NCBI RefSeq assembly: GCF_001563225.1
Contig: NZ_CP014206.1
Location: 3,282,001 to 3,346,000, forward strand
DNA: 64,000 bases
Origin: Pseudodesulfovibrio indicus
GTDB taxonomy: Bacteria > Desulfobacterota > Desulfovibrionia > Desulfovibrionales > Desulfovibrionaceae
Reading direction: 5' to 3'
Position numbers and translations under genes: made by a program. Shown in pieces: positions 1 through 64,000 of this stretch (its first letter is position 1; each line of letters begins with the position of its first letter). A model generated the notes under the pieces. The model was given only the letters and a program-made list of their open reading frames with translations. It did no database searches and was not told the origin of the DNA.

Positions 1-939
1 CTCCTGGGCCAGCCGCCACTGGGCCAGCCCCGCGCCGCGCAGGATCTTCACGCCCACCTTGGCGTAGGGGCCGGTCACGGGCAGGACCAGGGCCAGCCCG
101 ATGGTCGGCAGCCCGTAGCGGGCCTCCAACTCGGCCAGCCGGGTCTCCAGCGGCACCCGGTCGACCAGCTCGCTGTTCGCGGCCAGATCGCGCAGGGTGC
201 GCCAGGAAGCGGCCCAGGCTTCGGGGTCCGACGCCTTGCGCACGCCGCGCTCGAACGCCACCAGGGCATAGGGGAACCGCCACTGGTCGGCCGGGGTGAC
301 GGCCTTGGCCAGGGTGTCGACCGCCCCGTCGTCCAGGCCGAGGAGGCGTTGCTGGTAGTCGTTTTCAAGGAGCGCCCTGTCCCGGTCGTCCGGGGCCTGG
401 GCATGGAACTTGGCGAGCACGTCCAGGGACCCGGGGTAGTCCTCGTGGGTGCGGAAATATTCACCGTACCACAGGGCCACCTCCTGCTTGGTCGCCCAGG
501 GAACGTTGGTGCTGTCGAGCACCCATTGCAGGTGGTTGCGCAGCCGCTCGGTCTTGGCCAGACCGGCCATGGCGTCCAGGTAGAGCCGCTCCCAGTCCGC
601 CCGCTCCAGGGCCTTGGCGTCCTCGTTGGCCCACTGCTCCAGGGCGATGCGCGCCTGGTGGTAGTGGCCGTTGGCGGACGCGGACTCGGCCAGCCGGGCG
701 TAGATGGTGGGCATCTCGCTGCGGACCAGGTCCTGGCGCTCCAGGGCGGCGGCGTAGTACAGCTCGGCGGCTTCCCACCGTTTGGCCTGCCACGCGGCGT
801 CGGCCTCCACCAGCAGGTTGGGCGTGGACAGCAGGTCCGCGCTCTTGACGGGCTGCGTTCTCGGCGCGCAGCCCCAGGCGAACACGGCTACAAGGGCCAG
901 ACAGGCCAGAATCTTGGCGATATATGCGGATTGTTTCAT
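1..939 (-). CDS. Penicillin-binding-protein activator-like lipoprotein (3' end outside window)
   Basis: The gene runs off the left edge; 313 codons are visible. A hydrophobic N-terminal segment ends in AWGC, a plausible lipobox, so the product is probably a lipoprotein. About 200 residues of helical, TPR-like sequence follow, then a stretch (GLALVLPVTGPYAKVG) typical of the start of a type I periplasmic-binding fold. TPR plus periplasmic-binding fold is the architecture of LpoA/LppC proteins, which activate peptidoglycan synthases, and of ABC-type ligand-binding proteins. I start at 939; an in-frame ATG at 957 would add six residues. Neither has a clear ribosome-binding site. Function is inferred because most of the binding domain is missing. 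Confidence 0.7.
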   Translation of the reverse strand, partial: MKQSAYIAKILACLALVAVFAWGCAPRTQPVKSADLLSTPNLLVEADAAWQAKRWEAAELYYAAALERQDLVRSEMPTIYARLAESASANGHYHQARIALEQWANEDAKALERADWERLYLDAMAGLAKTERLRNHLQWVLDSTNVPWATKQEVALWYGEYFRTHEDYPGSLDVLAKFHAQAPDDRDRALLENDYQQRLLGLDDGAVDTLAKAVTPADQWRFPYALVAFERGVRKASDPEAWAASWRTLRDLAANSELVDRVPLETRLAELEARYGLPTIGLALVLPVTGPYAKVGVKILRGAGLAQWRLAQE

Positions 940-993
940 GGGGGCGCTGTGGTGCATTGTCGGTTCGGCCTCGGCGGTAGCCCTCGGCCAGAT

Positions 994-1026
994 AAAAAAA
1001 CCCGGCCCGCAGCAATGCGGACCGGG
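994..1026 (-). terminator. Rho-independent terminator of grpE-dnaK
   Basis: Read on the minus strand, ACCCGGTCCGC pairs with GCGGGCCGGGT around a short loop (1001-1026, one mismatch) and is followed by seven T residues (1000-994). It lies about 40 bases beyond the dnaK stop and upstream of the lipoprotein gene. Confidence 0.85.
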
Positions 1027-1065
1027 TAATGCTATACTTCGCTTGGCCTTTGAAGGCAAGCCGAA

Positions 1066-2973
1066 CTACTTGACCTCGGTGTAGTCTGCGTCCACCACGT
1101 CGTCGTCATCCTTGGCGGACGAACCGGCCGCGCCTGCGGCGGCCTCGGGGCCGGGACCGGCCTGCTCGGCGTTCTGCTGGGCGTAGAGCTGTTCGGCCAG
1201 CTTGTGGGAAGACTGGGCGAGCTCGTCGGCCTTGGCCTTGATCTCGGTCTCGTCGTCGGTCTCCAGGGCCTTCTTCACGGCCTCGATCTTGGACTCGATG
1301 TCCGCCTTGAGGGTGGCGTCCACCTTGTCGCCGAGGTCGCGCAGGGACTTCTCGGAGGTGTAGACCAGGGTATCGGCCTGGTTGCGGGTCTCGATGAGCT
1401 TCTGCTTCTTCTTGTCCTCGTCGGCGTGGGCCTCGGCGTCCTTGACCATCTGCTGGATCTCGTCGTCGGACAGGCCCGAGCTGGCGGTGATCTGGATGGA
1501 CTGCTCGCGTCCGGTGCCCAGGTCCTTGGCGTTGACGTGGACGATGCCGTTGGCGTCGATGTCGAAGGAGACCTCGATCTGCGGCACGCCGCGCGGCGCC
1601 GGCGGAATGCCGGTCAGCTCGAAGTTGCCGAGCAGCTTGTTGTCCGCGCACATGGGGCGCTCGCCCTGGAAGACCCGGATGGACACCGACGGCTGGTTGT
1701 CGGATGCGGTGGTGAACACCTGGGACTTCTTGGTCGGGATGGTCGTGTTGCGCTCGATGAGGTGCGTCATCACGCCGCCCATGGTCTCGATGCCCAGCGA
1801 CAGCGGGGTCACGTCGAGGAGCAGGACGTCCTTGACGTCGCCCGCCAGGATGCCGCCCTGGATGGCCGCGCCCATGGACACGACCTCGTCCGGGTTCACG
1901 GAGCGGTTGGGCTCCTTGCCGAAGAAGGACTTCACCTTCTCCTGGACCAGGGGCATGCGGGTCATGCCGCCCACGAGGATGACCTCGTCGATGTCGGCGG
2001 CGGACAGGCCGGCGTCCTTCAGCGCCTTGCGGCACGGTTCGACGGTGCGGTCCACCAGGTCATCGACGAGCTTTTCGAGCTTGCCGCGGCTGATCTTGAC
2101 CATCATGTGCTTGGGCCCGTTCTGGTCGGCGGTGATGAACGGCAGATTGACTTCGGTCTCCATGGAGGAGGAAAGCTCGTGCTTGGCCTTTTCGGCGGCC
2201 TCCTTGAGGCGCTGCAGGGCCATGCGGTCCTTGGACAGGTCGATGCCGTTCTCCTTCTTGAACTCGTCCACCAGGTACTCGATGATCCGGTGGTCGAAGT
2301 CCTCGCCGCCCAGGAAGGTGTCGCCGTTGGTGGCGCGCACTTCCACGACGTTGTCGCCCACTTCCAGGATGGAGATGTCGAAGGTGCCGCCGCCGAGGTC
2401 GAAGACCGCGATCTTCTCGTTGGCCTTCTTGTCGAAGCCGTAGGCCAGGGACGCGGCGGTGGGCTCGTTGATGATGCGCTTGACCTCGAGGCCCGCGATC
2501 TTGCCCGCGTCCTTGGTGGCCTGGCGCTGGGAGTCGTTGAAGTAGGCCGGAACGGTGATGACCGCTTCGGTGACCGGCTCGCCCAGGTAGATCTCGGCGT
2601 CCTTCTTGAGCTTCTGCAGGATCATGGCGGAGACTTCGGGCGGAGAGTATTTCTTGCCGTCGATCTCGACCCAGGCGTCGTTGCCGTTGCCGGCCACGAT
2701 CTTGTAGGGACAGTGCTGCTGCCACTTCTTGACCTCGGGCGCGTCCGAAGAGCGGCCCATGAGGCGCTTGATGGCGAAAACGGTCTTTTCGGGGTTGGTC
2801 ACGGACTGACGCTTGGCGATGTCGCCGACCAGCCGTTCCTTATCGGTAAAGGCGACCACGGACGGGGTGGTCCGGCCCCCTTCGGGGTTGGTGATGCATT
2901 TGGGGTCCTTGCCCTCCATGACGTAAACGCAGGAGTTGGTGGTTCCCAAGTCGATCCCTATGATTTTACCCAT
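1066..2973 (-). CDS. dnaK: Chaperone DnaK (Hsp70)
   Basis: ATP-dependent cytosolic Hsp70 that binds exposed hydrophobic segments with DnaJ-type co-chaperones and GrpE. The 635-residue product is full length. The phosphate-binding motif GIDLGTTNS is at residues 5-14, the second phosphate loop (DLGGGTFD) is near 195-202, and the substrate-binding domain and helical lid fill the rest. The tail ends in acidic DDDD and TEVK. A strong AGGAGG site precedes the ATG. It is second in a grpE-dnaK pair separated by about 100 bases; no dnaJ or hrcA is adjacent. A terminator follows. Confidence 0.98.
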
Positions 2974-3074
2974 ATTATTCCTCCTAAAATATATCAGCGA
3001 ATTGTACGTGAATTTTCGTTACTTTCTTCAATAATCACGCGATTCGGCTTGTAAAGGCCGGAGCGTCAAAAAAA

Positions 3075-3698
3075 CTACGGCTTGTTGACCATCACCTTGG
3101 CCGGACGCAGCAGCCGACCCTTGAGGCGATAGCCGTTCTGGATCACCTGGGCGATCTGGTTGTCGCCGAGGCCGGGCTCCTGAACGGTCCCCACGGCGTC
3201 GTGCACCTCGGGGTCGAAGTCCGCGCCCTTGGCGGCCTGCACCACTTCCAGGCCGTGGCCCTTGACCGCGTCGACGAACAGCTTGCGGGTCATGTCCACG
3301 CCGATGACGAAATTCTTGCACTCGGCGGACAGCCCGTCCGTGTGGGCCAGGGCCAGGTCCAGGTTGTCGAGGATGGGCAGCAGGTCGGCCAGGACGGACT
3401 CGCCCGCATACTTCTTCATCTCCTCGGTTTCGCGCAGCAGCCGCTTCTTGACGTTCTCGGAATCGGCCAGGGCGCGCAGCCGAATGGACTCCGCCTCCTT
3501 GAACACGTCGCAGCCGGGACAGATGGATTCCTTGCACAGGGCGGCCAGCTCCTCGCGGCTCAGGGAGACCTCGGTCTCGCCCGCCTCGTCGGCCTGGTCC
3601 GGGGCCTGGCCCCCTTCCGCCGCCTGTTCCTCGCCGAAGATCTTGCCCTCGTCGTCGTAAAGGCCGTTGATGGGCACGTCGTTTCTATTTTTCGCCAT
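3075..3698 (-). CDS. grpE: Nucleotide exchange factor GrpE
   Basis: Releases ADP from DnaK. The 207-residue product has an acidic N-terminal region, the long GrpE helix (residues 65-110) and a C-terminal beta domain ending in KVMVNKP. I chose the ATG at 3698 (MAKNRN) over an in-frame TTG three codons upstream because AAGGA lies 10 bases before the ATG. Three cysteines (55, 60, 63), including a CPGC pair, sit where the long helix begins. E. coli GrpE has no such pair, so a redox or metal role is possible but unproven. It is followed by dnaK on the same strand. Confidence 0.95.
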   Translation of the reverse strand: MAKNRNDVPINGLYDDEGKIFGEEQAAEGGQAPDQADEAGETEVSLSREELAALCKESICPGCDVFKEAESIRLRALADSENVKKRLLRETEEMKKYAGESVLADLLPILDNLDLALAHTDGLSAECKNFVIGVDMTRKLFVDAVKGHGLEVVQAAKGADFDPEVHDAVGTVQEPGLGDNQIAQVIQNGYRLKGRLLRPAKVMVNKP

Positions 3699-3764
3699 GA
3701 AAATCAAATCCTTGGAAGTCGAATTGTAGTTTGGAAAGCCCCGCAGGCAGCGAGACCTGTGGGG

Positions 3765-3792
3765 AAAATAAGCATGGGGATAAGGTTGTCAA
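3765..3792 (-). promoter_or_regulatory. Candidate promoter of grpE-dnaK
   Basis: On the minus strand TTGACA (3792-3787) is separated by 16 bases from TATTTT (3770-3765), about 65 bases before the grpE ATG. The spacer contains CCCCATGC, which resembles a sigma-32 -10 element, but no sigma-32 -35 lies at the right distance. The same TTGACA and TAYTTY pairing occurs before cbpA and msrAB. Confidence 0.55.
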
Positions 3793-3808
3793 TAACCGGT
3801 ATGACAAG

Positions 3809-3828
3809 AAAAACCGCCCGGAAGCGGA
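3809..3828 (-). terminator. Terminator after M29 aminopeptidase gene
   Basis: Minus-strand CCGC-loop-GCGG followed by TTTTTCTT, just after the aminopeptidase stop and just upstream of the grpE promoter. The stem is short. Confidence 0.55.
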
Positions 3829-3849
3829 CAGGGACGATTCATGCGGGGA

Positions 3850-5055
3850 TCAGAGGCGGAACTCGCCGTTCTCGTAGATCAGCTTGGGGGTGCCGTCCTT
3901 GAGCCAGGCCGTGACCCGCTTGGGCTGGGTGTTGACCAGGTCCCAGTGCATGTCCGAGCTGTTGAAGCCCAGCTCGTATTCCAGCTCCGGGGTGAGCATT
4001 TCGGCCGGGCCGGCGAAGCTCTCCAGGACCGAGCCGCCCAGGGCGATGTGGCAGTTGCCGTGCTCGCCGCCGAAGTTCTCGTCGAGCAGGGTATGGGCCA
4101 TGAACCGGTCCACGCGCGAGAACCGCTTGTCGGTCAGGGAGAACTCCCCCACCCGGCGCGCGCCCGCGTCCGAATAAAGCTGCTGCTGGACGAAGGTCGC
4201 GCCCCGCTCGGCCTCCACCGTGGTGGCGATGCCCCCGGAGAACTCAAGGGAGAGGCCGAAGAGCAGCCGCCCGTAGCGCAGGGTCGGCTGGTCCGCGTAG
4301 TAGATTCCGTCCACCTTGCGCGAGTCCGGGGCCACGTAGATCTCGTAGCCCGGGATGTTGGCCCCGTTCACGCCCACAAACCGGCGGTTCTCGCCCATGC
4401 CCACGGTCAGGTCCGCGTTCTCGGACTCCACCTTGAGCCGGTCGATGGCCAGCCCGTCGAGCCAGGCGCCGAGCTCGCCCACCTCGCGCTGCATCCGCCG
4501 CCACTCGCGCACCGGGTCGGGCATGTTCAGCCAGCAGGCGCGCAGGAGCGCCTTGGCGTACTCGTCCAGGGTCATGCCGGACGCCTCGGCCAGGGCCTCG
4601 GTGGGATAGATGCAGGTGGTCCAGCCCATGGCCCCGGACTGCCTGCGCCGCTGGAGGATGCGCCGGTTGGGCGTGTCGGCCCGCCTGGCCTCGGCGATGG
4701 TCCGCGGGTCCACGGTCTGGAGGTGGGTCAGCTCCTCCGGGGCGATGATGTTGATGACCCCGCCCACCTGGGAATAGAGCTCGGCCAGGCCGGGCTGCTG
4801 AAACAGGAGCTGGCCGTAGCTGGAGTTCAGGTAGCGCTCCATCTCCATGTAGGGCGTGGGGTTGGCCATGGTCACCGGGGAGAGGTGCATGTCCATGAGC
4901 CGGGAGTAGACCGCCTCGGCCAGGGCCAGGCCGGGGATGTCGTAGCGGATGAGCACCGGCTCGCCGTTGCGCAGCGGGCGCTCCCTGGATTCGGCCAGCG
5001 CCCAGGTCAGGACCTCGGCGTAGTTCTCCATGTCTATCTGTTCGTACAGCGGCAC
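3850..5055 (-). CDS. M29-family aminopeptidase (AmpS/PepS type)
   Basis: Predicted cytosolic two-metal aminopeptidase that removes N-terminal residues from peptides. The 401-residue length fits the family (about 410). Family signatures are visible in order: NIPGYEIYVAPD, an acidic VEAERGA segment, GNCHIALGGS with a metal-ligand histidine, and MHWDLV with the HxD metal-ligand pair. I chose the GTG start at 5055 because AAGGGAG lies six bases before it; longer frames upstream lack a ribosome-binding site. It is divergent from the YheT-type hydrolase and followed by its own short terminator. Confidence 0.88.
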   Translation of the reverse strand: MPLYEQIDMENYAEVLTWALAESRERPLRNGEPVLIRYDIPGLALAEAVYSRLMDMHLSPVTMANPTPYMEMERYLNSSYGQLLFQQPGLAELYSQVGGVINIIAPEELTHLQTVDPRTIAEARRADTPNRRILQRRRQSGAMGWTTCIYPTEALAEASGMTLDEYAKALLRACWLNMPDPVREWRRMQREVGELGAWLDGLAIDRLKVESENADLTVGMGENRRFVGVNGANIPGYEIYVAPDSRKVDGIYYADQPTLRYGRLLFGLSLEFSGGIATTVEAERGATFVQQQLYSDAGARRVGEFSLTDKRFSRVDRFMAHTLLDENFGGEHGNCHIALGGSVLESFAGPAEMLTPELEYELGFNSSDMHWDLVNTQPKRVTAWLKDGTPKLIYENGEFRL

Positions 5056-5185
5056 AGTGGCTCCCTTGTTCCGCGGCATTGGCGCGGCGGTCCTTCCAGG
5101 GTAGCCAAGGAAGGGGTGTCCGGGCAACCGTTTTCCCGTGGCCGCGCCCCTTTACATCCGGACCGACCGGTCGTACACCGGTCCC

Positions 5186-6160
5186 ATGCCCGTACTCCCC
5201 ATTCCCGACTACGCCCCCCCCTTCCCCTTCGGCTCCGGCGACCTGGCGACCCTGTACCCGCCCCTGTTCCGGCTCAACCCGCTGACCGCGCCCGAACCGG
5301 AGCGCGTGGAGCTGGCGGACGGCGACTTCCTGGACATGGACTGGCACCGCAGCCGCGCGGGCGACCCGTCCGGGCTGGTCATCGTCAGCCACGGCCTGGA
5401 GGGCAACTCGCGGCGCAAATACGTGCTCGGCATGGCCGCCGCGGCCACCCGGCTGGGCTGGGACGCGGTCTGCTGGTCCCAGCGCGGGTGCAGCGAGGAG
5501 CCGAACCGGCTGGCCCGCTCCTACCACTCCGGCGAGACCGACGACCTGCACGAGATCATCCTCCACTGCCTGTCCGCCGGGCGCTATTCCCGCGTGGTCC
5601 TGATCGGCTTTTCCATGGGCGGCAACCAGATCCTCAAGTACCTGGGCGAAGACCCGGGCCGCGTGCCCGGCGAGGTGGCCGGAGCCGCCGTGTTCTCGGT
5701 GCCCTGCGACCTGGACGCGGCGGAAAGGATCATCTCCGGCCGCCGCGTGTATTTCGAATATTTCATGCGCGGCCTGCGCCGGAAGATGCGCGAAAAGGGC
5801 GAACGGTTCCCGGACGTGGTCCGCGCCGAGCGGCTCAAGGGAATCCGCACCCTGCGCGATTTCGACGACCGGTTCACCGCGCCGGTAGGCGGGTTCGCGG
5901 ACGCCGCCGACTACTATGCCAAGGCGTCCAGCCTCCAGTTCCTGCGCGACATCCGGGTGCCCGCCCTGCTGGTCAACGCGCAGAACGACCCGTTCCTGTC
6001 GCCCTCCTGCTTCCCGGTGCAGGAGGCCATGTCCAACCCGAGCCTGTTCCTGGAGATGCCGGTCTGCGGCGGCCACGTCGGGTTCGTGCTCCGCAACCGG
6101 GAGAACGTCTACTGGTCCGAGCGGCGGGCCGAAACGTTCCTGGCCGGGCTGCCCCGCTGA
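5186..6160 (+). CDS. Alpha/beta hydrolase, YheT family
   Basis: 324-residue cytosolic hydrolase. SHGLEGNSRRKY (oxyanion region), the nucleophile elbow GFSMGGNQ, a distal NAQNDPF acidic segment and GGHVGFV with the catalytic histidine give a complete Ser-Asp-His triad in YheT-family order. The substrate is unknown; relatives are esterases. I use the ATG at 5186 because conserved sequence begins there; an in-frame GTG at 5138 adds 16 unlikely residues. No strong ribosome-binding site is seen. It converges on the efflux gene with a shared terminator between. Confidence 0.85.
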   Translation: MPVLPIPDYAPPFPFGSGDLATLYPPLFRLNPLTAPEPERVELADGDFLDMDWHRSRAGDPSGLVIVSHGLEGNSRRKYVLGMAAAATRLGWDAVCWSQRGCSEEPNRLARSYHSGETDDLHEIILHCLSAGRYSRVVLIGFSMGGNQILKYLGEDPGRVPGEVAGAAVFSVPCDLDAAERIISGRRVYFEYFMRGLRRKMREKGERFPDVVRAERLKGIRTLRDFDDRFTAPVGGFADAADYYAKASSLQFLRDIRVPALLVNAQNDPFLSPSCFPVQEAMSNPSLFLEMPVCGGHVGFVLRNRENVYWSERRAETFLAGLPR

Positions 6161-6173
6161 TCCCGCCCGTGGA

Positions 6174-6222
6174 AACGAAAACGCCCCCTTGCGGATTGTT
6201 CCGCGAGGGGGCGTTTTTCGTT
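6174..6222. terminator. Bidirectional terminator between convergent genes
   Basis: A long near-perfect stem (ACGCCCCC ... GGGGGCGT with inner TTGCGGA/TTCCGC pairing), flanked by an A-rich stretch on the left and TTTTT on the right, so it can serve both the hydrolase gene and the efflux gene. Confidence 0.85.
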
Positions 6223-6236
6223 CCGGCGAGGAGCGG

Positions 6237-7388
6237 TCAGAACCGGCACCGCTTCTTGACCAGTTGCAGGGCCGCCAGGGGGACCAGGGCGCTGATCATG
6301 GCCCCCATGCCGATGAGCATGGGCTTGTCCGCCCAGTCCAGGGAGATGAGCTGCATGGCCACGGCCGCGATCATGAAAATCTCGAAGGTCAGGATGCCGG
6401 AGGCCGCGCCCACGTCCGTGTCCACCTGGTCCAGGATCATGGAATTGGAGATGGGCCGCGAGAAGCCCACCGAGAAGGTGATGCAGATCATGGCGGCGGC
6501 CACGGTATATGGGGTGTCGCCGCCCAGGACGAGCATCAGCACCCCGCCCAGGAAGAAGGTCCCGATGGTGAAATAGAGCATGTGCAGGGGCTTGTACACG
6601 CCCGCCAGCCGGGTGCAGGCCAGGGAGCCGAGCATGAAGCCCAGGGCGTTGAACCCGAAGTAATAGCCGAAGACGTCCTCGGACAGGCCGAACCGGTTCA
6701 TGTAGATGTCCGTGGACCCGCCGATGAAGGCGAAGTGCGGCAGGACCATCAGGGCGAACCCCAGGGACAGGACCATGAACGGCAGGTTGCGGGCCACGGT
6801 CAGGTAGCGTCCGGCCACGGCCAGGAACCCGCCGCTCGTGAACCGGGTCACCGGCTCCTTGAGCTTGTATACCCCGTACAGGCCGACCAGGGCCAGGCAG
6901 GACTGGGAGACGAAGATCAGCCGCCAGGACGCGAACTTGAGCATCAGCCCGCCGATGGTCGGGGCCAGCATGGGCGCGAAGGCCATGATCACCCCGATGT
7001 AGGCCAGGATCTTCTGGCGCTCCTGACCGGAATAGAGGTCCTTGGACAGGGCCAGGGCCAGGGAGGACGCGGCCGCCGCCCCCGCCGCCTGGACGCAGCG
7101 CCCCGCCAGCAGCATGGCGATGGACTGGGAGGCCGCGCACAGGCTCGTCCCGGCGATGAACAGAAAAATGCCGACCATGAGCACCGGCCTGCGCCCGAAC
7201 CGGTCGGACAGCGGGCCGTGGATCAGCAGGAACACGCTGAAGGTCGCCATGAACAGGACCAGCGACAGGTTCACCGTGGCGAAGGACACTCCCCACAGGG
7301 CCTGCAACGTCGGGATGGCCGGAAGGTACATGTCCGTGGACAACGGCGGAAAGGCCGCCAGCAGGGAAAGCAGGATCAGATTGGGCAT
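6237..7388 (-). CDS. Bcr/CflA-family drug efflux transporter (MFS)
   Basis: 383-residue inner-membrane proton antiporter with 12 predicted membrane segments. STDMYLPAIP in the first segment is the Bcr/CflA signature, and GPLSDRFGRRPVL after segment 2 is the MFS motif A loop. Relatives export bicyclomycin, sulfonamides or chloramphenicol; the substrate here cannot be read from sequence. I use the ATG at 7388 (MPNLILL), which follows TGAGGAG; an upstream in-frame start would put a charged segment before the first membrane helix. It is monocistronic and convergent with the YheT-type gene. Confidence 0.88.
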   Translation of the reverse strand: MPNLILLSLLAAFPPLSTDMYLPAIPTLQALWGVSFATVNLSLVLFMATFSVFLLIHGPLSDRFGRRPVLMVGIFLFIAGTSLCAASQSIAMLLAGRCVQAAGAAAASSLALALSKDLYSGQERQKILAYIGVIMAFAPMLAPTIGGLMLKFASWRLIFVSQSCLALVGLYGVYKLKEPVTRFTSGGFLAVAGRYLTVARNLPFMVLSLGFALMVLPHFAFIGGSTDIYMNRFGLSEDVFGYYFGFNALGFMLGSLACTRLAGVYKPLHMLYFTIGTFFLGGVLMLVLGGDTPYTVAAAMICITFSVGFSRPISNSMILDQVDTDVGAASGILTFEIFMIAAVAMQLISLDWADKPMLIGMGAMISALVPLAALQLVKKRCRF

Positions 7389-7473
7389 CGGCTCCTCAAA
7401 AAGTTGAAGGCGCAACTTTCAAGAAAGAACCGCCCGATGTCAAGCGGTGATTGGCGGCGGGCCCGTGCGTGCC

Positions 7474-7512
7474 AAAAGAAAAGGGGCCGGCGTCCCTGCG
7501 GACGCCGGCCCC
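7474..7512 (-). terminator. Terminator of the cbpA-cbpM-clpB operon
   Basis: Perfect 13-bp stem GGGGCCGGCGTCC/GGACGCCGGCCCC (7483-7512), followed on the minus strand by TTTTCTTTTGG. Confidence 0.9.
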
Positions 7513-7533
7513 GGATGATCGTGATTCGAGGGC

Positions 7534-10131
<2,598 letters not shown>

Positions 10132-10158
10132 ACGGTTACCTCCTCACGTAATGTATAT

Positions 10159-10494
10159 TTATATCAGTCGCTTGAGTTCCACGACTTCCTTTTCCAGTTC
10201 TTCTATCCGCTCCATCAGGTCCACGATGATGGACCCGCCGTAGACCGAGACCTCCAGGTCGTGCACCAGCCGCATGAGCTTGTGGATGCGGTACACGTCG
10301 CGCAGTCGGAAGAGGTATTCCTCCGACCCGGTCTTCTTGGGGCTGATCCAGCCCAGGTCCACCAGTTCGCCGATCTCGTCGGACTGGATGGAGGTCAGCT
10401 GGACCAGTTGGGCCCAGGCCACGTATTCGCTCCGCTCGGGCAGGTTCAGGCCCGGCATGTGCATGATCATTTCCTGCAATTTCTTGGTGGTCAT
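10159..10494 (-). CDS. cbpM: Chaperone modulator CbpM
   Basis: 111-residue MerR-like helix-turn-helix protein ending in a coiled coil (ERIEELEKEVVELKRLI). CbpM proteins bind the J domain of CbpA and inhibit it. Length and position directly between cbpA and clpB support the assignment. It begins 10 bases after the cbpA stop, so translation is probably coupled. Confidence 0.88.
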   Translation of the reverse strand: MTTKKLQEMIMHMPGLNLPERSEYVAWAQLVQLTSIQSDEIGELVDLGWISPKKTGSEEYLFRLRDVYRIHKLMRLVHDLEVSVYGGSIIVDLMERIEELEKEVVELKRLI

Positions 10495-10504
10495 CGTCCT
10501 ACCT

Positions 10505-11500
<996 letters not shown>

Positions 11501-11538
11501 TCATGCAGACGAAATAATAATTTTACCGATGCTCACCT

Positions 11539-11566
11539 AAAGTAATCTGCCTGTACGGGGTGTCAA
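11539..11566 (-). promoter_or_regulatory. Candidate promoter of cbpA-cbpM-clpB
   Basis: Minus-strand TTGACA (11566-11561), 16-base spacer, TACTTT (11544-11539), about 54 bases before the cbpA ATG. The -10 is a poor match to TATAAT but close to those of grpE and msrAB. Confidence 0.5.
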
Positions 11567-11631
11567 GACCGAAAACGGATTCCGAATCATACTTTCCACA
11601 GAGTTATCCACAAAGCGAAAAGGAGGCGTTC

Positions 11632-12189
11632 ATGAACAACCCATTCCGGCTCGCGGCCTGCCTGACGATTCTTTGCCTGGCCCTGGGTTCCGCCGCCTGG
11701 ACCCCATGGGGGGCCATCTACGGCTCGGCCCGCGACGAACGCAGCGTGGGCGACCAGGCCTCGGACAACAAGATTTCCCTGTCCATCAAGGGGACCCTGG
11801 CGGACAAGGACTCGAAACTGGCGCTCAAGGTGCACGTATACTGCTTCCTGGGTCACGTCTATCTGGTGGGAGCCATCGACGACAAGGACTTCCGGGCCTT
11901 CGCCATACGGACCGCCAAGGGGACCGAGAACGTGGGCAAGGTCACCGACTACTTCAAGAAGGAGACCGACACCACCGCCGACGACCTGGAGATCGCGGCC
12001 AAGGTGCGCACGGACCTCATCGCCGAGGGCGACCTGAGCGCCACCCAGATCGAGCAGGAAGTCATGGACGGCGAGGTGGTTTTGCTGGGCATGGTCCGGT
12101 CAAAGGCGGACGCCGCCCTGGCCGTGAAGGTGGCCAGGGGCGTGAAGGGAGTGAAGAAGGTCACGTCCTTCCTCATCCCGAGCAAGTAG
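11632..12189 (+). CDS. Exported protein with two BON domains
   Basis: 185 residues. A hydrophobic N-terminal signal (residues 6-24) is followed by a segment with YGSARDERSVGDQ, typical of OsmY/BON proteins, then two BON domains (roughly 45-105 and 110-180). BON domains bind phospholipid membranes, so the likely site of action is the periplasm or outer membrane. LTILCLALG is not a good lipobox, so I call it exported rather than lipidated. AAAAGGAGG precedes the ATG at 11632. It is divergent from the chaperone operon. A second BON protein lies at 60252-60899. Confidence 0.85.
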   Translation: MNNPFRLAACLTILCLALGSAAWTPWGAIYGSARDERSVGDQASDNKISLSIKGTLADKDSKLALKVHVYCFLGHVYLVGAIDDKDFRAFAIRTAKGTENVGKVTDYFKKETDTTADDLEIAAKVRTDLIAEGDLSATQIEQEVMDGEVVLLGMVRSKADAALAVKVARGVKGVKKVTSFLIPSK

Positions 12190-12201
12190 CGGATGGGGAG
12201 A

Positions 12202-12804
12202 TCAGGCGGCGGAACGGTTTTCGGAGAAGGGACGGCAAAGCCCCCGGTTGAGGGCGTCCGCCAGATCGGCGGCGCTGGCCACCGGCACGGAGAACCGCGT
12301 GGGGCAACGGCCCAGCTCCTCGAGGGTGTGGGCGTCGGACCCGGCCACCTGGCTCAGCCCGTGGCGCACGGCCAGCCGCAGCCCGAGGAGGTTCTCCGCC
12401 CTGGAGTTGCGCCCGTTCTCGACCTCGGCCGCAGAGCACAGCCCGCCCGCCAGGACGGCGGGATCGGCGGGCCGCAGGGTCCGGCAGGGGTGGGCGGACA
12501 CGACCGCGCCGCCCAGGGAGCGGACCCGCTCCAGCAGGGGTTCGGCCCCCAGGCCGCCCGGCAGGGAATCGAGGTTCCCGAAGACCAGGTAGTCGCCCTG
12601 GGGTGTGGCGTATTCCATGCCCACGATGACCAGCAGCCCGTCCGGCTGGAACCCCTCCCGCAGCTGGGAGCGGACGGCCATGGTGTCGTGGTCCGTGATG
12701 CATACGCCGTCCAACCCCATGGCGCGGGCGTGGGCGAGGATCTCGCCGGGCCGGAGCACCGAGCATTGGGAGCAGGTGGAATGGACGTGCAGATCGATGA
12801 GCAT
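12202..12804 (-). CDS. PHP-domain metal-dependent phosphoesterase
   Basis: 200-residue stand-alone PHP protein. DLHVHST at the N terminus, ITDHDT, AHPCR and GSDAH are the expected metal-ligand motifs in order, so the trinuclear site looks intact. Stand-alone PHP proteins of this size include nucleases and phosphatases; the substrate cannot be named. It converges on the BON gene with only 12 bases between the stops and is divergent from the phosphoglycerate-mutase-like gene. Confidence 0.85.
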   Translation of the reverse strand: MLIDLHVHSTCSQCSVLRPGEILAHARAMGLDGVCITDHDTMAVRSQLREGFQPDGLLVIVGMEYATPQGDYLVFGNLDSLPGGLGAEPLLERVRSLGGAVVSAHPCRTLRPADPAVLAGGLCSAAEVENGRNSRAENLLGLRLAVRHGLSQVAGSDAHTLEELGRCPTRFSVPVASAADLADALNRGLCRPFSENRSAA

Positions 12805-12898
12805 TATTGCATACTACCCCTGCTTGCGGTGATTGCAATGCGATTGTATTTATGGATACACATGCGGATCATAGAATTTCCCTATATCGGAACACGCC

Positions 12899-14222
12899 AT
12901 GGATAAACGCTGCATCCTGATCCTGCTCGACGGCCTGGGCGACCGCTCCCACCCGCAACTGGGCGGGCTGACCCCGCTCCAGGCCGCGCACACGCCCTGC
13001 CTGGACCGGCTGGCCGCCGCCGGGGCCAACGGCCTCTACCACGCCACCTTCTTCGGCCAGCCCCTGCCCTCGGAGAACGCCCACTTCGCCCTGTTCGGCG
13101 GGCTGCCCGGCGAGTTTCCCGGACGCGGCCCGCTGGAGGCCCTGGGCGCGGGGCTTGCCCTCGGCCCGGACGACGTGGCCGTGCTGACCCACTTCGCCCA
13201 CATCGGCCCGGACCGGGACGACCGGCTGGTGCTGCTCCGCGACAAGGTCAAGGTCTCGCCCGAGGAGCGCGAAACACTGTTCCGGTCCGTGGACCGCTTC
13301 GAGCACGGCGGCGTGGAAATCTCCCTGCACCCGGTGGGCGGGCTGTTCGGGGTCCTGGTCCTGCGCGGGGACGTCTCCCCCTTTGTCACGGACACCAACC
13401 CCATGGTGGACGGGCGGCTCCTGCCCCCCGCCCCTGCCCCGCAGCTCCCACGCCGACGATCCGGCCGCACTGCGCACGGCGGACGCGCTGCGCGCCTACC
13501 TCCTGCACGCCCACCGCACCCTGGCGGCCCTGCCGTTCAACCGCGAGCGGGCCGAGGCCGGGCAGGTCCCGGCTGACGGGCTGGTCACCCAGCGCGCCGG
13601 ACGGCTGGTCCCCTGCCCGTCCATGGGGGCGCGCTACGGGCTGCGCGGCCTGTGCATCACCAGCGGAGTCCTGTTCGCCGGGCTGGCCCGGTTCCTGGGC
13701 ATGGACTTTTCGAACGCGCCGGACACCGGCGATCCGGGCGCGGACCTGGCCGATCGCGTGCGCACCGCGCTCGACCGGCTGGACGACTTCGACTTCATTC
13801 ACGTCCACACCAAGACCCCGGACCAAGCGGCCCACACCAAGGACCCCCTGGCCAAGGTCCGGGTCATCGAGTCCCTGGACCGTGGGCTGGCCGAGGTGGC
13901 GGAGCGGCTCACCGACGACCCGCGCGTCCTCCTGGCCGTGACCGCCGACCACTCCACCCCGAGCTGCGGGCCGCTCATCCACTCCGGCGAGCCGGTCCCC
14001 CTGCTCTTCGCGGGCGAGGGCGTGCGGCGCGACCAGGTCACCCGCTTCGACGAGGTCTCGGCGGCCGGGGGCGCGCTCGGCTGCATGCGCGGCCGCGAGT
14101 TCCTGTTCTCGGTCCTCAACCTCCTGGACCGCGCCCGGCTGGCGGGCATCCACGACTCCCCGGACCAGGTGGAATACTGGCCCGGCGACCATCCCCCCTT
14201 CATCCTCGATCCCAAGGAATAG
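12899..14222 (+). pseudogene. Phosphoglycerate mutase-like alkaline-phosphatase-superfamily enzyme, frameshifted
   Basis: The N-terminal half (ILLDGLGDRSHPQLGG metal/nucleophile region, SENAHFALFGG, TDTNPMVDGR) is read in one frame and the C-terminal half (DFIHVHTKTPDQAAH, VTADHSTPS, HSGEPVPLL) in another. Together they match archaeal-type cofactor-independent phosphoglycerate mutases, with metal-binding D/H residues in both halves. The join lies at a C-rich stretch with six C residues at 13424-13429. Removing one base gives a 440-residue product. This is either a sequencing/assembly insertion or a real inactivation. The next gene starts two bases after its stop, so they are probably co-transcribed. 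Confidence 0.75.
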
Positions 14223-14224
14223 GC

Positions 14225-14773
14225 ATGCACCCACTCGGCTTCATCCACGGACGGTTCCAGGTTCTGCACAACGACCACCTCGTCTACCTGCTGGCCGGGA
14301 AGGCGCTCTGCGAGCGGCTGGTCATCGGGATCACCAACCCGGACGCGGACTCCATCCGCGACGAGCCGACCAACCCGGAACGGTCCACCGCCGAGAGCAA
14401 CCCGCTGACCTTCGAGGAGCGCAAGGCCATGATCGAGGCGGCCATGGTCGAGGCCGGGGTGGACCGCCATTCCTTTTCCGTGGTCCCCTTTCCCATCAAC
14501 CGGCCCGAGCTGATCCGGCAGAGCGCACCCGGGGACGCGGTCTTCTACCTGACCATCTACGACGACTGGGGACGGGAGAAGCTCGCGCGGCTGAAAGGAT
14601 TGGGGCTGGCGACCCACGTCATGTGGGAGCGGCCCGAGGACGAGAAGGGCATCAAGGGGACGGACGTGCGCGCGGCCATCCGCGACGGGGGCGAGTGGCA
14701 AAGCCTGGTCCCGCCCTCGGTGGCGGCGCTGGTGGAAAAATGGAGGCTAAAGGACCGATTCAACGGCAACTAG
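14225..14773 (+). CDS. Nicotinamide-nucleotide adenylyltransferase-like nucleotidyltransferase
   Basis: 182-residue cytosolic nucleotidyltransferase. HGRFQVLHNDH near the N terminus is the phosphate-binding (H/T)xGH-type motif and IKGTDVRAAI near the C terminus corresponds to the ISxTxxR motif. This arrangement is that of archaeal-type NMN adenylyltransferases and related cytidylyltransferases. A canonical nadD is also present at 41760-42422, so this enzyme may act in salvage or on another nucleotide. It starts two bases after the phosphoglycerate-mutase-like gene and converges on the rhomboid gene four bases downstream. Confidence 0.75.
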   Translation: MHPLGFIHGRFQVLHNDHLVYLLAGKALCERLVIGITNPDADSIRDEPTNPERSTAESNPLTFEERKAMIEAAMVEAGVDRHSFSVVPFPINRPELIRQSAPGDAVFYLTIYDDWGREKLARLKGLGLATHVMWERPEDEKGIKGTDVRAAIRDGGEWQSLVPPSVAALVEKWRLKDRFNGN

Positions 14774-14776
14774 CCG

Positions 14777-15517
14777 TCACAGGGGCGGCAGGGCCGAGTC
14801 CTCGCGGTCGTAATCCTTGCTGTCCGGGTTGTAGCAGTAGCGGCAGACGCCCGGCAGACGGAACCAGCGGATGAGCACGATGCCCGCCACGAAGCCGCCG
14901 ACGTGCGCCCACCAGGCCACGTCCTGGGCCCCCTGGACCTTGGAGTATATCCCGGAGAAGACCTGGAGCAGGAACCAGAACCCCAGGAAGAGCGACGCCG
15001 GGATGCGGAAGATGAACGGAAAGAAGAAGACCGGGATCAGGGTCAGGACCCTCCCGTGGGGGTAGAGCACGATGTACGCGCCGAGCACCCCGGCCACGGC
15101 CCCGGACGCCCCCACCACCGGCATGGGCGAGCTTCCCTCGAAGACCATGTGGGTTCCCACCGCGGCCAGCCCGCAGAGCAGGTAGAAGAGCACGAACCAG
15201 CCGTGGCCGGTGACGTCCTCGATATTGTCCCCGAACAGCCAGAGCATCCACATGTTCAGGATCAGGTGCAGCCAGCCGCCGTGCAGGAACATGTACGTGA
15301 CCAGCGGCCATCCAAGGGTCTTCGGATAACCCGCCCAGACGGCCCAGTCCGGCTCCATGAACCGGGCCGGGACCACCCCGAAGAGATGGTAGAGCCGGGC
15401 CACGGCGTGGGGGTCCAGGGTGCGCACGTAGAGAAAGGCCAGCACGTTGACCGCGATGATGGCGGACACGGCGTAGGGAATCGTCACCCTGGGCACGTTG
15501 CTCCGCAGGGGGATCAC
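14777..15517 (-). CDS. Rhomboid-family intramembrane serine protease
   Basis: 246 residues with about six membrane segments. Catalytic serine in GASGAV and histidine in WAHVGG form the rhomboid dyad; HGGWLHLILNMW is the conserved oxyanion/L1 region. A cytoplasmic tail after the last segment carries CRYC and acidic residues. The start is a GTG at 15517 whose last bases overlap the TGA of the upstream RluD-CoaE gene (GTGA overlap), so translation is probably coupled. Substrate unknown. Confidence 0.9.
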   Translation of the reverse strand: MIPLRSNVPRVTIPYAVSAIIAVNVLAFLYVRTLDPHAVARLYHLFGVVPARFMEPDWAVWAGYPKTLGWPLVTYMFLHGGWLHLILNMWMLWLFGDNIEDVTGHGWFVLFYLLCGLAAVGTHMVFEGSSPMPVVGASGAVAGVLGAYIVLYPHGRVLTLIPVFFFPFIFRIPASLFLGFWFLLQVFSGIYSKVQGAQDVAWWAHVGGFVAGIVLIRWFRLPGVCRYCYNPDSKDYDREDSALPPL

Positions 15518-17202
15518 GCCGGCCCCTCCCCGCCCGCCCGCTCGCGGTCCAGCTCTCCGGCCAGTCCGGGCCACAGCCCGTCCATCCACGCTTCGGTCGC
15601 CCTGTCGCGGTCGGCCAGGGCGGCCAGGGCCGCCGCGTCGAGGCGCTCCGCTTCGCGCTCCAGGTGGTCCAGCCCGGCGGAATTGTCGGCCACGAAGTCG
15701 CAGGCCGCGAGCTTGTCCTTCTCCGGCCACTGCCAGGAGTCGAACACGGCCAGGATCTCCGGCGGCAGGTTGCGCAGCCTGCGCAGCTCGCCGGTCCGCT
15801 TGTCCGCCGGACAGCGCACCCCGGCCACCAGGTCGACCATGCCCTCCTTGTGCCAACCCCCCTCCAGGAGCAGCGGAACCTCGGCATAGGCCACCGGTTC
15901 GTCGCGGTGGGCCTTGAAAAACTCCTCGCACCGGTGGCGGACCATGGGATGGACCATGTCGTTGACCTCGCGGCGCACCTGGTCGGACTCGCGCATGGCC
16001 GCGAACAGCCCGGGTTTGTCCACCCCGCCGTCCTCCAGGGTGTACGCCCCGCCGAACCGCTGGTTGATCATGGCCGCGCCGTCGCCGCCGGGATTGTACA
16101 GCTCGGCCACGCACTCGTCCGCCGAGAAGCAGGGGCGGCCCATGGCGCCCAGGAACCGCATCAGGGCGGACTTGCCGCCGCCGGGCATGCCCACGACGCC
16201 CACCCGCAGGCACTCGCGCGGCAGCCCGGCCAGGAGCGCGCAAAAGTCCTCGGGCGGGGGAAGCCAGCGGGTCACCGGTTCGCCGGTCTCGGGATGGAAC
16301 ACGGAGAGATAGAAGGCGTGGAGCATCTGGCGCGGGGCCAGCCCGGCCAGCAGGTCGGGCCGCCGCTCCCACTCGGCGCTCTCGCGCGGGCCGTAGACCG
16401 CGTCGCCGAGCAGCGGATGGCCTATGTGGGCCATGTGCACCCGGATCTGGTGGGTGCGCCCGGTGTGGATGCGCACGGCCACCAGCGAGGCCAGCCCGCG
16501 CGGGCCGGTCCACAGCACCCGGTAGTCGCTGCGCGCCTCGCGCCCGCCCTTGTCCACCACGGCCATCTTGGTCTTCTGGCTCGGATGGCGGCCCATGGGC
16601 GCGTCCACGGTCCCCTGGGCAGGGGTCGGAACGCCGTGCACCAGGGCGAGGTAGACCTTGAAGACGTTGTGCTCGGCAAAGTCGGCGGACAGCTTCAGCC
16701 GCGCCGCCTCGGTCCGGGCCACGGCCATGACCCCGGAGGTGTCCTTGTCCAGCCGGTGCACGATGCCGGGCCGCTGCTCGTCCATGCCGCTCTTGTCCGC
16801 CGCGATGTCGGGCCAGCGGTGCAGCAGGAGGTTGACCAGGGTCGGCCCGGGCTCGCCCGGCGCGGGGTGGGTGGTCAGCCCGGCGGGCTTGCAGACCATG
16901 AGCATGGCCGCGTCCTCAAAGAGCACGTCGAGCCGCCCGCGCACGGGATCGGGCGCGCCCTCCCCGGCCTCGGGCTCGGCAGCGCCGATGACCGTCTTCT
17001 CTCCCGCCGCGAGCTTGTACTTGCCCTTGTCCACGACCCGCCCGTTCACCTTGGCCAGGCCGGACTCGATCCACGCCTTGACCCGTCCGCGCGACACGCC
17101 CTCGTCCGCCAGCTCGCGGCCCCAGAACTTGTCGAGCCGCGTGCCGCCGTCGGCAAAGGAAATGGTCCGTTCCCACTGTTGTTCGTTTTTCGTATCCGTC
17201 AT
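15514..17202 (-). CDS. Fusion of RluD-type pseudouridine synthase and dephospho-CoA kinase
   Basis: 562 residues with two enzymes in one frame. The N-terminal part has an S4-like RNA-binding segment (about 15-75) and an RluA-family pseudouridine synthase domain with the catalytic HRLDKDTSG (149-157, Asp152) and HTGRTHQIRVH. From about 332 a CoaE-like kinase begins with P-loop GMPGGGKS (338-345), followed by VPLLLE and a lid region. CoaE catalyses the last step of CoA synthesis; RluD modifies 23S rRNA. I start at the ATG at 17202. Both active sites look intact. Confidence 0.88.
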   Translation of the reverse strand: MTDTKNEQQWERTISFADGGTRLDKFWGRELADEGVSRGRVKAWIESGLAKVNGRVVDKGKYKLAAGEKTVIGAAEPEAGEGAPDPVRGRLDVLFEDAAMLMVCKPAGLTTHPAPGEPGPTLVNLLLHRWPDIAADKSGMDEQRPGIVHRLDKDTSGVMAVARTEAARLKLSADFAEHNVFKVYLALVHGVPTPAQGTVDAPMGRHPSQKTKMAVVDKGGREARSDYRVLWTGPRGLASLVAVRIHTGRTHQIRVHMAHIGHPLLGDAVYGPRESAEWERRPDLLAGLAPRQMLHAFYLSVFHPETGEPVTRWLPPPEDFCALLAGLPRECLRVGVVGMPGGGKSALMRFLGAMGRPCFSADECVAELYNPGGDGAAMINQRFGGAYTLEDGGVDKPGLFAAMRESDQVRREVNDMVHPMVRHRCEEFFKAHRDEPVAYAEVPLLLEGGWHKEGMVDLVAGVRCPADKRTGELRRLRNLPPEILAVFDSWQWPEKDKLAACDFVADNSAGLDHLEREAERLDAAALAALADRDRATEAWMDGLWPGLAGELDRERAGGEGPA

Positions 17203-17282
17203 GATCAAAGTGATATACCGGGAATCATTGGAAAGTAAAATTCAATTTGATTTTATCTACTGTCCTAACAGGAAATTGGCTC

Positions 17283-17311
17283 TTGACCCGATTTGCGCAT
17301 CGGCATAGAAA
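17283..17311 (+). promoter_or_regulatory. Candidate sigma-70 promoter of upp
   Basis: TTGACC (17283-17288), 17-base spacer, TAGAAA (17306-17311), about 70 bases before the upp ATG. Confidence 0.45.
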
Positions 17312-17314
17312 AAA

Positions 17315-17339
17315 GAAATTTTGCGCAATTGAAAATTTC
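17315..17339 (+). promoter_or_regulatory. Inverted repeat in upp leader
   Basis: GAAATTTT (17315-17322) and AAAATTTC (17332-17339) form a perfect 8-bp inverted repeat around a 9-base loop and overlap the palindrome TTGCGCAA (17321-17328). It lies just downstream of the predicted promoter, where an operator or leader hairpin would act. No regulator is identified. Confidence 0.4.
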
Positions 17340-17380
17340 TTTAGATAATATCACAACCCATAACCAAAGAGAGGCAAACC

Positions 17381-18007
17381 ATGGCCTTACACCTGGTCGA
17401 CCACCCTCTGGTCAGGCACAAGGTGGGTCTGCTGCGACAGCACGACATCTCCACCAGCCACTTCCGCACGCTTGCGAATGAAATCACCCGGCTTCTGACA
17501 TACGAGGCGACCAAGGACTTCGAGACCGAGAAACGGACCATCAAGGGATGGGCCGGCAAGGTCGAAGTGGACTCCATCAAGGGCAAGAAAGTCACCGTGG
17601 TGCCCATCCTGCGCGCCGGTCTCGGCATGATGGACGGCGTGTTCGACATGATCCCCGGCGCCAAGGCGTCCGTGGTCGGTTTCTACCGCGACGAGGAGAC
17701 CCTGCAGCCCGTCCAGTACTACGTCAAGCTGGCCAAGAACATCGAGGAGCGCATGGCGCTCATCCTCGACCCCATGCTGGCCACCGGCGGCACCCTGAAC
17801 GCGACCATCAACCTGCTCAAGGATGCGGGCTGCCAGTCCATCCGGGGCCTTTTCCTGTGCGCCGCGCCCGAGGGCATCGAGCGCATCCTGACCGCGCACC
17901 CGGACGTGGACCTCTATACCGCTGCGGTGGACGAAAAGCTGAACGACGTGGGATACATTCTCCCTGGTCTCGGTGACGCCGGAGACAAAATCTTCGGCAC
18001 CAAGTAG
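17381..18007 (+). CDS. upp: Uracil phosphoribosyltransferase
   Basis: 208-residue cytosolic salvage enzyme making UMP from uracil and PRPP. The PRPP-binding signature DPMLATGGT is intact, [10 protein letters not shown] is the usual upstream loop, and the C terminus ([13 protein letters not shown]) is the uracil-recognising region. AGAGAGG precedes the ATG. It is followed by a terminator and then uraA, an import-and-trap pair for uracil. Confidence 0.97.
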
Positions 18008-18014
18008 GCAACAC

Positions 18015-18041
18015 GGCACGCTCCAGAGCGTGCCTTTTTTT
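18015..18041 (+). terminator. Terminator between upp and uraA
   Basis: GGCACGCTC pairs perfectly with GAGCGTGCC and is followed by TTTTTTT. It probably reduces read-through into uraA. Confidence 0.85.
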
Positions 18042-18108
18042 AGAGAGATGCAATGAGGGGCAACAAAGGAGTCGGGGGGCTCCGCAACAAGAGAGGAGTT
18101 GGCAAATC

Positions 18109-19512
18109 ATGAGTGACGTGCATTCCACTGAGTACAATTTCAAACCCAAGAACGCCCTGCTCGGCGCGCAGATGCTGTTCGTGGCCTTCGGCGCGCTGGT
18201 CCTGGTGCCGCTGCTGACCGGCCTGGACGCGAACGTGGCCCTGTTCACCGCGGGTGCGGGCACCCTGCTGTTCCAGGTCGTCACCCGGGGCAAGGTGCCG
18301 GTCTTCCTGGCCTCCAGCTTCGCCTTCATCGCGCCGATCATCTACGGCGTGCAGACCTGGGGCATCCCGTCCACCATGTGCGGCCTGTTCGGCGCGGGCA
18401 TCCTCTACGTCATCCTGAGCATGCTCATCCGCATCTACGGCTCCAACATGCTGCGCCGCGTGCTCCCGCCCGTGGTCACCGGCCCGGTGATCATGGTCAT
18501 CGGCCTGATCCTGGCCCCGCCCGGTCGCCGTGCACATGGTGCCTCCGCGCGCTGGCCCGCGGCTCGGCTCGGCTGCACGGGCGCCCCGGTCGCCGTGCAC
18601 ATGGCCCTGGGCCGCACCGGCGACGGCTCCGCATGGCTGGTGCCCAACACCACCGCCATGATCATCGCGGGCGTGGCGCTCCTGACCACCATTTTCGCCT
18701 CCCTGCTCGGCAAGGGCTGGATCAAGCTCATCCCGATCCTGCTCGGCATCGCGGTGGGCTACGTGACCTCCATCATCCTGGACATCACCGGCTTTACCGC
18801 CGCGCAACAGGCCGCCTTCGACCCCGGCGCGCTCCAGAACTGGACCGCCCCGGTGCTGGTCAGCTTCGGCAAGATCGCCGAGGCCCCGCTGCTGGCCCTG
18901 CCCAACTTCACCTTCCCCACCTGGAACCTGGAAGCCATCCTGTTCATCGTGCCCGTGGCCATCGCCCCGGCCATCGAACACTTCGGCGACATCCTGGCCA
19001 TCGGCGGCATCTCGGGCAAGGATTACGTCAAGGACCCGGGCATTCACAAGACCATGCTCGGCGACGGCCTGGCCACCTCCCTGGCCGCGATGCTCGGCGG
19101 CCCGCCGAACACCACCTACTCCGAGGTCTCCGGCGCCGTGGCCCTGACCCGCGCTTTCAACCCGGCCATCATGACCTGGGCGGCCATCACCGCCATCATC
19201 CTGGCCTTCGTGGGCAAGCTCGGCGCGTTCCTGAACACCATCCCGGTCCCGGTCATGGGCGGCATCATGATCCTGCTCTTCGGCGCCATCACCGTCATCG
19301 GCATCAACACCCTGGTGCGCGCGGGCAACGACCTGATGCTCCCCCGCAACCTCGCCATCGTGGCCATCATCCTGGTCTTCGGCATCGGCGGCATGAGCTT
19401 CGACCTGGTCATCGTCAAGCTCGGCGGCATCGGCCTGGCGGGCATCGTGGGCGTGGTCATGAACCTCATCCTGCCCTGCAAGGACTGCAACGATCCCTGC
19501 CCGACGAGGTGA
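18109..19512 (+). CDS. uraA: Uracil/xanthine permease (NCS2) with an unusual internal insertion
   Basis: 467-residue inner-membrane nucleobase:proton symporter with 14 expected segments. VPLLTGL near the N terminus, IEHFGDI with the substrate-binding glutamate, and GGPPNTTYSE identify UraA/NCS2. Between IGLILAP and VAVHMAL, which are contiguous in other family members, there are 23 extra residues rich in Arg, Ala and Gly. The matching 69 bp contains a second copy of a 19-base segment also found at the insertion end. The insertion keeps the frame but would interrupt a conserved helix. Function is uncertain. Confidence 0.88.
   Translation: MSDVHSTEYNFKPKNALLGAQMLFVAFGALVLVPLLTGLDANVALFTAGAGTLLFQVVTRGKVPVFLASSFAFIAPIIYGVQTWGIPSTMCGLFGAGILYVILSMLIRIYGSNMLRRVLPPVVTGPVIMVIGLILAPPGRRAHGASARWPAARLGCTGAPVAVHMALGRTGDGSAWLVPNTTAMIIAGVALLTTIFASLLGKGWIKLIPILLGIAVGYVTSIILDITGFTAAQQAAFDPGALQNWTAPVLVSFGKIAEAPLLALPNFTFPTWNLEAILFIVPVAIAPAIEHFGDILAIGGISGKDYVKDPGIHKTMLGDGLATSLAAMLGGPPNTTYSEVSGAVALTRAFNPAIMTWAAITAIILAFVGKLGAFLNTIPVPVMGGIMILLFGAITVIGINTLVRAGNDLMLPRNLAIVAIILVFGIGGMSFDLVIVKLGGIGLAGIVGVVMNLILPCKDCNDPCPTR
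18521..18604 (+). repeat. Short direct repeat bounding the uraA insertion
   Basis: CCGGTCGCCGTGCACATGG occurs at 18521-18539 and again at 18586-18604, 65 bases apart and in different reading frames. The sequence between the copies has no counterpart in normal NCS2 genes. Confidence 0.85.
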
Positions 19513-19561
19513 ACGCCTCGGGCCCGGATCATCACACCGACCTCTAGCCGACACGCATCCC

Positions 19562-19595
19562 AAGGCCCTCCGCCGAAGTGCGGGGGGCCTTTTTT
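19562..19595 (+). terminator. Terminator of uraA
   Basis: AAGGCCCTCCGC pairs with GCGGGGGGCCTT around CGAAGT and is followed by a T run. Confidence 0.85.
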
Positions 19596-19676
19596 CATGG
19601 CCCGCGCCAGCCCCTTTTCCGATGGACCGGGCCGCGGTTTACGGGCTATAAGGCCCGAATCAGGAGGATTGACCCC

Positions 19677-20435
19677 ATGCGCGAGACAGTGACCGGACTG
19701 GTGCTGACCTACAACGGCGAGCGGTGGCTCGAACAGTGCCTCAAATCGCTCGACTTCTGCGACGAGCTGCTGGTTGTGGATTCCGAGTCCACGGACCGGA
19801 CCCGCGAGATCGCGGAGCGATGCGGGGCGCGCGTCCTGGTCCGCGCCTGGCCCGGGCCGGTGGACCAATTCAAGTTCGCCCTCAAGGAGGTGTCCACCAC
19901 CTGGGTGGTCTCCCTGGACCAGGACGAGATCCTGACCGACGAACTGCGCGAGTCCATCCGCACGGCCCTGGGCCGCAAGGAGCACCTGGCGGGCTACTAC
20001 GTGCCGCGCAGCTCCTTCTACTTCAACCGGTTCATGAAGCATTCCGGCTGGTATCCGGACCATCTGCTGCGGGTCTTCCGCTGCGGCCAGATGGAGGTCA
20101 GCGCCTCGGGCGCGCACTACCATTTCAAGCCGCGCGGCGAGACCAAGAAACTCGCCGGGGACATCCTTCACTACCCCTACGAGTCCTTCAGGCAGCACAT
20201 GGACAAGATCAACTATTACGCCGAGGAGGGCGCGACCGCCCTGCGGGCCAAGGGCGTCTCCAGCGGCCCGGGCAAGGCCTTGCTCCACGCCGTCATGCGC
20301 TTCATCAAGCTCTACCTGCTCAAGCTCGGCTTTCTGGACGGCACCGCCGGGCTGTGCAACGCCCTGGCCGGATTCTACTACACCTTCCAGAAGTACATCC
20401 GCGTCAACGAAAAGGGGAAATGGGGCGACGCCTAG
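19677..20435 (+). CDS. Family 2 glycosyltransferase, LPS-core (WaaE/KdtX) type
   Basis: 252-residue GT-A enzyme. VLTYNGERWLEQCLKSL and the acidic VVDSESTD segment form the nucleotide-sugar site, and SLDQDEI carries the DxD metal motif. The short length, RSSFYFNRFMKHSGWYPD and the C-terminal amphipathic region resemble WaaE-type transferases that add a sugar to the LPS inner core from the cytoplasmic face. CAGGAGG precedes the ATG at 19677. The specific sugar is not known. Confidence 0.85.
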   Translation: MRETVTGLVLTYNGERWLEQCLKSLDFCDELLVVDSESTDRTREIAERCGARVLVRAWPGPVDQFKFALKEVSTTWVVSLDQDEILTDELRESIRTALGRKEHLAGYYVPRSSFYFNRFMKHSGWYPDHLLRVFRCGQMEVSASGAHYHFKPRGETKKLAGDILHYPYESFRQHMDKINYYAEEGATALRAKGVSSGPGKALLHAVMRFIKLYLLKLGFLDGTAGLCNALAGFYYTFQKYIRVNEKGKWGDA

Positions 20436-20455
20436 CAAAAACCTTGCGCGCGACC

Positions 20456-20488
20456 GAACAAATCTGTTCCAAACAACCATTTGGTTGT
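20456..20488 (+). promoter_or_regulatory. Two adjacent small palindromes upstream of mscS
   Basis: GAACA-N4-TGTTC (20456-20469) is followed closely by ACAACC-N4-GGTTGT (20473-20488) in the 100-bp gap before mscS. They could be operators or a weak hairpin for the upstream gene. The first does not have LexA spacing, so I assign no regulator. Confidence 0.35.
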
Positions 20489-20535
20489 GCTAATCATTCC
20501 CACAGCGAAACAAATCTGCCTTTCCCGGAGGAATC

Positions 20536-21363
20536 ATGGACTTCAACATTTCCCAATTGGCCGAGACCCTTACCTTCTACGTCACCCAGTACGGGCTGCG
20601 CATCATCGTCGCCCTGCTCGTCTTCATCATCGGCCGCATGATCGCCAAGGGCGTGGCCAACGGCTCCAAGAAGGTCATGCTTAAAGCCTCCGTCGACGAG
20701 ACCCTGGCAGCGTTTCTCAAGAACATCATCTACTACGCCCTGCTGGCCGCGGTGGTCATCGCGGCGCTCGGGCAGGCGGGCATCAACGTGACCAGCTTCC
20801 TGGCCGTGCTCGGTGCCGCAGGCCTGGCCGTCGGCCTGGCGCTCAAGGACTCCCTGTCCAACTTTGCGGCGGGCGTCATGCTCATCCTCCTCAAGTTCTT
20901 CAGGAAGGGCGACTACGTCACCGTGGGCGGCCAGTCCGGCACGGTCTCGGCCATCAACATCTTCAACACCGTGCTGACCACCCCGGACAACAAGGTCATC
21001 ACCGTCCCCAACTCCGCCGTGCTCGGCGGGACCATCACCAACGTCACGGCCAACGACACCCGGCGCGTGGACATGGTGTTCGGCATCGGCTACGACGACG
21101 ACCTGCTCAAGGCCAAGAAGACCCTGGAACGGATCATTTCCGAAGAGCCGCGCATCCTGCCGGAGCCCGCTCCCGTCATTCAGGTCAACGAGCTGGGAGA
21201 CTCCTCCGTCAACTTCGTGGTCCGGCCCTGGTGCAAGACCGGCGACTACTGGGGAGTGTATTTTGCGATCACCGAGAAGGTGAAGCTGGTGTTCGATGCG
21301 GAGGGGATTTCGATTCCGTATCCGCAGACCGATGTGCACGTGTATCCTACCGACAAGCAGTAG
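20536..21363 (+). CDS. mscS: Small-conductance mechanosensitive channel MscS
   Basis: 275-residue channel matching E. coli MscS (286). Three membrane helices (about 20-105) end in the pore-lining LGAAGLAVGLALKDSLSNF glycine/alanine pattern. The beta domain follows (FRKGDYVTVGG, VITVPNS) and then the cytoplasmic alpha/beta cage. It releases solutes on hypo-osmotic shock. CGGAGG precedes the ATG; a strong terminator follows. Confidence 0.96.
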   Translation: MDFNISQLAETLTFYVTQYGLRIIVALLVFIIGRMIAKGVANGSKKVMLKASVDETLAAFLKNIIYYALLAAVVIAALGQAGINVTSFLAVLGAAGLAVGLALKDSLSNFAAGVMLILLKFFRKGDYVTVGGQSGTVSAINIFNTVLTTPDNKVITVPNSAVLGGTITNVTANDTRRVDMVFGIGYDDDLLKAKKTLERIISEEPRILPEPAPVIQVNELGDSSVNFVVRPWCKTGDYWGVYFAITEKVKLVFDAEGISIPYPQTDVHVYPTDKQ

Positions 21364-21410
21364 GGTTTTCGCGCCCTCGGCGCGATGGATGGATAACTGG
21401 ATAATGACGG

Positions 21411-21440
21411 AAGGCCGCCTCTATGAGGCGGCCTTTTTTT
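21411..21440 (+). terminator. Terminator of mscS
   Basis: AAGGCCGCCTC-TAT-GAGGCGGCCTT, a perfect 11-bp stem, followed by a T run. Confidence 0.92.
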
Positions 21441-21540
21441 GGTGGGTGTCGAATGAGAGAAGGAAGAAGAAGAAGAAGAAAGAGAAAGACAGAGCCGTCG
21501 CTGGCGCTCCTCCATGTTTTTTTGCAGCCCTCCCGGCGGG

Positions 21541-21574
21541 GTTCTTTCTTTTTCCAAAGCAAAAAAGAAAGAAC
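21541..21574. repeat. 13-bp perfect inverted repeat, pyrimidine/purine arms
   Basis: GTTCTTTCTTTTT (21541-21553) and AAAAAGAAAGAAC (21562-21574) with an 8-base loop. No gene is adjacent and no T run follows, so it is not an obvious terminator. Confidence 0.8.
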
Positions 21575-21810
21575 CAAAGAAAAGTGCTTTGGGGGGCTGC
21601 CCCGCCCGAGGTTTGGCCGCTGAGAATCCGATCCGCTCGGGTCGGCTCCATCCGATCAAAAGTATAGGGACAGTCTCCACGGGAACACCCCTTTTATGGG
21701 ATTCCCCCCGGGCCACGGGAGCGGAGCCGTCGCCCCTTCGCGGTCGGCTTCTAGGCGTCCGAAACAGGGCTCGCTCCGTGCGGCTTAACGGAATTGCGGG
21801 CGAAGAAAGA

Positions 21811-21953
21811 GGGTCTTCGGACGTGGTGGCGGAGTAAGAAAGCCGCTGTTTGAGGCTCCGCCTCAAAGGCGTTCCAGGGGAGGGCTTTCGGACGGGGCGG
21901 CGGGGGAGGAAAGCCGCTGGTTGAGGCTGCGCCTCAAGTCGCTCCAAAGGGGA
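21811..21953. repeat. Two tandem copies of a 71-bp repeat with an internal palindrome
   Basis: Copy 1 (21811-21881) and copy 2 (21882-21953) begin GGGTCTTCGGACG and GGGCTTTCGGACG and share AAGCCGCTG followed by the palindrome TTGAGGCnCCGCCTCAA (GCGCC in copy 2) and a CTCCA/TTCCA-AGGGGA end. Mismatches are scattered, so the duplication is not recent. Confidence 0.8.
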
Positions 21954-21958
21954 TAAGC

Positions 21959-21989
21959 AAAGCCCCCGGTTCGTCGAACCGGGGGCTTT
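21959..21989. terminator. Bidirectional terminator downstream of hisA
   Basis: AAAGCCCCCGGTTCG pairs with CGAACCGGGGGCTTT. A short T-rich stretch follows on either strand. It lies about 30 bases beyond the hisA stop. Confidence 0.8.
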
Positions 21990-22021
21990 TATTGGTTGAA
22001 TCGGTGGTGAAATCGGCTCTT

Positions 22022-22750
22022 TTACTGGGCGTCGATCCAGGCGTTGGCTTCCTTGACGTCGAGGGTGCCGACGTAGATGGCCCGGCCGGAGATGGCGCCT
22101 TCGAGGCCTTTTCTGGAGAGCGGGTAGAGATTCTTGATGTCGTCGAGGGTGTGGACGCCGCCAGCCGCGATGACCGGGACCGAGGTCTTGGAGCACAGGG
22201 CGGCCAGTCCGTCGAGGTTGACGCCGGTCTGCATGCCGTCGCGGGAGATGTCGGTGTAGACGATGAAGCAGATGCCGTCCGCTTCCAGGCGGGGCAGGAC
22301 GTCGTCGATGGACAATCCCGCATCCTCGACCCACCCCTTGGTCTTGAGCTTGCCGTCCACCGCGTCCAGGGACACGCCGATGCGGCCCGGCAGCGCTTGG
22401 CACAGGTCCGAGAACAGCTCGGGGTCCTCAAGGGCCATGGTGCCGATGATCAGCCGATGGACCCCCGCCTCCACGTACTTGCGGGCGGTCTCGATGTCGC
22501 GGATGCCGCCGCCCAGCTGCACCGGAATGTGCAGCTCGGAGCAGATGGCCTTGATCAGCTCGAAGTTCTTGGGCATGCCGGAAAAGGCGCCGTCCAGGTC
22601 CACCACGTGGAGGAACCGCGCGCCCTGCTCCTCCCAATACCGGGCCTGGGCCACCGGATCGGAGGCGAAAACGGTGACCTCGTCCTCCTTGCCCTGGGCC
22701 AGGCGGACGCATTCACCGTTCTTGATGTCTACAGCGGGAAAAAGAATCAT
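22022..22750 (-). CDS. hisA: ProFAR isomerase HisA
   Basis: 242-residue TIM barrel that isomerises ProFAR to PRFAR in histidine synthesis. The N-terminal half shows [15 protein letters not shown] with the catalytic Asp, followed by GGGIRD; the C-terminal half shows TDISRDGM with the second catalytic Asp and AAGGV. The ATG at 22750 overlaps the TGA of the upstream lipoprotein gene by four bases (ATGA), so translation is coupled. It is the last gene of the hisB-lipoprotein-hisA unit and is followed by a terminator. Confidence 0.97.
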
Positions 22751-23400
22751 AATCCGAGTTCCATAAGTTTTTCGTCGATGCCGTCCTGGGCCAGGCGGGT
22801 GGCGGTCACCCACTTGCCGCCGCGGGCGGCGAATTTCTTGGCGTTGTAGAGGTTCTCCAACAAGCCCTGCTGGGTCTCCTCGTACCGGGAGCGGGTCATG
22901 CGCTCCGCCTTGATGTCGATGAGGTAGAAATCGATGGCCACCGAGGCCGGGGTCTGCACGCCGCCGTCAGAGCCCACCCGCTCGCGCCAGGTGGTCAGCT
23001 GGGGCACCAGCAGGTAGTCGGCCTGGATGCACTTGCCCACGCCGAGCCAGTATTTCCACGCGGACACGCGCGGCTGGCCCGACTCCTCGAAGACGACCAC
23101 ATCCTGGCACTGCTTGACCGCGTCGGGGGTGATGTAATCGAAGACCTGATGCTCGTGCAGGGTGTCGGCCACGATCATGTCCAGGGTCTCCATGGTCCCC
23201 TCGGGCGCGGGCTTGCCTTCCTGCTCCAGGTAACCGGCCAGCAGTTCCCAGTTGTAGACCGGGTTGGTGAACCCGGCCACGGCGAGCTTGCCTTCGGGAC
23301 GCGGCACGGCGGCGGTACGGGTGGTCTTGCCGCAACCGGCCAGGATCAGCAGGGAAAGACACAAAGCGGCCACTTCGAAAAAGACGGCATTGCGTTTCAT
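22747..23400 (-). CDS. Lipoprotein of unknown function encoded between hisB and hisA
   Basis: 217 residues. A basic start, hydrophobic segment and LAGC lipobox (Cys about residue 23) make lipidation likely. The mature part begins [20 protein letters not shown] and continues with a region ([12 protein letters not shown]) reminiscent of periplasmic CsgG/GNA1162-like alpha/beta lipoproteins; that similarity is weak. Its start overlaps the hisB stop (TGATG) and its stop overlaps the hisA start, so it is expressed with histidine genes although nothing in the sequence suggests a role in histidine synthesis. Confidence 0.85.
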
Positions 23401-23981
23401 CAGTCGAGACTCCCTTTGGTGCTGGAGACGCCCTTGCGCCCCACGGTGACCGCATGGGCCAGGGCCAGTCCGAGCCCCTTGAAGGCGGCTTCCAGCAGGT
23501 GATGGCCGTTGAGGCCGTGCTCGTATTTAACGTGCAGGTTCATCCCCGCCTTGTAGGCGAAGGATTTCAGAAATTCGCGCCAGACATCCTTCTCGTCACC
23601 GGCGATGATGTCCGGCAACAACGCATCGTCATAGACGATGTAGGGCCTGCCGGAGAGGTCCAGGACCACTTCGGCCAACGCTTCGTCCATGGGAACCTTG
23701 GCCGAGGCCACGCGGTTGATGCCCCGCTTGTCGCCCAACGCCTCGGCCAACGCCTGGCCGAGACACAACCCGATGTCCTCAAGGCTGTGGTGGGCATCGA
23801 TTTCCAGATCGCCCTTGCAGGTCAGTTCCAGGTCGAACCCGGCCCAGAAGGCGCACAGGGTGAGCATGTGGTCCGCGAACCCGATGCCGGTGTCCACCTT
23901 GACCGCCCCCTCCCCGTCGAGGTTCAGGGTCAACCTTATGTCCGTTTCCTTGGTGGTCCGTTCCACCGTGGCCTGGCGCAT
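23400..23981 (-). CDS. hisB: Imidazoleglycerol-phosphate dehydratase HisB
   Basis: 193-residue monofunctional dehydratase of histidine synthesis. The two metal-binding histidine clusters are present (ADHML and DAHHSLED in the first repeat, a matching GHHLLEA in the second). There is no N-terminal phosphatase domain, unlike E. coli HisB. It is the first gene of the coupled hisB-lipoprotein-hisA unit and starts about 110 bases after tatC, with the tatC terminator between. Confidence 0.96.
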
Positions 23982-24040
23982 GGAGCACTCCTTTCACGGG
24001 TTGAATTGCGATTCATCCCCTTACATATAGGAAAAGTCTA

Positions 24041-24083
24041 GAAAAAGAAACAGGGCAGGCACCGCCTTTCGCGATGCCCGCCC
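24041..24083 (-). terminator. Terminator of tatB-tatC
   Basis: Minus-strand stem GGGCGGGCATCGC / GCGGTGCCTGCCC (two G-T pairs) around GAAAG, followed by TGTTTCTTTTTCT. Confidence 0.75.
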
Positions 24084-24093
24084 ATGCGGTTGA

Positions 24094-25362
24094 TTACTCT
24101 TTCTCTTCCCCATCCCCGGCGGCGGCCTTGTCCAGATCGGCCTGGGCCTTGGCCTCGGCCTCGGCCTGCTTCTTGAGGTGCCGCTTCTCCTTCTTGCCGA
24201 AGAAGAACGCCACCCAGATGCCGACCTCGTAGAGCACGATAAGCGGCCCGGCCATGAGGCACTGGGTAAAGGGATCGGGCGGGGTCAGGACGGCCGACAG
24301 CACGAAGGCGCACAGGATGGCGTACTTGCGCTTCTTGCGCAGTCCCGTGGAGGAGACCATGCCCAGCCGGGCCAGGAAAAAGATGAACAGCGGCAGCTCG
24401 AAGACCAGGCCGAAGGCGAAGAGCAGCTTCAGACAGAAGCTCAGGTACTCGTTCAGCTTGGGGACGAACTGGATGCCCTCGTTGGAAAAGCCCGCGAAGA
24501 AGTCGAAGGCGTAAGGGAAGACCTGGAAATACCCGAACAGCGCGCCGCCGGTGAAGAACGCGCCGGAGAACAGCGCCATGGGCACCATCCACTTGCGTTC
24601 GTGGGCGTACAGGCCGGGGGCGATGAAGCCCCAGATCTGGGCAAAGACGTAGGGACTGACCAGGAACAGCCCGGCCACGATGGAGATCTTGATGTGCGCG
24701 AAGAACGCCTCGGCCGGGTAGGTGTACTGGAAGTGTCCTTCCCGGGCCACGAGCATCAGGGACTTCTGCAAAGCGTCCATGAAGACCTGCATCTGCTCGG
24801 AATGCTGGAACCCGTTGTCCACCAGGACCTTTTTCAGGACAACGCCGAAGTCCTGGTAGAACTCGGGCGTCAGCAGCGGGTTCTTGGCGGCCTGGGCCTG
24901 GAACACGTCGACCATGGGCTTCATGAGGATGTCGAACATCTGCTCGGCAAAGGAGTAGCACGCGACCATGCCCACGCCGATGGCGATGAAGGCGCGGGTC
25001 AGCCGCACGCGCAGCTCGCCCAGGTGGTCCAGCAGGGACATCTGCGCGCCCTCGCCGTCCTCGCCCTCTTCGTCGTCCTCGCCGTCCTCGTCGTCTTCGG
25101 AAGCGGTCGAGTCGCCGTCGCCGGGGGTTCCGGCGTCGCCGCCGCCCGCACCGGCCAGGGCCTTGCCCGCCTCTTCCAGGGCCTCGTCGGAGATGACGGG
25201 AGCGCCGTCGCCAGCGCCGTCGCCGTCCTCCGGACCTTCCCCGGATTCGGTGGAGGCGTCCGCCCCGGCGTCCATCAGGGACGGGTCTTCGGCGGGATCG
25301 GTCGGGGTCCCGGCCACTGCTTCCTCTTCGGTGACTTTGACATCGTCTTTATCGGAAGTCAT
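24094..25362 (-). CDS. tatC: Twin-arginine translocase subunit TatC with long acidic N-terminal extension
   Basis: Inner-membrane receptor that recognises twin-arginine signal peptides on folded exported proteins. The TatC core starts at residue 108 with MSLLDHLGELRVRL and shows the usual six membrane segments, including PAEAFFAHIK and PPDPFTQ. Total length is 422 against about 250 for most TatC. The excess comes from about 105 N-terminal residues dominated by Asp, Glu, Gly and Ala, a lengthened loop between segments 1 and 2 (about 150-213) and a basic/acidic C-terminal tail. Met108 is a possible alternative start with GAGGG eight bases upstream. It starts six bases after tatB. Confidence 0.93.
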   Translation of the reverse strand: MTSDKDDVKVTEEEAVAGTPTDPAEDPSLMDAGADASTESGEGPEDGDGAGDGAPVISDEALEEAGKALAGAGGGDAGTPGDGDSTASEDDEDGEDDEEGEDGEGAQMSLLDHLGELRVRLTRAFIAIGVGMVACYSFAEQMFDILMKPMVDVFQAQAAKNPLLTPEFYQDFGVVLKKVLVDNGFQHSEQMQVFMDALQKSLMLVAREGHFQYTYPAEAFFAHIKISIVAGLFLVSPYVFAQIWGFIAPGLYAHERKWMVPMALFSGAFFTGGALFGYFQVFPYAFDFFAGFSNEGIQFVPKLNEYLSFCLKLLFAFGLVFELPLFIFFLARLGMVSSTGLRKKRKYAILCAFVLSAVLTPPDPFTQCLMAGPLIVLYEVGIWVAFFFGKKEKRHLKKQAEAEAKAQADLDKAAAGDGEEKE

Positions 25363-25368
25363 TCGAAC

Positions 25369-25719
25369 TTAGGCCTTTTTCTCTTCGGTGGCCGCTTCCG
25401 CAACGGTCTCGGCAGCCGGTTCGGCGGGAGCCTCGGCAGCGGGTGCGGGCTCCTTGGCAGCTTCGGCCTCGGCGGCCTCCTGCTTGGCCTTCTCGGCCTT
25501 GCGGCGGGCCATCTCGGCGTCCACTTCCTTCTTCCGGGCAGCGGCCTCGGCCTTGCCGACCTCGTCGTCCAGAGTCGACTTGACCTCGTTGCCCACGCGC
25601 TTGAACTCGGCAACGCCCTTGCCCAGCGACCGGAGCAGATCCGGCAGTTTCTGGGGGCCGATGACGATGAGCGCCACCACGCAGATAATCAGTAATTCGG
25701 GTCCGCCTATTCCAAACAT
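25369..25719 (-). CDS. tatB: Twin-arginine translocase subunit TatB
   Basis: 116 residues. An N-terminal membrane helix begins [12 protein letters not shown] and ends [16 protein letters not shown], the conserved hinge with the TatB-type PELL glutamate. An amphipathic helix and a charged Ala/Glu/Lys-rich tail follow. TatB forms the receptor complex with TatC. I start at 25719, preceded by AGGTGA; upstream in-frame residues derive from the repeat element and are not conserved. No separate tatA is in the window. Confidence 0.92.
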
Positions 25720-25746
25720 GTGGTCACCTGAATCCGGTTTGATCTG

Positions 25747-25869
25747 GGAGGCTGTTGAAAACGGCGATCCGGGCGTTGTGCAAGGAGTTCTCACGCTCGC
25801 GTACGGGAACTACGCGTCGACCTTGAACTCTTTCCGCGCTTCGCATCTCACCATTTCCGAACAGCCTCC
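25747..25869. repeat. Structured intergenic repeat, family A copy 1
   Basis: Terminal inverted repeats GGAGGCTGTT (25747-25756) and AACAGCCTCC (25860-25869) flank nested arms: a long imperfect arm, AGTTC/GAACT, and an inner hairpin CGCGTA-N7-TACGCG. On the minus strand its layout matches the element at 49202-49309. It lies between guaA and tatB and might also terminate guaA transcription. Confidence 0.75.
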
Positions 25870-25900
25870 GATTTTGACTTTTCTACGATCTGCTAGCGAA

Positions 25901-27445
25901 TTATTCCCACTCGATGGTGGACGGCGGCTTGGAGGAGATATCCAGAACCACCCGGTTCACGCCCTTGACCTCCCGGATGATCCGGTTGGACATGCGGGCC
26001 AGCAGCTCCGAGGGGAGCCGGGACCAGTCCGCGGTCATGGCGTCGAGCGAATCCACGATGCGCAGGGCGATGACATTCTCGTAGGTGCGGTCGTCGCCCA
26101 TGACGCCCACGGTCTTCAGCGGAAGCAGCACGGCGAATCCCTGCCAGACCTTGCGATACCAGTCCGAGGCGACCATCTCGTTCTGCACGATGCGGTCGGC
26201 CAGGCGCAGGATCTGGAGACGCTCCTCGGTGACCTCGCCGATGATGCGGATGGACAGGCCGGGGCCGGGGAACGGCTGGCGCCAGATGATGTGCTCGGGC
26301 AGACCCAGCTCGTAGGCCGCGCGGCGCACCTCGTCCTTGAACAGCTCGCGCAGGGGTTCCACCAGCTTGAGGTTCATCTTCTCGGGCAGGCCGCCCACAT
26401 TGTGGTGGGACTTGATGACCGCCGAGGGGCCCTTGAAGGATTCGGACTCGATGACGTCCGGGTACAGGGTGCCCTGGCCCAGGAACTTCACGCCCTCGAT
26501 GGCCTTGGCCTCGCGGTCGAAGACCTCGATGAACTTGTAGCCGATGAGCTTGCGCTTCTTCTCCGGGTCTTCCACGCCCTTCAAGTCAGCCAGGAACTCG
26601 GCGGAGGCGTCCACCATCTTGACGTTCAGGTCGAAGTGCTCGGCCAGGAAACCGATGACCTCCTCCCGCTCGCCCATGCGCAACAGCCCGTTGTCCACGA
26701 AGATGCAGTGCAGGTTTTTGCCGATGGCCTTGTGCAGCATGACCGCGGCCACGGTGGAGTCGATGCCGCCGGACAGTCCGAGGACCACCTTGGCGTCGCC
26801 CACCTGCTCCTTGAGGGCCTCGATGGTGGTGTCAACGAAGGAGGCCATGGACCAGGAGGGTTCCAGGTTCGCCACCTTGAACAGGAAGTTCTGGATGATC
26901 ATCGAACCGTCGGTGGTGTGGGCCACCTCCGGGTGGAACTGCAGGGCGTAGATCTTTTTCTCGACGTGGCCCATGGCGCCGAACTCGATGGAGTCGGTCT
27001 TGCCCATGGGGACGAACCCCTCGGGCAGCTGCTCCACGCGGTCGCCGTGGGACATCCAGACGGTCAGGTCGTCCTTGTCCTCGATGCCGTCGAACAGGAC
27101 GCAGTCGTTCTGGGCGGAGAACTGCGCCCGGCCGTACTCGCGATCGGTGGACGCGACCACCCTGCCGCCGAGATTGTGGGCCAGGAGCTGCATGCCGTAG
27201 CAGATGCCGAGCACCGGGATGCCCATGGCCAGGTAGTCCATGTTCAGCTCGGGGCAGCCGCCCTCCAGCACGCTGGACGGGCCGCCCGAGAGGATCAGGG
27301 CGGAGGGCTTGAACGCCTTCACCCGTTCGGGATCGACGTTGCAGGGGTGAATTTCGGAATACACCCCTGCCTCGCGCACGCGGCGCGCGATCAGCTGGGT
27401 GAATTGACTGCCAAAATCGAGGATAAGTACTCTGTTGTCGTGCAT
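25901..27445 (-). CDS. guaA: GMP synthase (glutamine-hydrolysing)
   Basis: 514-residue enzyme converting XMP to GMP. Class I glutamine amidotransferase domain (1-200) with catalytic Cys in GICYGMQ and the His-x-Glu in [11 protein letters not shown]-pyrophosphatase domain with P-loop [10 protein letters not shown]-terminal dimerisation domain ending [13 protein letters not shown]. It is downstream of guaB on the same strand (gap 70 bases), so the two enzymes that turn IMP into GMP are adjacent. Confidence 0.98.
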
Positions 27446-27515
27446 GTGTTTCTCTCTAATTCACAATGGGACAAATGAAAAGACGAATTAACTCTCCGCG
27501 TCCGCGCACCAAGGG

Positions 27516-28970
27516 CTAGCCGTCCCCGCGATAGTTCGGGGACTCCTTGGTGATGGTCACGTCGTGGACGTGGGACTCGCGCAGGCCGGCCGAGGATATC
27601 TGCACCAGCTTCGACTTCTCGAAGAGGTCCCCGATGGTGGCGGAGCCGGTGTAGCCCATGCCGGAACGGAGACCGCCGATGAACTGGTACAGGGACTCGC
27701 CGACCTTGCCCCGGTACGGGACGCGGCCCACGATGCCCTCGGGCACCAGCTTCTTGGACTTCTCCTGGAAGTAGCGGTCGGAGCTGCCCTTCTTCATGGC
27801 GTCGATGGAACCCATGCCCCGGTACTGCTTGTAGGTGCGGCCCTGGTACAGGATGGTCTCGCCCGGGGACTCGTCCGTGCCCGCCAGGACGGAACCCATC
27901 ATGCAGGAGTTCGCGCCCACGGCCAGGGCCTTGACCACGTCGCCGGAATATTTGATGCCGCCGTCGGCGATGATGCACTTGTCCGCCTCGCGCGCGGCGC
28001 GGCTGGCCTCCATGATGGCCGTGATCTGCGGCACGCCCACGCCTGCGACGACGCGGGTGGTGCAGATGGAGCCGGGACCGATGCCGACCTTGACCGTGTC
28101 CACGCCCGCCTCGATGAGCGCCTTGGCGCCCTCGTAGGTGGCGATGTTGCCGCCCACCAGCTGGAGCTGGGGGAAGGCGGCGCGCAGGTCGCGGGCGGAC
28201 TTCAGGATGTTTTCGGAGTGGCCGTGCGCGGAGTCCAGGACCAGGAAGTCGGCACCGGCGTGCAGCAGCGCCTCGGAACGGGTCAGGCAGTCCTTGCCCA
28301 CGCCGATGGCCGCGCCGACCAGCAGCCGTCCACGGCCGTCCTTGACCGCGTCGGGATACTTCTTGTGCTTGTTGATGTCCTTGATGGTGATCAGCCCCTT
28401 GAGGCGGTTCTCCTCGTCCACCACCAGCAGCTTCTCGATGCGGTGCTGATGCAGCTTGCGCTTGGCCTCGTCGGTGTCGATGCCCTCGGGCACGGTGACC
28501 AGGTCGCGGGAGGTCATCAGCTCGGACACCAGGGCCTTGTCGTCGTTGACGAAGCGGATGTCGCGGTTGGTGATGATGCCGACCAGGTGGTCGCCCTTGA
28601 CCACGGGCAGACCGGAGATGCGGTACTCGCTCATGATCGATTTGACCTTGCCCAGGTCGTCGTCCGGATGGACGGTGATGGGGTCGGAGATCATGCCGGA
28701 CTCGGACTTCTTGACGCGGTCGATCTCGCGCGCCTGCTCGCGCACGGACATGTTCTTGTGGATCACGCCCACGCCGCCGTGCCGGGCCATGGAAATGGCC
28801 ATGCGCGACTCGGTGACGGTATCCATGGCCGCGGAGAGCAGCGGAATGTTCAGTTTGATCTCCGGGGTCAGGTATGTGGACACGTCGACGGCGTCGGGCA
28901 GGACGTTGGAATAGCCCGGCAACAGCAGGACATCGTCAAAGGTCAGGGCCTTATCGAGAATTTTGCTCAT
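27516..28970 (-). CDS. guaB: IMP dehydrogenase
   Basis: 484-residue NAD-dependent enzyme making XMP from IMP, the committed step to GMP. The TIM barrel is interrupted by two CBS domains (about 95-215). The active-site loop GPGSICTTR with its catalytic Cys and the flap region with [14 protein letters not shown] are intact. A GGAGGAATG site precedes the ATG. It is upstream of guaA. Confidence 0.98.
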
Positions 28971-29042
28971 GTCATTCCTCCAGAGCGTTTTGATGACGTA
29001 TATGACAAGGCCGAGCTTAGCGCCCGGCCTCGGTGTTTTCCA

Positions 29043-30538
<1,496 letters not shown>

Positions 30539-30546
<8 letters not shown>

Positions 30547-31828
30547 TGGCCGCCCCCGCCGCGTTGGTTGCTTTGTACTCGTAGATCTTGCGCTTGGCGC
30601 TGATCAGCCCCTGGGGACGGAAGACCATGACCAGGACCATGATGGCCCCGAACAGGAGCATCCTGAACTCGGCGAAATCGCGCAGGAACTCCGGAACCAG
30701 GATGAGGATGATCGCGCCCGCGATCACGCCCCGGATGGAGCCCATGCCGCCGATGACGACGATGGAGAGGATGATGGCCGATTCCCAGAAGGTGAACGAG
30801 GCGGGGTTGATGAAGGTGGTCTTGGCGGCGAAGACGACGCCGGCCATGCCCGCCCAGGTGGCGCCCAGGGCAAAGGCCATGAGCTTGGTCTTCATCTTGT
30901 CGATGCCCATGGCCTGGCAGGCGATCTCGTCCTCGCGCAGGGCCAGCCACGCCCGACCGATGCGGGAGTTCTGCAGCCGGTTGACGCAGAAGATGGTGAA
31001 GACCACCAGACCGACCATGATGTAGAACATGTATTGGGTGGAGGCGATGACGCCGAACTTGATTCCGAACAGGCTGGGACGGGCGATGGAGGAGATGCCG
31101 GAGGGCCCCATGGTGACGTCGCCCCAGTTCTCCAGGACCAGGCGGATGATCTCGCCGAAGCCCAGGGTGACGATGGCCAGGTAGTCGCCGCGCAGCCTGA
31201 GCACCGGGAAGCCGAGCAGGATGCCGAGGATCGCCCCCAGGACGGCGCCCACGGGCAGCATGTACCAGAAGCCGATGTCCCAGTGCATGTTGCACAGGGC
31301 GTAGGCATAGGCGCCCACGGCGTAGAAGGCCACGTAGCCCAGGTCGAGCAGCCCGGCCAGGCCGACGACGATGTTCAGCCCCAGGCCGAGCACGACGTAG
31401 ACCAGACAGGAGATCATGATGTTGGTCTGGTAGAGATCCATGACCTGAGGATAGGCCACGGCCACGGCGGCCAGCAGGGCCAGCGCGGAGTATTTCAAAG
31501 CCGGGATGGACTGGAGCCGGGTCAGCCAGGACTCGACCTTGGTTTCGCCCCGGGAGTCGTCCTTCTTGAGTTCCTTGCGGGCCAGCAGCCAGCGCCAGAT
31601 GAAGGAACCGAAGAAGACGGCCGCGGCGACGTAGCCCATCCTCTCCCAATGCCAGACCACGGTCTTCTCGATGGTGTTCACCCGGATGACCATGATCGGA
31701 AAGGTCAGGAAAACGAACCAGACGGCCGCCACCAGAGACTTCGTGACCGCGTGGGCGAAGCTGTCGCTGCCCGCGGTCAGGAAGAACCTGAAGAACCCCT
31801 GGTTCATGGTGTTTGTTGCGTTGCTCAC
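30539..31828 (-). CDS. livM: Branched-chain amino-acid ABC transporter permease LivM
   Basis: 429-residue permease. The C-terminal two thirds hold the conserved LivM core, including GLNIVVGLAGLLDLGYVAFYAVGAY and the coupling-helix segment ALREDEIACQAMGI. The N-terminal about 115 residues form extra membrane segments and a charged loop, as in E. coli LivM. Confidence 0.94.
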
Positions 31829-31878
31829 TGTATGATCCTTGCGGGATGAGCGGCTCGAAGCCGCCGTAATTCCTAAAG

Positions 31879-32781
31879 TTAGACCTTCTGGGCCTTTTCC
31901 TTGCCCATGATGCCCGACGGCCTGAAGATCAGGATGAGGACGAGCAGCATGAAGGCGAAGACGTCCTCGTAGTCCGAGGAGACGTAGCCGGTGGCGAACG
32001 CCTCGGTCAGGCCGAGAACCAGGGCTCCGAGCATGGCCCCGGGCAGGGAGCCGATGCCGCCGAGCACGGCGGCGGTGAACGCCTTGATGCCCGCGATGAA
32101 GCCGATGAAGTAGTTGATCTGGCCGATGTGCGAGGCGATGAGCACGCCGCCCACGGCGGCCAGGCTGGACCCGATGACGAAGGTCGCCGAGATGACCATA
32201 TCCACGTTGATGCCGACCAGCATGGCCATCTTGCGGTTCTGGGCCGTGGCGCGCATGGCCTTGCCCAGCTTGGTGAACTTGATGAACAGCGTCAGCCCCA
32301 CGCAGGATGCCACGGTGGCCAGGATGATGACCAGCTCGGCCGAGCTCATGATGGTCCCCAGGTTCTCCAGGAAGGCGAAATGGGGGATGAGTTCAGGGAA
32401 GGGAAGAAAATCGGAGGTTTGGGCGAGCATGACGTAGTTCTGCAAGAAGATCGACATGCCGATTGCGGAGATCAGGGGCGACAGCCTGGGCGCGTTGCGC
32501 AGGGGCTTGTAGGCCACTTTCTCCAGGGTGTACCCGTAGGCCGCCGCCCAAATCACCGCGCAGACGATGGCGATGACCAGGATTGACGCGCCGGGGAAGC
32601 CCAGCATGGTCAGCAGGCCGGCGACGATGAGGCCGGTGAACGCGCCGATCATGTATATCTCGCCGTGGGCGAAGTTGATCAGCTCGATGATGCCGTAGAC
32701 CATGGTGTAGCCAAGGGCGATCAGAGCATAGATGCTGCCGCGGGTAAGGCCACCCATGAACAGCTCAAGGAAATAATCCAT
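31879..32781 (-). CDS. livH: Branched-chain amino-acid ABC transporter permease LivH
   Basis: 300-residue permease with eight predicted segments. GSIYALIALGYTMVYGIIELINFAHGE at the start (shown here as GSIYALIALG and NFAHGE) and the coupling segment KFTKLGKAMRATAQNRKMA are LivH signatures. It pairs with LivM and follows livK after an intercistronic hairpin. Confidence 0.95.
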   Translation of the reverse strand: MDYFLELFMGGLTRGSIYALIALGYTMVYGIIELINFAHGEIYMIGAFTGLIVAGLLTMLGFPGASILVIAIVCAVIWAAAYGYTLEKVAYKPLRNAPRLSPLISAIGMSIFLQNYVMLAQTSDFLPFPELIPHFAFLENLGTIMSSAELVIILATVASCVGLTLFIKFTKLGKAMRATAQNRKMAMLVGINVDMVISATFVIGSSLAAVGGVLIASHIGQINYFIGFIAGIKAFTAAVLGGIGSLPGAMLGALVLGLTEAFATGYVSSDYEDVFAFMLLVLILIFRPSGIMGKEKAQKV

Positions 32782-32809
32782 TGTAGTGATCCCTGTTCAT
32801 TAAATAAAT

Positions 32810-32839
32810 CCAGGGGACGGGCTTTGGCCCGTCCCCTGG
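32810..32839 (-). promoter_or_regulatory. Intercistronic hairpin between livK and livH
   Basis: Perfect 13-bp stem CCAGGGGACGGGC / GCCCGTCCCCTGG with a four-base loop. No T run follows on the minus strand (ATTTATTTAATG). It probably stabilises the livK message or causes partial termination, giving more binding protein than permease. Confidence 0.7.
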
Positions 32840-32863
32840 TCTAATCCTGTCGGAAGTCTATAA

Positions 32864-34039
32864 TTACTTGACTTCCTGGTACTTGCCGTCTTTCACCTGG
32901 TACACGGCAAAGCCAACGCCCTCAGCATCGCCCTTGGCGTCGAACTTGATCTTGCCCACAGCGGTCTCCACGTAGGAGTTGTGCAGGGCATCGATCAGCT
33001 TGTCGTAATCGGTGCCGCCGGCAACCTTGACCGCGTTCAGCAGGGCCAGGGCCGCGGAGTAGGCCTCGGGGAAGAACGGGCCGGGATCGGCGTTGAACTC
33101 GGCCTTGTGGGCCGCAACGGCTTCCTGGTAGATGGTGTTGGAGGAGAAGTCCATGGGGCCGGTGGCGTAGACGCCCTCGGCGTACTTGCCGGCGACCTTG
33201 ATGAAGGTCTCGTCCTTCACGCCGTCGTCGGACAGGAAGGGCATGTCCATGTCCTTCTTGCGCATGCCGGTGACGATCTTGGAGGCCTCGGGATGGTAGC
33301 CGCCGAAGATGACGCCTTCCGCACCGGAGCTCTTGATCTTCTGGACGACCGCGGAGTAGTCCACGGCGCCGGGGGTCACGCCTTCGAACAGCACGACCTC
33401 GATCTCGGGATCGGCGTCGATGAACTGCTGGCAGAAGGTGGCGAAGCCCTTGCCGTAGTCGCCCTTGTCGTGGATGACGGCGACCTTCTTGAGGCCCAGG
33501 GACTTGGCGAAGGACACTTCGAGAGCGGCCTGGGCGTCATCCGGGGCGATGGTGCGGAAAAAGTTCGGGTACTCGCCGGACTGGGTCAGCGGCGGGTTGG
33601 TGGCGGAGGGAGACATGACCACGATCTTGCCGTCCAGATAGATGGGCAGCGCGGCCTTGGTGGCGCCGGAGCAGATGTGGCCGAGGACGATCTTCACGCC
33701 GTCGGACAGCATCTTGGTGGCGGCGTTGGTGGCCAGCTCGGGCTTGCACTGATCGTCCTGAGCGACGACTTCGACCATGGCGCCGTTGATGCCGCCCTCG
33801 GCGTTGATCTTCTTGGCCACCAGCTTGGCGGCGTTGACGGTGGGCAGGCCGTAGGAGGCCAGGTCGCCGGAATGGGCGCCGGCCACGCCGAGAACGACTT
33901 TCGCGGGAGCGGCGATCTCGCCGGTTTTCACATCACCCTGCTCGTCCTTCTGTTCATCCTTCTTCGCTTCACCGCCGCAGGCCGCCAGCATGGCTGCCAG
34001 GACAAGGCAAAGAGCAATCAGACTCAGTTTGACTTTCAT
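32864..34039 (-). CDS. livK: Branched-chain amino-acid binding lipoprotein LivK/LivJ type
   Basis: 391-residue type I periplasmic-binding protein delivering Leu/Ile/Val-type ligands to LivHM. The signal sequence ends LAAC, a lipobox, so it is membrane-anchored, unlike the soluble E. coli LivJ/LivK. A charged Lys/Glu/Asp linker (about 25-42) precedes the binding fold (VLGVAGAHSGDLASYG, SPSATNPPLT). It is the first gene of livK-H-M-G-F. Confidence 0.94.
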   Translation of the reverse strand: MKVKLSLIALCLVLAAMLAACGGEAKKDEQKDEQGDVKTGEIAAPAKVVLGVAGAHSGDLASYGLPTVNAAKLVAKKINAEGGINGAMVEVVAQDDQCKPELATNAATKMLSDGVKIVLGHICSGATKAALPIYLDGKIVVMSPSATNPPLTQSGEYPNFFRTIAPDDAQAALEVSFAKSLGLKKVAVIHDKGDYGKGFATFCQQFIDADPEIEVVLFEGVTPGAVDYSAVVQKIKSSGAEGVIFGGYHPEASKIVTGMRKKDMDMPFLSDDGVKDETFIKVAGKYAEGVYATGPMDFSSNTIYQEAVAAHKAEFNADPGPFFPEAYSAALALLNAVKVAGGTDYDKLIDALHNSYVETAVGKIKFDAKGDAEGVGFAVYQVKDGKYQEVK

Positions 34040-34109
34040 GCTTCCTCTCCTAAAAATGTATAAGGGTTCCTAACCACGTACATATGCATCAGACTGTCAC
34101 GCATCGAAA

Positions 34110-34132
34110 AACCCGCCCCCCGGCGGGAACCT
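34110..34132 (-). terminator. Terminator-like hairpin in front of livK
   Basis: Minus-strand CCCGCC-GGGG-GGCGGG followed by TTTTT. It may end the cytochrome c maturation operon upstream. However, it lies between the predicted livK promoter and the livK start, so it could also act as a leader attenuator. Confidence 0.6.
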
Positions 34133-34146
34133 CGACGGAATGTGAC

Positions 34147-34174
34147 ATTGTAGTTATTTTCAGCCTCTTGTCAA
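34147..34174 (-). promoter_or_regulatory. Candidate strong sigma-70 promoter of livK
   Basis: Minus-strand TTGACA (34174-34169), 16-base spacer, TACAAT (34152-34147): one mismatch in total from consensus. Confidence 0.65.
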
Positions 34175-34226
34175 TCATATCCGGCTCCCCCGATGGGATG
34201 ACAACCGACCGTTTTTCAAACGGATT

Positions 34227-34826
34227 TTATTTCCCAAGCTCTTCCCGGGCGAGCTTTATCATTTCCGCATCTTCTTTTTCCAATTCCAGGACCTTTTCGA
34301 AGTAAGTTCCGGCCTCGTCGGGTTTTTGGGAATAATGCTTGTAAATCACGCCCAAATTGAAAAGGGCCAGGGTGTCGTTCGGGTCGATCTTCAGGACTCC
34401 CTCGTAGCACTCCGTGGCCTTGGCGTAATCGCCCTTGTTGAAATAGGCGATGCCCACGGCCTTGAGCACCGTGGCGTCCTGCGGGGCCAGGGCGCGGGCC
34501 TTTTCGAGCGGCTCCAGGGCGCGGTCCCAGGCGCGCATCATCAGGAAGGAGTTGCCCAGCCCGACCAGCGCCTCCACGTCGTCCGGGTGTTCCTTGACGC
34601 GGTCCATGAACTCGCGGACCCGGGACATGGCCCCGTTCATGGCCCCGCCCATGCCTTCGGGCGCGCCGCTCTCCCCGGCCTGGGAAAAGCTCTGCTGCTT
34701 GGCCTTGACGAACAGATTCGGGTTCTCCAGCCGGTAGACGAAGCTGGTCACGAACATGGCGGCCAGGGACACGAACACGGCCAGGATCACGGCCTTGCGG
34801 CCGAACAGGACGCGGCTATCCGTCAT
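34227..34826 (-). CDS. Membrane-anchored TPR protein of the cytochrome c maturation cluster (CcmI-like)
   Basis: 199 residues. One N-terminal membrane helix (about 12-31) is followed by a Gly/Met-rich linker and three to four TPR units (about 80-190). In System I, CcmI-type TPR proteins hold apocytochromes for haem ligation, and the position as last gene after ccmD supports that role. No CcmH thioredoxin-like domain with LRCxxC is fused to it or found nearby. Its start overlaps the ccmD stop. Confidence 0.8.
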   Translation of the reverse strand: MTDSRVLFGRKAVILAVFVSLAAMFVTSFVYRLENPNLFVKAKQQSFSQAGESGAPEGMGGAMNGAMSRVREFMDRVKEHPDDVEALVGLGNSFLMMRAWDRALEPLEKARALAPQDATVLKAVGIAYFNKGDYAKATECYEGVLKIDPNDTLALFNLGVIYKHYSQKPDEAGTYFEKVLELEKEDAEMIKLAREELGK

Positions 34827-34962
34827 GGCCGTCTCCCAGGAGTTCGATCTGGCGGATGCGCTTTTCCAGGGTCGCGGACCGGGAGCCCAGCAAGGCCAGG
34901 TATCCGGCCACGCCGAGCCAGACAGCCACGTTGGCGATGAAGATGTAGGTTGTTGCGGACAT
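34816..34962 (-). CDS. ccmD: CcmD-like small membrane protein
   Basis: A 48-residue frame (start MSATTYIF) with one membrane helix (TYIFIANVAVWLGVAGYLAL) followed by a basic stretch (SATLEKRIRQIE), the topology of CcmD, which stabilises the CcmABC-CcmE haem-release complex. GAGGG lies seven bases before the ATG. It is between ccmC and the TPR gene and overlaps the latter. Confidence 0.8.
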   Translation of the reverse strand: MSATTYIFIANVAVWLGVAGYLALLGSRSATLEKRIRQIELLGDGHDG

Positions 34963-34988
34963 ATTGTTACCCTCGATGTTTGGTGATG

Positions 34989-35651
34989 CTATTCCTCGTC
35001 CCAGACGAGCATGGCTTCGAGACGGGCGGCCTGGCCCAGCTGCCGGATGCGGGCCACGAGCATGGCTCCCCACAGCAGGCCGAAGGCGACGAGCCCGGCG
35101 AACACGGTGTGCCACATGCGGATTTCCATGCCCGATCCCTGGCGGGCCAGCCCGTCGGGATGGGCCGAGCCCCACAGCTTGGCCGCGAAAAAGACCAGCG
35201 GCACGTCCAGGAAGGCGACGATGCCGAGCACGGCACAGACCAGCGCCTTGCGGTCGCGGCCCATGGGCGTGTTCCGGAGGACCAGGTAGCCCGCGTACAC
35301 GTACCACATGATCAGCGCGGTGGTCAGCTTCGGGTCCCAGAGCCACCAGTGGCCCCACTCCGCCCTGGCCCAGGTGGACCCGGTGACCAGCGCCAGCGAG
35401 GCGAAGAGCACGCCCAGCTCGGCGGCCGCGCCCGCCACCCGGTCGAACACGTCCTTGCGCCCGAACAGGTAGAGGATGGAGGCCACGAAGACCACGAAGA
35501 AGGAGACCAGCGCCCACCAGGAGCACGGCAGGTGCATGTAGAAGATTTTCTGCACGGGTCCGGACTGGGCCACGGGCGCGTAAAACCAGATCATGGCCTG
35601 TTGCGCCGCCAGCGCGAGACCGGCCAGCACGGCCAGGATGGAAACTTTCAT
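34989..35651 (-). CDS. ccmC: Haem-handling membrane protein CcmC
   Basis: 220 residues with six membrane segments. The tryptophan-rich haem-binding motif WGHWWLWDPKLT (WWD domain) and flanking haem-ligand histidines (YMHLPCSWW, RMWHTVFAG) are intact. CcmC loads haem onto CcmE. The ATG at 35651 follows the ccmB stop by two bases. Confidence 0.93.
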   Translation of the reverse strand: MKVSILAVLAGLALAAQQAMIWFYAPVAQSGPVQKIFYMHLPCSWWALVSFFVVFVASILYLFGRKDVFDRVAGAAAELGVLFASLALVTGSTWARAEWGHWWLWDPKLTTALIMWYVYAGYLVLRNTPMGRDRKALVCAVLGIVAFLDVPLVFFAAKLWGSAHPDGLARQGSGMEIRMWHTVFAGLVAFGLLWGAMLVARIRQLGQAARLEAMLVWDEE

Positions 35652-35653
35652 GA

Positions 35654-36330
35654 CTATTCTTCCCCACTGTAGACGAACGGGAATAGGAACAGTCCCGCCC
35701 CGCCGAACAGACAATCGAATGCGAAAATCAGGCCCAGCCACTTGTCGTAACCCATGGTGTGCTCCGGCGAGAAGCACAGGCCGAACAGGGTGATGCCGGA
35801 CAGCAGCACGGGCAGCAGCAGCGGAAACACGATGACCGAGAGCAGCGACTCGCGGGCCGCCTGCCCCTGGGACAGCGCGCCGAGCAGGGCGCCGATGATG
35901 ACCAGCCCGAGGTCCGCGCCGAGCAGCGTGACCGCGAGCAGCCACCAGGGGCCGTGCACGGACTGGCCCAGGAAGGCCGCCGTGGCCGGGAGAAACACGA
36001 GCTGCGACACGAGCAGCAGGCCGAAGCCCGCCGCACCCTTGCCCAGCCAGACCGCGTGGACCGGCGCGGGCGAGCTGAGGATGCCGATGCGCGCCCCGTT
36101 GGCCTCCTCGATGGCGAACAGGTCGTTGAAGACCAGGACCAGGCCGAAGACCGAGGCGAGCCAGAAGATGGCCCCGGCGGCCTGGGGCGTGATCTCGCCG
36201 CCCAGCGGCTTGGACAGGGAGAACAGGAAGATCAGCAGCAGGCCGAGCAGGACCGCCTGGACCAGCCCCTGCCCCCGGACAGGGAGAGCTTGAGGTCTTT
36301 CCTCGCGATGACCTGGGAACGCTTCAGCAT
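35654..36330 (-). pseudogene. ccmB: Cytochrome c maturation ABC permease CcmB, frameshifted
   Basis: The start (MLKRSQVIARKDLKLSLS) is in one frame and the remainder (QAVLLGLLLIFLFSLSKPLGGE through FPFVYSGEE) in another. The shift lies at a run of five G on the minus strand (36276-36272); a sixth G restores a 225-residue CcmB with six membrane segments. The ATG overlaps the ccmA stop by seven bases, as in intact ccm operons, and ccmA, ccmC and ccmF are intact. A sequencing or assembly deletion is as likely as real loss. Confidence 0.8.
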
Positions 36331-36989
36331 GCGCCCTCCGGGGTGAAGCCGGAGGCCGGGCCGAAGTACTCCACCCTGCGCCCGCCCAGGGCCAGGACCG
36401 TGTCGGCCAACGCCGAATCCTCGGCCACGTGGTGGCTGATCCAGACCACGCTCACGCCCCGGTCGCGCAGCCCGGTGATCTCGGTGCGCAGTCTGCCGAG
36501 GGAGGCCGGGTCGAGCCCGGTGCCGGGCTCGTCCAGAAAGATGAGTTCCGGGTCCGCCTGGTAGATGCGGGCCAGGTTGAGGCGCTGGGCCATGCCGCGC
36601 GAGAACGATCCGGCCTTTTCCTCGGCCGCCCGCTCCAGCCCCACCCGCCTGAGCAGCTCCATGAGCTGGTCGCGGGTCGGGGACAGCCCGTACATGCTGC
36701 CCCAGAATTTCAGGTTTTCCAGGGCGGACAGCCCCGGATAGATGAAGGTGGCGTGACCGAGATAGGCGCATTTCGCCGGGTCCGCGTGCAGCACGACCTC
36801 GCCCGCCGAGGGCTTGGCCAGCCCGGCCATGATCCGCATGAGCGTGGATTTGCCCGCGCCGTTGGGACCGGCCACGAGCATGATCCGGCCCGGGAGGACC
36901 TCGCAGGAGACCTCCTTGAAGACGAGCTTGTTGCCGAAGAACTTGGCGGCCCGCCGGACCGTGAGCAGCGCTTTGCCGGAGTCGCCCAT
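36324..36989 (-). CDS. ccmA: Cytochrome c maturation ABC ATPase CcmA
   Basis: 221-residue ATPase. Walker A GPNGAGKST, signature FSRGMAQRL and Walker B LIFLDEPGTGLDP. With CcmB and CcmC it uses ATP to release haem-loaded CcmE. It starts immediately after the ccmF stop (TAG ATG) and overlaps ccmB. Confidence 0.95.
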   Translation of the reverse strand: MGDSGKALLTVRRAAKFFGNKLVFKEVSCEVLPGRIMLVAGPNGAGKSTLMRIMAGLAKPSAGEVVLHADPAKCAYLGHATFIYPGLSALENLKFWGSMYGLSPTRDQLMELLRRVGLERAAEEKAGSFSRGMAQRLNLARIYQADPELIFLDEPGTGLDPASLGRLRTEITGLRDRGVSVVWISHHVAEDSALADTVLALGGRRVEYFGPASGFTPEGAC

Positions 36990-38888
<1,899 letters not shown>

Positions 38889-39019
38889 ACAGGCTCCTTA
38901 GAACGAAATCGACCAGCGAACGATGGGGCGCTCAGGCCCCGGACCCGCGATGCCGATCAGCGGGTTTGAAGGCGATAGAGGGAAAAATATCGGACCGCAA
39001 CCATGTGAAAAAGATTTCA

Positions 39020-39460
39020 CTAGCCCTTCTGGTTCTTTCCCTGCTCCATCTGCTTGCTCTGCTCCTCATACTTGGAAGGACACTTCGTGACCAGGGTCTT
39101 GGCCACGAAAACCTGCCCGTCGGGAGTGAACCGCCCTTCCACGATGACCTCGACGTCCTCCTTGAAGGTGTCGGGCAGCGCGCCCTTGAACTGCACGCGC
39201 AGGGTCTTGTCCGTCTCCATCTTGTCCACCAGGTCGAAGTCCGCGCCGAGCTTGCCGTCGGCAACGGTCAGGTTGGCGGGCGAGACCTTGCCGAACAGCC
39301 GGGCGTTGCCGATCTCCGCGCGGTCCTGGGCCAAGGCCTCGGTCACGTTGAGGAAGTAGACCGAATCCTGGGTCAGTCCGGAGAATATGAGGTAGGAGAG
39401 GCCGCCCAGAAACAACACCAGGGCGACTGCATACACGATCTTATTGGAATTTTTGGCCAT
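39020..39460 (-). CDS. ccmE: Haem chaperone CcmE, cysteine variant
   Basis: 146-residue periplasmic haem chaperone with one N-terminal membrane anchor (8-27) and an OB-fold beta barrel. In classical CcmE a histidine in an HxxxY motif binds haem covalently. Here that site reads CPSKY (Cys127, Tyr131), the CxxxY form described from archaea and sulfate reducers whose ccm clusters lack ccmH. The cluster here indeed shows no ccmH. It lies between the CNNM gene and ccmF on the same strand. Confidence 0.93.
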   Translation of the reverse strand: MAKNSNKIVYAVALVLFLGGLSYLIFSGLTQDSVYFLNVTEALAQDRAEIGNARLFGKVSPANLTVADGKLGADFDLVDKMETDKTLRVQFKGALPDTFKEDVEVIVEGRFTPDGQVFVAKTLVTKCPSKYEEQSKQMEQGKNQKG

Positions 39461-39488
39461 TAATGTTCCTTGGCGCGCAAAACGCCTG

Positions 39489-40544
39489 CTATTTTCCCTT
39501 TCGGACCGAGCCGTTGCGGTCGCGGGTCAGTTCATCGCGCTGGGTGCGCGCGAGCTCCCGCATATCCACCACCTGATCGGTCTCGTCAACTATTTCACTG
39601 CCCAAAATCTCTTCCAGGACGTCCTCCAGGGTGACCACCCCGGCCACCCCGCCGTACTCGTCCAGGACCACGGCCAAGTGCATCCGGCTGCCCAGGAACT
39701 GCACCAGGAGCTTGTCCAGGGTGATGGTCTCCAGCACGAACCGGACGGGCCGCATGATGTCCGACAGCTTCATGTCGTCGCGGTCGTCGGCCAGCGCTTC
39801 GAGCACCACCCGCCGGTAGACCACGCCCACGATGTCCTCCGGGTCCTCGTCGTATACCGGGATGCGGCTGTGGGGCCACTCCGGATGCGACTCCCGCGCC
39901 TCGGCCACGGTCATGTCCGCGGGCAGCGAGAAGACCACGGTCCTCGGCGTCATGATCCCCTCCACGCTCTTGCAGTCCAGGGAGAGGATGTTGCGGATGG
40001 ACGTCTCCTCGTAGGGCTTGATCACGCCCGACCGCCGGGTCAGGCTGACGATGGCCCGAATGTCGTCCTCCGTGTGGTCCGGTTTGGCCTCGCGGCTGTT
40101 CACCGCCTTGGACAACAGGCCCATGACGGCGATCACCGGCTTGAACAGCCAGACCATGCCCCGAAGCGGCCTCGCCAGCGGCGGGGCGATGACGTCCGAG
40201 TAGAGCACGCCGATGGTCTTGGGCATGATCTCGGTGAAGATGAGAATAATTACTGTAAAGACCACTGTAAAGAGCCAGAGGGTGTCTTCACCGTAAAGTT
40301 TGGCCCAGGCCCAGCCCGCCACGGCCGCTCCGGCGGTGTGGGCGCAGGTGTTCAGGGTCAGGATGGCGGTGATGGGCTCATCGATTCTTGTGCGGAGCTT
40401 GTGGAGCAAAGCCGCGGACTTGCGCCCGCTATCCTTGAGCTTCTGGATGTCGGCCCAGCTCATGGAATAGAGGGCCGCTTCGGCCACAGAACAGAACATG
40501 GACACGAAGACGGCCACGCCGACGGCGAGAATGAGTTCAATCAT
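39489..40544 (-). CDS. CNNM/CBS-domain membrane protein (HlyC/CorC family)
   Basis: 351 residues. A CNNM membrane domain (about 1-150, including NTCAHTAGAAVAGW and FTEIMPKTIG) is followed by a CBS pair (about 200-320, MTPRTVVFSLPADMTV, LEDVLEEILG). The C-terminal CorC_HlyC domain is absent. Relatives export magnesium or cobalt. It ends 28 bases before ccmE, so it may be the first gene of that operon, though no functional link is known. Confidence 0.9.
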   Translation of the reverse strand: MIELILAVGVAVFVSMFCSVAEAALYSMSWADIQKLKDSGRKSAALLHKLRTRIDEPITAILTLNTCAHTAGAAVAGWAWAKLYGEDTLWLFTVVFTVIILIFTEIMPKTIGVLYSDVIAPPLARPLRGMVWLFKPVIAVMGLLSKAVNSREAKPDHTEDDIRAIVSLTRRSGVIKPYEETSIRNILSLDCKSVEGIMTPRTVVFSLPADMTVAEARESHPEWPHSRIPVYDEDPEDIVGVVYRRVVLEALADDRDDMKLSDIMRPVRFVLETITLDKLLVQFLGSRMHLAVVLDEYGGVAGVVTLEDVLEEILGSEIVDETDQVVDMRELARTQRDELTRDRNGSVRKGK

Positions 40545-40676
40545 TGGTTCCTGTCACTTCCTGGAAACGGTCCGGACTAATGCGTTGCATCAGGTTATGG
40601 ATGTAGCAGATGCCATGAACCGGCGCAACACGCAACAGGCTTGACTTCCAGGGCGATCGGGGTCAACAGGACGGGC

Positions 40677-41687
40677 ATGAATCCGACCGCAGCCGAGCGC
40701 ACCCCCGTGGTCTTCCGACTGGGACACATGGGCGACGTGGCCCTGATCACCGGTGTCCTGTCCCACTGGCACCGGACCCACGGCGAGACCTTCGTGGTCG
40801 TGACCCGCGAGGGCAACCTGCCGCTGCTTGAAAACCACCCCGCCGTGGCCGGGACCGTGGGACTGACCGACCAGGACCTGACCGACTCCGGCTGGCTGCG
40901 CAAGACCGGCGAGTTGGCCCGCCGGTTCGCGGGCGCGCCCCTCTACGACCTGCACGGCACCCTGCGTTCGCGCATGCTCGCCCTGCGCTGGAAGGGCGAG
41001 GTCCGCCGCTACCCCAAGTTCGGCATCACCCGCCGACTCTTCGAGCGCACCCGGTCCGACCGGTTCCGCGCGAAGCTCGAAGCCCTGAACGTGCCGCAGC
41101 GCTACGCCCTGGCCCGGGACGACGCCCCGCCGCCCCGCGAAGCCCTGCTGCCGACCGTCCATCTGACCGAAACGGAACAGGCCGAAGCCGCGACGCGCCT
41201 CGCTCCGCTGTCCGGCGACAACCCCCTGGTCGCCCTGCACCCCTACGCCACCCACCCGTCCAAGCAGTGGCCCATGGAAAGCTGGACCGCCCTGACCGGG
41301 CTGCTCGACGGCGCCGGGTTCGACTGGTTCGTGGTGGGCCGAAACCAGGCCCCGCTCCTGCCGGACCATGGCCGTGACCTGACCAACGCCACCGGCCTGC
41401 GCGCCACCTGCGCGCTCCTCGGCCGGGCGGACCTGCTGGTCACCGGCGATTCCGGCCCCATGCACCTGGCCGCCGGGGTGGGCACGCCCGTGGTCGCCCT
41501 GTTCGGGCCCACGGCCCGCGCCTGGGGATTCTACCCCGCCGGGCCGCGCGACACGGTCCTGGAGCACGCCCTGGCCTGCCGCCCCTGCTCCCTGCACGGC
41601 GCGAAACAGTGCACGCGCGGGTTCGAGTGCATGACCCTGACCCGGCCCGAAGCGGTCCTCGACGCGGTCCGCGCCGTTCTCGGCTGA
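40677..41687 (+). CDS. Family 9 glycosyltransferase (heptosyltransferase type)
   Basis: 336-residue GT-B enzyme of LPS core synthesis. RLGHMGDVALITGVL is the acceptor-side N-terminal motif and TGDSGPMHLAAGVGTP the nucleotide-sugar motif. The C-terminal region has a cysteine group (CRPCSLHGAKQC, CM) seen in this family. AGGACGG precedes the ATG at 40677. The exact sugar is unproven. Confidence 0.88.
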   Translation: MNPTAAERTPVVFRLGHMGDVALITGVLSHWHRTHGETFVVVTREGNLPLLENHPAVAGTVGLTDQDLTDSGWLRKTGELARRFAGAPLYDLHGTLRSRMLALRWKGEVRRYPKFGITRRLFERTRSDRFRAKLEALNVPQRYALARDDAPPPREALLPTVHLTETEQAEAATRLAPLSGDNPLVALHPYATHPSKQWPMESWTALTGLLDGAGFDWFVVGRNQAPLLPDHGRDLTNATGLRATCALLGRADLLVTGDSGPMHLAAGVGTPVVALFGPTARAWGFYPAGPRDTVLEHALACRPCSLHGAKQCTRGFECMTLTRPEAVLDAVRAVLG

Positions 41688-41719
41688 ACCGTCCCGTTCC
41701 TCAAATACAGTGATTCGAC

Positions 41720-41740
41720 GCCCCGGCGGAAAACCGGGGC
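41720..41740 (+). terminator. Possible terminator stem after the GT9 gene
   Basis: GCCCCGG / CCGGGGC with a seven-base loop, 33 bases after the stop. No T run, so intrinsic termination is doubtful. Confidence 0.35.
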
Positions 41741-41759
41741 CAATGCCCGTGCCGACAGG

Positions 41760-42422
41760 CTACGCGGATCCGCGCGCGCCCCAGTACCGCTCGATCGTTT
41801 CGGCGCGCTCCTCCAGCAGCTCAACCACGCCGTCCGGGACCAGCAGCCGCAGGTTGCGCCGGTCCAGCCAACGGCGGCGGATTTGCCCGCCCTTGATGTC
41901 CAGCCTGGGGATGTCCACCAGCCGGATGGTGTTGCCGCCCGGCAGCCGCCACTCCCCCTGTTCCTCTTCAACGGCCTCGGGCCAACTCGACTCCACGAAC
42001 CCGGCCACGGCCTCGGCGGCCTCCCAGCGGTTGACCACCACCAGCGAGGCGAGCTCGGGAATCTCCAGCCCCCGCCGCCACTTGTGCAGCTCCAGAAACG
42101 TGGACGCGCCCAGGATGAAATACATCTCCGTATCGGGCTGTTCCGTGCGGTAGCAGGTCAGGGTGTCGCAGGTGAATGAAGGGCCGGGCCGCTCCGCTTC
42201 CAGCGGATTCGCGCCCAGTCCCGGAATGCCCTCGATGGCCCGCCGGACCAGCTCCAGCCGCAGCTCGAACGGCAGCATGCCCTCGCCCGGCTTGTGCGGC
42301 GGCTCCGCCGCCGGGACCAGCTCGACCCGGTCCAGCCCGAGCCGCTCCAGCACCTCGATGGCCATGCGCACGTGCCCGGTATGCACCGGATTGAAACTGC
42401 CGCCCAATATCCCTGTCTTCAC
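41760..42422 (-). CDS. nadD: Nicotinate-nucleotide adenylyltransferase NadD
   Basis: 220-residue enzyme of NAD synthesis. GGSFNPVHTGHVRMA carries the HxGH motif; FILGASTFLELHKW follows. The ISxTxxR segment is less clear (IRRRWLDRRNLR), and the C terminus diverges from E. coli NadD. It is downstream of proA, separated by 380 bases holding repeat elements. Confidence 0.9.
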   Translation of the reverse strand: MKTGILGGSFNPVHTGHVRMAIEVLERLGLDRVELVPAAEPPHKPGEGMLPFELRLELVRRAIEGIPGLGANPLEAERPGPSFTCDTLTCYRTEQPDTEMYFILGASTFLELHKWRRGLEIPELASLVVVNRWEAAEAVAGFVESSWPEAVEEEQGEWRLPGGNTIRLVDIPRLDIKGGQIRRRWLDRRNLRLLVPDGVVELLEERAETIERYWGARGSA

Positions 42423-42509
42423 GCCCGATCTCCTTTGTTCGGGGCAGCATACCCCTTCCCCCCCGCCCGCGCAAGGCGGCCGGGGAAGGAAGATGAATGC
42501 CTCCGGCGG

Positions 42510-42585
42510 CCAGGGGGGAAACCTCTTGAGAGAGGTTTCCCCCCTGGATCCCCCTTCCAGAACTTTTTGTCGCTCGCTTCGCTCG
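42510..42585 (+). repeat. Hairpin repeat, family B copy 1
   Basis: Perfect 17-bp stem (CCAGGGGGGAAACCTCT / AGAGGTTTCCCCCCTGG) with loop TGAG at 42510-42547. The tail reads ATCCCCCTTCCAGAACTTTTTG and then a small stem with a CTTCG-type loop (CGCTTCGC). The same order occurs at 60918-61020 and, reversed, at 61097-61210. Confidence 0.8.
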
Positions 42586-42696
42586 GGTTCGTGCGGTGGC
42601 GGGCAACAGGCGCAAAAAAACCGTCCCGGAGGACGGTTGCGTTCCTATTTTCAACTCCCGCACCCGCACGCATTGAGGCTTTCGAGAGTGGTTCAG

Positions 42697-42778
42697 CCGT
42701 GCATTTTCTCCCCGAGGGGTTTGACCGCAGCGTAGTGGGCCTACGTGAGGATCAAACCCCTCGGGGAAAAATGTGCGG
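42697..42778. repeat. Large inverted repeat with inner hairpin downstream of proA
   Basis: Outer arms CCGTGCATTTTCTCCCCGAG... and ...CTCGGGGAAAAATGTGCGG pair over about 25 bp with few mismatches; the arms also contain GGGGTTTGA/TCAAACCCC. Inside is a second hairpin CGTAG-TGGGC-CTACG. It may also terminate proA, since it begins shortly after the stop. Confidence 0.75.
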
Positions 42779-42802
42779 ATGGGCCGCTATCGGAAGCCGC
42801 CG

Positions 42803-44062
42803 CTACTCCCTGACCTGGCCTTCGCCCAGGAGGACGAATTTCGCGCTCGTCAGTTCCTTGATGCCCATGGGACCGTAGGCGTGGAGCTTGGACGTGGAGA
42901 TGCCGATCTCCGCGCCCAGGCCGAGCTGGCCGCCGTCGTTGAACCGGGTGGTGGCGTTGGCGACCACCAGGGAGGCGTCCACCTCGCGGATGAAGCGCAT
43001 GCAGTTCTGGTAGTCCTCGCTGAGGATGGACTCGGTGTGGTTGGAGCCGTACCGGGCGATGTGGTCCATGGCCTCGTCCAGCCCGTCCACCACCTTGACC
43101 GCCAGGATCAGGTCCAGGAACTCGAAGCCCCAGTCCTCGTCGGACGCGGGTTCGGCGTATTCCCCGAGCAGGGGCAGGGACTGGGGGCAGGCCTTGAACT
43201 TCACGCCCTTGGGGCCGATGGCCTCGGCCACCCGGGGCAGCAACTCGCCCGCCACGTCGCGGTGGACCAGCAGGCATTCCAGGGCGTTGCAGCCGCTGGG
43301 GTACTGCATCTTGGCGTTCTCCACGATGGGAACGGCCTTGTCCAGGTCGCAGGAAAGATCGGCATAGATGTGGCAGACGCCCTTGTAGTGCTTGAGCACG
43401 GGCATGGTCGCCTGGCTGGTCACTGCGCGGATCAGCCCCTCGCCGCCGCGCGGGATGACCACGTCGATGTATTCTTCGAGCTTGAGCATCTCGGCCACGG
43501 CCTCGCGATCCGTGGTGGGCGGCACCTGGACCGCGTCGCGGGGCAGCCCGGCCTCTTCCAGGGCGCGGTGCATCAGCCCGGCCAGGCAGGTGTTGGAGTG
43601 GAACGCCTCGCTGCCGCCGCGCAGGATGACCGCGTTGCCCGCCTTGAGGCAGAGGATGCCCGCGTCCACCGTGGCGTTGGGCCTGGATTCGTAGATCATG
43701 GCCACCACGCCGAGGGGCACGCGCATGCGGCCCACGAGCATCCCGTTGGGGCGCTTGACCATGGACTCGATCTCGCCCACGGGGTCGGCCATGGCCGCCA
43801 CCTCGCGGCAACCCTGGATCATGGAACCCAGTACCTTTTCGCTGATGGTCAGCCGCTGCACCCGCGCCTTGTCCAGGCCGCGCTCGGCGGCCGCGTCCAG
43901 GTCCAGCTTGTTGGCTTCGGCAATGGCCGCCGACTCGGATTCCAGCAGCCCGGCCAGGATCAGCAGGGCGTCCGCCTTGGCCTTGCCCGAGGCTGCCGAG
44001 AGCTTGCGGGCCGCCGCCTTGGCGCGCTTGCCCATCTCCACCATCTGTTCGCGTATGTCCAT
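42803..44062 (-). CDS. proA: Gamma-glutamyl phosphate reductase
   Basis: 419-residue NADPH-dependent enzyme of proline synthesis, an aldehyde-dehydrogenase-fold protein. The catalytic cysteine lies in PSGCNALECLLVH, and VIPRGGEGLIRAV and the C-terminal SKLHAYGPMGIKELTS segment are characteristic. No proB is adjacent. Confidence 0.97.
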   Translation of the reverse strand: MDIREQMVEMGKRAKAAARKLSAASGKAKADALLILAGLLESESAAIAEANKLDLDAAAERGLDKARVQRLTISEKVLGSMIQGCREVAAMADPVGEIESMVKRPNGMLVGRMRVPLGVVAMIYESRPNATVDAGILCLKAGNAVILRGGSEAFHSNTCLAGLMHRALEEAGLPRDAVQVPPTTDREAVAEMLKLEEYIDVVIPRGGEGLIRAVTSQATMPVLKHYKGVCHIYADLSCDLDKAVPIVENAKMQYPSGCNALECLLVHRDVAGELLPRVAEAIGPKGVKFKACPQSLPLLGEYAEPASDEDWGFEFLDLILAVKVVDGLDEAMDHIARYGSNHTESILSEDYQNCMRFIREVDASLVVANATTRFNDGGQLGLGAEIGISTSKLHAYGPMGIKELTSAKFVLLGEGQVRE

Positions 44063-44395
44063 TTTCCGCTCCTTGAGATATCGTCCGCGAAAGCCGAATG
44101 AAATTCAGTTCCGCCAGGATCAATTTGCTAACCTCCGCCGGGGGATAAAGTCAATTCCCGCGTCAGGCCCCCGCATACACTTTGGATCGCCGAATTTCGA
44201 TCGATTTACGCATTTTGTTATTTGCCCCGACAAGAGCTTGATTACAAGCGCTGTTTTTGGCGATTTTCCGCGCTTTTCCCAAAATAGGCTTTGACCTTTT
44301 TTACAATTTTGCTTATCAACGCCTCTGCGTTGCCGGGCCTTGCTTCCCGGCCGTCAAACCTCGAAAATCACCTTCCACGGAGGCACGAAAAACCA
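44063..44395. other. Divergent promoter region between proA and the YfgM-like gene
   Basis: About 330 AT-richer bases with no gene. Apart from the candidate plus-strand promoter at 44291-44319 I see no repeat or recognisable RNA. Confidence 0.6.
44291..44319 (+). promoter_or_regulatory. Candidate promoter of the YfgM-like gene and iorAB
   Basis: TTGACC (44291-44296), 17-base T-rich spacer, TATCAA (44314-44319). Confidence 0.4.
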
Positions 44396-45049
44396 ATGGC
44401 TGCAACCAATCCCGCTCAACCCGAGGCGCTGGCCGATATCGAGGCCCGTACGCCCCAAGCTCTGCACCCCATCCTCGAAGCGGCGTTCACCTACCGCAAG
44501 CAGCTCGTCCTCGGCGTGGCCGCCATCCTGGTCGTGGCCGCCGCCTACGCGGGCTTTCAGGCATACGGCGCAAAGGCCAAGGCGTCCGCCCAGGCCGAAC
44601 TCGGCGACATCCTGATGACCACCACCGGCGCGGAGACCCTGACCAAGCTGGACGGCTTGATCGGCACGGCCCCGTCCTCGGTCAAGCCCGCCGTGGTCCT
44701 GGAGGCCGCCCAGACCGCCATGACGCTCGGCGACTACGCCAAGGCCGCCGGTTACTGGGAGGCCCTGGTCGGCCTCACCGAAGGCGAGATGCAGTTCGTG
44801 GCCCGTCTCGGCAATGCCAAGGCCATGCTCCTTTCCGGCAACGCCGCCGACGCGCTCAAGGAAATGAACGAGCTGGTCGGCCTGGCCTCCGCCGCCTACA
44901 CCGTGCCGGTCTACCGCCAGCTGGCCCTGACCGCCGAGGCCGCGGGCGACACCGCCCAGGCCCTGGCCGCCTACAAGAAGCTGGAAGAGGAAAAGGTCGG
45001 CGACACGCCGTTCATCGAATACAAGATTTCCCAGCTGGAATCCAAGTAA
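44396..45049 (+). CDS. YfgM-like membrane protein with TPR domain
   Basis: 217 residues. A cytoplasmic N-terminal segment (1-38) precedes one membrane helix (about 40-60) and a periplasmic helical repeat region (60-210) with TPR-like pairs (ALKEMNELVGLASAAY, ALAAYKKLEEEKVG). This is the topology of YfgM/ancillary SecYEG proteins. The ATG at 44396 is 12 bases after GGAGG. It precedes iorA by 52 bases; a link to indolepyruvate metabolism is not evident. Confidence 0.7.
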   Translation: MAATNPAQPEALADIEARTPQALHPILEAAFTYRKQLVLGVAAILVVAAAYAGFQAYGAKAKASAQAELGDILMTTTGAETLTKLDGLIGTAPSSVKPAVVLEAAQTAMTLGDYAKAAGYWEALVGLTEGEMQFVARLGNAKAMLLSGNAADALKEMNELVGLASAAYTVPVYRQLALTAEAAGDTAQALAAYKKLEEEKVGDTPFIEYKISQLESK

Positions 45050-45101
45050 CGCATCATCAATAATGGGCCGTTCCGGTCAGGGACGGCCGCAGGAGAGAAA
45101 A

Positions 45102-46937
45102 ATGGCTAATCCGCTCTTGGGTGACACTCCCGGCGACACCCATCTGCTCCTCGGCAACGAGGCCATCGTTCGCGGCGCCGTGGAAGCCGGTATCCAGGTC
45201 GTTTCCTGTTATCCCGGCACCCCGTCCAGTGAAGTGCCCGACACGTTCTACCGCCTCTCGCCCGAAGGCAGGTACTACTTCGAATACTCGGTCAACGAGA
45301 AGGTCGCCCTTGAGGTGGCCGGTGGCGCGACCCTGGGCGGCGCGCTCTCCCTGTGCACCATGAAACACGTGGGCGTGAACGTGGCCGCCGACCCGCTGAT
45401 GACCCTGTGCTACGTCGGCGCGCCCGGCGGCCTGGTGCTGCTGTCCGCCGACGACCCCGGCTGCCATTCCAGCCAGAACGAGCAGGACAACCGCATTTAC
45501 GCCCGCATCGCGGGCATGCCGGTGCTGGAGCCCGCCACGGCCCAGGAAGCCAAGGACATGACCCGCGACGGCCTGAAGCTTTCCAAGAAACACGGCGCGC
45601 CGCTCTTGCTGCGCACCACCACCCGCGTGAACCATCTGCGCGGCCCGGTGGAGTTCGGCCCGGTTCCGGACCCCGGCAAGGCCGAAGGGTTCAAGCGCAA
45701 CCCGTCGCTGTACGTGCCCATTCCGGCCTTTTCCCGGCCCATGCACGTCCGGCTGCTGGAGCGCATCGAGGCACTGCGCGAGGAGGCCGAGAACTCCCCG
45801 TACAACACGGTCACCGGCTCCGGCGATCTGGGCATCGTCTGCTCCGGCATCTCCCGCGCCTACGTGGCCGATGCCCTGGACAACGCCGGGCTGGCCGACA
45901 AGGTCGCCATCCTGGAGTTGGGCTTCTCCTATCCCCTGCCCGAGAACAAGTGTCTCGACTTCCTCAAGTCCGTGAAGACGGTCCTGGTGGTCGAGGAACT
46001 GGAGCCGGTGGTGGAAAACGACCTCCGCGTCCTGGCCCAGAAGAACAAGCTCTCCGTTGAGATCAAGGGCAAGGACGTGCTCCCGCGCAACGGCGAGTTC
46101 ACCGTCACCCTGGTGGAGAACGCCATCCGCGCCGAGCTGGGCGAGGCCCCGGTCCCGACCTGCGAATGTTCCCTGCCCGAGCTGCCGGGCCGTCCGCCGA
46201 ACCTCTGCGCCGGCTGCCCGCATCGCGGCACCTACTACGCCGCGCGCAAGGTCTTCGGCGACGACGCCGTCTACTCCTCGGACATCGGCTGCTACACCCT
46301 CGGCCTGCTGCCCCCGTTGCAGACCGCCGACTTCCTGCTGTGCATGGGTTCCTCCATCTCGGCGGGCGGCGGACTGGCCAAGGCGTCCGGCCAGACCGTG
46401 GTCGCCTTCATCGGCGACTCCACCTTCTTCCACTCCGGCCTGACCGGCGTGGCCAACGCGGTCTTCAACACCCACGACGTGCTGATCGTCATCCTGGACA
46501 ACCGGACCACGGCCATGACCGGCCACCAGCCGAACCCCGGCGTGGACCGCACGGTCATCGGCGACAACGACCACCCGCTGGACATCGAGTCCGCCGTGCG
46601 CGGCCTGGGCGTCACCGAAATCCGCACGGTCAACCCGTTCAACCAGAAGAAGACCCTCGCGGCCCTGGAGGAGCTCAAGGAGCTCTCCGGCGTGCGCGTG
46701 CTCATCGCCAAGGAGCCCTGCCCGCTCTACACCCGCCGCGTCTACAAGAAGGTCGCCCCGCAGGTGGCCTACGTGGCCGAGTCCTGCACCGGCCGTTTCG
46801 AGTGCCTGGACAAGCTGGCCTGCCCGGCCATGTACAAGGAAGGCGGCAAGGCTGCGGTCAACCCGATCCTGTGCAACGGCTGCATGCTCTGCCTGCAGGT
46901 CTGCGGCCACATCAAAGCCAAGAAGAGAGGCAGCTAG
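45102..46937 (+). CDS. iorA: Indolepyruvate:ferredoxin oxidoreductase, alpha subunit
   Basis: 611-residue TPP enzyme that oxidatively decarboxylates aryl-pyruvates from Phe, Tyr and Trp, reducing ferredoxin. The pyrimidine-binding domain is N-terminal (SCYPGTPSSEVPDTF) and the TPP-binding domain central (CAGCPHRGTYYA, GDSTFFHSGLTG). At the C terminus the second ferredoxin-type motif is full (CNGCMLCLQVC), but the first reads CTGRFEC...CP, with Arg where the second Cys is expected. AGGAGAG precedes the ATG at 45102. iorB follows after two bases. Confidence 0.94.
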   Translation: MANPLLGDTPGDTHLLLGNEAIVRGAVEAGIQVVSCYPGTPSSEVPDTFYRLSPEGRYYFEYSVNEKVALEVAGGATLGGALSLCTMKHVGVNVAADPLMTLCYVGAPGGLVLLSADDPGCHSSQNEQDNRIYARIAGMPVLEPATAQEAKDMTRDGLKLSKKHGAPLLLRTTTRVNHLRGPVEFGPVPDPGKAEGFKRNPSLYVPIPAFSRPMHVRLLERIEALREEAENSPYNTVTGSGDLGIVCSGISRAYVADALDNAGLADKVAILELGFSYPLPENKCLDFLKSVKTVLVVEELEPVVENDLRVLAQKNKLSVEIKGKDVLPRNGEFTVTLVENAIRAELGEAPVPTCECSLPELPGRPPNLCAGCPHRGTYYAARKVFGDDAVYSSDIGCYTLGLLPPLQTADFLLCMGSSISAGGGLAKASGQTVVAFIGDSTFFHSGLTGVANAVFNTHDVLIVILDNRTTAMTGHQPNPGVDRTVIGDNDHPLDIESAVRGLGVTEIRTVNPFNQKKTLAALEELKELSGVRVLIAKEPCPLYTRRVYKKVAPQVAYVAESCTGRFECLDKLACPAMYKEGGKAAVNPILCNGCMLCLQVCGHIKAKKRGS

Positions 46938-46939
46938 CC

Positions 46940-47536
46940 ATGGCTGATACCAAGAAGATCCGCATATTCATGACCGGCGTCGGCGGCCAGGGCACCCTGA
47001 CCGCCACCACCCTGCTCGCCAAGACCGTGCTCAGCCAGGGGCTCCCCGTGACCTCCGGCGAGATCCACGGCATGGCCCAGCGCGGCGGCGTGGTCGAGTC
47101 CACGGTGCTCATCGGCTGCAAGTCTCCGAAGATCGGACTCGGCGAGGCCGACATCCTGCTCGGATTCGAGCCCATGGAGACCATGCGCGCTCTGCCCTAC
47201 CTGAAGCAGGGCGGCCTGGTGGTTTCCTCCACCGAGTATCTGCCGCCCCTGTCCGTGGCCATGGGCAAGATGGATTGCCCGACCATCGACGACATCAAGA
47301 AGGCCGTCTCCGCCTGCACCTCCAAGGCCTACTACATGGCCAACCAGTCCATCGGCCTGGAGGCCGGTGCGGTGCAGTCCGGCAACGTGGCCATGCTCGG
47401 CGCGCTCTGCGCGGCGGGCGAGCTGCCCTTCGGACCGGAGGCCCTGGAGGCCACCATCAAGGCGACCCTCCCGGCCAAGATCCAGGCCGTCAACCTCAAA
47501 GCCCTGGAGCTCGGCGTCAAGGCCTTGAACTCCTAG
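46940..47536 (+). CDS. iorB: Indolepyruvate:ferredoxin oxidoreductase, beta subunit
   Basis: 198-residue gamma-type subunit of the 2-oxoacid:ferredoxin oxidoreductase fold. TGVGGQGTLTATTLLA and GEIHGMAQRGGVVESTV are hallmark motifs. It starts two bases after iorA, and the sigma-54 activator gene starts 10 bases after its stop. Confidence 0.94.
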   Translation: MADTKKIRIFMTGVGGQGTLTATTLLAKTVLSQGLPVTSGEIHGMAQRGGVVESTVLIGCKSPKIGLGEADILLGFEPMETMRALPYLKQGGLVVSSTEYLPPLSVAMGKMDCPTIDDIKKAVSACTSKAYYMANQSIGLEAGAVQSGNVAMLGALCAAGELPFGPEALEATIKATLPAKIQAVNLKALELGVKALNS

Positions 47537-47546
47537 AGACAACCAC

Positions 47547-49127
47547 ATGGCAACCAATACCCAGGACCACTCCGATCTCAGCTATCTGCATACGCTGAAG
47601 ACCATTCAGGAGACCTTGAAGCGCGAGACAACGCTCGAGGAGTCCTTGAACGCGCTCCTGAAGACCCTGGCCCTGGACATGGAATATGTCCGGGCGTTCA
47701 TGGTCATCATGGACCCCAAGACCGAGAATCTGAAGCTCTCCCTGACCTACAGCCCCGCACAGTCCGACGACGTCACCTACTCGCCGGGCCGGGGCATCAT
47801 CGGGCGGGTCTTCGACTCCGGCCAGTCCATCAGCGTGCCGCGCATGTCCGACGACCCGGAGTTCCTGAACAAGGCGTTCGGGCGCAGCGAGGAGGAGCTC
47901 AGGAAACTCGGCTTCATCTGCGTCCCGGTGCTCAACCTGCGGTCCGACGAGACCGAGGTCATCGGCGCGCTGTCCGTTGACGTGCCGCTCATCCCCGCCG
48001 ACGACATGGCCGCCCACCGCGACTTCCTCGAAGTGGTGGCGGGCATCATCGCCGGGCACGTGGCCCAGCTCCAGGAGGAGATGGCCACCCAGAACCACCT
48101 GCTCTCCCAGGGCCTCATGGCCGGGGGCGCGGAAGCGGTTCCGCCCAAGGACTTCGTGGCCGCCAGCAAGGCCATGCGCCTGGTCCTGCGCCAGTCGAGC
48201 CAGGTGGCCCCCAGCCGGGCCACGGCGCTCTTGCGCGGCGAGTCCGGCACCGGCAAGGAGCTGCTGGCCGAGGCCATCCACCAGTCCAGCCCGCGCGCGG
48301 ACAAGCCGCTCATCAAGCTGAACTGCGCGGCCCTGCCGAGCGAGCTGATCGAGTCCGAGCTGTTCGGCCACCAGAAGGGCGCGTTCACCGGCGCGTTCCA
48401 GACCAAGCGCGGCCTGTTCGAGGTGGCGGACCAGGGCACCCTGTTCCTGGACGAGATCGGCGAACTCTCCATGGACGCCCAGGCCAAGGTGCTGCGGGCC
48501 ATCCAGGAGAAGGAGATCCAGCGCGTCGGCTCCGAACAGACCATCACCGTGGACGTGCGCCTCATCTGCGCCACCCACCAGCCGTTGGAAGAGCTGCTGG
48601 AAAAGGGCCTGTTCCGCGAGGACCTGTACTACCGCATCAACGTGTTCCCCATCTTCATCCCGCCCCTGAAGGAGCGCCGGGAGGACATCCTGCCCCTGGC
48701 CGAACACTTCCTGGCCGATTTCGCCGACGAATACGGCAAGGAAGTCAAACGCATCTCCACGCCCGCCATCGAGCTGCTGGTGATGTACCACTGGCCCGGA
48801 AACGTGCGCGAGCTGAAGAACTGCATGGAGCGCGCGGTGCTGCTCTGCGAGGAGCAGGTCATCCGCACCTACCACCTGCCGCCGACCCTGCAGTCGGCGG
48901 AGAGCTCGGCCACCGGCACCAACCTCTCCTTCGGCGAGGCCGTGGCCAAGTTCGAGCAGGAGCTGCTCATCGACTCGCTCAAGAAGACCGGCGGCAACAT
49001 GCTGCAGTCCGCCCGCGACCTGCGCGTGTCCTACCGGATCGTCAACTACAAGGTGAAGAAGTACAACATCGACGTGAAGAAGTACTCCCAGACCAAGAAG
49101 AAGACGAAAAAGAAGCTCGAAGTCTAG
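47547..49127 (+). CDS. Sigma-54-dependent transcriptional activator with GAF domain
   Basis: 526-residue NifA-type activator. N-terminal GAF sensor (about 20-180), AAA+ domain with Walker A GESGTGKE (231-238), sigma-54-contacting GAFTGA (278-283) and Walker B TLFLDEIGE, then a Fis-type helix-turn-helix (GGNMLQSARDLRVSYRIVNYKVKKY) and a lysine-rich tail. The HTH has Ser-Tyr-Arg in place of the usual Arg-x-Thr-Leu, so DNA recognition may differ. Co-linear with iorAB, so it may sense an aromatic compound; I find no clear sigma-54 promoter before iorA. Confidence 0.9.
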   Translation: MATNTQDHSDLSYLHTLKTIQETLKRETTLEESLNALLKTLALDMEYVRAFMVIMDPKTENLKLSLTYSPAQSDDVTYSPGRGIIGRVFDSGQSISVPRMSDDPEFLNKAFGRSEEELRKLGFICVPVLNLRSDETEVIGALSVDVPLIPADDMAAHRDFLEVVAGIIAGHVAQLQEEMATQNHLLSQGLMAGGAEAVPPKDFVAASKAMRLVLRQSSQVAPSRATALLRGESGTGKELLAEAIHQSSPRADKPLIKLNCAALPSELIESELFGHQKGAFTGAFQTKRGLFEVADQGTLFLDEIGELSMDAQAKVLRAIQEKEIQRVGSEQTITVDVRLICATHQPLEELLEKGLFREDLYYRINVFPIFIPPLKERREDILPLAEHFLADFADEYGKEVKRISTPAIELLVMYHWPGNVRELKNCMERAVLLCEEQVIRTYHLPPTLQSAESSATGTNLSFGEAVAKFEQELLIDSLKKTGGNMLQSARDLRVSYRIVNYKVKKYNIDVKKYSQTKKKTKKKLEV

Positions 49128-49148
49128 CTTCGACGCGACCAAAACAAT

Positions 49149-49185
49149 AAAAAAAGCGGCCCGGATTTTCCGGGCCGCCTTTTTC
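49149..49185. terminator. Terminator after the sigma-54 activator gene
   Basis: GCGGCCCGG-ATTTT-CCGGGCCGC followed by CTTTTTC; an A run on the left side allows use in both directions. Confidence 0.9.
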
Positions 49186-49201
49186 AATTCATTTTCCCAA
49201 A

Positions 49202-49309
49202 GCCGTTCAAAAACGCCAAGGGCAAGGCGCAAGAAAAGCCCGAGGCCGACGCGTGGTGACCCACGCGATGGTTCGGGCTTTTCGCAGCAACGCAGCTATT
49301 GGCGTTTGG
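49202..49309. repeat. Structured intergenic repeat, family A copy 2
   Basis: Begins GCCGTTCAAAAACGCCAAG and ends TATTGGCGTTTGG, with nested arms AGAAAAGCCCGA / TTCGGGCTTTTC and inner hairpin GACGCGTGG-TGAC-CCACGCG. Same order and length of blocks as the element at 25747-25869 read on the minus strand (GCTGTTC, AAGCGC, GGTCGACGCGTAGT). It abuts the stop codon of the next gene at 49312. Confidence 0.75.
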
Positions 49310-49311
49310 AT

Positions 49312-49860
49312 CTACTTGAAGGAACGGGAGAACAGCTCTTCGAGAGCCTTCTTGCCGTTTTCCTCCAGGAAGCGGGTGCCGGTGCCGGTGAAGTGCGCGG
49401 CGGTGATGGCCGGAGCCTCGACCGCGACCCAGGCGCCGTGTTCCCACTTGGACCAGGCGGACTTGGTCTGGTCGAAGACGTACAGCTCCTTGTTGCAGAT
49501 CTTGGCGAACTCGGCGCCCCAGCCGGTGCCGCCCTTGACGGTGCCGTCCTCCAGGATGGAGCCGACCACGAAGATCTGCTGGCTGGATTCCACCTGCCAC
49601 ATGATGGTCTGCAGGACCTTGCGCATCTTTTCCGCGTTGGTAAACTTGCGATTGAGCAGCCTGGAGACGTAGGTCAGGCTGACGTCCTTCTGGGTCAGCT
49701 CCTCGTCGGTCAGGACGCGGACGCCGCGGGTGCGCTCGATCCTGTGGCCCTCGAAGGTGTAGTTGACCTCGGACAGGCCGTGGTACTCGGCGAGTTTGCC
49801 GAACTGGTTCTCGGCACCCTGAGCGCCGCCGCTGAAAAGAGTGTGGTTCTGGTAGGGCAT
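49312..49860 (-). CDS. Conserved protein with Rossmann-like (SLOG/LOG-type) features
   Basis: 182 residues, no signal peptide. FSGGAQGAENQFGKLAEYHG near the N terminus and GTVKGGTGWGAEFAKICNKELYVFD near 115-140 resemble the nucleotide-binding glycine motifs and following acidic residue of SLOG/LOG Rossmann proteins, which hydrolyse or bind nucleotides. I cannot name a substrate. AAGGAGAG precedes the ATG at 49860. It is divergent from msrAB; a weak promoter (TTGCTT-17-CATAGT) lies at 49922-49950. Confidence 0.6.
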   Translation of the reverse strand: MPYQNHTLFSGGAQGAENQFGKLAEYHGLSEVNYTFEGHRIERTRGVRVLTDEELTQKDVSLTYVSRLLNRKFTNAEKMRKVLQTIMWQVESSQQIFVVGSILEDGTVKGGTGWGAEFAKICNKELYVFDQTKSAWSKWEHGAWVAVEAPAITAAHFTGTGTRFLEENGKKALEELFSRSFK

Positions 49861-50046
49861 GGTCTCTCCTTGGTGTGATTCAATGCGAAATTCGGTCGCG
49901 GCCGGACGGCTGGACATGCGTACTATGCACGGCCCGCCCTCGCGAAGCAATGCCACTTGCAACAAAACGGGCCAAAAATCCACCCTTTTTTGGTAAAAAT
50001 AACGATTTTCCGTAATCGATCCCTGCACCGGCGACGCCCCGCTCCA

Positions 50047-50075
50047 TTGACAACCCCGCACCCCATGCATACTTC
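50047..50075 (+). promoter_or_regulatory. Candidate promoter of msrAB
   Basis: TTGACA (50047-50052), 17-base spacer containing CCCCATGC, then TACTTC (50070-50075). The whole core resembles the grpE promoter. Confidence 0.5.
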
Positions 50076-50116
50076 TATGTAATAACCACTCTCATTTTCA
50101 AACGGAGGTGATCCAC

Positions 50117-51256
50117 ATGTACGGCAAGCCGGCAATCCTGACCCTGAGCGGGTTATTGGTGATTTCGCTGGTCCTTGCGCTGACGTTGTTCACCTCGCCA
50201 AAGGAACGGGCAATGGCGGAAAGCGCAAACAATACCACGTACGAGACGGCCACCCTCGCGGGCGGCTGCTTCTGGTGCGTGGAATCGGACATGGAAAAGC
50301 TGCCCGGTGTGATCAAGGTCGTGTCGGGCTATGCGGGCGGGGCCGAAGTGGACCCGAGCTACGAGATGGTCTCGAGCGGAACCACGGGCCACCGCGAGTC
50401 GGTCCAGGTGACCTTCGACCCGTCGCGGATCAGTTACGCCCAGGTCCTTGACCACTACTGGCGGCACTTCGATCCCACGGACGAGGGCGGCTCCTTCGGC
50501 GACCGGGGGTTCCAGTACACCTCGGCCATCTTCTATCACTCCGAAGAGCAGCGGGCGACGGCGCAGGCGTCCAAGAAGGCGCTGGACGAATCCGGCCGCT
50601 TCGACAAGCCGGTAGTCACGCCGATCCTCGCCTTCACCACCTTCTATCCCGCCGAGGGCTACCACCAGGACTACTACAAGCACAATCCGGTGCGCTACAA
50701 GACCTACCGCTACTTCTCCGGCCGCGACCGGTTCGTGGACGACCTTTGGGGCGCGGAGGCGGACGACGTGGTCGAGGCGGCGCAGCACGGCCCGGCCGCG
50801 ACCGCGCCCGCCGGCAACGGCTTCGTCAAGCCGGACGACGAAACGCTGAAGCGGCAGCTCACGCCCCTCCAGTACAAGGTGACCCAGCACGAAGGCACGG
50901 AACCGCCCTTCAACAACGAGTATTGGGACAATCACGCGGAGGGCATCTACGTGGACGTGGTCAGCGGCGAAGTGCTCTTCTCCAGCACGGACAAGTACGA
51001 GTCCGGCACCGGCTGGCCGAGCTTCACCAAGCCCCTGGTGCCGGGGAACATCGTGGAGAAGGAGGACCGCTCCCTCTTCTCGGTCCGCACCGAGGTGCGC
51101 AGCCGCGAGGCGGACTCCCACCTGGGCCACGTCTTTGACGACGGCCCCGCGCCCACCGGGCTGCGCTACTGCATGAACTCGGCCGCCCTGCGGTTCGTAC
51201 CCAAGGCCGACATGCAGGCGGAAGGGTACGGCGAATACCTGTACCTGTTCGAATGA
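50117..51256 (+). CDS. msrAB: Exported methionine sulfoxide reductase MsrA-MsrB fusion
   Basis: 379 residues. An N-terminal membrane/signal segment (5-25) suggests a periplasmic location, where it would repair oxidised methionines in both stereoforms. MsrA domain about 44-225 with GCFWC (catalytic Cys51); MsrB domain about 240-379 with SGTGWPSF and catalytic Cys in [11 protein letters not shown]. The CxxC zinc pairs of many MsrB are absent. GGAGGTGATC precedes the ATG at 50117, which decides the start. Confidence 0.94.
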
Positions 51257-51281
51257 TCGCCGCCCTGCGGCAGGATGACTC

Positions 51282-51316
51282 GGGAGCCGTTCCAAAGGGA
51301 GCGGCTCCCTTTCTTT
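51282..51316 (+). terminator. Terminator of msrAB
   Basis: GGGAGCCG / CGGCTCCC around a 12-base loop, followed by TTTCTTTT. Confidence 0.75.
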
Positions 51317-51398
51317 TGCGCGCCGCCGCGCCGCCGCCCCGAGAAGAATCATTGCAAACAAAGATATCCATTGATAAACAGAATGACGGAGGGTTTCC

Positions 51399-52154
51399 AT
51401 GTTTCAGCGCCACGCAGTCGCCAGGTTCGCCCTCGCGGCCATCCTGCTGGCCCTGCTCTGCGGCGTCGCCGATGCCGGGTCCAAGGCCCGGCTGGTCTGC
51501 GACATCTGGCCGCCCTATCAGCTGCGCACCGGTTCGGGCTACGCGGGTTTTTCCGTGGATGTGGTCCGCGCTGTCTACGCCGGCCTGGGCCAGCCCGCCC
51601 CATCCATCTCCACCCTGCCCTGGAAACGCGCCATGGATATGGTCCGCTTCGGCGACTCGGACGGGCTGTTCTCGGTCAACCGGACCCCTGAACGCGCAAA
51701 CTATCTCGACTATCCTGACGAACCGCTGCTGGAGACCCCCTGGGTCATCTGGACTCGGATCGCTTCCCCTATCCGGACCCTGGACGACCTCAAGGGCAAA
51801 AAGGTCGGCGTGGTCCTCGGCTACAGCTACACCCCGGAGTTCTGGCGGTTCATCGAGGCCAACTGCGAGGTGGATCGGGTCCCCACCGACGAGATCAACT
51901 TCCGAAAGCTCTCCGAGGGCCGGTTGGACGCGCTGGCGGCCGAGTACGGCAACGGGCTGTACCTGTCCGCCTCCCTGGTTCCCAGGCCCCGGCCCCGCCC
52001 CGACATGGAGATCAAGCGCGACGGCCTGTACATCGCCTTCAGCAGGGCGCGGGTGGACCACGCCTTCGTGCAGGCGTTCTCGGAAGAGCTGAAGCGGTTC
52101 AAGCAGACCAGGGAGTACCGGTCGCTGCGCGAGAAATACCTGTCGCCGCCCTAG
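51399..52154 (+). CDS. Family 3 periplasmic solute-binding protein
   Basis: 251 residues with a cleavable signal peptide (ALLCGVADAG). The mature part follows the SBP_bac_3 pattern: CDIWPPYQLRTGSGYAGFSVDVVRAV, WKRAMDMVRFGDSDGLFSV, then the second lobe (LDDLKGKKVGVVLGYSY). Such proteins bind polar amino acids, but no permease or ATPase gene is adjacent, so it may be an orphan receptor or serve a transporter elsewhere. Monocistronic. Confidence 0.85.
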   Translation: MFQRHAVARFALAAILLALLCGVADAGSKARLVCDIWPPYQLRTGSGYAGFSVDVVRAVYAGLGQPAPSISTLPWKRAMDMVRFGDSDGLFSVNRTPERANYLDYPDEPLLETPWVIWTRIASPIRTLDDLKGKKVGVVLGYSYTPEFWRFIEANCEVDRVPTDEINFRKLSEGRLDALAAEYGNGLYLSASLVPRPRPRPDMEIKRDGLYIAFSRARVDHAFVQAFSEELKRFKQTREYRSLREKYLSPP

Positions 52155-52261
52155 CCGCGGCCCCGTCTTTCCGCCGCCCCTTTTGACGGCTTCCCCGTTT
52201 TCGCGCTAGCGTTCCCGACAGACCATCCGGTATCGGCGAACCTTCATCCGCAGGGGGCACC

Positions 52262-52722
52262 ATGTACGTCGTCTATCTGGCCGCAGCGGCCTTGATCGGG
52301 GCCGTGATCAACATCCTGTTCTTCGGCGCGCCCCTGGCGGACGCCCTCCTGGCCTGGCTCCTGGGCGTCCAGGTGGGCCTGGGCGCTATCTGGGCCTTCC
52401 TCGGCCACTACTTCAAGTCCGACGAGGTGGCGGCCTACATCGGCTGGCCCCCCGGCAACCCGTTCCAAAAAGAGATCGCCTTCACCAACCTGGCGCTGGG
52501 CCTGTGCGGCGTCCTGAGCTTCCTGCTCCGCAACACCCCCTGCGCGACGGCTTCTGGCTGGCCACCATCCTCTTCGCCACGGTCTTCCTCTGCGGCGCGT
52601 TCACGGTCCACCTCACGGACCGCAAGGAACACGGCAACAAAAAACCCGGCAATGCCGGGCCTGTCTTCTTCGCGGACATCGGGATGCCTGCGTTGCTTTG
52701 GGTGCTGTATTTGGTGCGGTAG
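52262..52722 (+). pseudogene. Small four-helix membrane protein, frameshifted
   Basis: The first part (MYVVYLAAAALIGAVINILF to CGVLSFLLRNTP) and the second (LRDGFWLATILFATVFLCGA to PALLWVLYLVR) are in different frames but join into one 153-residue protein with four predicted membrane helices, resembling DUF6790-type proteins (family assignment from memory). The shift lies at a run of five C (52536-52540); a sixth C restores the frame. Function unknown. It may be intact in reality if this is a sequencing or assembly deletion. Confidence 0.7.
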
Positions 52723-52747
52723 ACAAGCAATTCTACACTAGACTAAA

Positions 52748-53299
52748 CTACGACTGCAAATACTCGTTTTTTATTTTTCTTGCATCTGTAATAAACCAAT
52801 CTAACATTCCCCAACTGTCAATAACTGTAGCATCATTACCCATACTCTTCCTTATTTCAAGCAACAGTGAACCTAAAAGTATCATCAAGTCATACGGCTT
52901 AGCATTTTCGATTTCTGACATATTATAAACATATTGCATTAAATTATTAAAAGCTAGCACTACTCCATCAGAACCAACAAGTGATAGCTTAAAGGAGTAG
53001 CGCCGATATTCAATACTCAACATCCTATCAACAGCTAGTTTATCTTTATCAATATTCTTATTCTTTTTATCACGCTGCCAAGCTTCCTCTGTCATTAGAA
53101 GCATTATAAATGGATCTAATATATCATTATAGACGCTTATTCGGTCATCTCTCATCACTTCATCCATTTTAATCCGCCTTTCAATTGACTGCCGATACTT
53201 CCAACCAACTGCGGATAAAATCAAAACAATAATTGGAGTTGACACTGCGCCTATAGCTGTCACTACACTTAATATAGTCGTTTCTGCGCCAGTACTCAT
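52748..53299 (-). CDS. AT-rich gene for a membrane-anchored protein of unknown function
   Basis: 183 residues. An N-terminal membrane helix (about 12-34, STPIIVLILSAVGW) is followed by a basic stretch (KYRQSIERRIK) and a soluble, mostly helical domain. Codon use is strongly AT-rich, unlike every other gene in the window, which suggests horizontal acquisition. I choose the ATG at 53299 because AGAAGG lies five bases upstream. I recognise no family. No integrase, transposase or flanking direct repeats are seen. Confidence 0.75.
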   Translation of the reverse strand: MSTGAETTILSVVTAIGAVSTPIIVLILSAVGWKYRQSIERRIKMDEVMRDDRISVYNDILDPFIMLLMTEEAWQRDKKNKNIDKDKLAVDRMLSIEYRRYSFKLSLVGSDGVVLAFNNLMQYVYNMSEIENAKPYDLMILLGSLLLEIRKSMGNDATVIDSWGMLDWFITDARKIKNEYLQS

Positions 53300-53370
53300 A
53301 AAGACCTTCTTTGTGTTATTTGTATTTTTATAGAAAAAAATTAATTTTATAGCAACATCAACAAAATGAA

Positions 53371-53396
53371 GAGGGCCGCCCATCCGGGCGGCCCTC
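53371..53396. terminator. Terminator downstream of the cysK-cysS-like gene
   Basis: Perfect stem GAGGGCCGCCC-ATCC-GGGCGGCCCTC. On the minus strand a short T-rich stretch (TTCATTTTG) follows. It separates the fusion gene from the AT-rich gene. Confidence 0.75.
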
Positions 53397-53424
53397 TCAT
53401 TGAATTCCTATCTAATTCTCATCC

Positions 53425-55704
53425 CTACGCCCTGAACACCCTCGGGACTCCGGCGGTGTCTTCGACCTTGAAACCGGCGGCGGCGATCTTATCCCTCAAT
53501 TCGTCGGATTGGGCGAAGTCCTTGGCCTCGCGGGCCTTCTGGCGGTCGGCGACCATGCCCTGGACCTCGGGCGGGAGGTCGGAGAGGGGGACGGGCATCT
53601 GGGCGGGGTCGAGGATGCCGAGGATTCCGTCCACGGCCTTCAGTTCATCCAGGCACGCCTTGGCCGCCGCGCCGGTGAGGGTGCCTTCGGCGGCCCAGCC
53701 GTTGACCAGCTTGGTGAACCTGAACAGCGCGGGCCAGAACCGGTGCAGGGCCAGGGAGTCGTCCAGCGCGGTCCTGAAGGCCGCCTTGAGGTCGAAGACC
53801 GCCTGCTCCACGTCGCTCGGCACGCGCTCGCCGCGCTCGTCCAGGGCCAGGGTCAGGGCCACCGCGCCCTCCTGGATGCGCCGCCAGTTGCGCGCCCACA
53901 TGGCCAGGTTGTCCGCCGAGCCGCAGAGGGGCTTGCGGGCGGCCACGGAGAGCAGCCAGAGCCGCGCCGCGCGGAACCCGCCGAGCTTTTCGGCCACAAT
54001 GGACAAATCCTCGCCCTCGCAGTCCGAGGTCTGCTGGCAGACCAGCCACGCCTGGACCTCGCGCCCGGCCGTGGACCAGATGGCCCGCAGGTTCTCCAGG
54101 TGCGGGAAGCGGTGCTTGTCCGAGCCGATCATGACGTCCGTGCGCGGCTGCGCGTCCATGGCCGTGGCCGCGTGCTGCAAAAACCAGCTCGGGCGCACGT
54201 TGCCCCACTGGGTCTCCAGCACCTCGCCGCGCTTGAGGTCCAGGAGCGTGGCCCGCTTCAGCAGCGTGAAATCGAGGGGATTGTCCTTGACGTAGGCGTT
54301 CAGGTCCACGGTCCGGCCCCCGGACACCTTGTCCATGTCCACGGTGCCGATCTCGCCGTACCGCTTGTCGCGGAACACGTCGAAATAGACCGAGCGGAGC
54401 TTCTCGTAGGCCAGCCCCTTGCCCATGAGCTTGCGGCACAGGGAGAGCGCGGTGTCGTCGCTGTCCGTGGACAGGGGAAATTCGAGGGAGTCGGCCAGCC
54501 CCATGGCCCGCGCGCGCTCCATAATCGTTTCGCGGCGGCTCCGGGCAAAGGATTCGCGGGAACCGTCCAGGTCGCGGGCCGCGGCCAGGGTGCGGTCGTC
54601 CATGTCGGACAGCCCGGCCACGCCGGAGACCTCCACGCCGCGCGAGGCCAGGTGGCGGACCAGGACGTCGAGCAGCACCAGCCTGCGCCAGGAGTCCAGG
54701 CCGTCCGGGTTGTCCAGGCTCGGCCCCATGGTGTAGACGCCGAGCCCCGCGCCCGCGCTGAGCATCTTGTCCGCGTTCGAGGCCATGTCGAAGACCGTCA
54801 CCCCGCTGCCCGCCTGCTGGCGGTAGAGGTGGGTCGAAAGATAGCGTTCGCCGGAATCCGGGAAGATGACCACCACCAGGCCGCTGTCCAGCCGTCCGGC
54901 CAGTTGCAGCGCCCCGGCCATGGCCGCGCCGGAGCTCATGCCCGCGAAGATGCCCTCTTCGCGCGCCAACCGGCGGCAGGTCTCGAAGGCGACCTCGTCC
55001 TCCACGTGCAGGACCTCGTCCAGGGCGTTCTTGTCGTAGATGCCCGGCGGGTAGGATTCGAGCATGTTCTTGAGGCCCTGAATCCTGTGGCCCGCGTAGG
55101 GCTCCACGGCGGCCACGTGGACCGAGCCCATCTCGTGCAGCCTTTTCGCGATGCCCATGGCCGTACCCGAGGTGCCGAGCGTCATGACGCAGTGGGTCAC
55201 CGCGCCCCCGGTCTGGTTCCAGATCTCGAGCCCGGTGCCCATGTAGTGCGCCTGGACCGAGGCCGGATTGTTGTACTGGTCCATGAGCACATACTTGTCC
55301 GGTTCCTCGCGGGCGTAGCGGTACGCCTGCTCGATGGCCCCGTCCGTGGCCAGGTGGCCGGGGGTCAGCTCCAGCTCCGCGCCGTAGGCGGCCATGATCA
55401 TCTTGCGCTCCTCGCTGGCCGTCTCCGGCATGAGCAGCTTGATGCGGTACCCCTTGATGGCCGCGACCATGGCCAGCCCCACGCCGGTGTTGCCGGAGGT
55501 GGCCTCGATGATGACCTTGTCCCTGGTCAGCTCGCCCGATTTCTCCGCCGCCGCGATCATGGCCGCGGCCACCCGGTCCTTGATGGAGCCGCCGGGGTTC
55601 TGGCACTCGATCTTGGCCAAAATCCTGACGTCGGGATTGGGATTCAGATGGCGAATTTCCACCAGCGGCGTGTTGCCGATCAGTTCAAGCAGGTCTTTAT
55701 TCAT
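53425..55704 (-). CDS. Cysteine synthase fused to a degenerate cysteinyl-tRNA-synthetase-like module
   Basis: 759 residues. Residues 1 to about 300 are a complete PLP-dependent CysK: Lys42 in GGSIKDR, SGNTG (70-74), and GTSGTAMG. From about 305 the sequence follows cysteinyl-tRNA synthetase (YTMGPSLDNP, SWFLQHAATAM, FPHLENLRAIWS, and a C-terminal helical domain with ADRQKAREAKDFAQSDELRDKI). The zinc/HIGH region (normally CGPTVYDxxHIGH) has become MGPSLDNPDGLDSW and no KMSKS is present. The second module therefore probably cannot aminoacylate tRNA. The CysK half should make cysteine from O-acetylserine and sulfide. Confidence 0.85.
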   Translation of the reverse strand: MNKDLLELIGNTPLVEIRHLNPNPDVRILAKIECQNPGGSIKDRVAAAMIAAAEKSGELTRDKVIIEATSGNTGVGLAMVAAIKGYRIKLLMPETASEERKMIMAAYGAELELTPGHLATDGAIEQAYRYAREEPDKYVLMDQYNNPASVQAHYMGTGLEIWNQTGGAVTHCVMTLGTSGTAMGIAKRLHEMGSVHVAAVEPYAGHRIQGLKNMLESYPPGIYDKNALDEVLHVEDEVAFETCRRLAREEGIFAGMSSGAAMAGALQLAGRLDSGLVVVIFPDSGERYLSTHLYRQQAGSGVTVFDMASNADKMLSAGAGLGVYTMGPSLDNPDGLDSWRRLVLLDVLVRHLASRGVEVSGVAGLSDMDDRTLAAARDLDGSRESFARSRRETIMERARAMGLADSLEFPLSTDSDDTALSLCRKLMGKGLAYEKLRSVYFDVFRDKRYGEIGTVDMDKVSGGRTVDLNAYVKDNPLDFTLLKRATLLDLKRGEVLETQWGNVRPSWFLQHAATAMDAQPRTDVMIGSDKHRFPHLENLRAIWSTAGREVQAWLVCQQTSDCEGEDLSIVAEKLGGFRAARLWLLSVAARKPLCGSADNLAMWARNWRRIQEGAVALTLALDERGERVPSDVEQAVFDLKAAFRTALDDSLALHRFWPALFRFTKLVNGWAAEGTLTGAAAKACLDELKAVDGILGILDPAQMPVPLSDLPPEVQGMVADRQKAREAKDFAQSDELRDKIAAAGFKVEDTAGVPRVFRA

Positions 55705-55780
55705 CGTAGCGCCCTGGAATCATGCGGGTTGGGTTGGGATCGATGCCCGCACCCTAGGGCAAATTCCCCCGGCGCGCAAC

Positions 55781-55796
55781 TGGCATGCAACGTGCA
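55781..55796 (+). promoter_or_regulatory. Candidate sigma-54 promoter of the MptE-like gene
   Basis: TGGCATG-CAAC-GTGCA keeps the -24 GG and -12 GC at exact sigma-54 spacing and differs from TGGCACG-N4-TTGCA at two positions. It lies 46 bases before the ATG. Confidence 0.55.
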
Positions 55797-55841
55797 AACC
55801 ACGGCTGAGACCGTCCATTTTTTGAGCACGAGAGGCATGCC

Positions 55842-57611
55842 ATGAACCCGTTTCCGTTCCTGAAAGACAACATCGAATACCTGAGCCGCACCGGAAATCC
55901 CATCTTCCAGTGGCTCTCCACCCGCCCGTTCAACGAGGACAAGCTCATGGGACGGCTGTTCGTCAACGAGTTCGGGCTGCACGACTGGCGCATGGACGAC
56001 GGCAAGGGCATGTTCGAGTCCCTGCCGCCCGAGGGGCTCTACGGCAACTGGCTGCACCCGGAAAAGGCCGGGACCTCGGCCACCTTCGTGGTCGGCGCCA
56101 ACCTCGGCTACGGGATCAACCACCTGCTGACCAACACCCCGGACACCCACAAGGTCATGCTCCTGGAGCCGCGCTCCGAGATGCTCCTGGCCTGCCTCAG
56201 CCAGACCGACTACCGGCCGTTCCTGGAACGCAAGAAATTTCACCTCCTGGTCCCGGACGAGCGGTTCCTGTCCGAGGTGGTCCGCAACCTGGACCTCCAG
56301 TTCGTGTACGGCCAGATCCACCTCAAGGGGGACCTGCCCAGCCGCCAGCTGGGGCCGGAATACGCCCGGTGGACCACCTGGCTCAAGAACAAGCTGGAGA
56401 ACTTCTCCCTGGAGCTGTCCACCCTGCGCCACCGCCAGGACGTCATGGTCAGGAACGAGCTGGACAACTTCTCCAAGGCCATGCGCGACGGCAGCCTGAA
56501 ACCCATGGAGGGAAGGGGCGCGGGCGTGGGCGCGGTCATCCTCGGCGCTGGTCCGTCCCTGGAGCACATGGCCCCGCTGCTCAAGGAGAAGACCGGCCAC
56601 GTCCTCTACACCTGCGCGCTCCAGACCGTCCCCTCGCTCCAGAGGCTCGGCATCAAGCCCCACCTCTGCGCGGCCATCGACTACGACAAGTCCATGCTCA
56701 AGGTCTTCGAGCGGCTGGACCCGGATTTCGTCCAGGACGTGCCCCTGGTCTACTCCACCAAGATCGATCCCATGATCCTCAAGCGCTATCCCGGACCGAC
56801 CCTGCCCCTGTGGACCGTGGGCGGCATGGGCACCTACGTGCTCAAGGACCGCGACCTGGTCATCGACGCGGGCGGCAACGTCTCGGTCACCCTGTCCCGC
56901 TTCCTGCGCCACTGCGGAGTGAGCCACCTGCTCCTGGCGGGCCAGGACTACGCCTGGATCAACGGCAAGTCCCACTCCGGCGGCCACCACAACCACACCA
57001 CCGAGATAGTGCGGCGCTCCTACCACCAGACCACGAAAAACCGCGACGGCGAGGAGATCCTGACCACCGTCCAGTACATGACCGCCAAGCGCGAGCTGGA
57101 GGAGGACCTCAAGCAGTCGTCCTTCCCGGTGTTCAACCTCTACGGCGGCGGCGCGGTCATCGAAGGCACGAAGAACGTGGAGGTGGACCAGGCCTACCGC
57201 GAAGGCATCCTGGCCTCGGCCCCCGGCGCGGTGGAACGGTTCCTGTCCGACCTCGCGCGCTGCCGCAACAACGCCGCGCCCCTGCGCCTTGAGCCGCGCT
57301 CTCCCATGTGGAGCACCTCCATGCGCAACGCGGAAAAACACCTGGCCAAGCTCTTCAAGAACCTGGGCACCAACCAGCAGGCGGTCCACGAGACCCTGAA
57401 CCGCGTGGAGCTGTTCGTGAAGCAGGACCCGCTCTACTCGCCCTACCTGTTCAACGAGATCGTGGACCTGGCCGGGCTGACCAAGGCCAAGTCGGCCTAT
57501 GAACCCAAGGATTTGCCGGAATTCAAGCGGATCGCCAAGGGCATGCTCAGGAAGGTCCGGGAGATCGACCGCAAGGTCTGCCTGGACTGCGCCGAGCAGG
57601 CCGTGGCCTGA
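55842..57611 (+). CDS. MptE-like (DUF115) motility accessory protein
   Basis: 589-residue cytosolic protein. The central part (about 220-440) is the DUF115/6-hydroxymethylpterin-pyrophosphokinase-like fold, with ILGAGPSLEHM, CALQTVPSLQRLGIKPHLCAAIDYDK and LLAGQDYAWINGKSH. Bacterial relatives are motility-associated factors (Maf) linked to flagellin glycosylation with nonulosonic acids. The N-terminal 200 residues include a VVGANLGYGINHLL segment common in bacterial Maf proteins. No flagellar gene is adjacent, but the sigma-54 promoter fits motility control. Confidence 0.82.
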   Translation: MNPFPFLKDNIEYLSRTGNPIFQWLSTRPFNEDKLMGRLFVNEFGLHDWRMDDGKGMFESLPPEGLYGNWLHPEKAGTSATFVVGANLGYGINHLLTNTPDTHKVMLLEPRSEMLLACLSQTDYRPFLERKKFHLLVPDERFLSEVVRNLDLQFVYGQIHLKGDLPSRQLGPEYARWTTWLKNKLENFSLELSTLRHRQDVMVRNELDNFSKAMRDGSLKPMEGRGAGVGAVILGAGPSLEHMAPLLKEKTGHVLYTCALQTVPSLQRLGIKPHLCAAIDYDKSMLKVFERLDPDFVQDVPLVYSTKIDPMILKRYPGPTLPLWTVGGMGTYVLKDRDLVIDAGGNVSVTLSRFLRHCGVSHLLLAGQDYAWINGKSHSGGHHNHTTEIVRRSYHQTTKNRDGEEILTTVQYMTAKRELEEDLKQSSFPVFNLYGGGAVIEGTKNVEVDQAYREGILASAPGAVERFLSDLARCRNNAAPLRLEPRSPMWSTSMRNAEKHLAKLFKNLGTNQQAVHETLNRVELFVKQDPLYSPYLFNEIVDLAGLTKAKSAYEPKDLPEFKRIAKGMLRKVREIDRKVCLDCAEQAVA

Positions 57612-57706
57612 TCCCCGCCGTCCCGAGCCCGTCCCCGCGCCGGGCGGATTCCCCATCCGCGCCGGGGGGTTGTCTTCCGCGCGGTTTAGTGAAATAGTCC
57701 CCCGCC

Positions 57707-57898
57707 ATGGACGACAACAAACCCTTCCTGACCGAGGACGGCACCCTGGTCATCCCCTTCGAGTGTTCGGACAACGCCTACAAGTACTGGAAGCAGGAAG
57801 GCAAGGCCATGACCGAGATTCTCAAGGAGCTGAACGTTTCCCCCGAGGTCTGGGCCAAGTACACCCACGAGCCCTACCCCACGGACGACGCCGAGTAA
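57707..57898 (+). CDS. Small acidic conserved-looking protein
   Basis: 63 residues with no membrane segment: a strand-like start (GTLVIPFECSDNAYKYW) then a helix (KAMTEILKELNVSPEVWAKY) and acidic end. I recognise no family. Coding is supported by GC-rich third positions and by its neat position between the MptE-like gene and the PAP2 gene. No ribosome-binding site is evident. Confidence 0.6.
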   Translation: MDDNKPFLTEDGTLVIPFECSDNAYKYWKQEGKAMTEILKELNVSPEVWAKYTHEPYPTDDAE

Positions 57899-57947
57899 GC
57901 CCCGCCCCTGACTTGCTCAGGTCGGCACTATGACTTAATACATCCGC

Positions 57948-58568
57948 ATGCGCACCCTTTCCCTGAAACACTGGGCTCTTGTTTCCGCCCCCCTGCTGCT
58001 CGTCCTGATCGCCATCTGGGTCGGCTTCGGGTCGGAGCGGGAAGTGGCCCTGTTCTTCAAGGACCACCGGGCCGCCCATCCCGCCCTCAAGCTGGGCATG
58101 AAGCTGTTGACCGACTGGAGCAACCCGCTCTTCTACGCGGTCTACGCAATCATGCTCTTCACCGCCTGGCGTTCCGGCAACCGCGACCGGTTGCGCTTCG
58201 TGCTCATCCTGCTGGCGGTCCAGGCCGTGGTGGCCGGGCTGGCCGTGCACCTGCTCAAGATGATCATCGGCAGGCCGCGCCCCGGCGAGGGCGAGCTGTT
58301 CTCGCCCATCGGCACCAAGGCCGCCTACCAGTCCCTGCCCTCGGGCCACACCGCCGAGATCACCGGCTGGACCCTGCCCCTGGCCCTGCGGGTCGGCAGC
58401 TACGCCGTGTCCCTGCTGCTCGGCCTGTTCCTGGCCGGGGTGGGATTCTCGCGCATCTACCTCGGCTGGCACCACCCGACCGACGTCTTTTTCGGCTGGC
58501 TGCTCGGCTGCGTGTCCGGCATCGCCACCACCGTCATCGCCCGGTCCGCCCTTTTCAGGAGATCCTGA
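57948..58568 (+). CDS. PAP2-family membrane phosphatase
   Basis: 206 residues with about six membrane segments. All three PAP2 motifs are present: KMIIGRPRP, PSGHTAE and SRIYLGWHHPTDV. Substrates in this family are lipid pyrophosphates such as undecaprenyl pyrophosphate, or phosphatidylglycerol phosphate. It sits one base before the ArnT-like gene, which suggests joint use of lipid-linked sugars at the periplasmic face. Confidence 0.92.
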   Translation: MRTLSLKHWALVSAPLLLVLIAIWVGFGSEREVALFFKDHRAAHPALKLGMKLLTDWSNPLFYAVYAIMLFTAWRSGNRDRLRFVLILLAVQAVVAGLAVHLLKMIIGRPRPGEGELFSPIGTKAAYQSLPSGHTAEITGWTLPLALRVGSYAVSLLLGLFLAGVGFSRIYLGWHHPTDVFFGWLLGCVSGIATTVIARSALFRRS

Positions 58569-58569
58569 C

Positions 58570-60189
58570 ATGCCCGTTTTCCGTTCCCTCTGGACCCGCC
58601 TCGAAAACCACCCCTGGCTGACCATGACCGTGGCCGTCCTGGCCCAGACCTGGTTCACCCTGGGCAACCGCGCCCTGTGGTTCTCGGACGAGGTGCGCTA
58701 CGCCGACGCCTACCGCAACCTGGCCCTGAACGGAAAATGGATGGTCCTGGCCCTGAACGGCCAGCCCTACCCGGACAAGCCCCCGGTCTATTTCTGGTTC
58801 CTGTGGCTGCTCGACAAGCTCACGCCGTTTGACCCGCCCGCGGTCTTCTTCCTGGGCGCGGCCCTTTCCGGCCTGTTCTTCCTGTTCGCGGCCTACGCCC
58901 TGGCCCGGACGCTGCGCTTCGACCGGACCACCTCGCTGGGCGGGGTCCTGATCCTGCTGTCCACCTTCGTGCTGGCCGCCCTGTTCCATTACTCGCGCAT
59001 GGACCTGCTCTTCGGCGCGTGCATCATCCTGGCCCACGCCTGCCTTTACCGCGCCTACACCGCCGACAACCAGGGGACCTGGCCCGTCCGGGGCTTTCTC
59101 CTGGCCGGGCTGGCCACCCTGATCAAGGGACCGCTCGGCTTCCTCTTCCCGCTGGTCAACGTGTTCCTGTTCCTGCTCTACAAGGGCGAGGCCAGGCGCA
59201 TGCTCTCCCGGCGCACCCTGCTCGGGCTGCTGGCCATGCTCGCCCTGCTCGCCGCCTGGATCGTGGGCGTCATCCTGGCCGAGGGACCGGACTTCCTGAT
59301 CAACACCGTGCTCGGCCACCAGATTCTGGAGCGCGCCACGCACACCTTCCACCACCGGGAACCGTTCTACTGGTATTTCGTGGCCTTCCCCATCGCGTGG
59401 CTGCCGTGGTCCCTGACCCTGTTCGCCGCGCCCGTGAAATCCCTCTTCTCCCTGTCCTTCTGGGGCGAGCTGTGGGGCGGGCGACGCCAGGCCGGGCCGC
59501 GCGCCTTCCTGTGGATCATGTTCGCGGCCACCTTCGCGTTCCTGTCCAGCCTGAGCGGCAAGGTGTTCATCTACGTGCTGCCCATGTTCCCGCCCCTGGC
59601 CATCCTGACCGCGGACTGGATGCGGACCCTGGACCCGGCGCGCGCCAAGCGGCTGTGGACCCTGGCGGGCGGGGTGTGGATCGTCCTGGGCGCGGCCCTG
59701 CTGCTCGTCGGCGACCTGATCCCGGTGCCGGTCCCCATCCGGGGCATGGGCATCTGCGCGGGCGTGCTCATCCTCGGCGGCGCGGCCATCCTGCGCATGC
59801 GCGGCGAGGACTTCCGCGCCGGGCTGCTGACCGCCGCCCTGGCCCTGACCGTCTGGATATACCCGGTCGGGCTGCTGGCCATCCCGTCCCTGGACGACGC
59901 CATGAGCCCCAAACATCAGGCGCTGATCCTCAAGGACTACATCGCCAAGGGATACGAGCCGTACGCGGTCCGGGTCTACTCCGGCATCTACACCTGGTAT
60001 GCGGACCACGAATACCCGGAATACGACGACTACGAGGCCCTGGCCCGGGAACTGGCCGGTCACGACAAGGTCATCCTGGCCGTGCGCGAACCCCACTGGA
60101 AGGACCTCTCCAAGCTGCTCCCCGGCTTCCACGTCATCGACCGCCAGTCCATCGCCGGGCTTCCCCACCTGTTGGTCATCAAGGGTTGA
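58570..60189 (+). CDS. GT39/ArnT-like polyprenyl-phosphate-sugar transferase
   Basis: 539-residue GT-C membrane enzyme with about 12 segments. The first periplasmic loop (LWFSDEVRYADAYRNLALNG) carries the acidic catalytic residues typical of ArnT and PMT proteins, followed by PYPDKPPVYFWFLW. Such enzymes move an aminoarabinose or mannose from undecaprenyl phosphate to lipid A or protein. The acceptor is not known. Co-transcribed with the PAP2 gene. Confidence 0.88.
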   Translation: MPVFRSLWTRLENHPWLTMTVAVLAQTWFTLGNRALWFSDEVRYADAYRNLALNGKWMVLALNGQPYPDKPPVYFWFLWLLDKLTPFDPPAVFFLGAALSGLFFLFAAYALARTLRFDRTTSLGGVLILLSTFVLAALFHYSRMDLLFGACIILAHACLYRAYTADNQGTWPVRGFLLAGLATLIKGPLGFLFPLVNVFLFLLYKGEARRMLSRRTLLGLLAMLALLAAWIVGVILAEGPDFLINTVLGHQILERATHTFHHREPFYWYFVAFPIAWLPWSLTLFAAPVKSLFSLSFWGELWGGRRQAGPRAFLWIMFAATFAFLSSLSGKVFIYVLPMFPPLAILTADWMRTLDPARAKRLWTLAGGVWIVLGAALLLVGDLIPVPVPIRGMGICAGVLILGGAAILRMRGEDFRAGLLTAALALTVWIYPVGLLAIPSLDDAMSPKHQALILKDYIAKGYEPYAVRVYSGIYTWYADHEYPEYDDYEALARELAGHDKVILAVREPHWKDLSKLLPGFHVIDRQSIAGLPHLLVIKG

Positions 60190-60213
60190 CCTCCGGAAGC
60201 CACGCGAATGTAT

Positions 60214-60242
60214 TAGACAAAGTCTAGATACTCGACTATACT
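60214..60242 (+). promoter_or_regulatory. Candidate promoter of the BON lipoprotein gene, with palindrome
   Basis: TAGACA (60214-60219), 17-base spacer, TATACT (60237-60242), each one mismatch from consensus. The -35 is inside a perfect palindrome TAGAC-AAA-GTCTA. The start codon is only 10 bases beyond the -10. Confidence 0.6.
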
Positions 60243-60251
60243 TTCGGGTCA

Positions 60252-60899
60252 ATGATGTCCGACAAAACCTGCCGGGCGGTCCTGGCCGCCATCCTTTCCG
60301 CGCTCCTCGCCGGATGCGCTCTCTACCCCGCCGTCCAGGTGGCCGGAGGCGCCATGACCGGCTACGACGCGGCCCGCCTCGCCGACGAGTACATGCCGCG
60401 CGACAAGGTGGAAGGCGGCTCCGTGGACGTGATCCCGGACTCCCAGATGCAACGCAGGCTGCGCGAACGGCTGGCGCTGAACGACATCCATCTCTCGGCC
60501 CACGTCATCGACGCCAAGGCGTACCTCATCGGCCAGGTCAGCGACCGCAACCAGGCCGACTACGCCGTGCGCACCGCCGCTACGGTGGAGGGGCTGAAGA
60601 GCATCACCTGTAAATTCTACCCCCAGGCAAGGCCGGACGACGCCGCGCGCAACGCGGCCAACGACGCCCTGCTGCTCAGGGAGGTGACCGGCCGGTTCGG
60701 CAAGACCCGGCGGCTCCACGGCGCGGACCTGCGCGTGGAAGTCGTCAGCGCCCACGCCATCCTGGTGGGCCGGGCGCGCGACTACGGCCAAAAGACCGCC
60801 GCCCTGGCCATTGCCGCCGAGACCTCCGGCGTGGCCGACGTGGTGGACTACATCACCGTTCCCGAACCGCCCGACGACGGCGCGGTGGCCAGCAAGTAG
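60252..60899 (+). CDS. BON-domain lipoprotein
   Basis: 215 residues. The signal sequence ends LLAGC (Cys about 22), a lipobox. A glycine-containing segment (VAGGAMTGYDAARLADEYMP) is followed by two BON-type domains (about 60-120 and 130-205), like OsmY/DolP-type envelope proteins that bind anionic phospholipids. Start could be 60252 or 60255 (two consecutive ATG). No ribosome-binding site is visible, and the predicted transcript start nearly coincides with the ATG. Confidence 0.85.
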   Translation: MMSDKTCRAVLAAILSALLAGCALYPAVQVAGGAMTGYDAARLADEYMPRDKVEGGSVDVIPDSQMQRRLRERLALNDIHLSAHVIDAKAYLIGQVSDRNQADYAVRTAATVEGLKSITCKFYPQARPDDAARNAANDALLLREVTGRFGKTRRLHGADLRVEVVSAHAILVGRARDYGQKTAALAIAAETSGVADVVDYITVPEPPDDGAVASK

Positions 60900-60917
60900 A
60901 AAAGAGGAAAGACGAAT

Positions 60918-61020
60918 CGGGGGAAGGGAAAGGGGAAACTTTTGAGAAAAGTTTCCCCTTTCCCTTCCCCCGTACCCCCTTCCCTATCCCCTTCCAAACT
61001 TTTTGGGTGCCTTCGGCAGG
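60918..61020 (+). repeat. Hairpin repeat, family B copy 2
   Basis: Perfect 26-bp stem (arms 60918-60943 and 60947-60972) with loop GAG and inner ACTTTT-GAG-AAAAGT. The tail has CCCCTTCCAAACTTTTTGG and a small hairpin TGCC-TTC-GGCA, the order seen in copy 1. Confidence 0.85.
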
Positions 61021-61096
61021 TCCGCGAGAAAGCGGGAAGTTGTCTCCCGCTCGGAAGCCCCTTCCGAACCACGCAAAAAAAAAAGCCGCCCCGCAC

Positions 61097-61210
61097 CTCG
61101 CGAAGCGACACAAAAAGTTTCGGGGGGAGAGAGGGGTTGGGGGGTCCAGGGGGAAGGGGAGAGAGGGGACCCTTTTCTCAAAGGGTCCCCTCTCTCCCCT
61201 TCCCCCCTGG
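61097..61210 (-). repeat. Hairpin repeat, family B copy 3 (reverse orientation)
   Basis: About 30-bp stem (61146-61210) with one bulged base and inner CCCTTT-GAGA-AAAGGG on the minus strand. The tail on the minus strand contains GAAACTTTTTGTG and mini-hairpin TCGC-TTC-GCGA. It lies at the end of the Gfo/Idh gene and may double as its terminator. Confidence 0.8.
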
Positions 61211-61224
61211 CCGCCGGAGGCCGC

Positions 61225-62145
61225 CTACTTCAATCCCGCAAAGATGCGGTCGAAGGCCTTGAGGACTTCGAGGCCGTCTTCGCCGGTGATGGGCGTCGGG
61301 GTATGTTCGGTGACGGCCTTGAGGAACTGGGTGAGTTCTTCTTTGATGGTCTCGCGGGCGATGACGGGCCATTCGCGCACGGAGTAGTTCTTGTGCTCTT
61401 CGGAGAAGGGCGAATATTCAGTCACGGACTGGGCGATGAGGTCCGCGACGATGAACCGGGACTTGCAGGCCGCGGTGATCTTGCGCACGCGGTAGGGGGT
61501 GACCCAGTTGGTGGTGATCTGGGCCAGGACGCCGCTCTCCATCTTGGCGGTGATCACCGCCGAGTCCTCGTGCTCGCCGAAGGTGGCGGATGCCACGGCG
61601 TGGAGGTCCGCGAAATCGGAGCCCGTGAGATAGCGCAGCAGGTCGAGGTCGTGGGACCCGAGGTCCTTGATGACGCCCACGTCCTGGATGCGCACCGGGT
61701 AGGGGCTGACGCGCTCGATGTTCACGGAGATGAGGTCGTCGCCGAGCAGGGACTTGAGCCGTTCCACGGCCGGGTTGAACCGCTCCACGTGGCCGACCAT
61801 GAGTGCCGCGCCCTTGTCGCGGGCCATGGCCACCAGCGCCTCGCCCTCGGCGGAGGTGGAGGCCAGCGGTTTCTCGATGACGATGTTCACCCCGTTTTCC
61901 AGGAGCCGCATGCCCGCCTCGTGGTGCAGGAAGGTGGGCACGCACACGGACACGGCCACCGGCTTGAGGGCCAGCAGTTCGTCCAGGGTGGCGAAGGCGG
62001 GAATGCCGAACCGTTCCTCGGCCGCCTTGCGCGCCTGCTCCACGGGGTCGACCACGCCGACCACCTCGACACCGGGCATCTCGGTGTAGTTGCGCAGATG
62101 GATTCCACCCATGCGGCCCAGGCCGACAACGCCGACTTTCAACAT
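61225..62145 (-). CDS. Gfo/Idh/MocA-family NAD(P)-dependent oxidoreductase
   Basis: 306 residues. Rossmann motif GLGRMGGIHLRN at residues 8-19, EKPLAST with the catalytic lysine, and HDLDLLRYLTG in the second domain. Relatives oxidise nucleotide sugars such as UDP-GlcNAc. The gene is divergent from lpxB, so a role in sugar-nucleotide supply for lipid A or O-antigen is plausible. GAGGG seven bases before the ATG at 62145 decides the start. Confidence 0.9.
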   Translation of the reverse strand: MLKVGVVGLGRMGGIHLRNYTEMPGVEVVGVVDPVEQARKAAEERFGIPAFATLDELLALKPVAVSVCVPTFLHHEAGMRLLENGVNIVIEKPLASTSAEGEALVAMARDKGAALMVGHVERFNPAVERLKSLLGDDLISVNIERVSPYPVRIQDVGVIKDLGSHDLDLLRYLTGSDFADLHAVASATFGEHEDSAVITAKMESGVLAQITTNWVTPYRVRKITAACKSRFIVADLIAQSVTEYSPFSEEHKNYSVREWPVIARETIKEELTQFLKAVTEHTPTPITGEDGLEVLKAFDRIFAGLK

Positions 62146-62276
62146 ATATGTACCCTCGTTCTGGAGTTCGTGTTTGCGACTGCTTAGTACAGGGCAAACC
62201 CGGCCATGGCAACCCCGCGCCCCCATTTCACGCCGTGCGTCTTGCCGCCGGTCCGCACATGGGCTACTAACTGTCC

Positions 62277-63416
62277 ATGCACACTGGCAATCCATCCGGT
62301 CCCATCTGGTTCAGCGTGGGCGAGGCCTCCGGCGACCTGCACGGCGCGGAGTTGATGAAGGCGCTCAAGGCGGCCGATCCCGCCTTGACGTTCACCGGCA
62401 TGGGCGGCCCGGCCATGGAGGGTGAGGGGCTTGAATCCCGGCACTCCATGCGCGAAATCTCCCTGGTGGGGATCACCGAAATCCTCGGCGGCCTGCCGCG
62501 CATCCTCAAGCTGCTCGGGGTCATCAAGGGCGAGCTGGCCGAGATCAGGCCGCGCGCCATCATCCTGGTGGACTGTCCCGAGTTCAATTTCCGCATCGCG
62601 AAGATGGCCAAGAAGCTGGGCATCCCGGTCTATTACTACATCAGCCCGCAGATCTGGGCCTGGCGCTCGGGCCGGGCCAATTTCCTGCGCGAGTTCACCC
62701 GCAAGGTCATCTGCATCCTGCCGTTCGAGAAGGCGTTTTACGCCAAATACGGCATGGACGTGGAGTACGTGGGCAGTCCGCTCATGGACGTGCTGCCGCT
62801 GGACCGGCTGGACCGGATGGCGGTGCACGGAAACCGCATCGGACTGCTGCCCGGCAGCCGGAGAAAGGAGGTCACCGCCCTGCTCCCGGTCTTTGCCCGG
62901 GCGGCCCGGCTGCTGGCCGGGGACCACCCGGACCTGGAGTACGTCCTGGTCCGCGCGCCGGGCATGGACGAGTCCCTGCTCCGCTCGCTGTGGCCCGCCG
63001 AAATCCCGGTCTCCTTCGTCGAGCCGGACACGCGCTACGAGACCTTCCGGTCGTGCAAGCTGATCCTGGCCGCGTCCGGCACCGTGACCCTGGAGACCGC
63101 GCTCATCGGCACCCCGGTGGCCGTGGCCTATAAGGTCTCGCCCCTGTCCGAGCTGATCGGGCGGCTGCTGGTCAACGTCAAGTACATCTCCCTGCCCAAC
63201 CTCATCGTGGACCGAGAGCTGTACCCGGAATTCATCGGCAAGGAAGCCACCCCGGAGAACCTGGCCGCGACCGCCCGCAAGTGGCTGGACGACCCGAAGG
63301 CTTACGCGGCGGTCAAGGCGGGCCTCGGCGGGCTGCGGTCCATGGTCGGCGAGCCGGGCGCGCCCGGACGCGCGGCGCGGATTATCCTCGACGACCTCCT
63401 GTCCCTGAACGGCTGA
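62277..63416 (+). CDS. lpxB: Lipid-A-disaccharide synthase
   Basis: 379-residue GT19 enzyme joining UDP-diacylglucosamine and lipid X at the inner membrane. SVGEASGDLHGAEL (N-terminal loop), YYISPQIWAWRSGR, LPGSRRKEV (nucleotide site) and ASGTVTLETAL are diagnostic. Full length. It shows that the organism makes lipid A. The downstream incomplete gene begins 38 bases later. Confidence 0.97.
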   Translation: MHTGNPSGPIWFSVGEASGDLHGAELMKALKAADPALTFTGMGGPAMEGEGLESRHSMREISLVGITEILGGLPRILKLLGVIKGELAEIRPRAIILVDCPEFNFRIAKMAKKLGIPVYYYISPQIWAWRSGRANFLREFTRKVICILPFEKAFYAKYGMDVEYVGSPLMDVLPLDRLDRMAVHGNRIGLLPGSRRKEVTALLPVFARAARLLAGDHPDLEYVLVRAPGMDESLLRSLWPAEIPVSFVEPDTRYETFRSCKLILAASGTVTLETALIGTPVAVAYKVSPLSELIGRLLVNVKYISLPNLIVDRELYPEFIGKEATPENLAATARKWLDDPKAYAAVKAGLGGLRSMVGEPGAPGRAARIILDDLLSLNG

Positions 63417-63454
63417 CTGGCTCGGCCCCGTAATTTCTGCTAACCGGTAATGCC

Positions 63455-64000
63455 ATGAACCGCTTCGCCCTCCCTAATATCCTGCCGGACTGCGCGCCCG
63501 TCCTGCCCGAATTCCAGCGCCATTTTTCCGGCTGGCCCCTGGGCATGGGCTCGGTCGAAGCCGTTGCCGGTCTGTTGCCCGGCCTGTTCCTGCTGAGCGA
63601 GGAGAACCCCGGCTGCCGCAGCGCGGCCATGGGCATGGCCCTGTGGGGAATGCAGGCGTACCCGCTGGCCAACGCCATGCCTCAGTGGGGGATCAAGGCC
63701 GTCAACCTGGGGCTCAAGGCGGACACGGCCCTGGCCCGGCTCATGGTCGCGGCCTCGAAGCTGGAGCACCCCGAGGAGGGCGAGGCCACGGACACCTGGT
63801 ACGAGCTGGCGCGCCAGGACGACCGGGGGCTGATCCTCCGCTTCCTGGCGGCGGTTCTGGCCGATCCGGCGCGCGGTCCGGGCTGGCTCGGCCGCGTCTG
63901 GCAAGACCTCATCCATCTGGGCAGGCCGGAGATTCCCAAGGCCGCCCTGGACCTGGTCCGCTGGACCGGCGACACCCTGCCGCTCAAGACGCGCATGGAG
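63455..64000 (+). CDS. Unidentified protein (3' end outside window)
   Basis: 182 codons are visible from the ATG at 63455 to the edge. No signal peptide. The sequence is helical and hydrophobic in parts (AVAGLLPGLFLLSE, LARLMVAASKLE) with many Trp and Pro; I recognise no domain. Codon use matches its neighbours, so it is a real gene. It may be co-transcribed with lpxB. Confidence 0.7.
   Translation, partial: MNRFALPNILPDCAPVLPEFQRHFSGWPLGMGSVEAVAGLLPGLFLLSEENPGCRSAAMGMALWGMQAYPLANAMPQWGIKAVNLGLKADTALARLMVAASKLEHPEEGEATDTWYELARQDDRGLILRFLAAVLADPARGPGWLGRVWQDLIHLGRPEIPKAALDLVRWTGDTLPLKTRME

What the first reader, a model, noticed from the sequence alone, without database searches (positions are those of the whole stretch)
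53425..55704. Cysteine synthase fused to a cysteinyl-tRNA-synthetase-like module that has lost its catalytic motifs
Seen: one 759-residue frame with an intact CysK (Lys42, SGNTG, GTSGT) followed by sequence collinear with CysRS, in which the zinc/HIGH region reads MGPSLDNPDGLDSW and KMSKS is missing. Known: free-standing CysK and CysRS are separate enzymes, and CysRS needs HIGH, KMSKS and a zinc cysteine. Inference: the module may bind tRNA or cysteine as a sensor, channel cysteine, or regulate CysK, rather than charge tRNA.
Basis: partly seen in the sequence, partly recalled or inferred. Interest (0 to 1): 0.75.

Follow-up and report, generated by a model that had tools for sequence, protein, structure and literature searches.

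The report
Cysteine synthase fused to dead tRNA-synthetase
A cysteine-making enzyme in many relatives of Desulfovibrio carries a worn-out copy of the enzyme that loads cysteine onto its transfer RNA; the copy has lost the loading machinery but kept the residues that read that RNA, so it may tie cysteine production to the state of the RNA, which is not yet tested.

Summary
The gene is on the minus strand (53425-55704, 759 aa): residues 1-300 are a CysM-type cysteine synthase with its catalytic residues, and 316-752 match cysteinyl-tRNA synthetase (CysRS) over its length. It is not a one-off: fusion-type matches occur in 149 of 297 genomes of the class and 115 of 297 of the phylum (three plain CysRS removed). 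The host also has a normal CysRS, a normal CysK, a CysE-like gene and one tRNA-Cys. Across 131 non-redundant fusions a strict KMSKS is kept in 0, a HIGH-like motif in 5 and the full zinc set in 39, not in this protein. The residues that read G34 of the tRNA-Cys anticodon are kept almost throughout, and the CP-like region is as conserved as the synthase, with its own invariants. Best reading: a charging-dead pseudo-synthetase that still binds tRNA-Cys and couples its state to a second cysteine synthase, in the manner of HisZ or GCN2. tRNA binding is inferred from conservation; coupling is untested. The open papers searched do not describe the fusion.

The parts
53425..55704 (-). Whole gene: CysM-type cysteine synthase fused to a CysRS-like module, 759 aa
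   Evidence: single open frame; 172 full-length relatives aligned
54805..55704 (-). Residues 1-300: CysM-type PLP enzyme; Lys42 and Lys212 in 131 of 131 fusions
53449..54753 (-). Residues 318-752: CysRS-like module
54682..54702 (-). Residues 335-341: place of the HIGH motif, here GLDSWRR; R340 in 131 of 131 and R341 in 130 of 131 fusions
54727..54729 (-). Met326 in place of the first zinc Cys
54172..54174 (-). His511 in place of the second zinc Cys
54088..54102 (-). Residues 535-539 (HLENL): His kept, zinc-binding Glu replaced by Leu539
53995..54039 (-). Residues 556-570: place of the KMSKS loop, which is deleted here
54184..54414 (-). Residues 431-507: CP-like region, the most conserved part of the module, with fusion-specific conserved residues (S438, T465, Y471, R484, L487, L490, K491, G493, T498) and the only stretch of pLDDT below 50 (460-466)
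53428..53589 (-). Residues 706-759: CysS_C anticodon-binding domain with R721, R725, F730, D734, R737, D749 (aligned to E. coli R423, R427, W432, D436, R439, D451)

Best explanation
The protein is a second, CysM-type cysteine synthase whose C-terminal module is a charging-dead CysRS paralogue that still binds tRNA-Cys. Shown from sequence: the synthase residues are intact; the module is collinear with CysRS and keeps the anticodon-reading residues; charging motifs are lost across most of the family; a normal CysRS is in the genome. Predicted: the CysRS fold of residues 301-705. Inferred: the module docks tRNA-Cys by its GCA anticodon, most usefully the uncharged form that builds up when cysteine is short, and through its conserved CP-like region changes the activity of the attached synthase, so that tRNA-Cys state is coupled to cysteine synthesis at the protein level.
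For: G34 of tRNA-Cys is contacted in E. coli CysRS by R427, D436, W432 and R423 (PMC12684709, passage read). The aligned residues (gap-free) are R721 in 131 of 131; 725 R in 124, K in 5, Q in 2; 730 F/W/Y in 131; D734 in 131. R737 is kept in 131 and D749 in 130, the missing row being L138, which ends at its contig end. The same holds over all 172 rows. Mean retention of canonical-invariant columns is 0.85 in the anticodon domain (8 columns) against 0.46, 0.59, 0.43 and 0.46 in the other parts. Sampling among 140 canonical-invariant columns, the three published-contact columns 721, 725 and 734 rank that high with p 0.010; with R737 and D749, which I chose after seeing them conserved, p 4e-4. 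Catalytic loss: strict KMSKS 0 of 131 against 23 of 23 canonical; HIGH-like 5 of 131; full zinc set 39 of 131. CysRS* of Desulfobacterales, an active CysRS relative with another tRNA, lacks an anticodon domain (PMC9437257, passage read). The CP-like region has mean entropy 1.17 bits, near the synthase at 1.13, against 2.08-2.46 in the rest of the module, and 18 positions are conserved at 90% or more in fusions with a residue other than the canonical majority. One tRNA-Cys among 49 tRNA matches; canonical CysRS, CysK and CysE-like gene in the host.
Against: No binding, RNA complex or activity data exist. The kept charged residues may partly hold the small helical domain together. The anticodon domain as a whole is variable (entropy 2.19), and two of its 8 canonical-invariant columns are poorly kept (L740 0.67, W756 0.25). 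The CP-like region keeps more canonical-invariant columns in number (16 of 36 at 95% or more, against 5 of 8 in the anticodon domain), so retention is not unique to tRNA reading. The MshC control is weak: MshC chains match only residues 6-326 of the host CysRS, but so does 3sp1, a solved CysRS of 501 aa, up to 327. The structural match stops at residue 705, so the anticodon domain rests on sequence. No tRNA-Cys gene lies near the fusion in 53 loci and no Rfam element in the window. About half the class lacks the gene. Ten of 131 fusions keep a KMSRS-like loop, seven of these with the full zinc set, so cysteine or ATP binding may matter in some members.
Confidence: 0.45

Rival explanations
1. 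HisZ-like protein regulator without tRNA: the module is an allosteric or gating part of the synthase, answering to cysteine, O-acetylserine or another small ligand, or placing its conserved CP-like loop at the synthase active site as the CysE tail does in CysK (recalled).
For: CP-like region about as conserved as the synthase, with fusion-specific conserved residues and a low-confidence loop at 460-466. HisZ, a HisRS paralogue without adenylation, mediates feedback on HisG (PMC9437257, passage read). In 26 genomes without the fusion, no synthase scores above 315.4 bits with this synthase domain, against 367-473 in six carriers, so synthase and module seem to travel together.
Against: Does not by itself explain the kept G34-contact residues. 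The canonical cysteine pocket has lost its zinc ligands in this protein.
Confidence: 0.25
2. Tether or channel: the module holds tRNA-Cys or the canonical CysRS close to the synthase so that new cysteine is passed on to charging.
For: Permanent fusion of synthesis and a probable tRNA-Cys reader; canonical CysRS alongside in the host and in most of the 60 genomes.
Against: No evidence of contact with canonical CysRS; not testable here.
Confidence: 0.13
3. The module is still an enzyme, either charging tRNA or joining cysteine to another acceptor as MshC does.
For: Ten of 131 fusions keep a KMSRS-like loop, seven of them with the full zinc set.
Against: HIGH-like in only 5 of 131, strict KMSKS in 0 of 131; the window protein has none of HIGH, KMSKS or the zinc cysteines.
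Confidence: 0.07
4. Vestige: a dying domain kept only because it is fused.
For: Rossmann and helical parts are variable (entropy 2.08-2.46).
Against: Of 176 fusion loci fetched, 172 are full length, 2 have a broken frame (L009, L089) and 2 are cut by contig ends (L141, L167); the family spans a phylum and has its own conserved residues. The loci were picked by match to the module, so early truncations would be under-sampled.
Confidence: 0.05

Closest known systems
Cysteinyl-tRNA synthetase (CysRS, TIGR00435)
   Different: No HIGH, KMSKS or zinc set in this protein; 110.9 bits against cut-off 340; fused to a synthase; separate branch in the tree
CysM / O-acetylserine sulfhydrylase B (TIGR01138, PDB 2bhs, 2v03)
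   Different: 350.3 bits against the equivalog cut-off 394.2; carries the module of about 450 residues
HisZ with HisG
   Same: Works-like: non-charging synthetase paralogue attached to an enzyme that makes the same amino acid (PMC9437257, passage read)
   Different: HisRS-derived, a separate subunit, answers to histidine; tRNA reading not involved as far as recalled
GCN2 (HisRS-like domain on a kinase)
   Same: Works-like: synthetase-like domain that binds uncharged tRNA (recalled, no call)
   Different: Eukaryotic kinase; here the effector would be the biosynthetic enzyme itself
MshC and CysRS*
   Same: CysRS paralogues outside ordinary translation (PMC9437257, passage read)
   Different: Active enzymes; CysRS* lacks the anticodon domain, and MshC chains of 413-414 aa match only the front of the host CysRS (a weak sign, see evidence against)

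Membership tests
CysRS (functional cysteine-tRNA ligase) | HIGH motif | tested here: not met
   GLDS at 335-338; HIGH-like in 5 of 131 fusions
CysRS (functional cysteine-tRNA ligase) | KMSKS motif | tested here: not met
   Deleted here; strict pattern 0 of 131 fusions, 23 of 23 canonical; relaxed pattern 11 of 131, one of them spurious
CysRS (functional cysteine-tRNA ligase) | Zinc ligands Cys, Cys, His, Glu | tested here: not met
   M, H, H, L here; complete in 39 of 131 fusions
CysRS (functional cysteine-tRNA ligase) | Anticodon-binding domain with G34-contacting residues | tested here: met
   CysS_C 31.3 bits over cut-off 23; residues kept
CysRS (functional cysteine-tRNA ligase) | Charges tRNA-Cys | not testable with these tools
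   Needs an assay; a canonical CysRS is in the genome
Cysteine synthase (CysK/CysM, TIGR01136) | Profile score over cut-off | tested here: met
   353.9 against 344.15
Cysteine synthase (CysK/CysM, TIGR01136) | PLP lysine and SGNTG, GT.GT loops (recalled as defining) | tested here: met
   Lys42, 70-74, 177-181; Lys42 in 131 of 131
Cysteine synthase B (CysM equivalog TIGR01138) | Equivalog cut-off | tested here: not met
   350.3 against 394.2; resembles CysM by loop and pocket residue
MshC | CysRS-like ligase with working catalytic motifs and no anticodon domain (recalled) | tested here: not met
   Catalytic motifs absent, CysS_C present
HisZ/GCN2-like synthetase-derived regulators | Ligand or tRNA binding that alters an attached enzyme | not testable with these tools
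   Works-like analogy only

The most novel reading that the evidence does not exclude
A biosynthetic enzyme gated directly by its cognate tRNA: the pseudo-CysRS reads uncharged tRNA-Cys and switches the fused cysteine synthase, a protein-level counterpart of tRNA-sensing attenuation and T-boxes, kept across much of a bacterial phylum. A bolder form, that the synthase makes or modifies cysteine on a tRNA-bound substrate, is not excluded but has no positive evidence.
Probability: 0.33. Interest if true: 0.85.

Novelty: new variant of a known kind. Interest (0 to 1): 0.62.

Why it matters
If true, it would be a direct protein-level link between the charging state of a tRNA and the enzyme that makes that amino acid. 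The family also gives a natural series, from members with a zinc site and a KMSRS-like loop to members with neither, of a synthetase losing catalysis while keeping anticodon residues. Even if the tRNA link fails, a broad family with a charging-dead synthetase domain on a cysteine synthase is a clear and cheap biochemical target. Public annotation probably calls these proteins plain cysteine synthase; that was not checked.

Tried and rejected
Considered and rejected: (1) The only CysRS of the genome: a canonical CysRS (open frame 490 aa) scores 462.8 bits. (2) Assembly artefact: the same fusion in 172 aligned rows. (3) Conserved partner genes: of 106 loci examined, 14 (the window slice among them) could not be parsed by my gene picker and are not counted; in the other 92 no neighbour is general, the commonest being an unknown family directly downstream in 19 loci, one member of which has no Pfam match. 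(4) tRNA-Cys gene beside the fusion: none in 53 loci. (5) RNA element in the window: no Rfam match at gathering score. (6) Cysteine persulfide synthesis by CysRS lysines (recalled idea): the lysines of KIIK and KMSKS are not kept in the window protein; not pursued. (7) Phosphoserine as substrate because of invariant K212: a lead only; the paper search for it found nothing. (8) Archaeal occurrence: one of the 80 named loci kept is titled Methanococcoides (L169), perhaps misbinned; not resolved (one search failed). One search kept 80 of 517 relatives, so distribution outside the phylum is untested.

The fold searches show 50 rows each, nearly all synthase; one CysRS row, 8qhp_A, appears.

The MshC control turned out weak. 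I lowered the best explanation from 0.5 to 0.45 and the novel case from 0.35 to 0.33, and raised the tRNA-free rival from 0.22 to 0.25 and the still-an-enzyme rival from 0.06 to 0.07.

Papers: search listings (searches found none); passages read in PMC2922099, PMC12684709, PMC9976931, PMC9437257, PMC5424206, PMC8762117 and PMC3431258. No whole paper was read. Hauenstein 2004 is known only through PMC12684709. GCN2, the CysE tail, CysM not pairing with CysE, MshC motifs and the name connective peptide are recalled.

Full report

The host. The genome is one contig of 3.97 Mb. It has a canonical CysRS (462.8 bits), a free-standing CysK (TIGR01139 450.9 bits) with a CysE-like gene close by (170.1 bits, below that model's cut-off of 210.65, which 6 of the 14 control genomes also miss), and one tRNA-Cys with anticodon GCA among 49 tRNA matches. 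The named relatives of highest identity are Pseudodesulfovibrio, so the host is probably of that genus.

How widespread. With the module as query, fusion-type matches occur in 55 of the 60 genomes, the host included (without: G030, G042, G043, G054, G056; two of these are under 86% complete, and G056 has a weak partial match), in 149 of 297 genomes of the class (36 of 53 genera) and in 118 of 297 of the phylum (81 of 199 genera). Three of the 118 are plain CysRS on inspection (L090, L091, L092), leaving 115 genomes and 79 genera. Those 115 have open frames of 704 aa or more. Of 46 loci fetched from genomes marked 'same phylum', 43 carry the synthase in the same frame, one of them (L089) with the frame broken inside the module, and 3 are the plain CysRS. 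No stand-alone module was seen at that threshold. Conversely, in 26 of the genomes without the fusion the best match to the fusion's synthase domain is at most 315.4 bits, in open frames of 263-403 aa (one of 560; one genome without a match), while six carriers score 367-473. So synthase and module seem to come and go together. In a tree of 46 diverse fusions and 23 canonical CysRS the fusions lie on one side of a fully supported branch (SH-aLRT 100, quick method, unrooted).

What was lost and what was kept. I aligned 172 fusions and 24 canonical CysRS, reduced to 131 and 23 at 85% identity. Full-length rows only were kept: of 176 fusion loci, 2 with broken frames and 2 cut by contig ends were dropped. 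KMSKS by a strict pattern: 0 of 131 against 23 of 23; by a relaxed pattern 11, one spurious, of the other ten 7 have the full zinc set. HIGH-like: 5 of 131. Full zinc set: 39 of 131; the window protein has neither zinc cysteine. The zinc set changes at least 6 times on the tree of 46 fusions. Against this, the residues that in E. coli CysRS contact G34 (R423, R427, W432, D436; PMC12684709, passage read) align without gaps to R721, R725, F730 and D734, which are R in 131, R/K/Q in 124/5/2, aromatic in 131 and D in 131 of 131; R737 is kept in 131 and D749 in 130, the last row ending at its contig end.

How strong that is. Of canonical-invariant columns, mean retention is 0.85 in the anticodon domain (8 columns, two of them poorly kept) and 0.46, 0.59, 0.43 and 0.46 in the other four parts. 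The three published-contact columns rank as high by chance with p 0.010; adding R737 and D749, chosen after seeing them conserved, gives 4e-4. The CP-like region keeps more columns in absolute number (16 of 36 at 95% or more). The canonical rows come from the same phylum only.

New selection. Residues 431-507, corresponding to the connective peptide (name recalled), have mean entropy 1.17 bits, near the synthase domain (1.13), while the rest of the module lies at 2.08-2.46. Eighteen positions of the module are conserved at 90% or more in fusions with a residue that is not the canonical majority, among them R341, S438, T465, Y471, R484, L487, L490, K491, G493 and T498. Residues 460-466 in this stretch are the only segment with pLDDT below 50, which would fit a loop ordered only with a partner. 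That is inference.

Mechanism. A module that has shed ATP and cysteine chemistry but kept anticodon reading is best explained by tRNA-Cys binding. CysRS*, an active relative with a different tRNA, lacks the anticodon domain (PMC9437257, passage read), so the domain can be lost when it is not used. MshC chains match only residues 6-326 of the host CysRS, but a true CysRS, 3sp1, does the same there, so that control is weak. Joined to a cysteine synthase, the natural use is to sense uncharged tRNA-Cys and adjust synthesis. HisZ, a HisRS paralogue that regulates HisG (PMC9437257, passage read), and GCN2 (recalled) are precedents for a synthetase-derived regulator. Shown: presence, conservation, motif loss and retention. 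Inferred: tRNA binding. Speculative: gating. A tRNA-free allosteric role is the strongest rival.

Synthase type. The N-terminal domain lacks the insert that the CysK-type relative 5xa2 has just before HKIQG, as E. coli CysM does, and has Lys212 where E. coli CysM has arginine, invariant in 131 of 131. CysM does not pair with CysE (recalled), so the module might take CysE's regulatory place for this second synthase. Its substrates are open.

Novelty. Searches of the open library aimed at the fusion and at neighbouring topics gave no description of it in listings or in the passages read. PMC5424206 and PMC8762117 treat RNA-dependent cysteine systems, PMC9437257 reviews synthetase paralogues, PMC2922099 predicts synthetase-like peptide makers (passages). 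Subscription papers are not held. I rate it a new variant of a known kind: a synthetase-derived, probably regulatory module on a new enzyme, with a new pattern of loss and retention.

Noticed in passing
window 50108-51256 (+): MsrA-MsrB methionine sulfoxide reductase fusion (PMSR and SelR domains).
   Followed up: no
window 55842-57611 (+): MptE-like protein with a borderline Maf N-terminal match, transcribed divergently from the fusion gene. A protein family found next to the fusion on the opposite strand in 7 loci is its relative (42% identity to the L110 member over 191 residues).
   Followed up: partly
Loci such as L172, L178, L182, L184, downstream of the fusion: An unknown family of about 330 aa lies directly downstream on the same strand in 19 of 92 parsed loci; the L172 member has no Pfam match.
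   Followed up: partly
window 52748-53383 (-): 211-aa protein downstream of the fusion with no Pfam match.
   Followed up: no
G028 (L009 and contig C2): One relative carries two copies of the fusion; in one of them synthase and module lie in different frames.
   Followed up: no
L169: A contig titled Methanococcoides carries the fusion; perhaps a misbinned bacterial contig.
   Followed up: no
L093, L094, L082, L084: Members that keep the zinc set and a KMSRS-like loop but have lost the second His of HIGH: possible intermediate stages of catalytic decay.
   Followed up: partly
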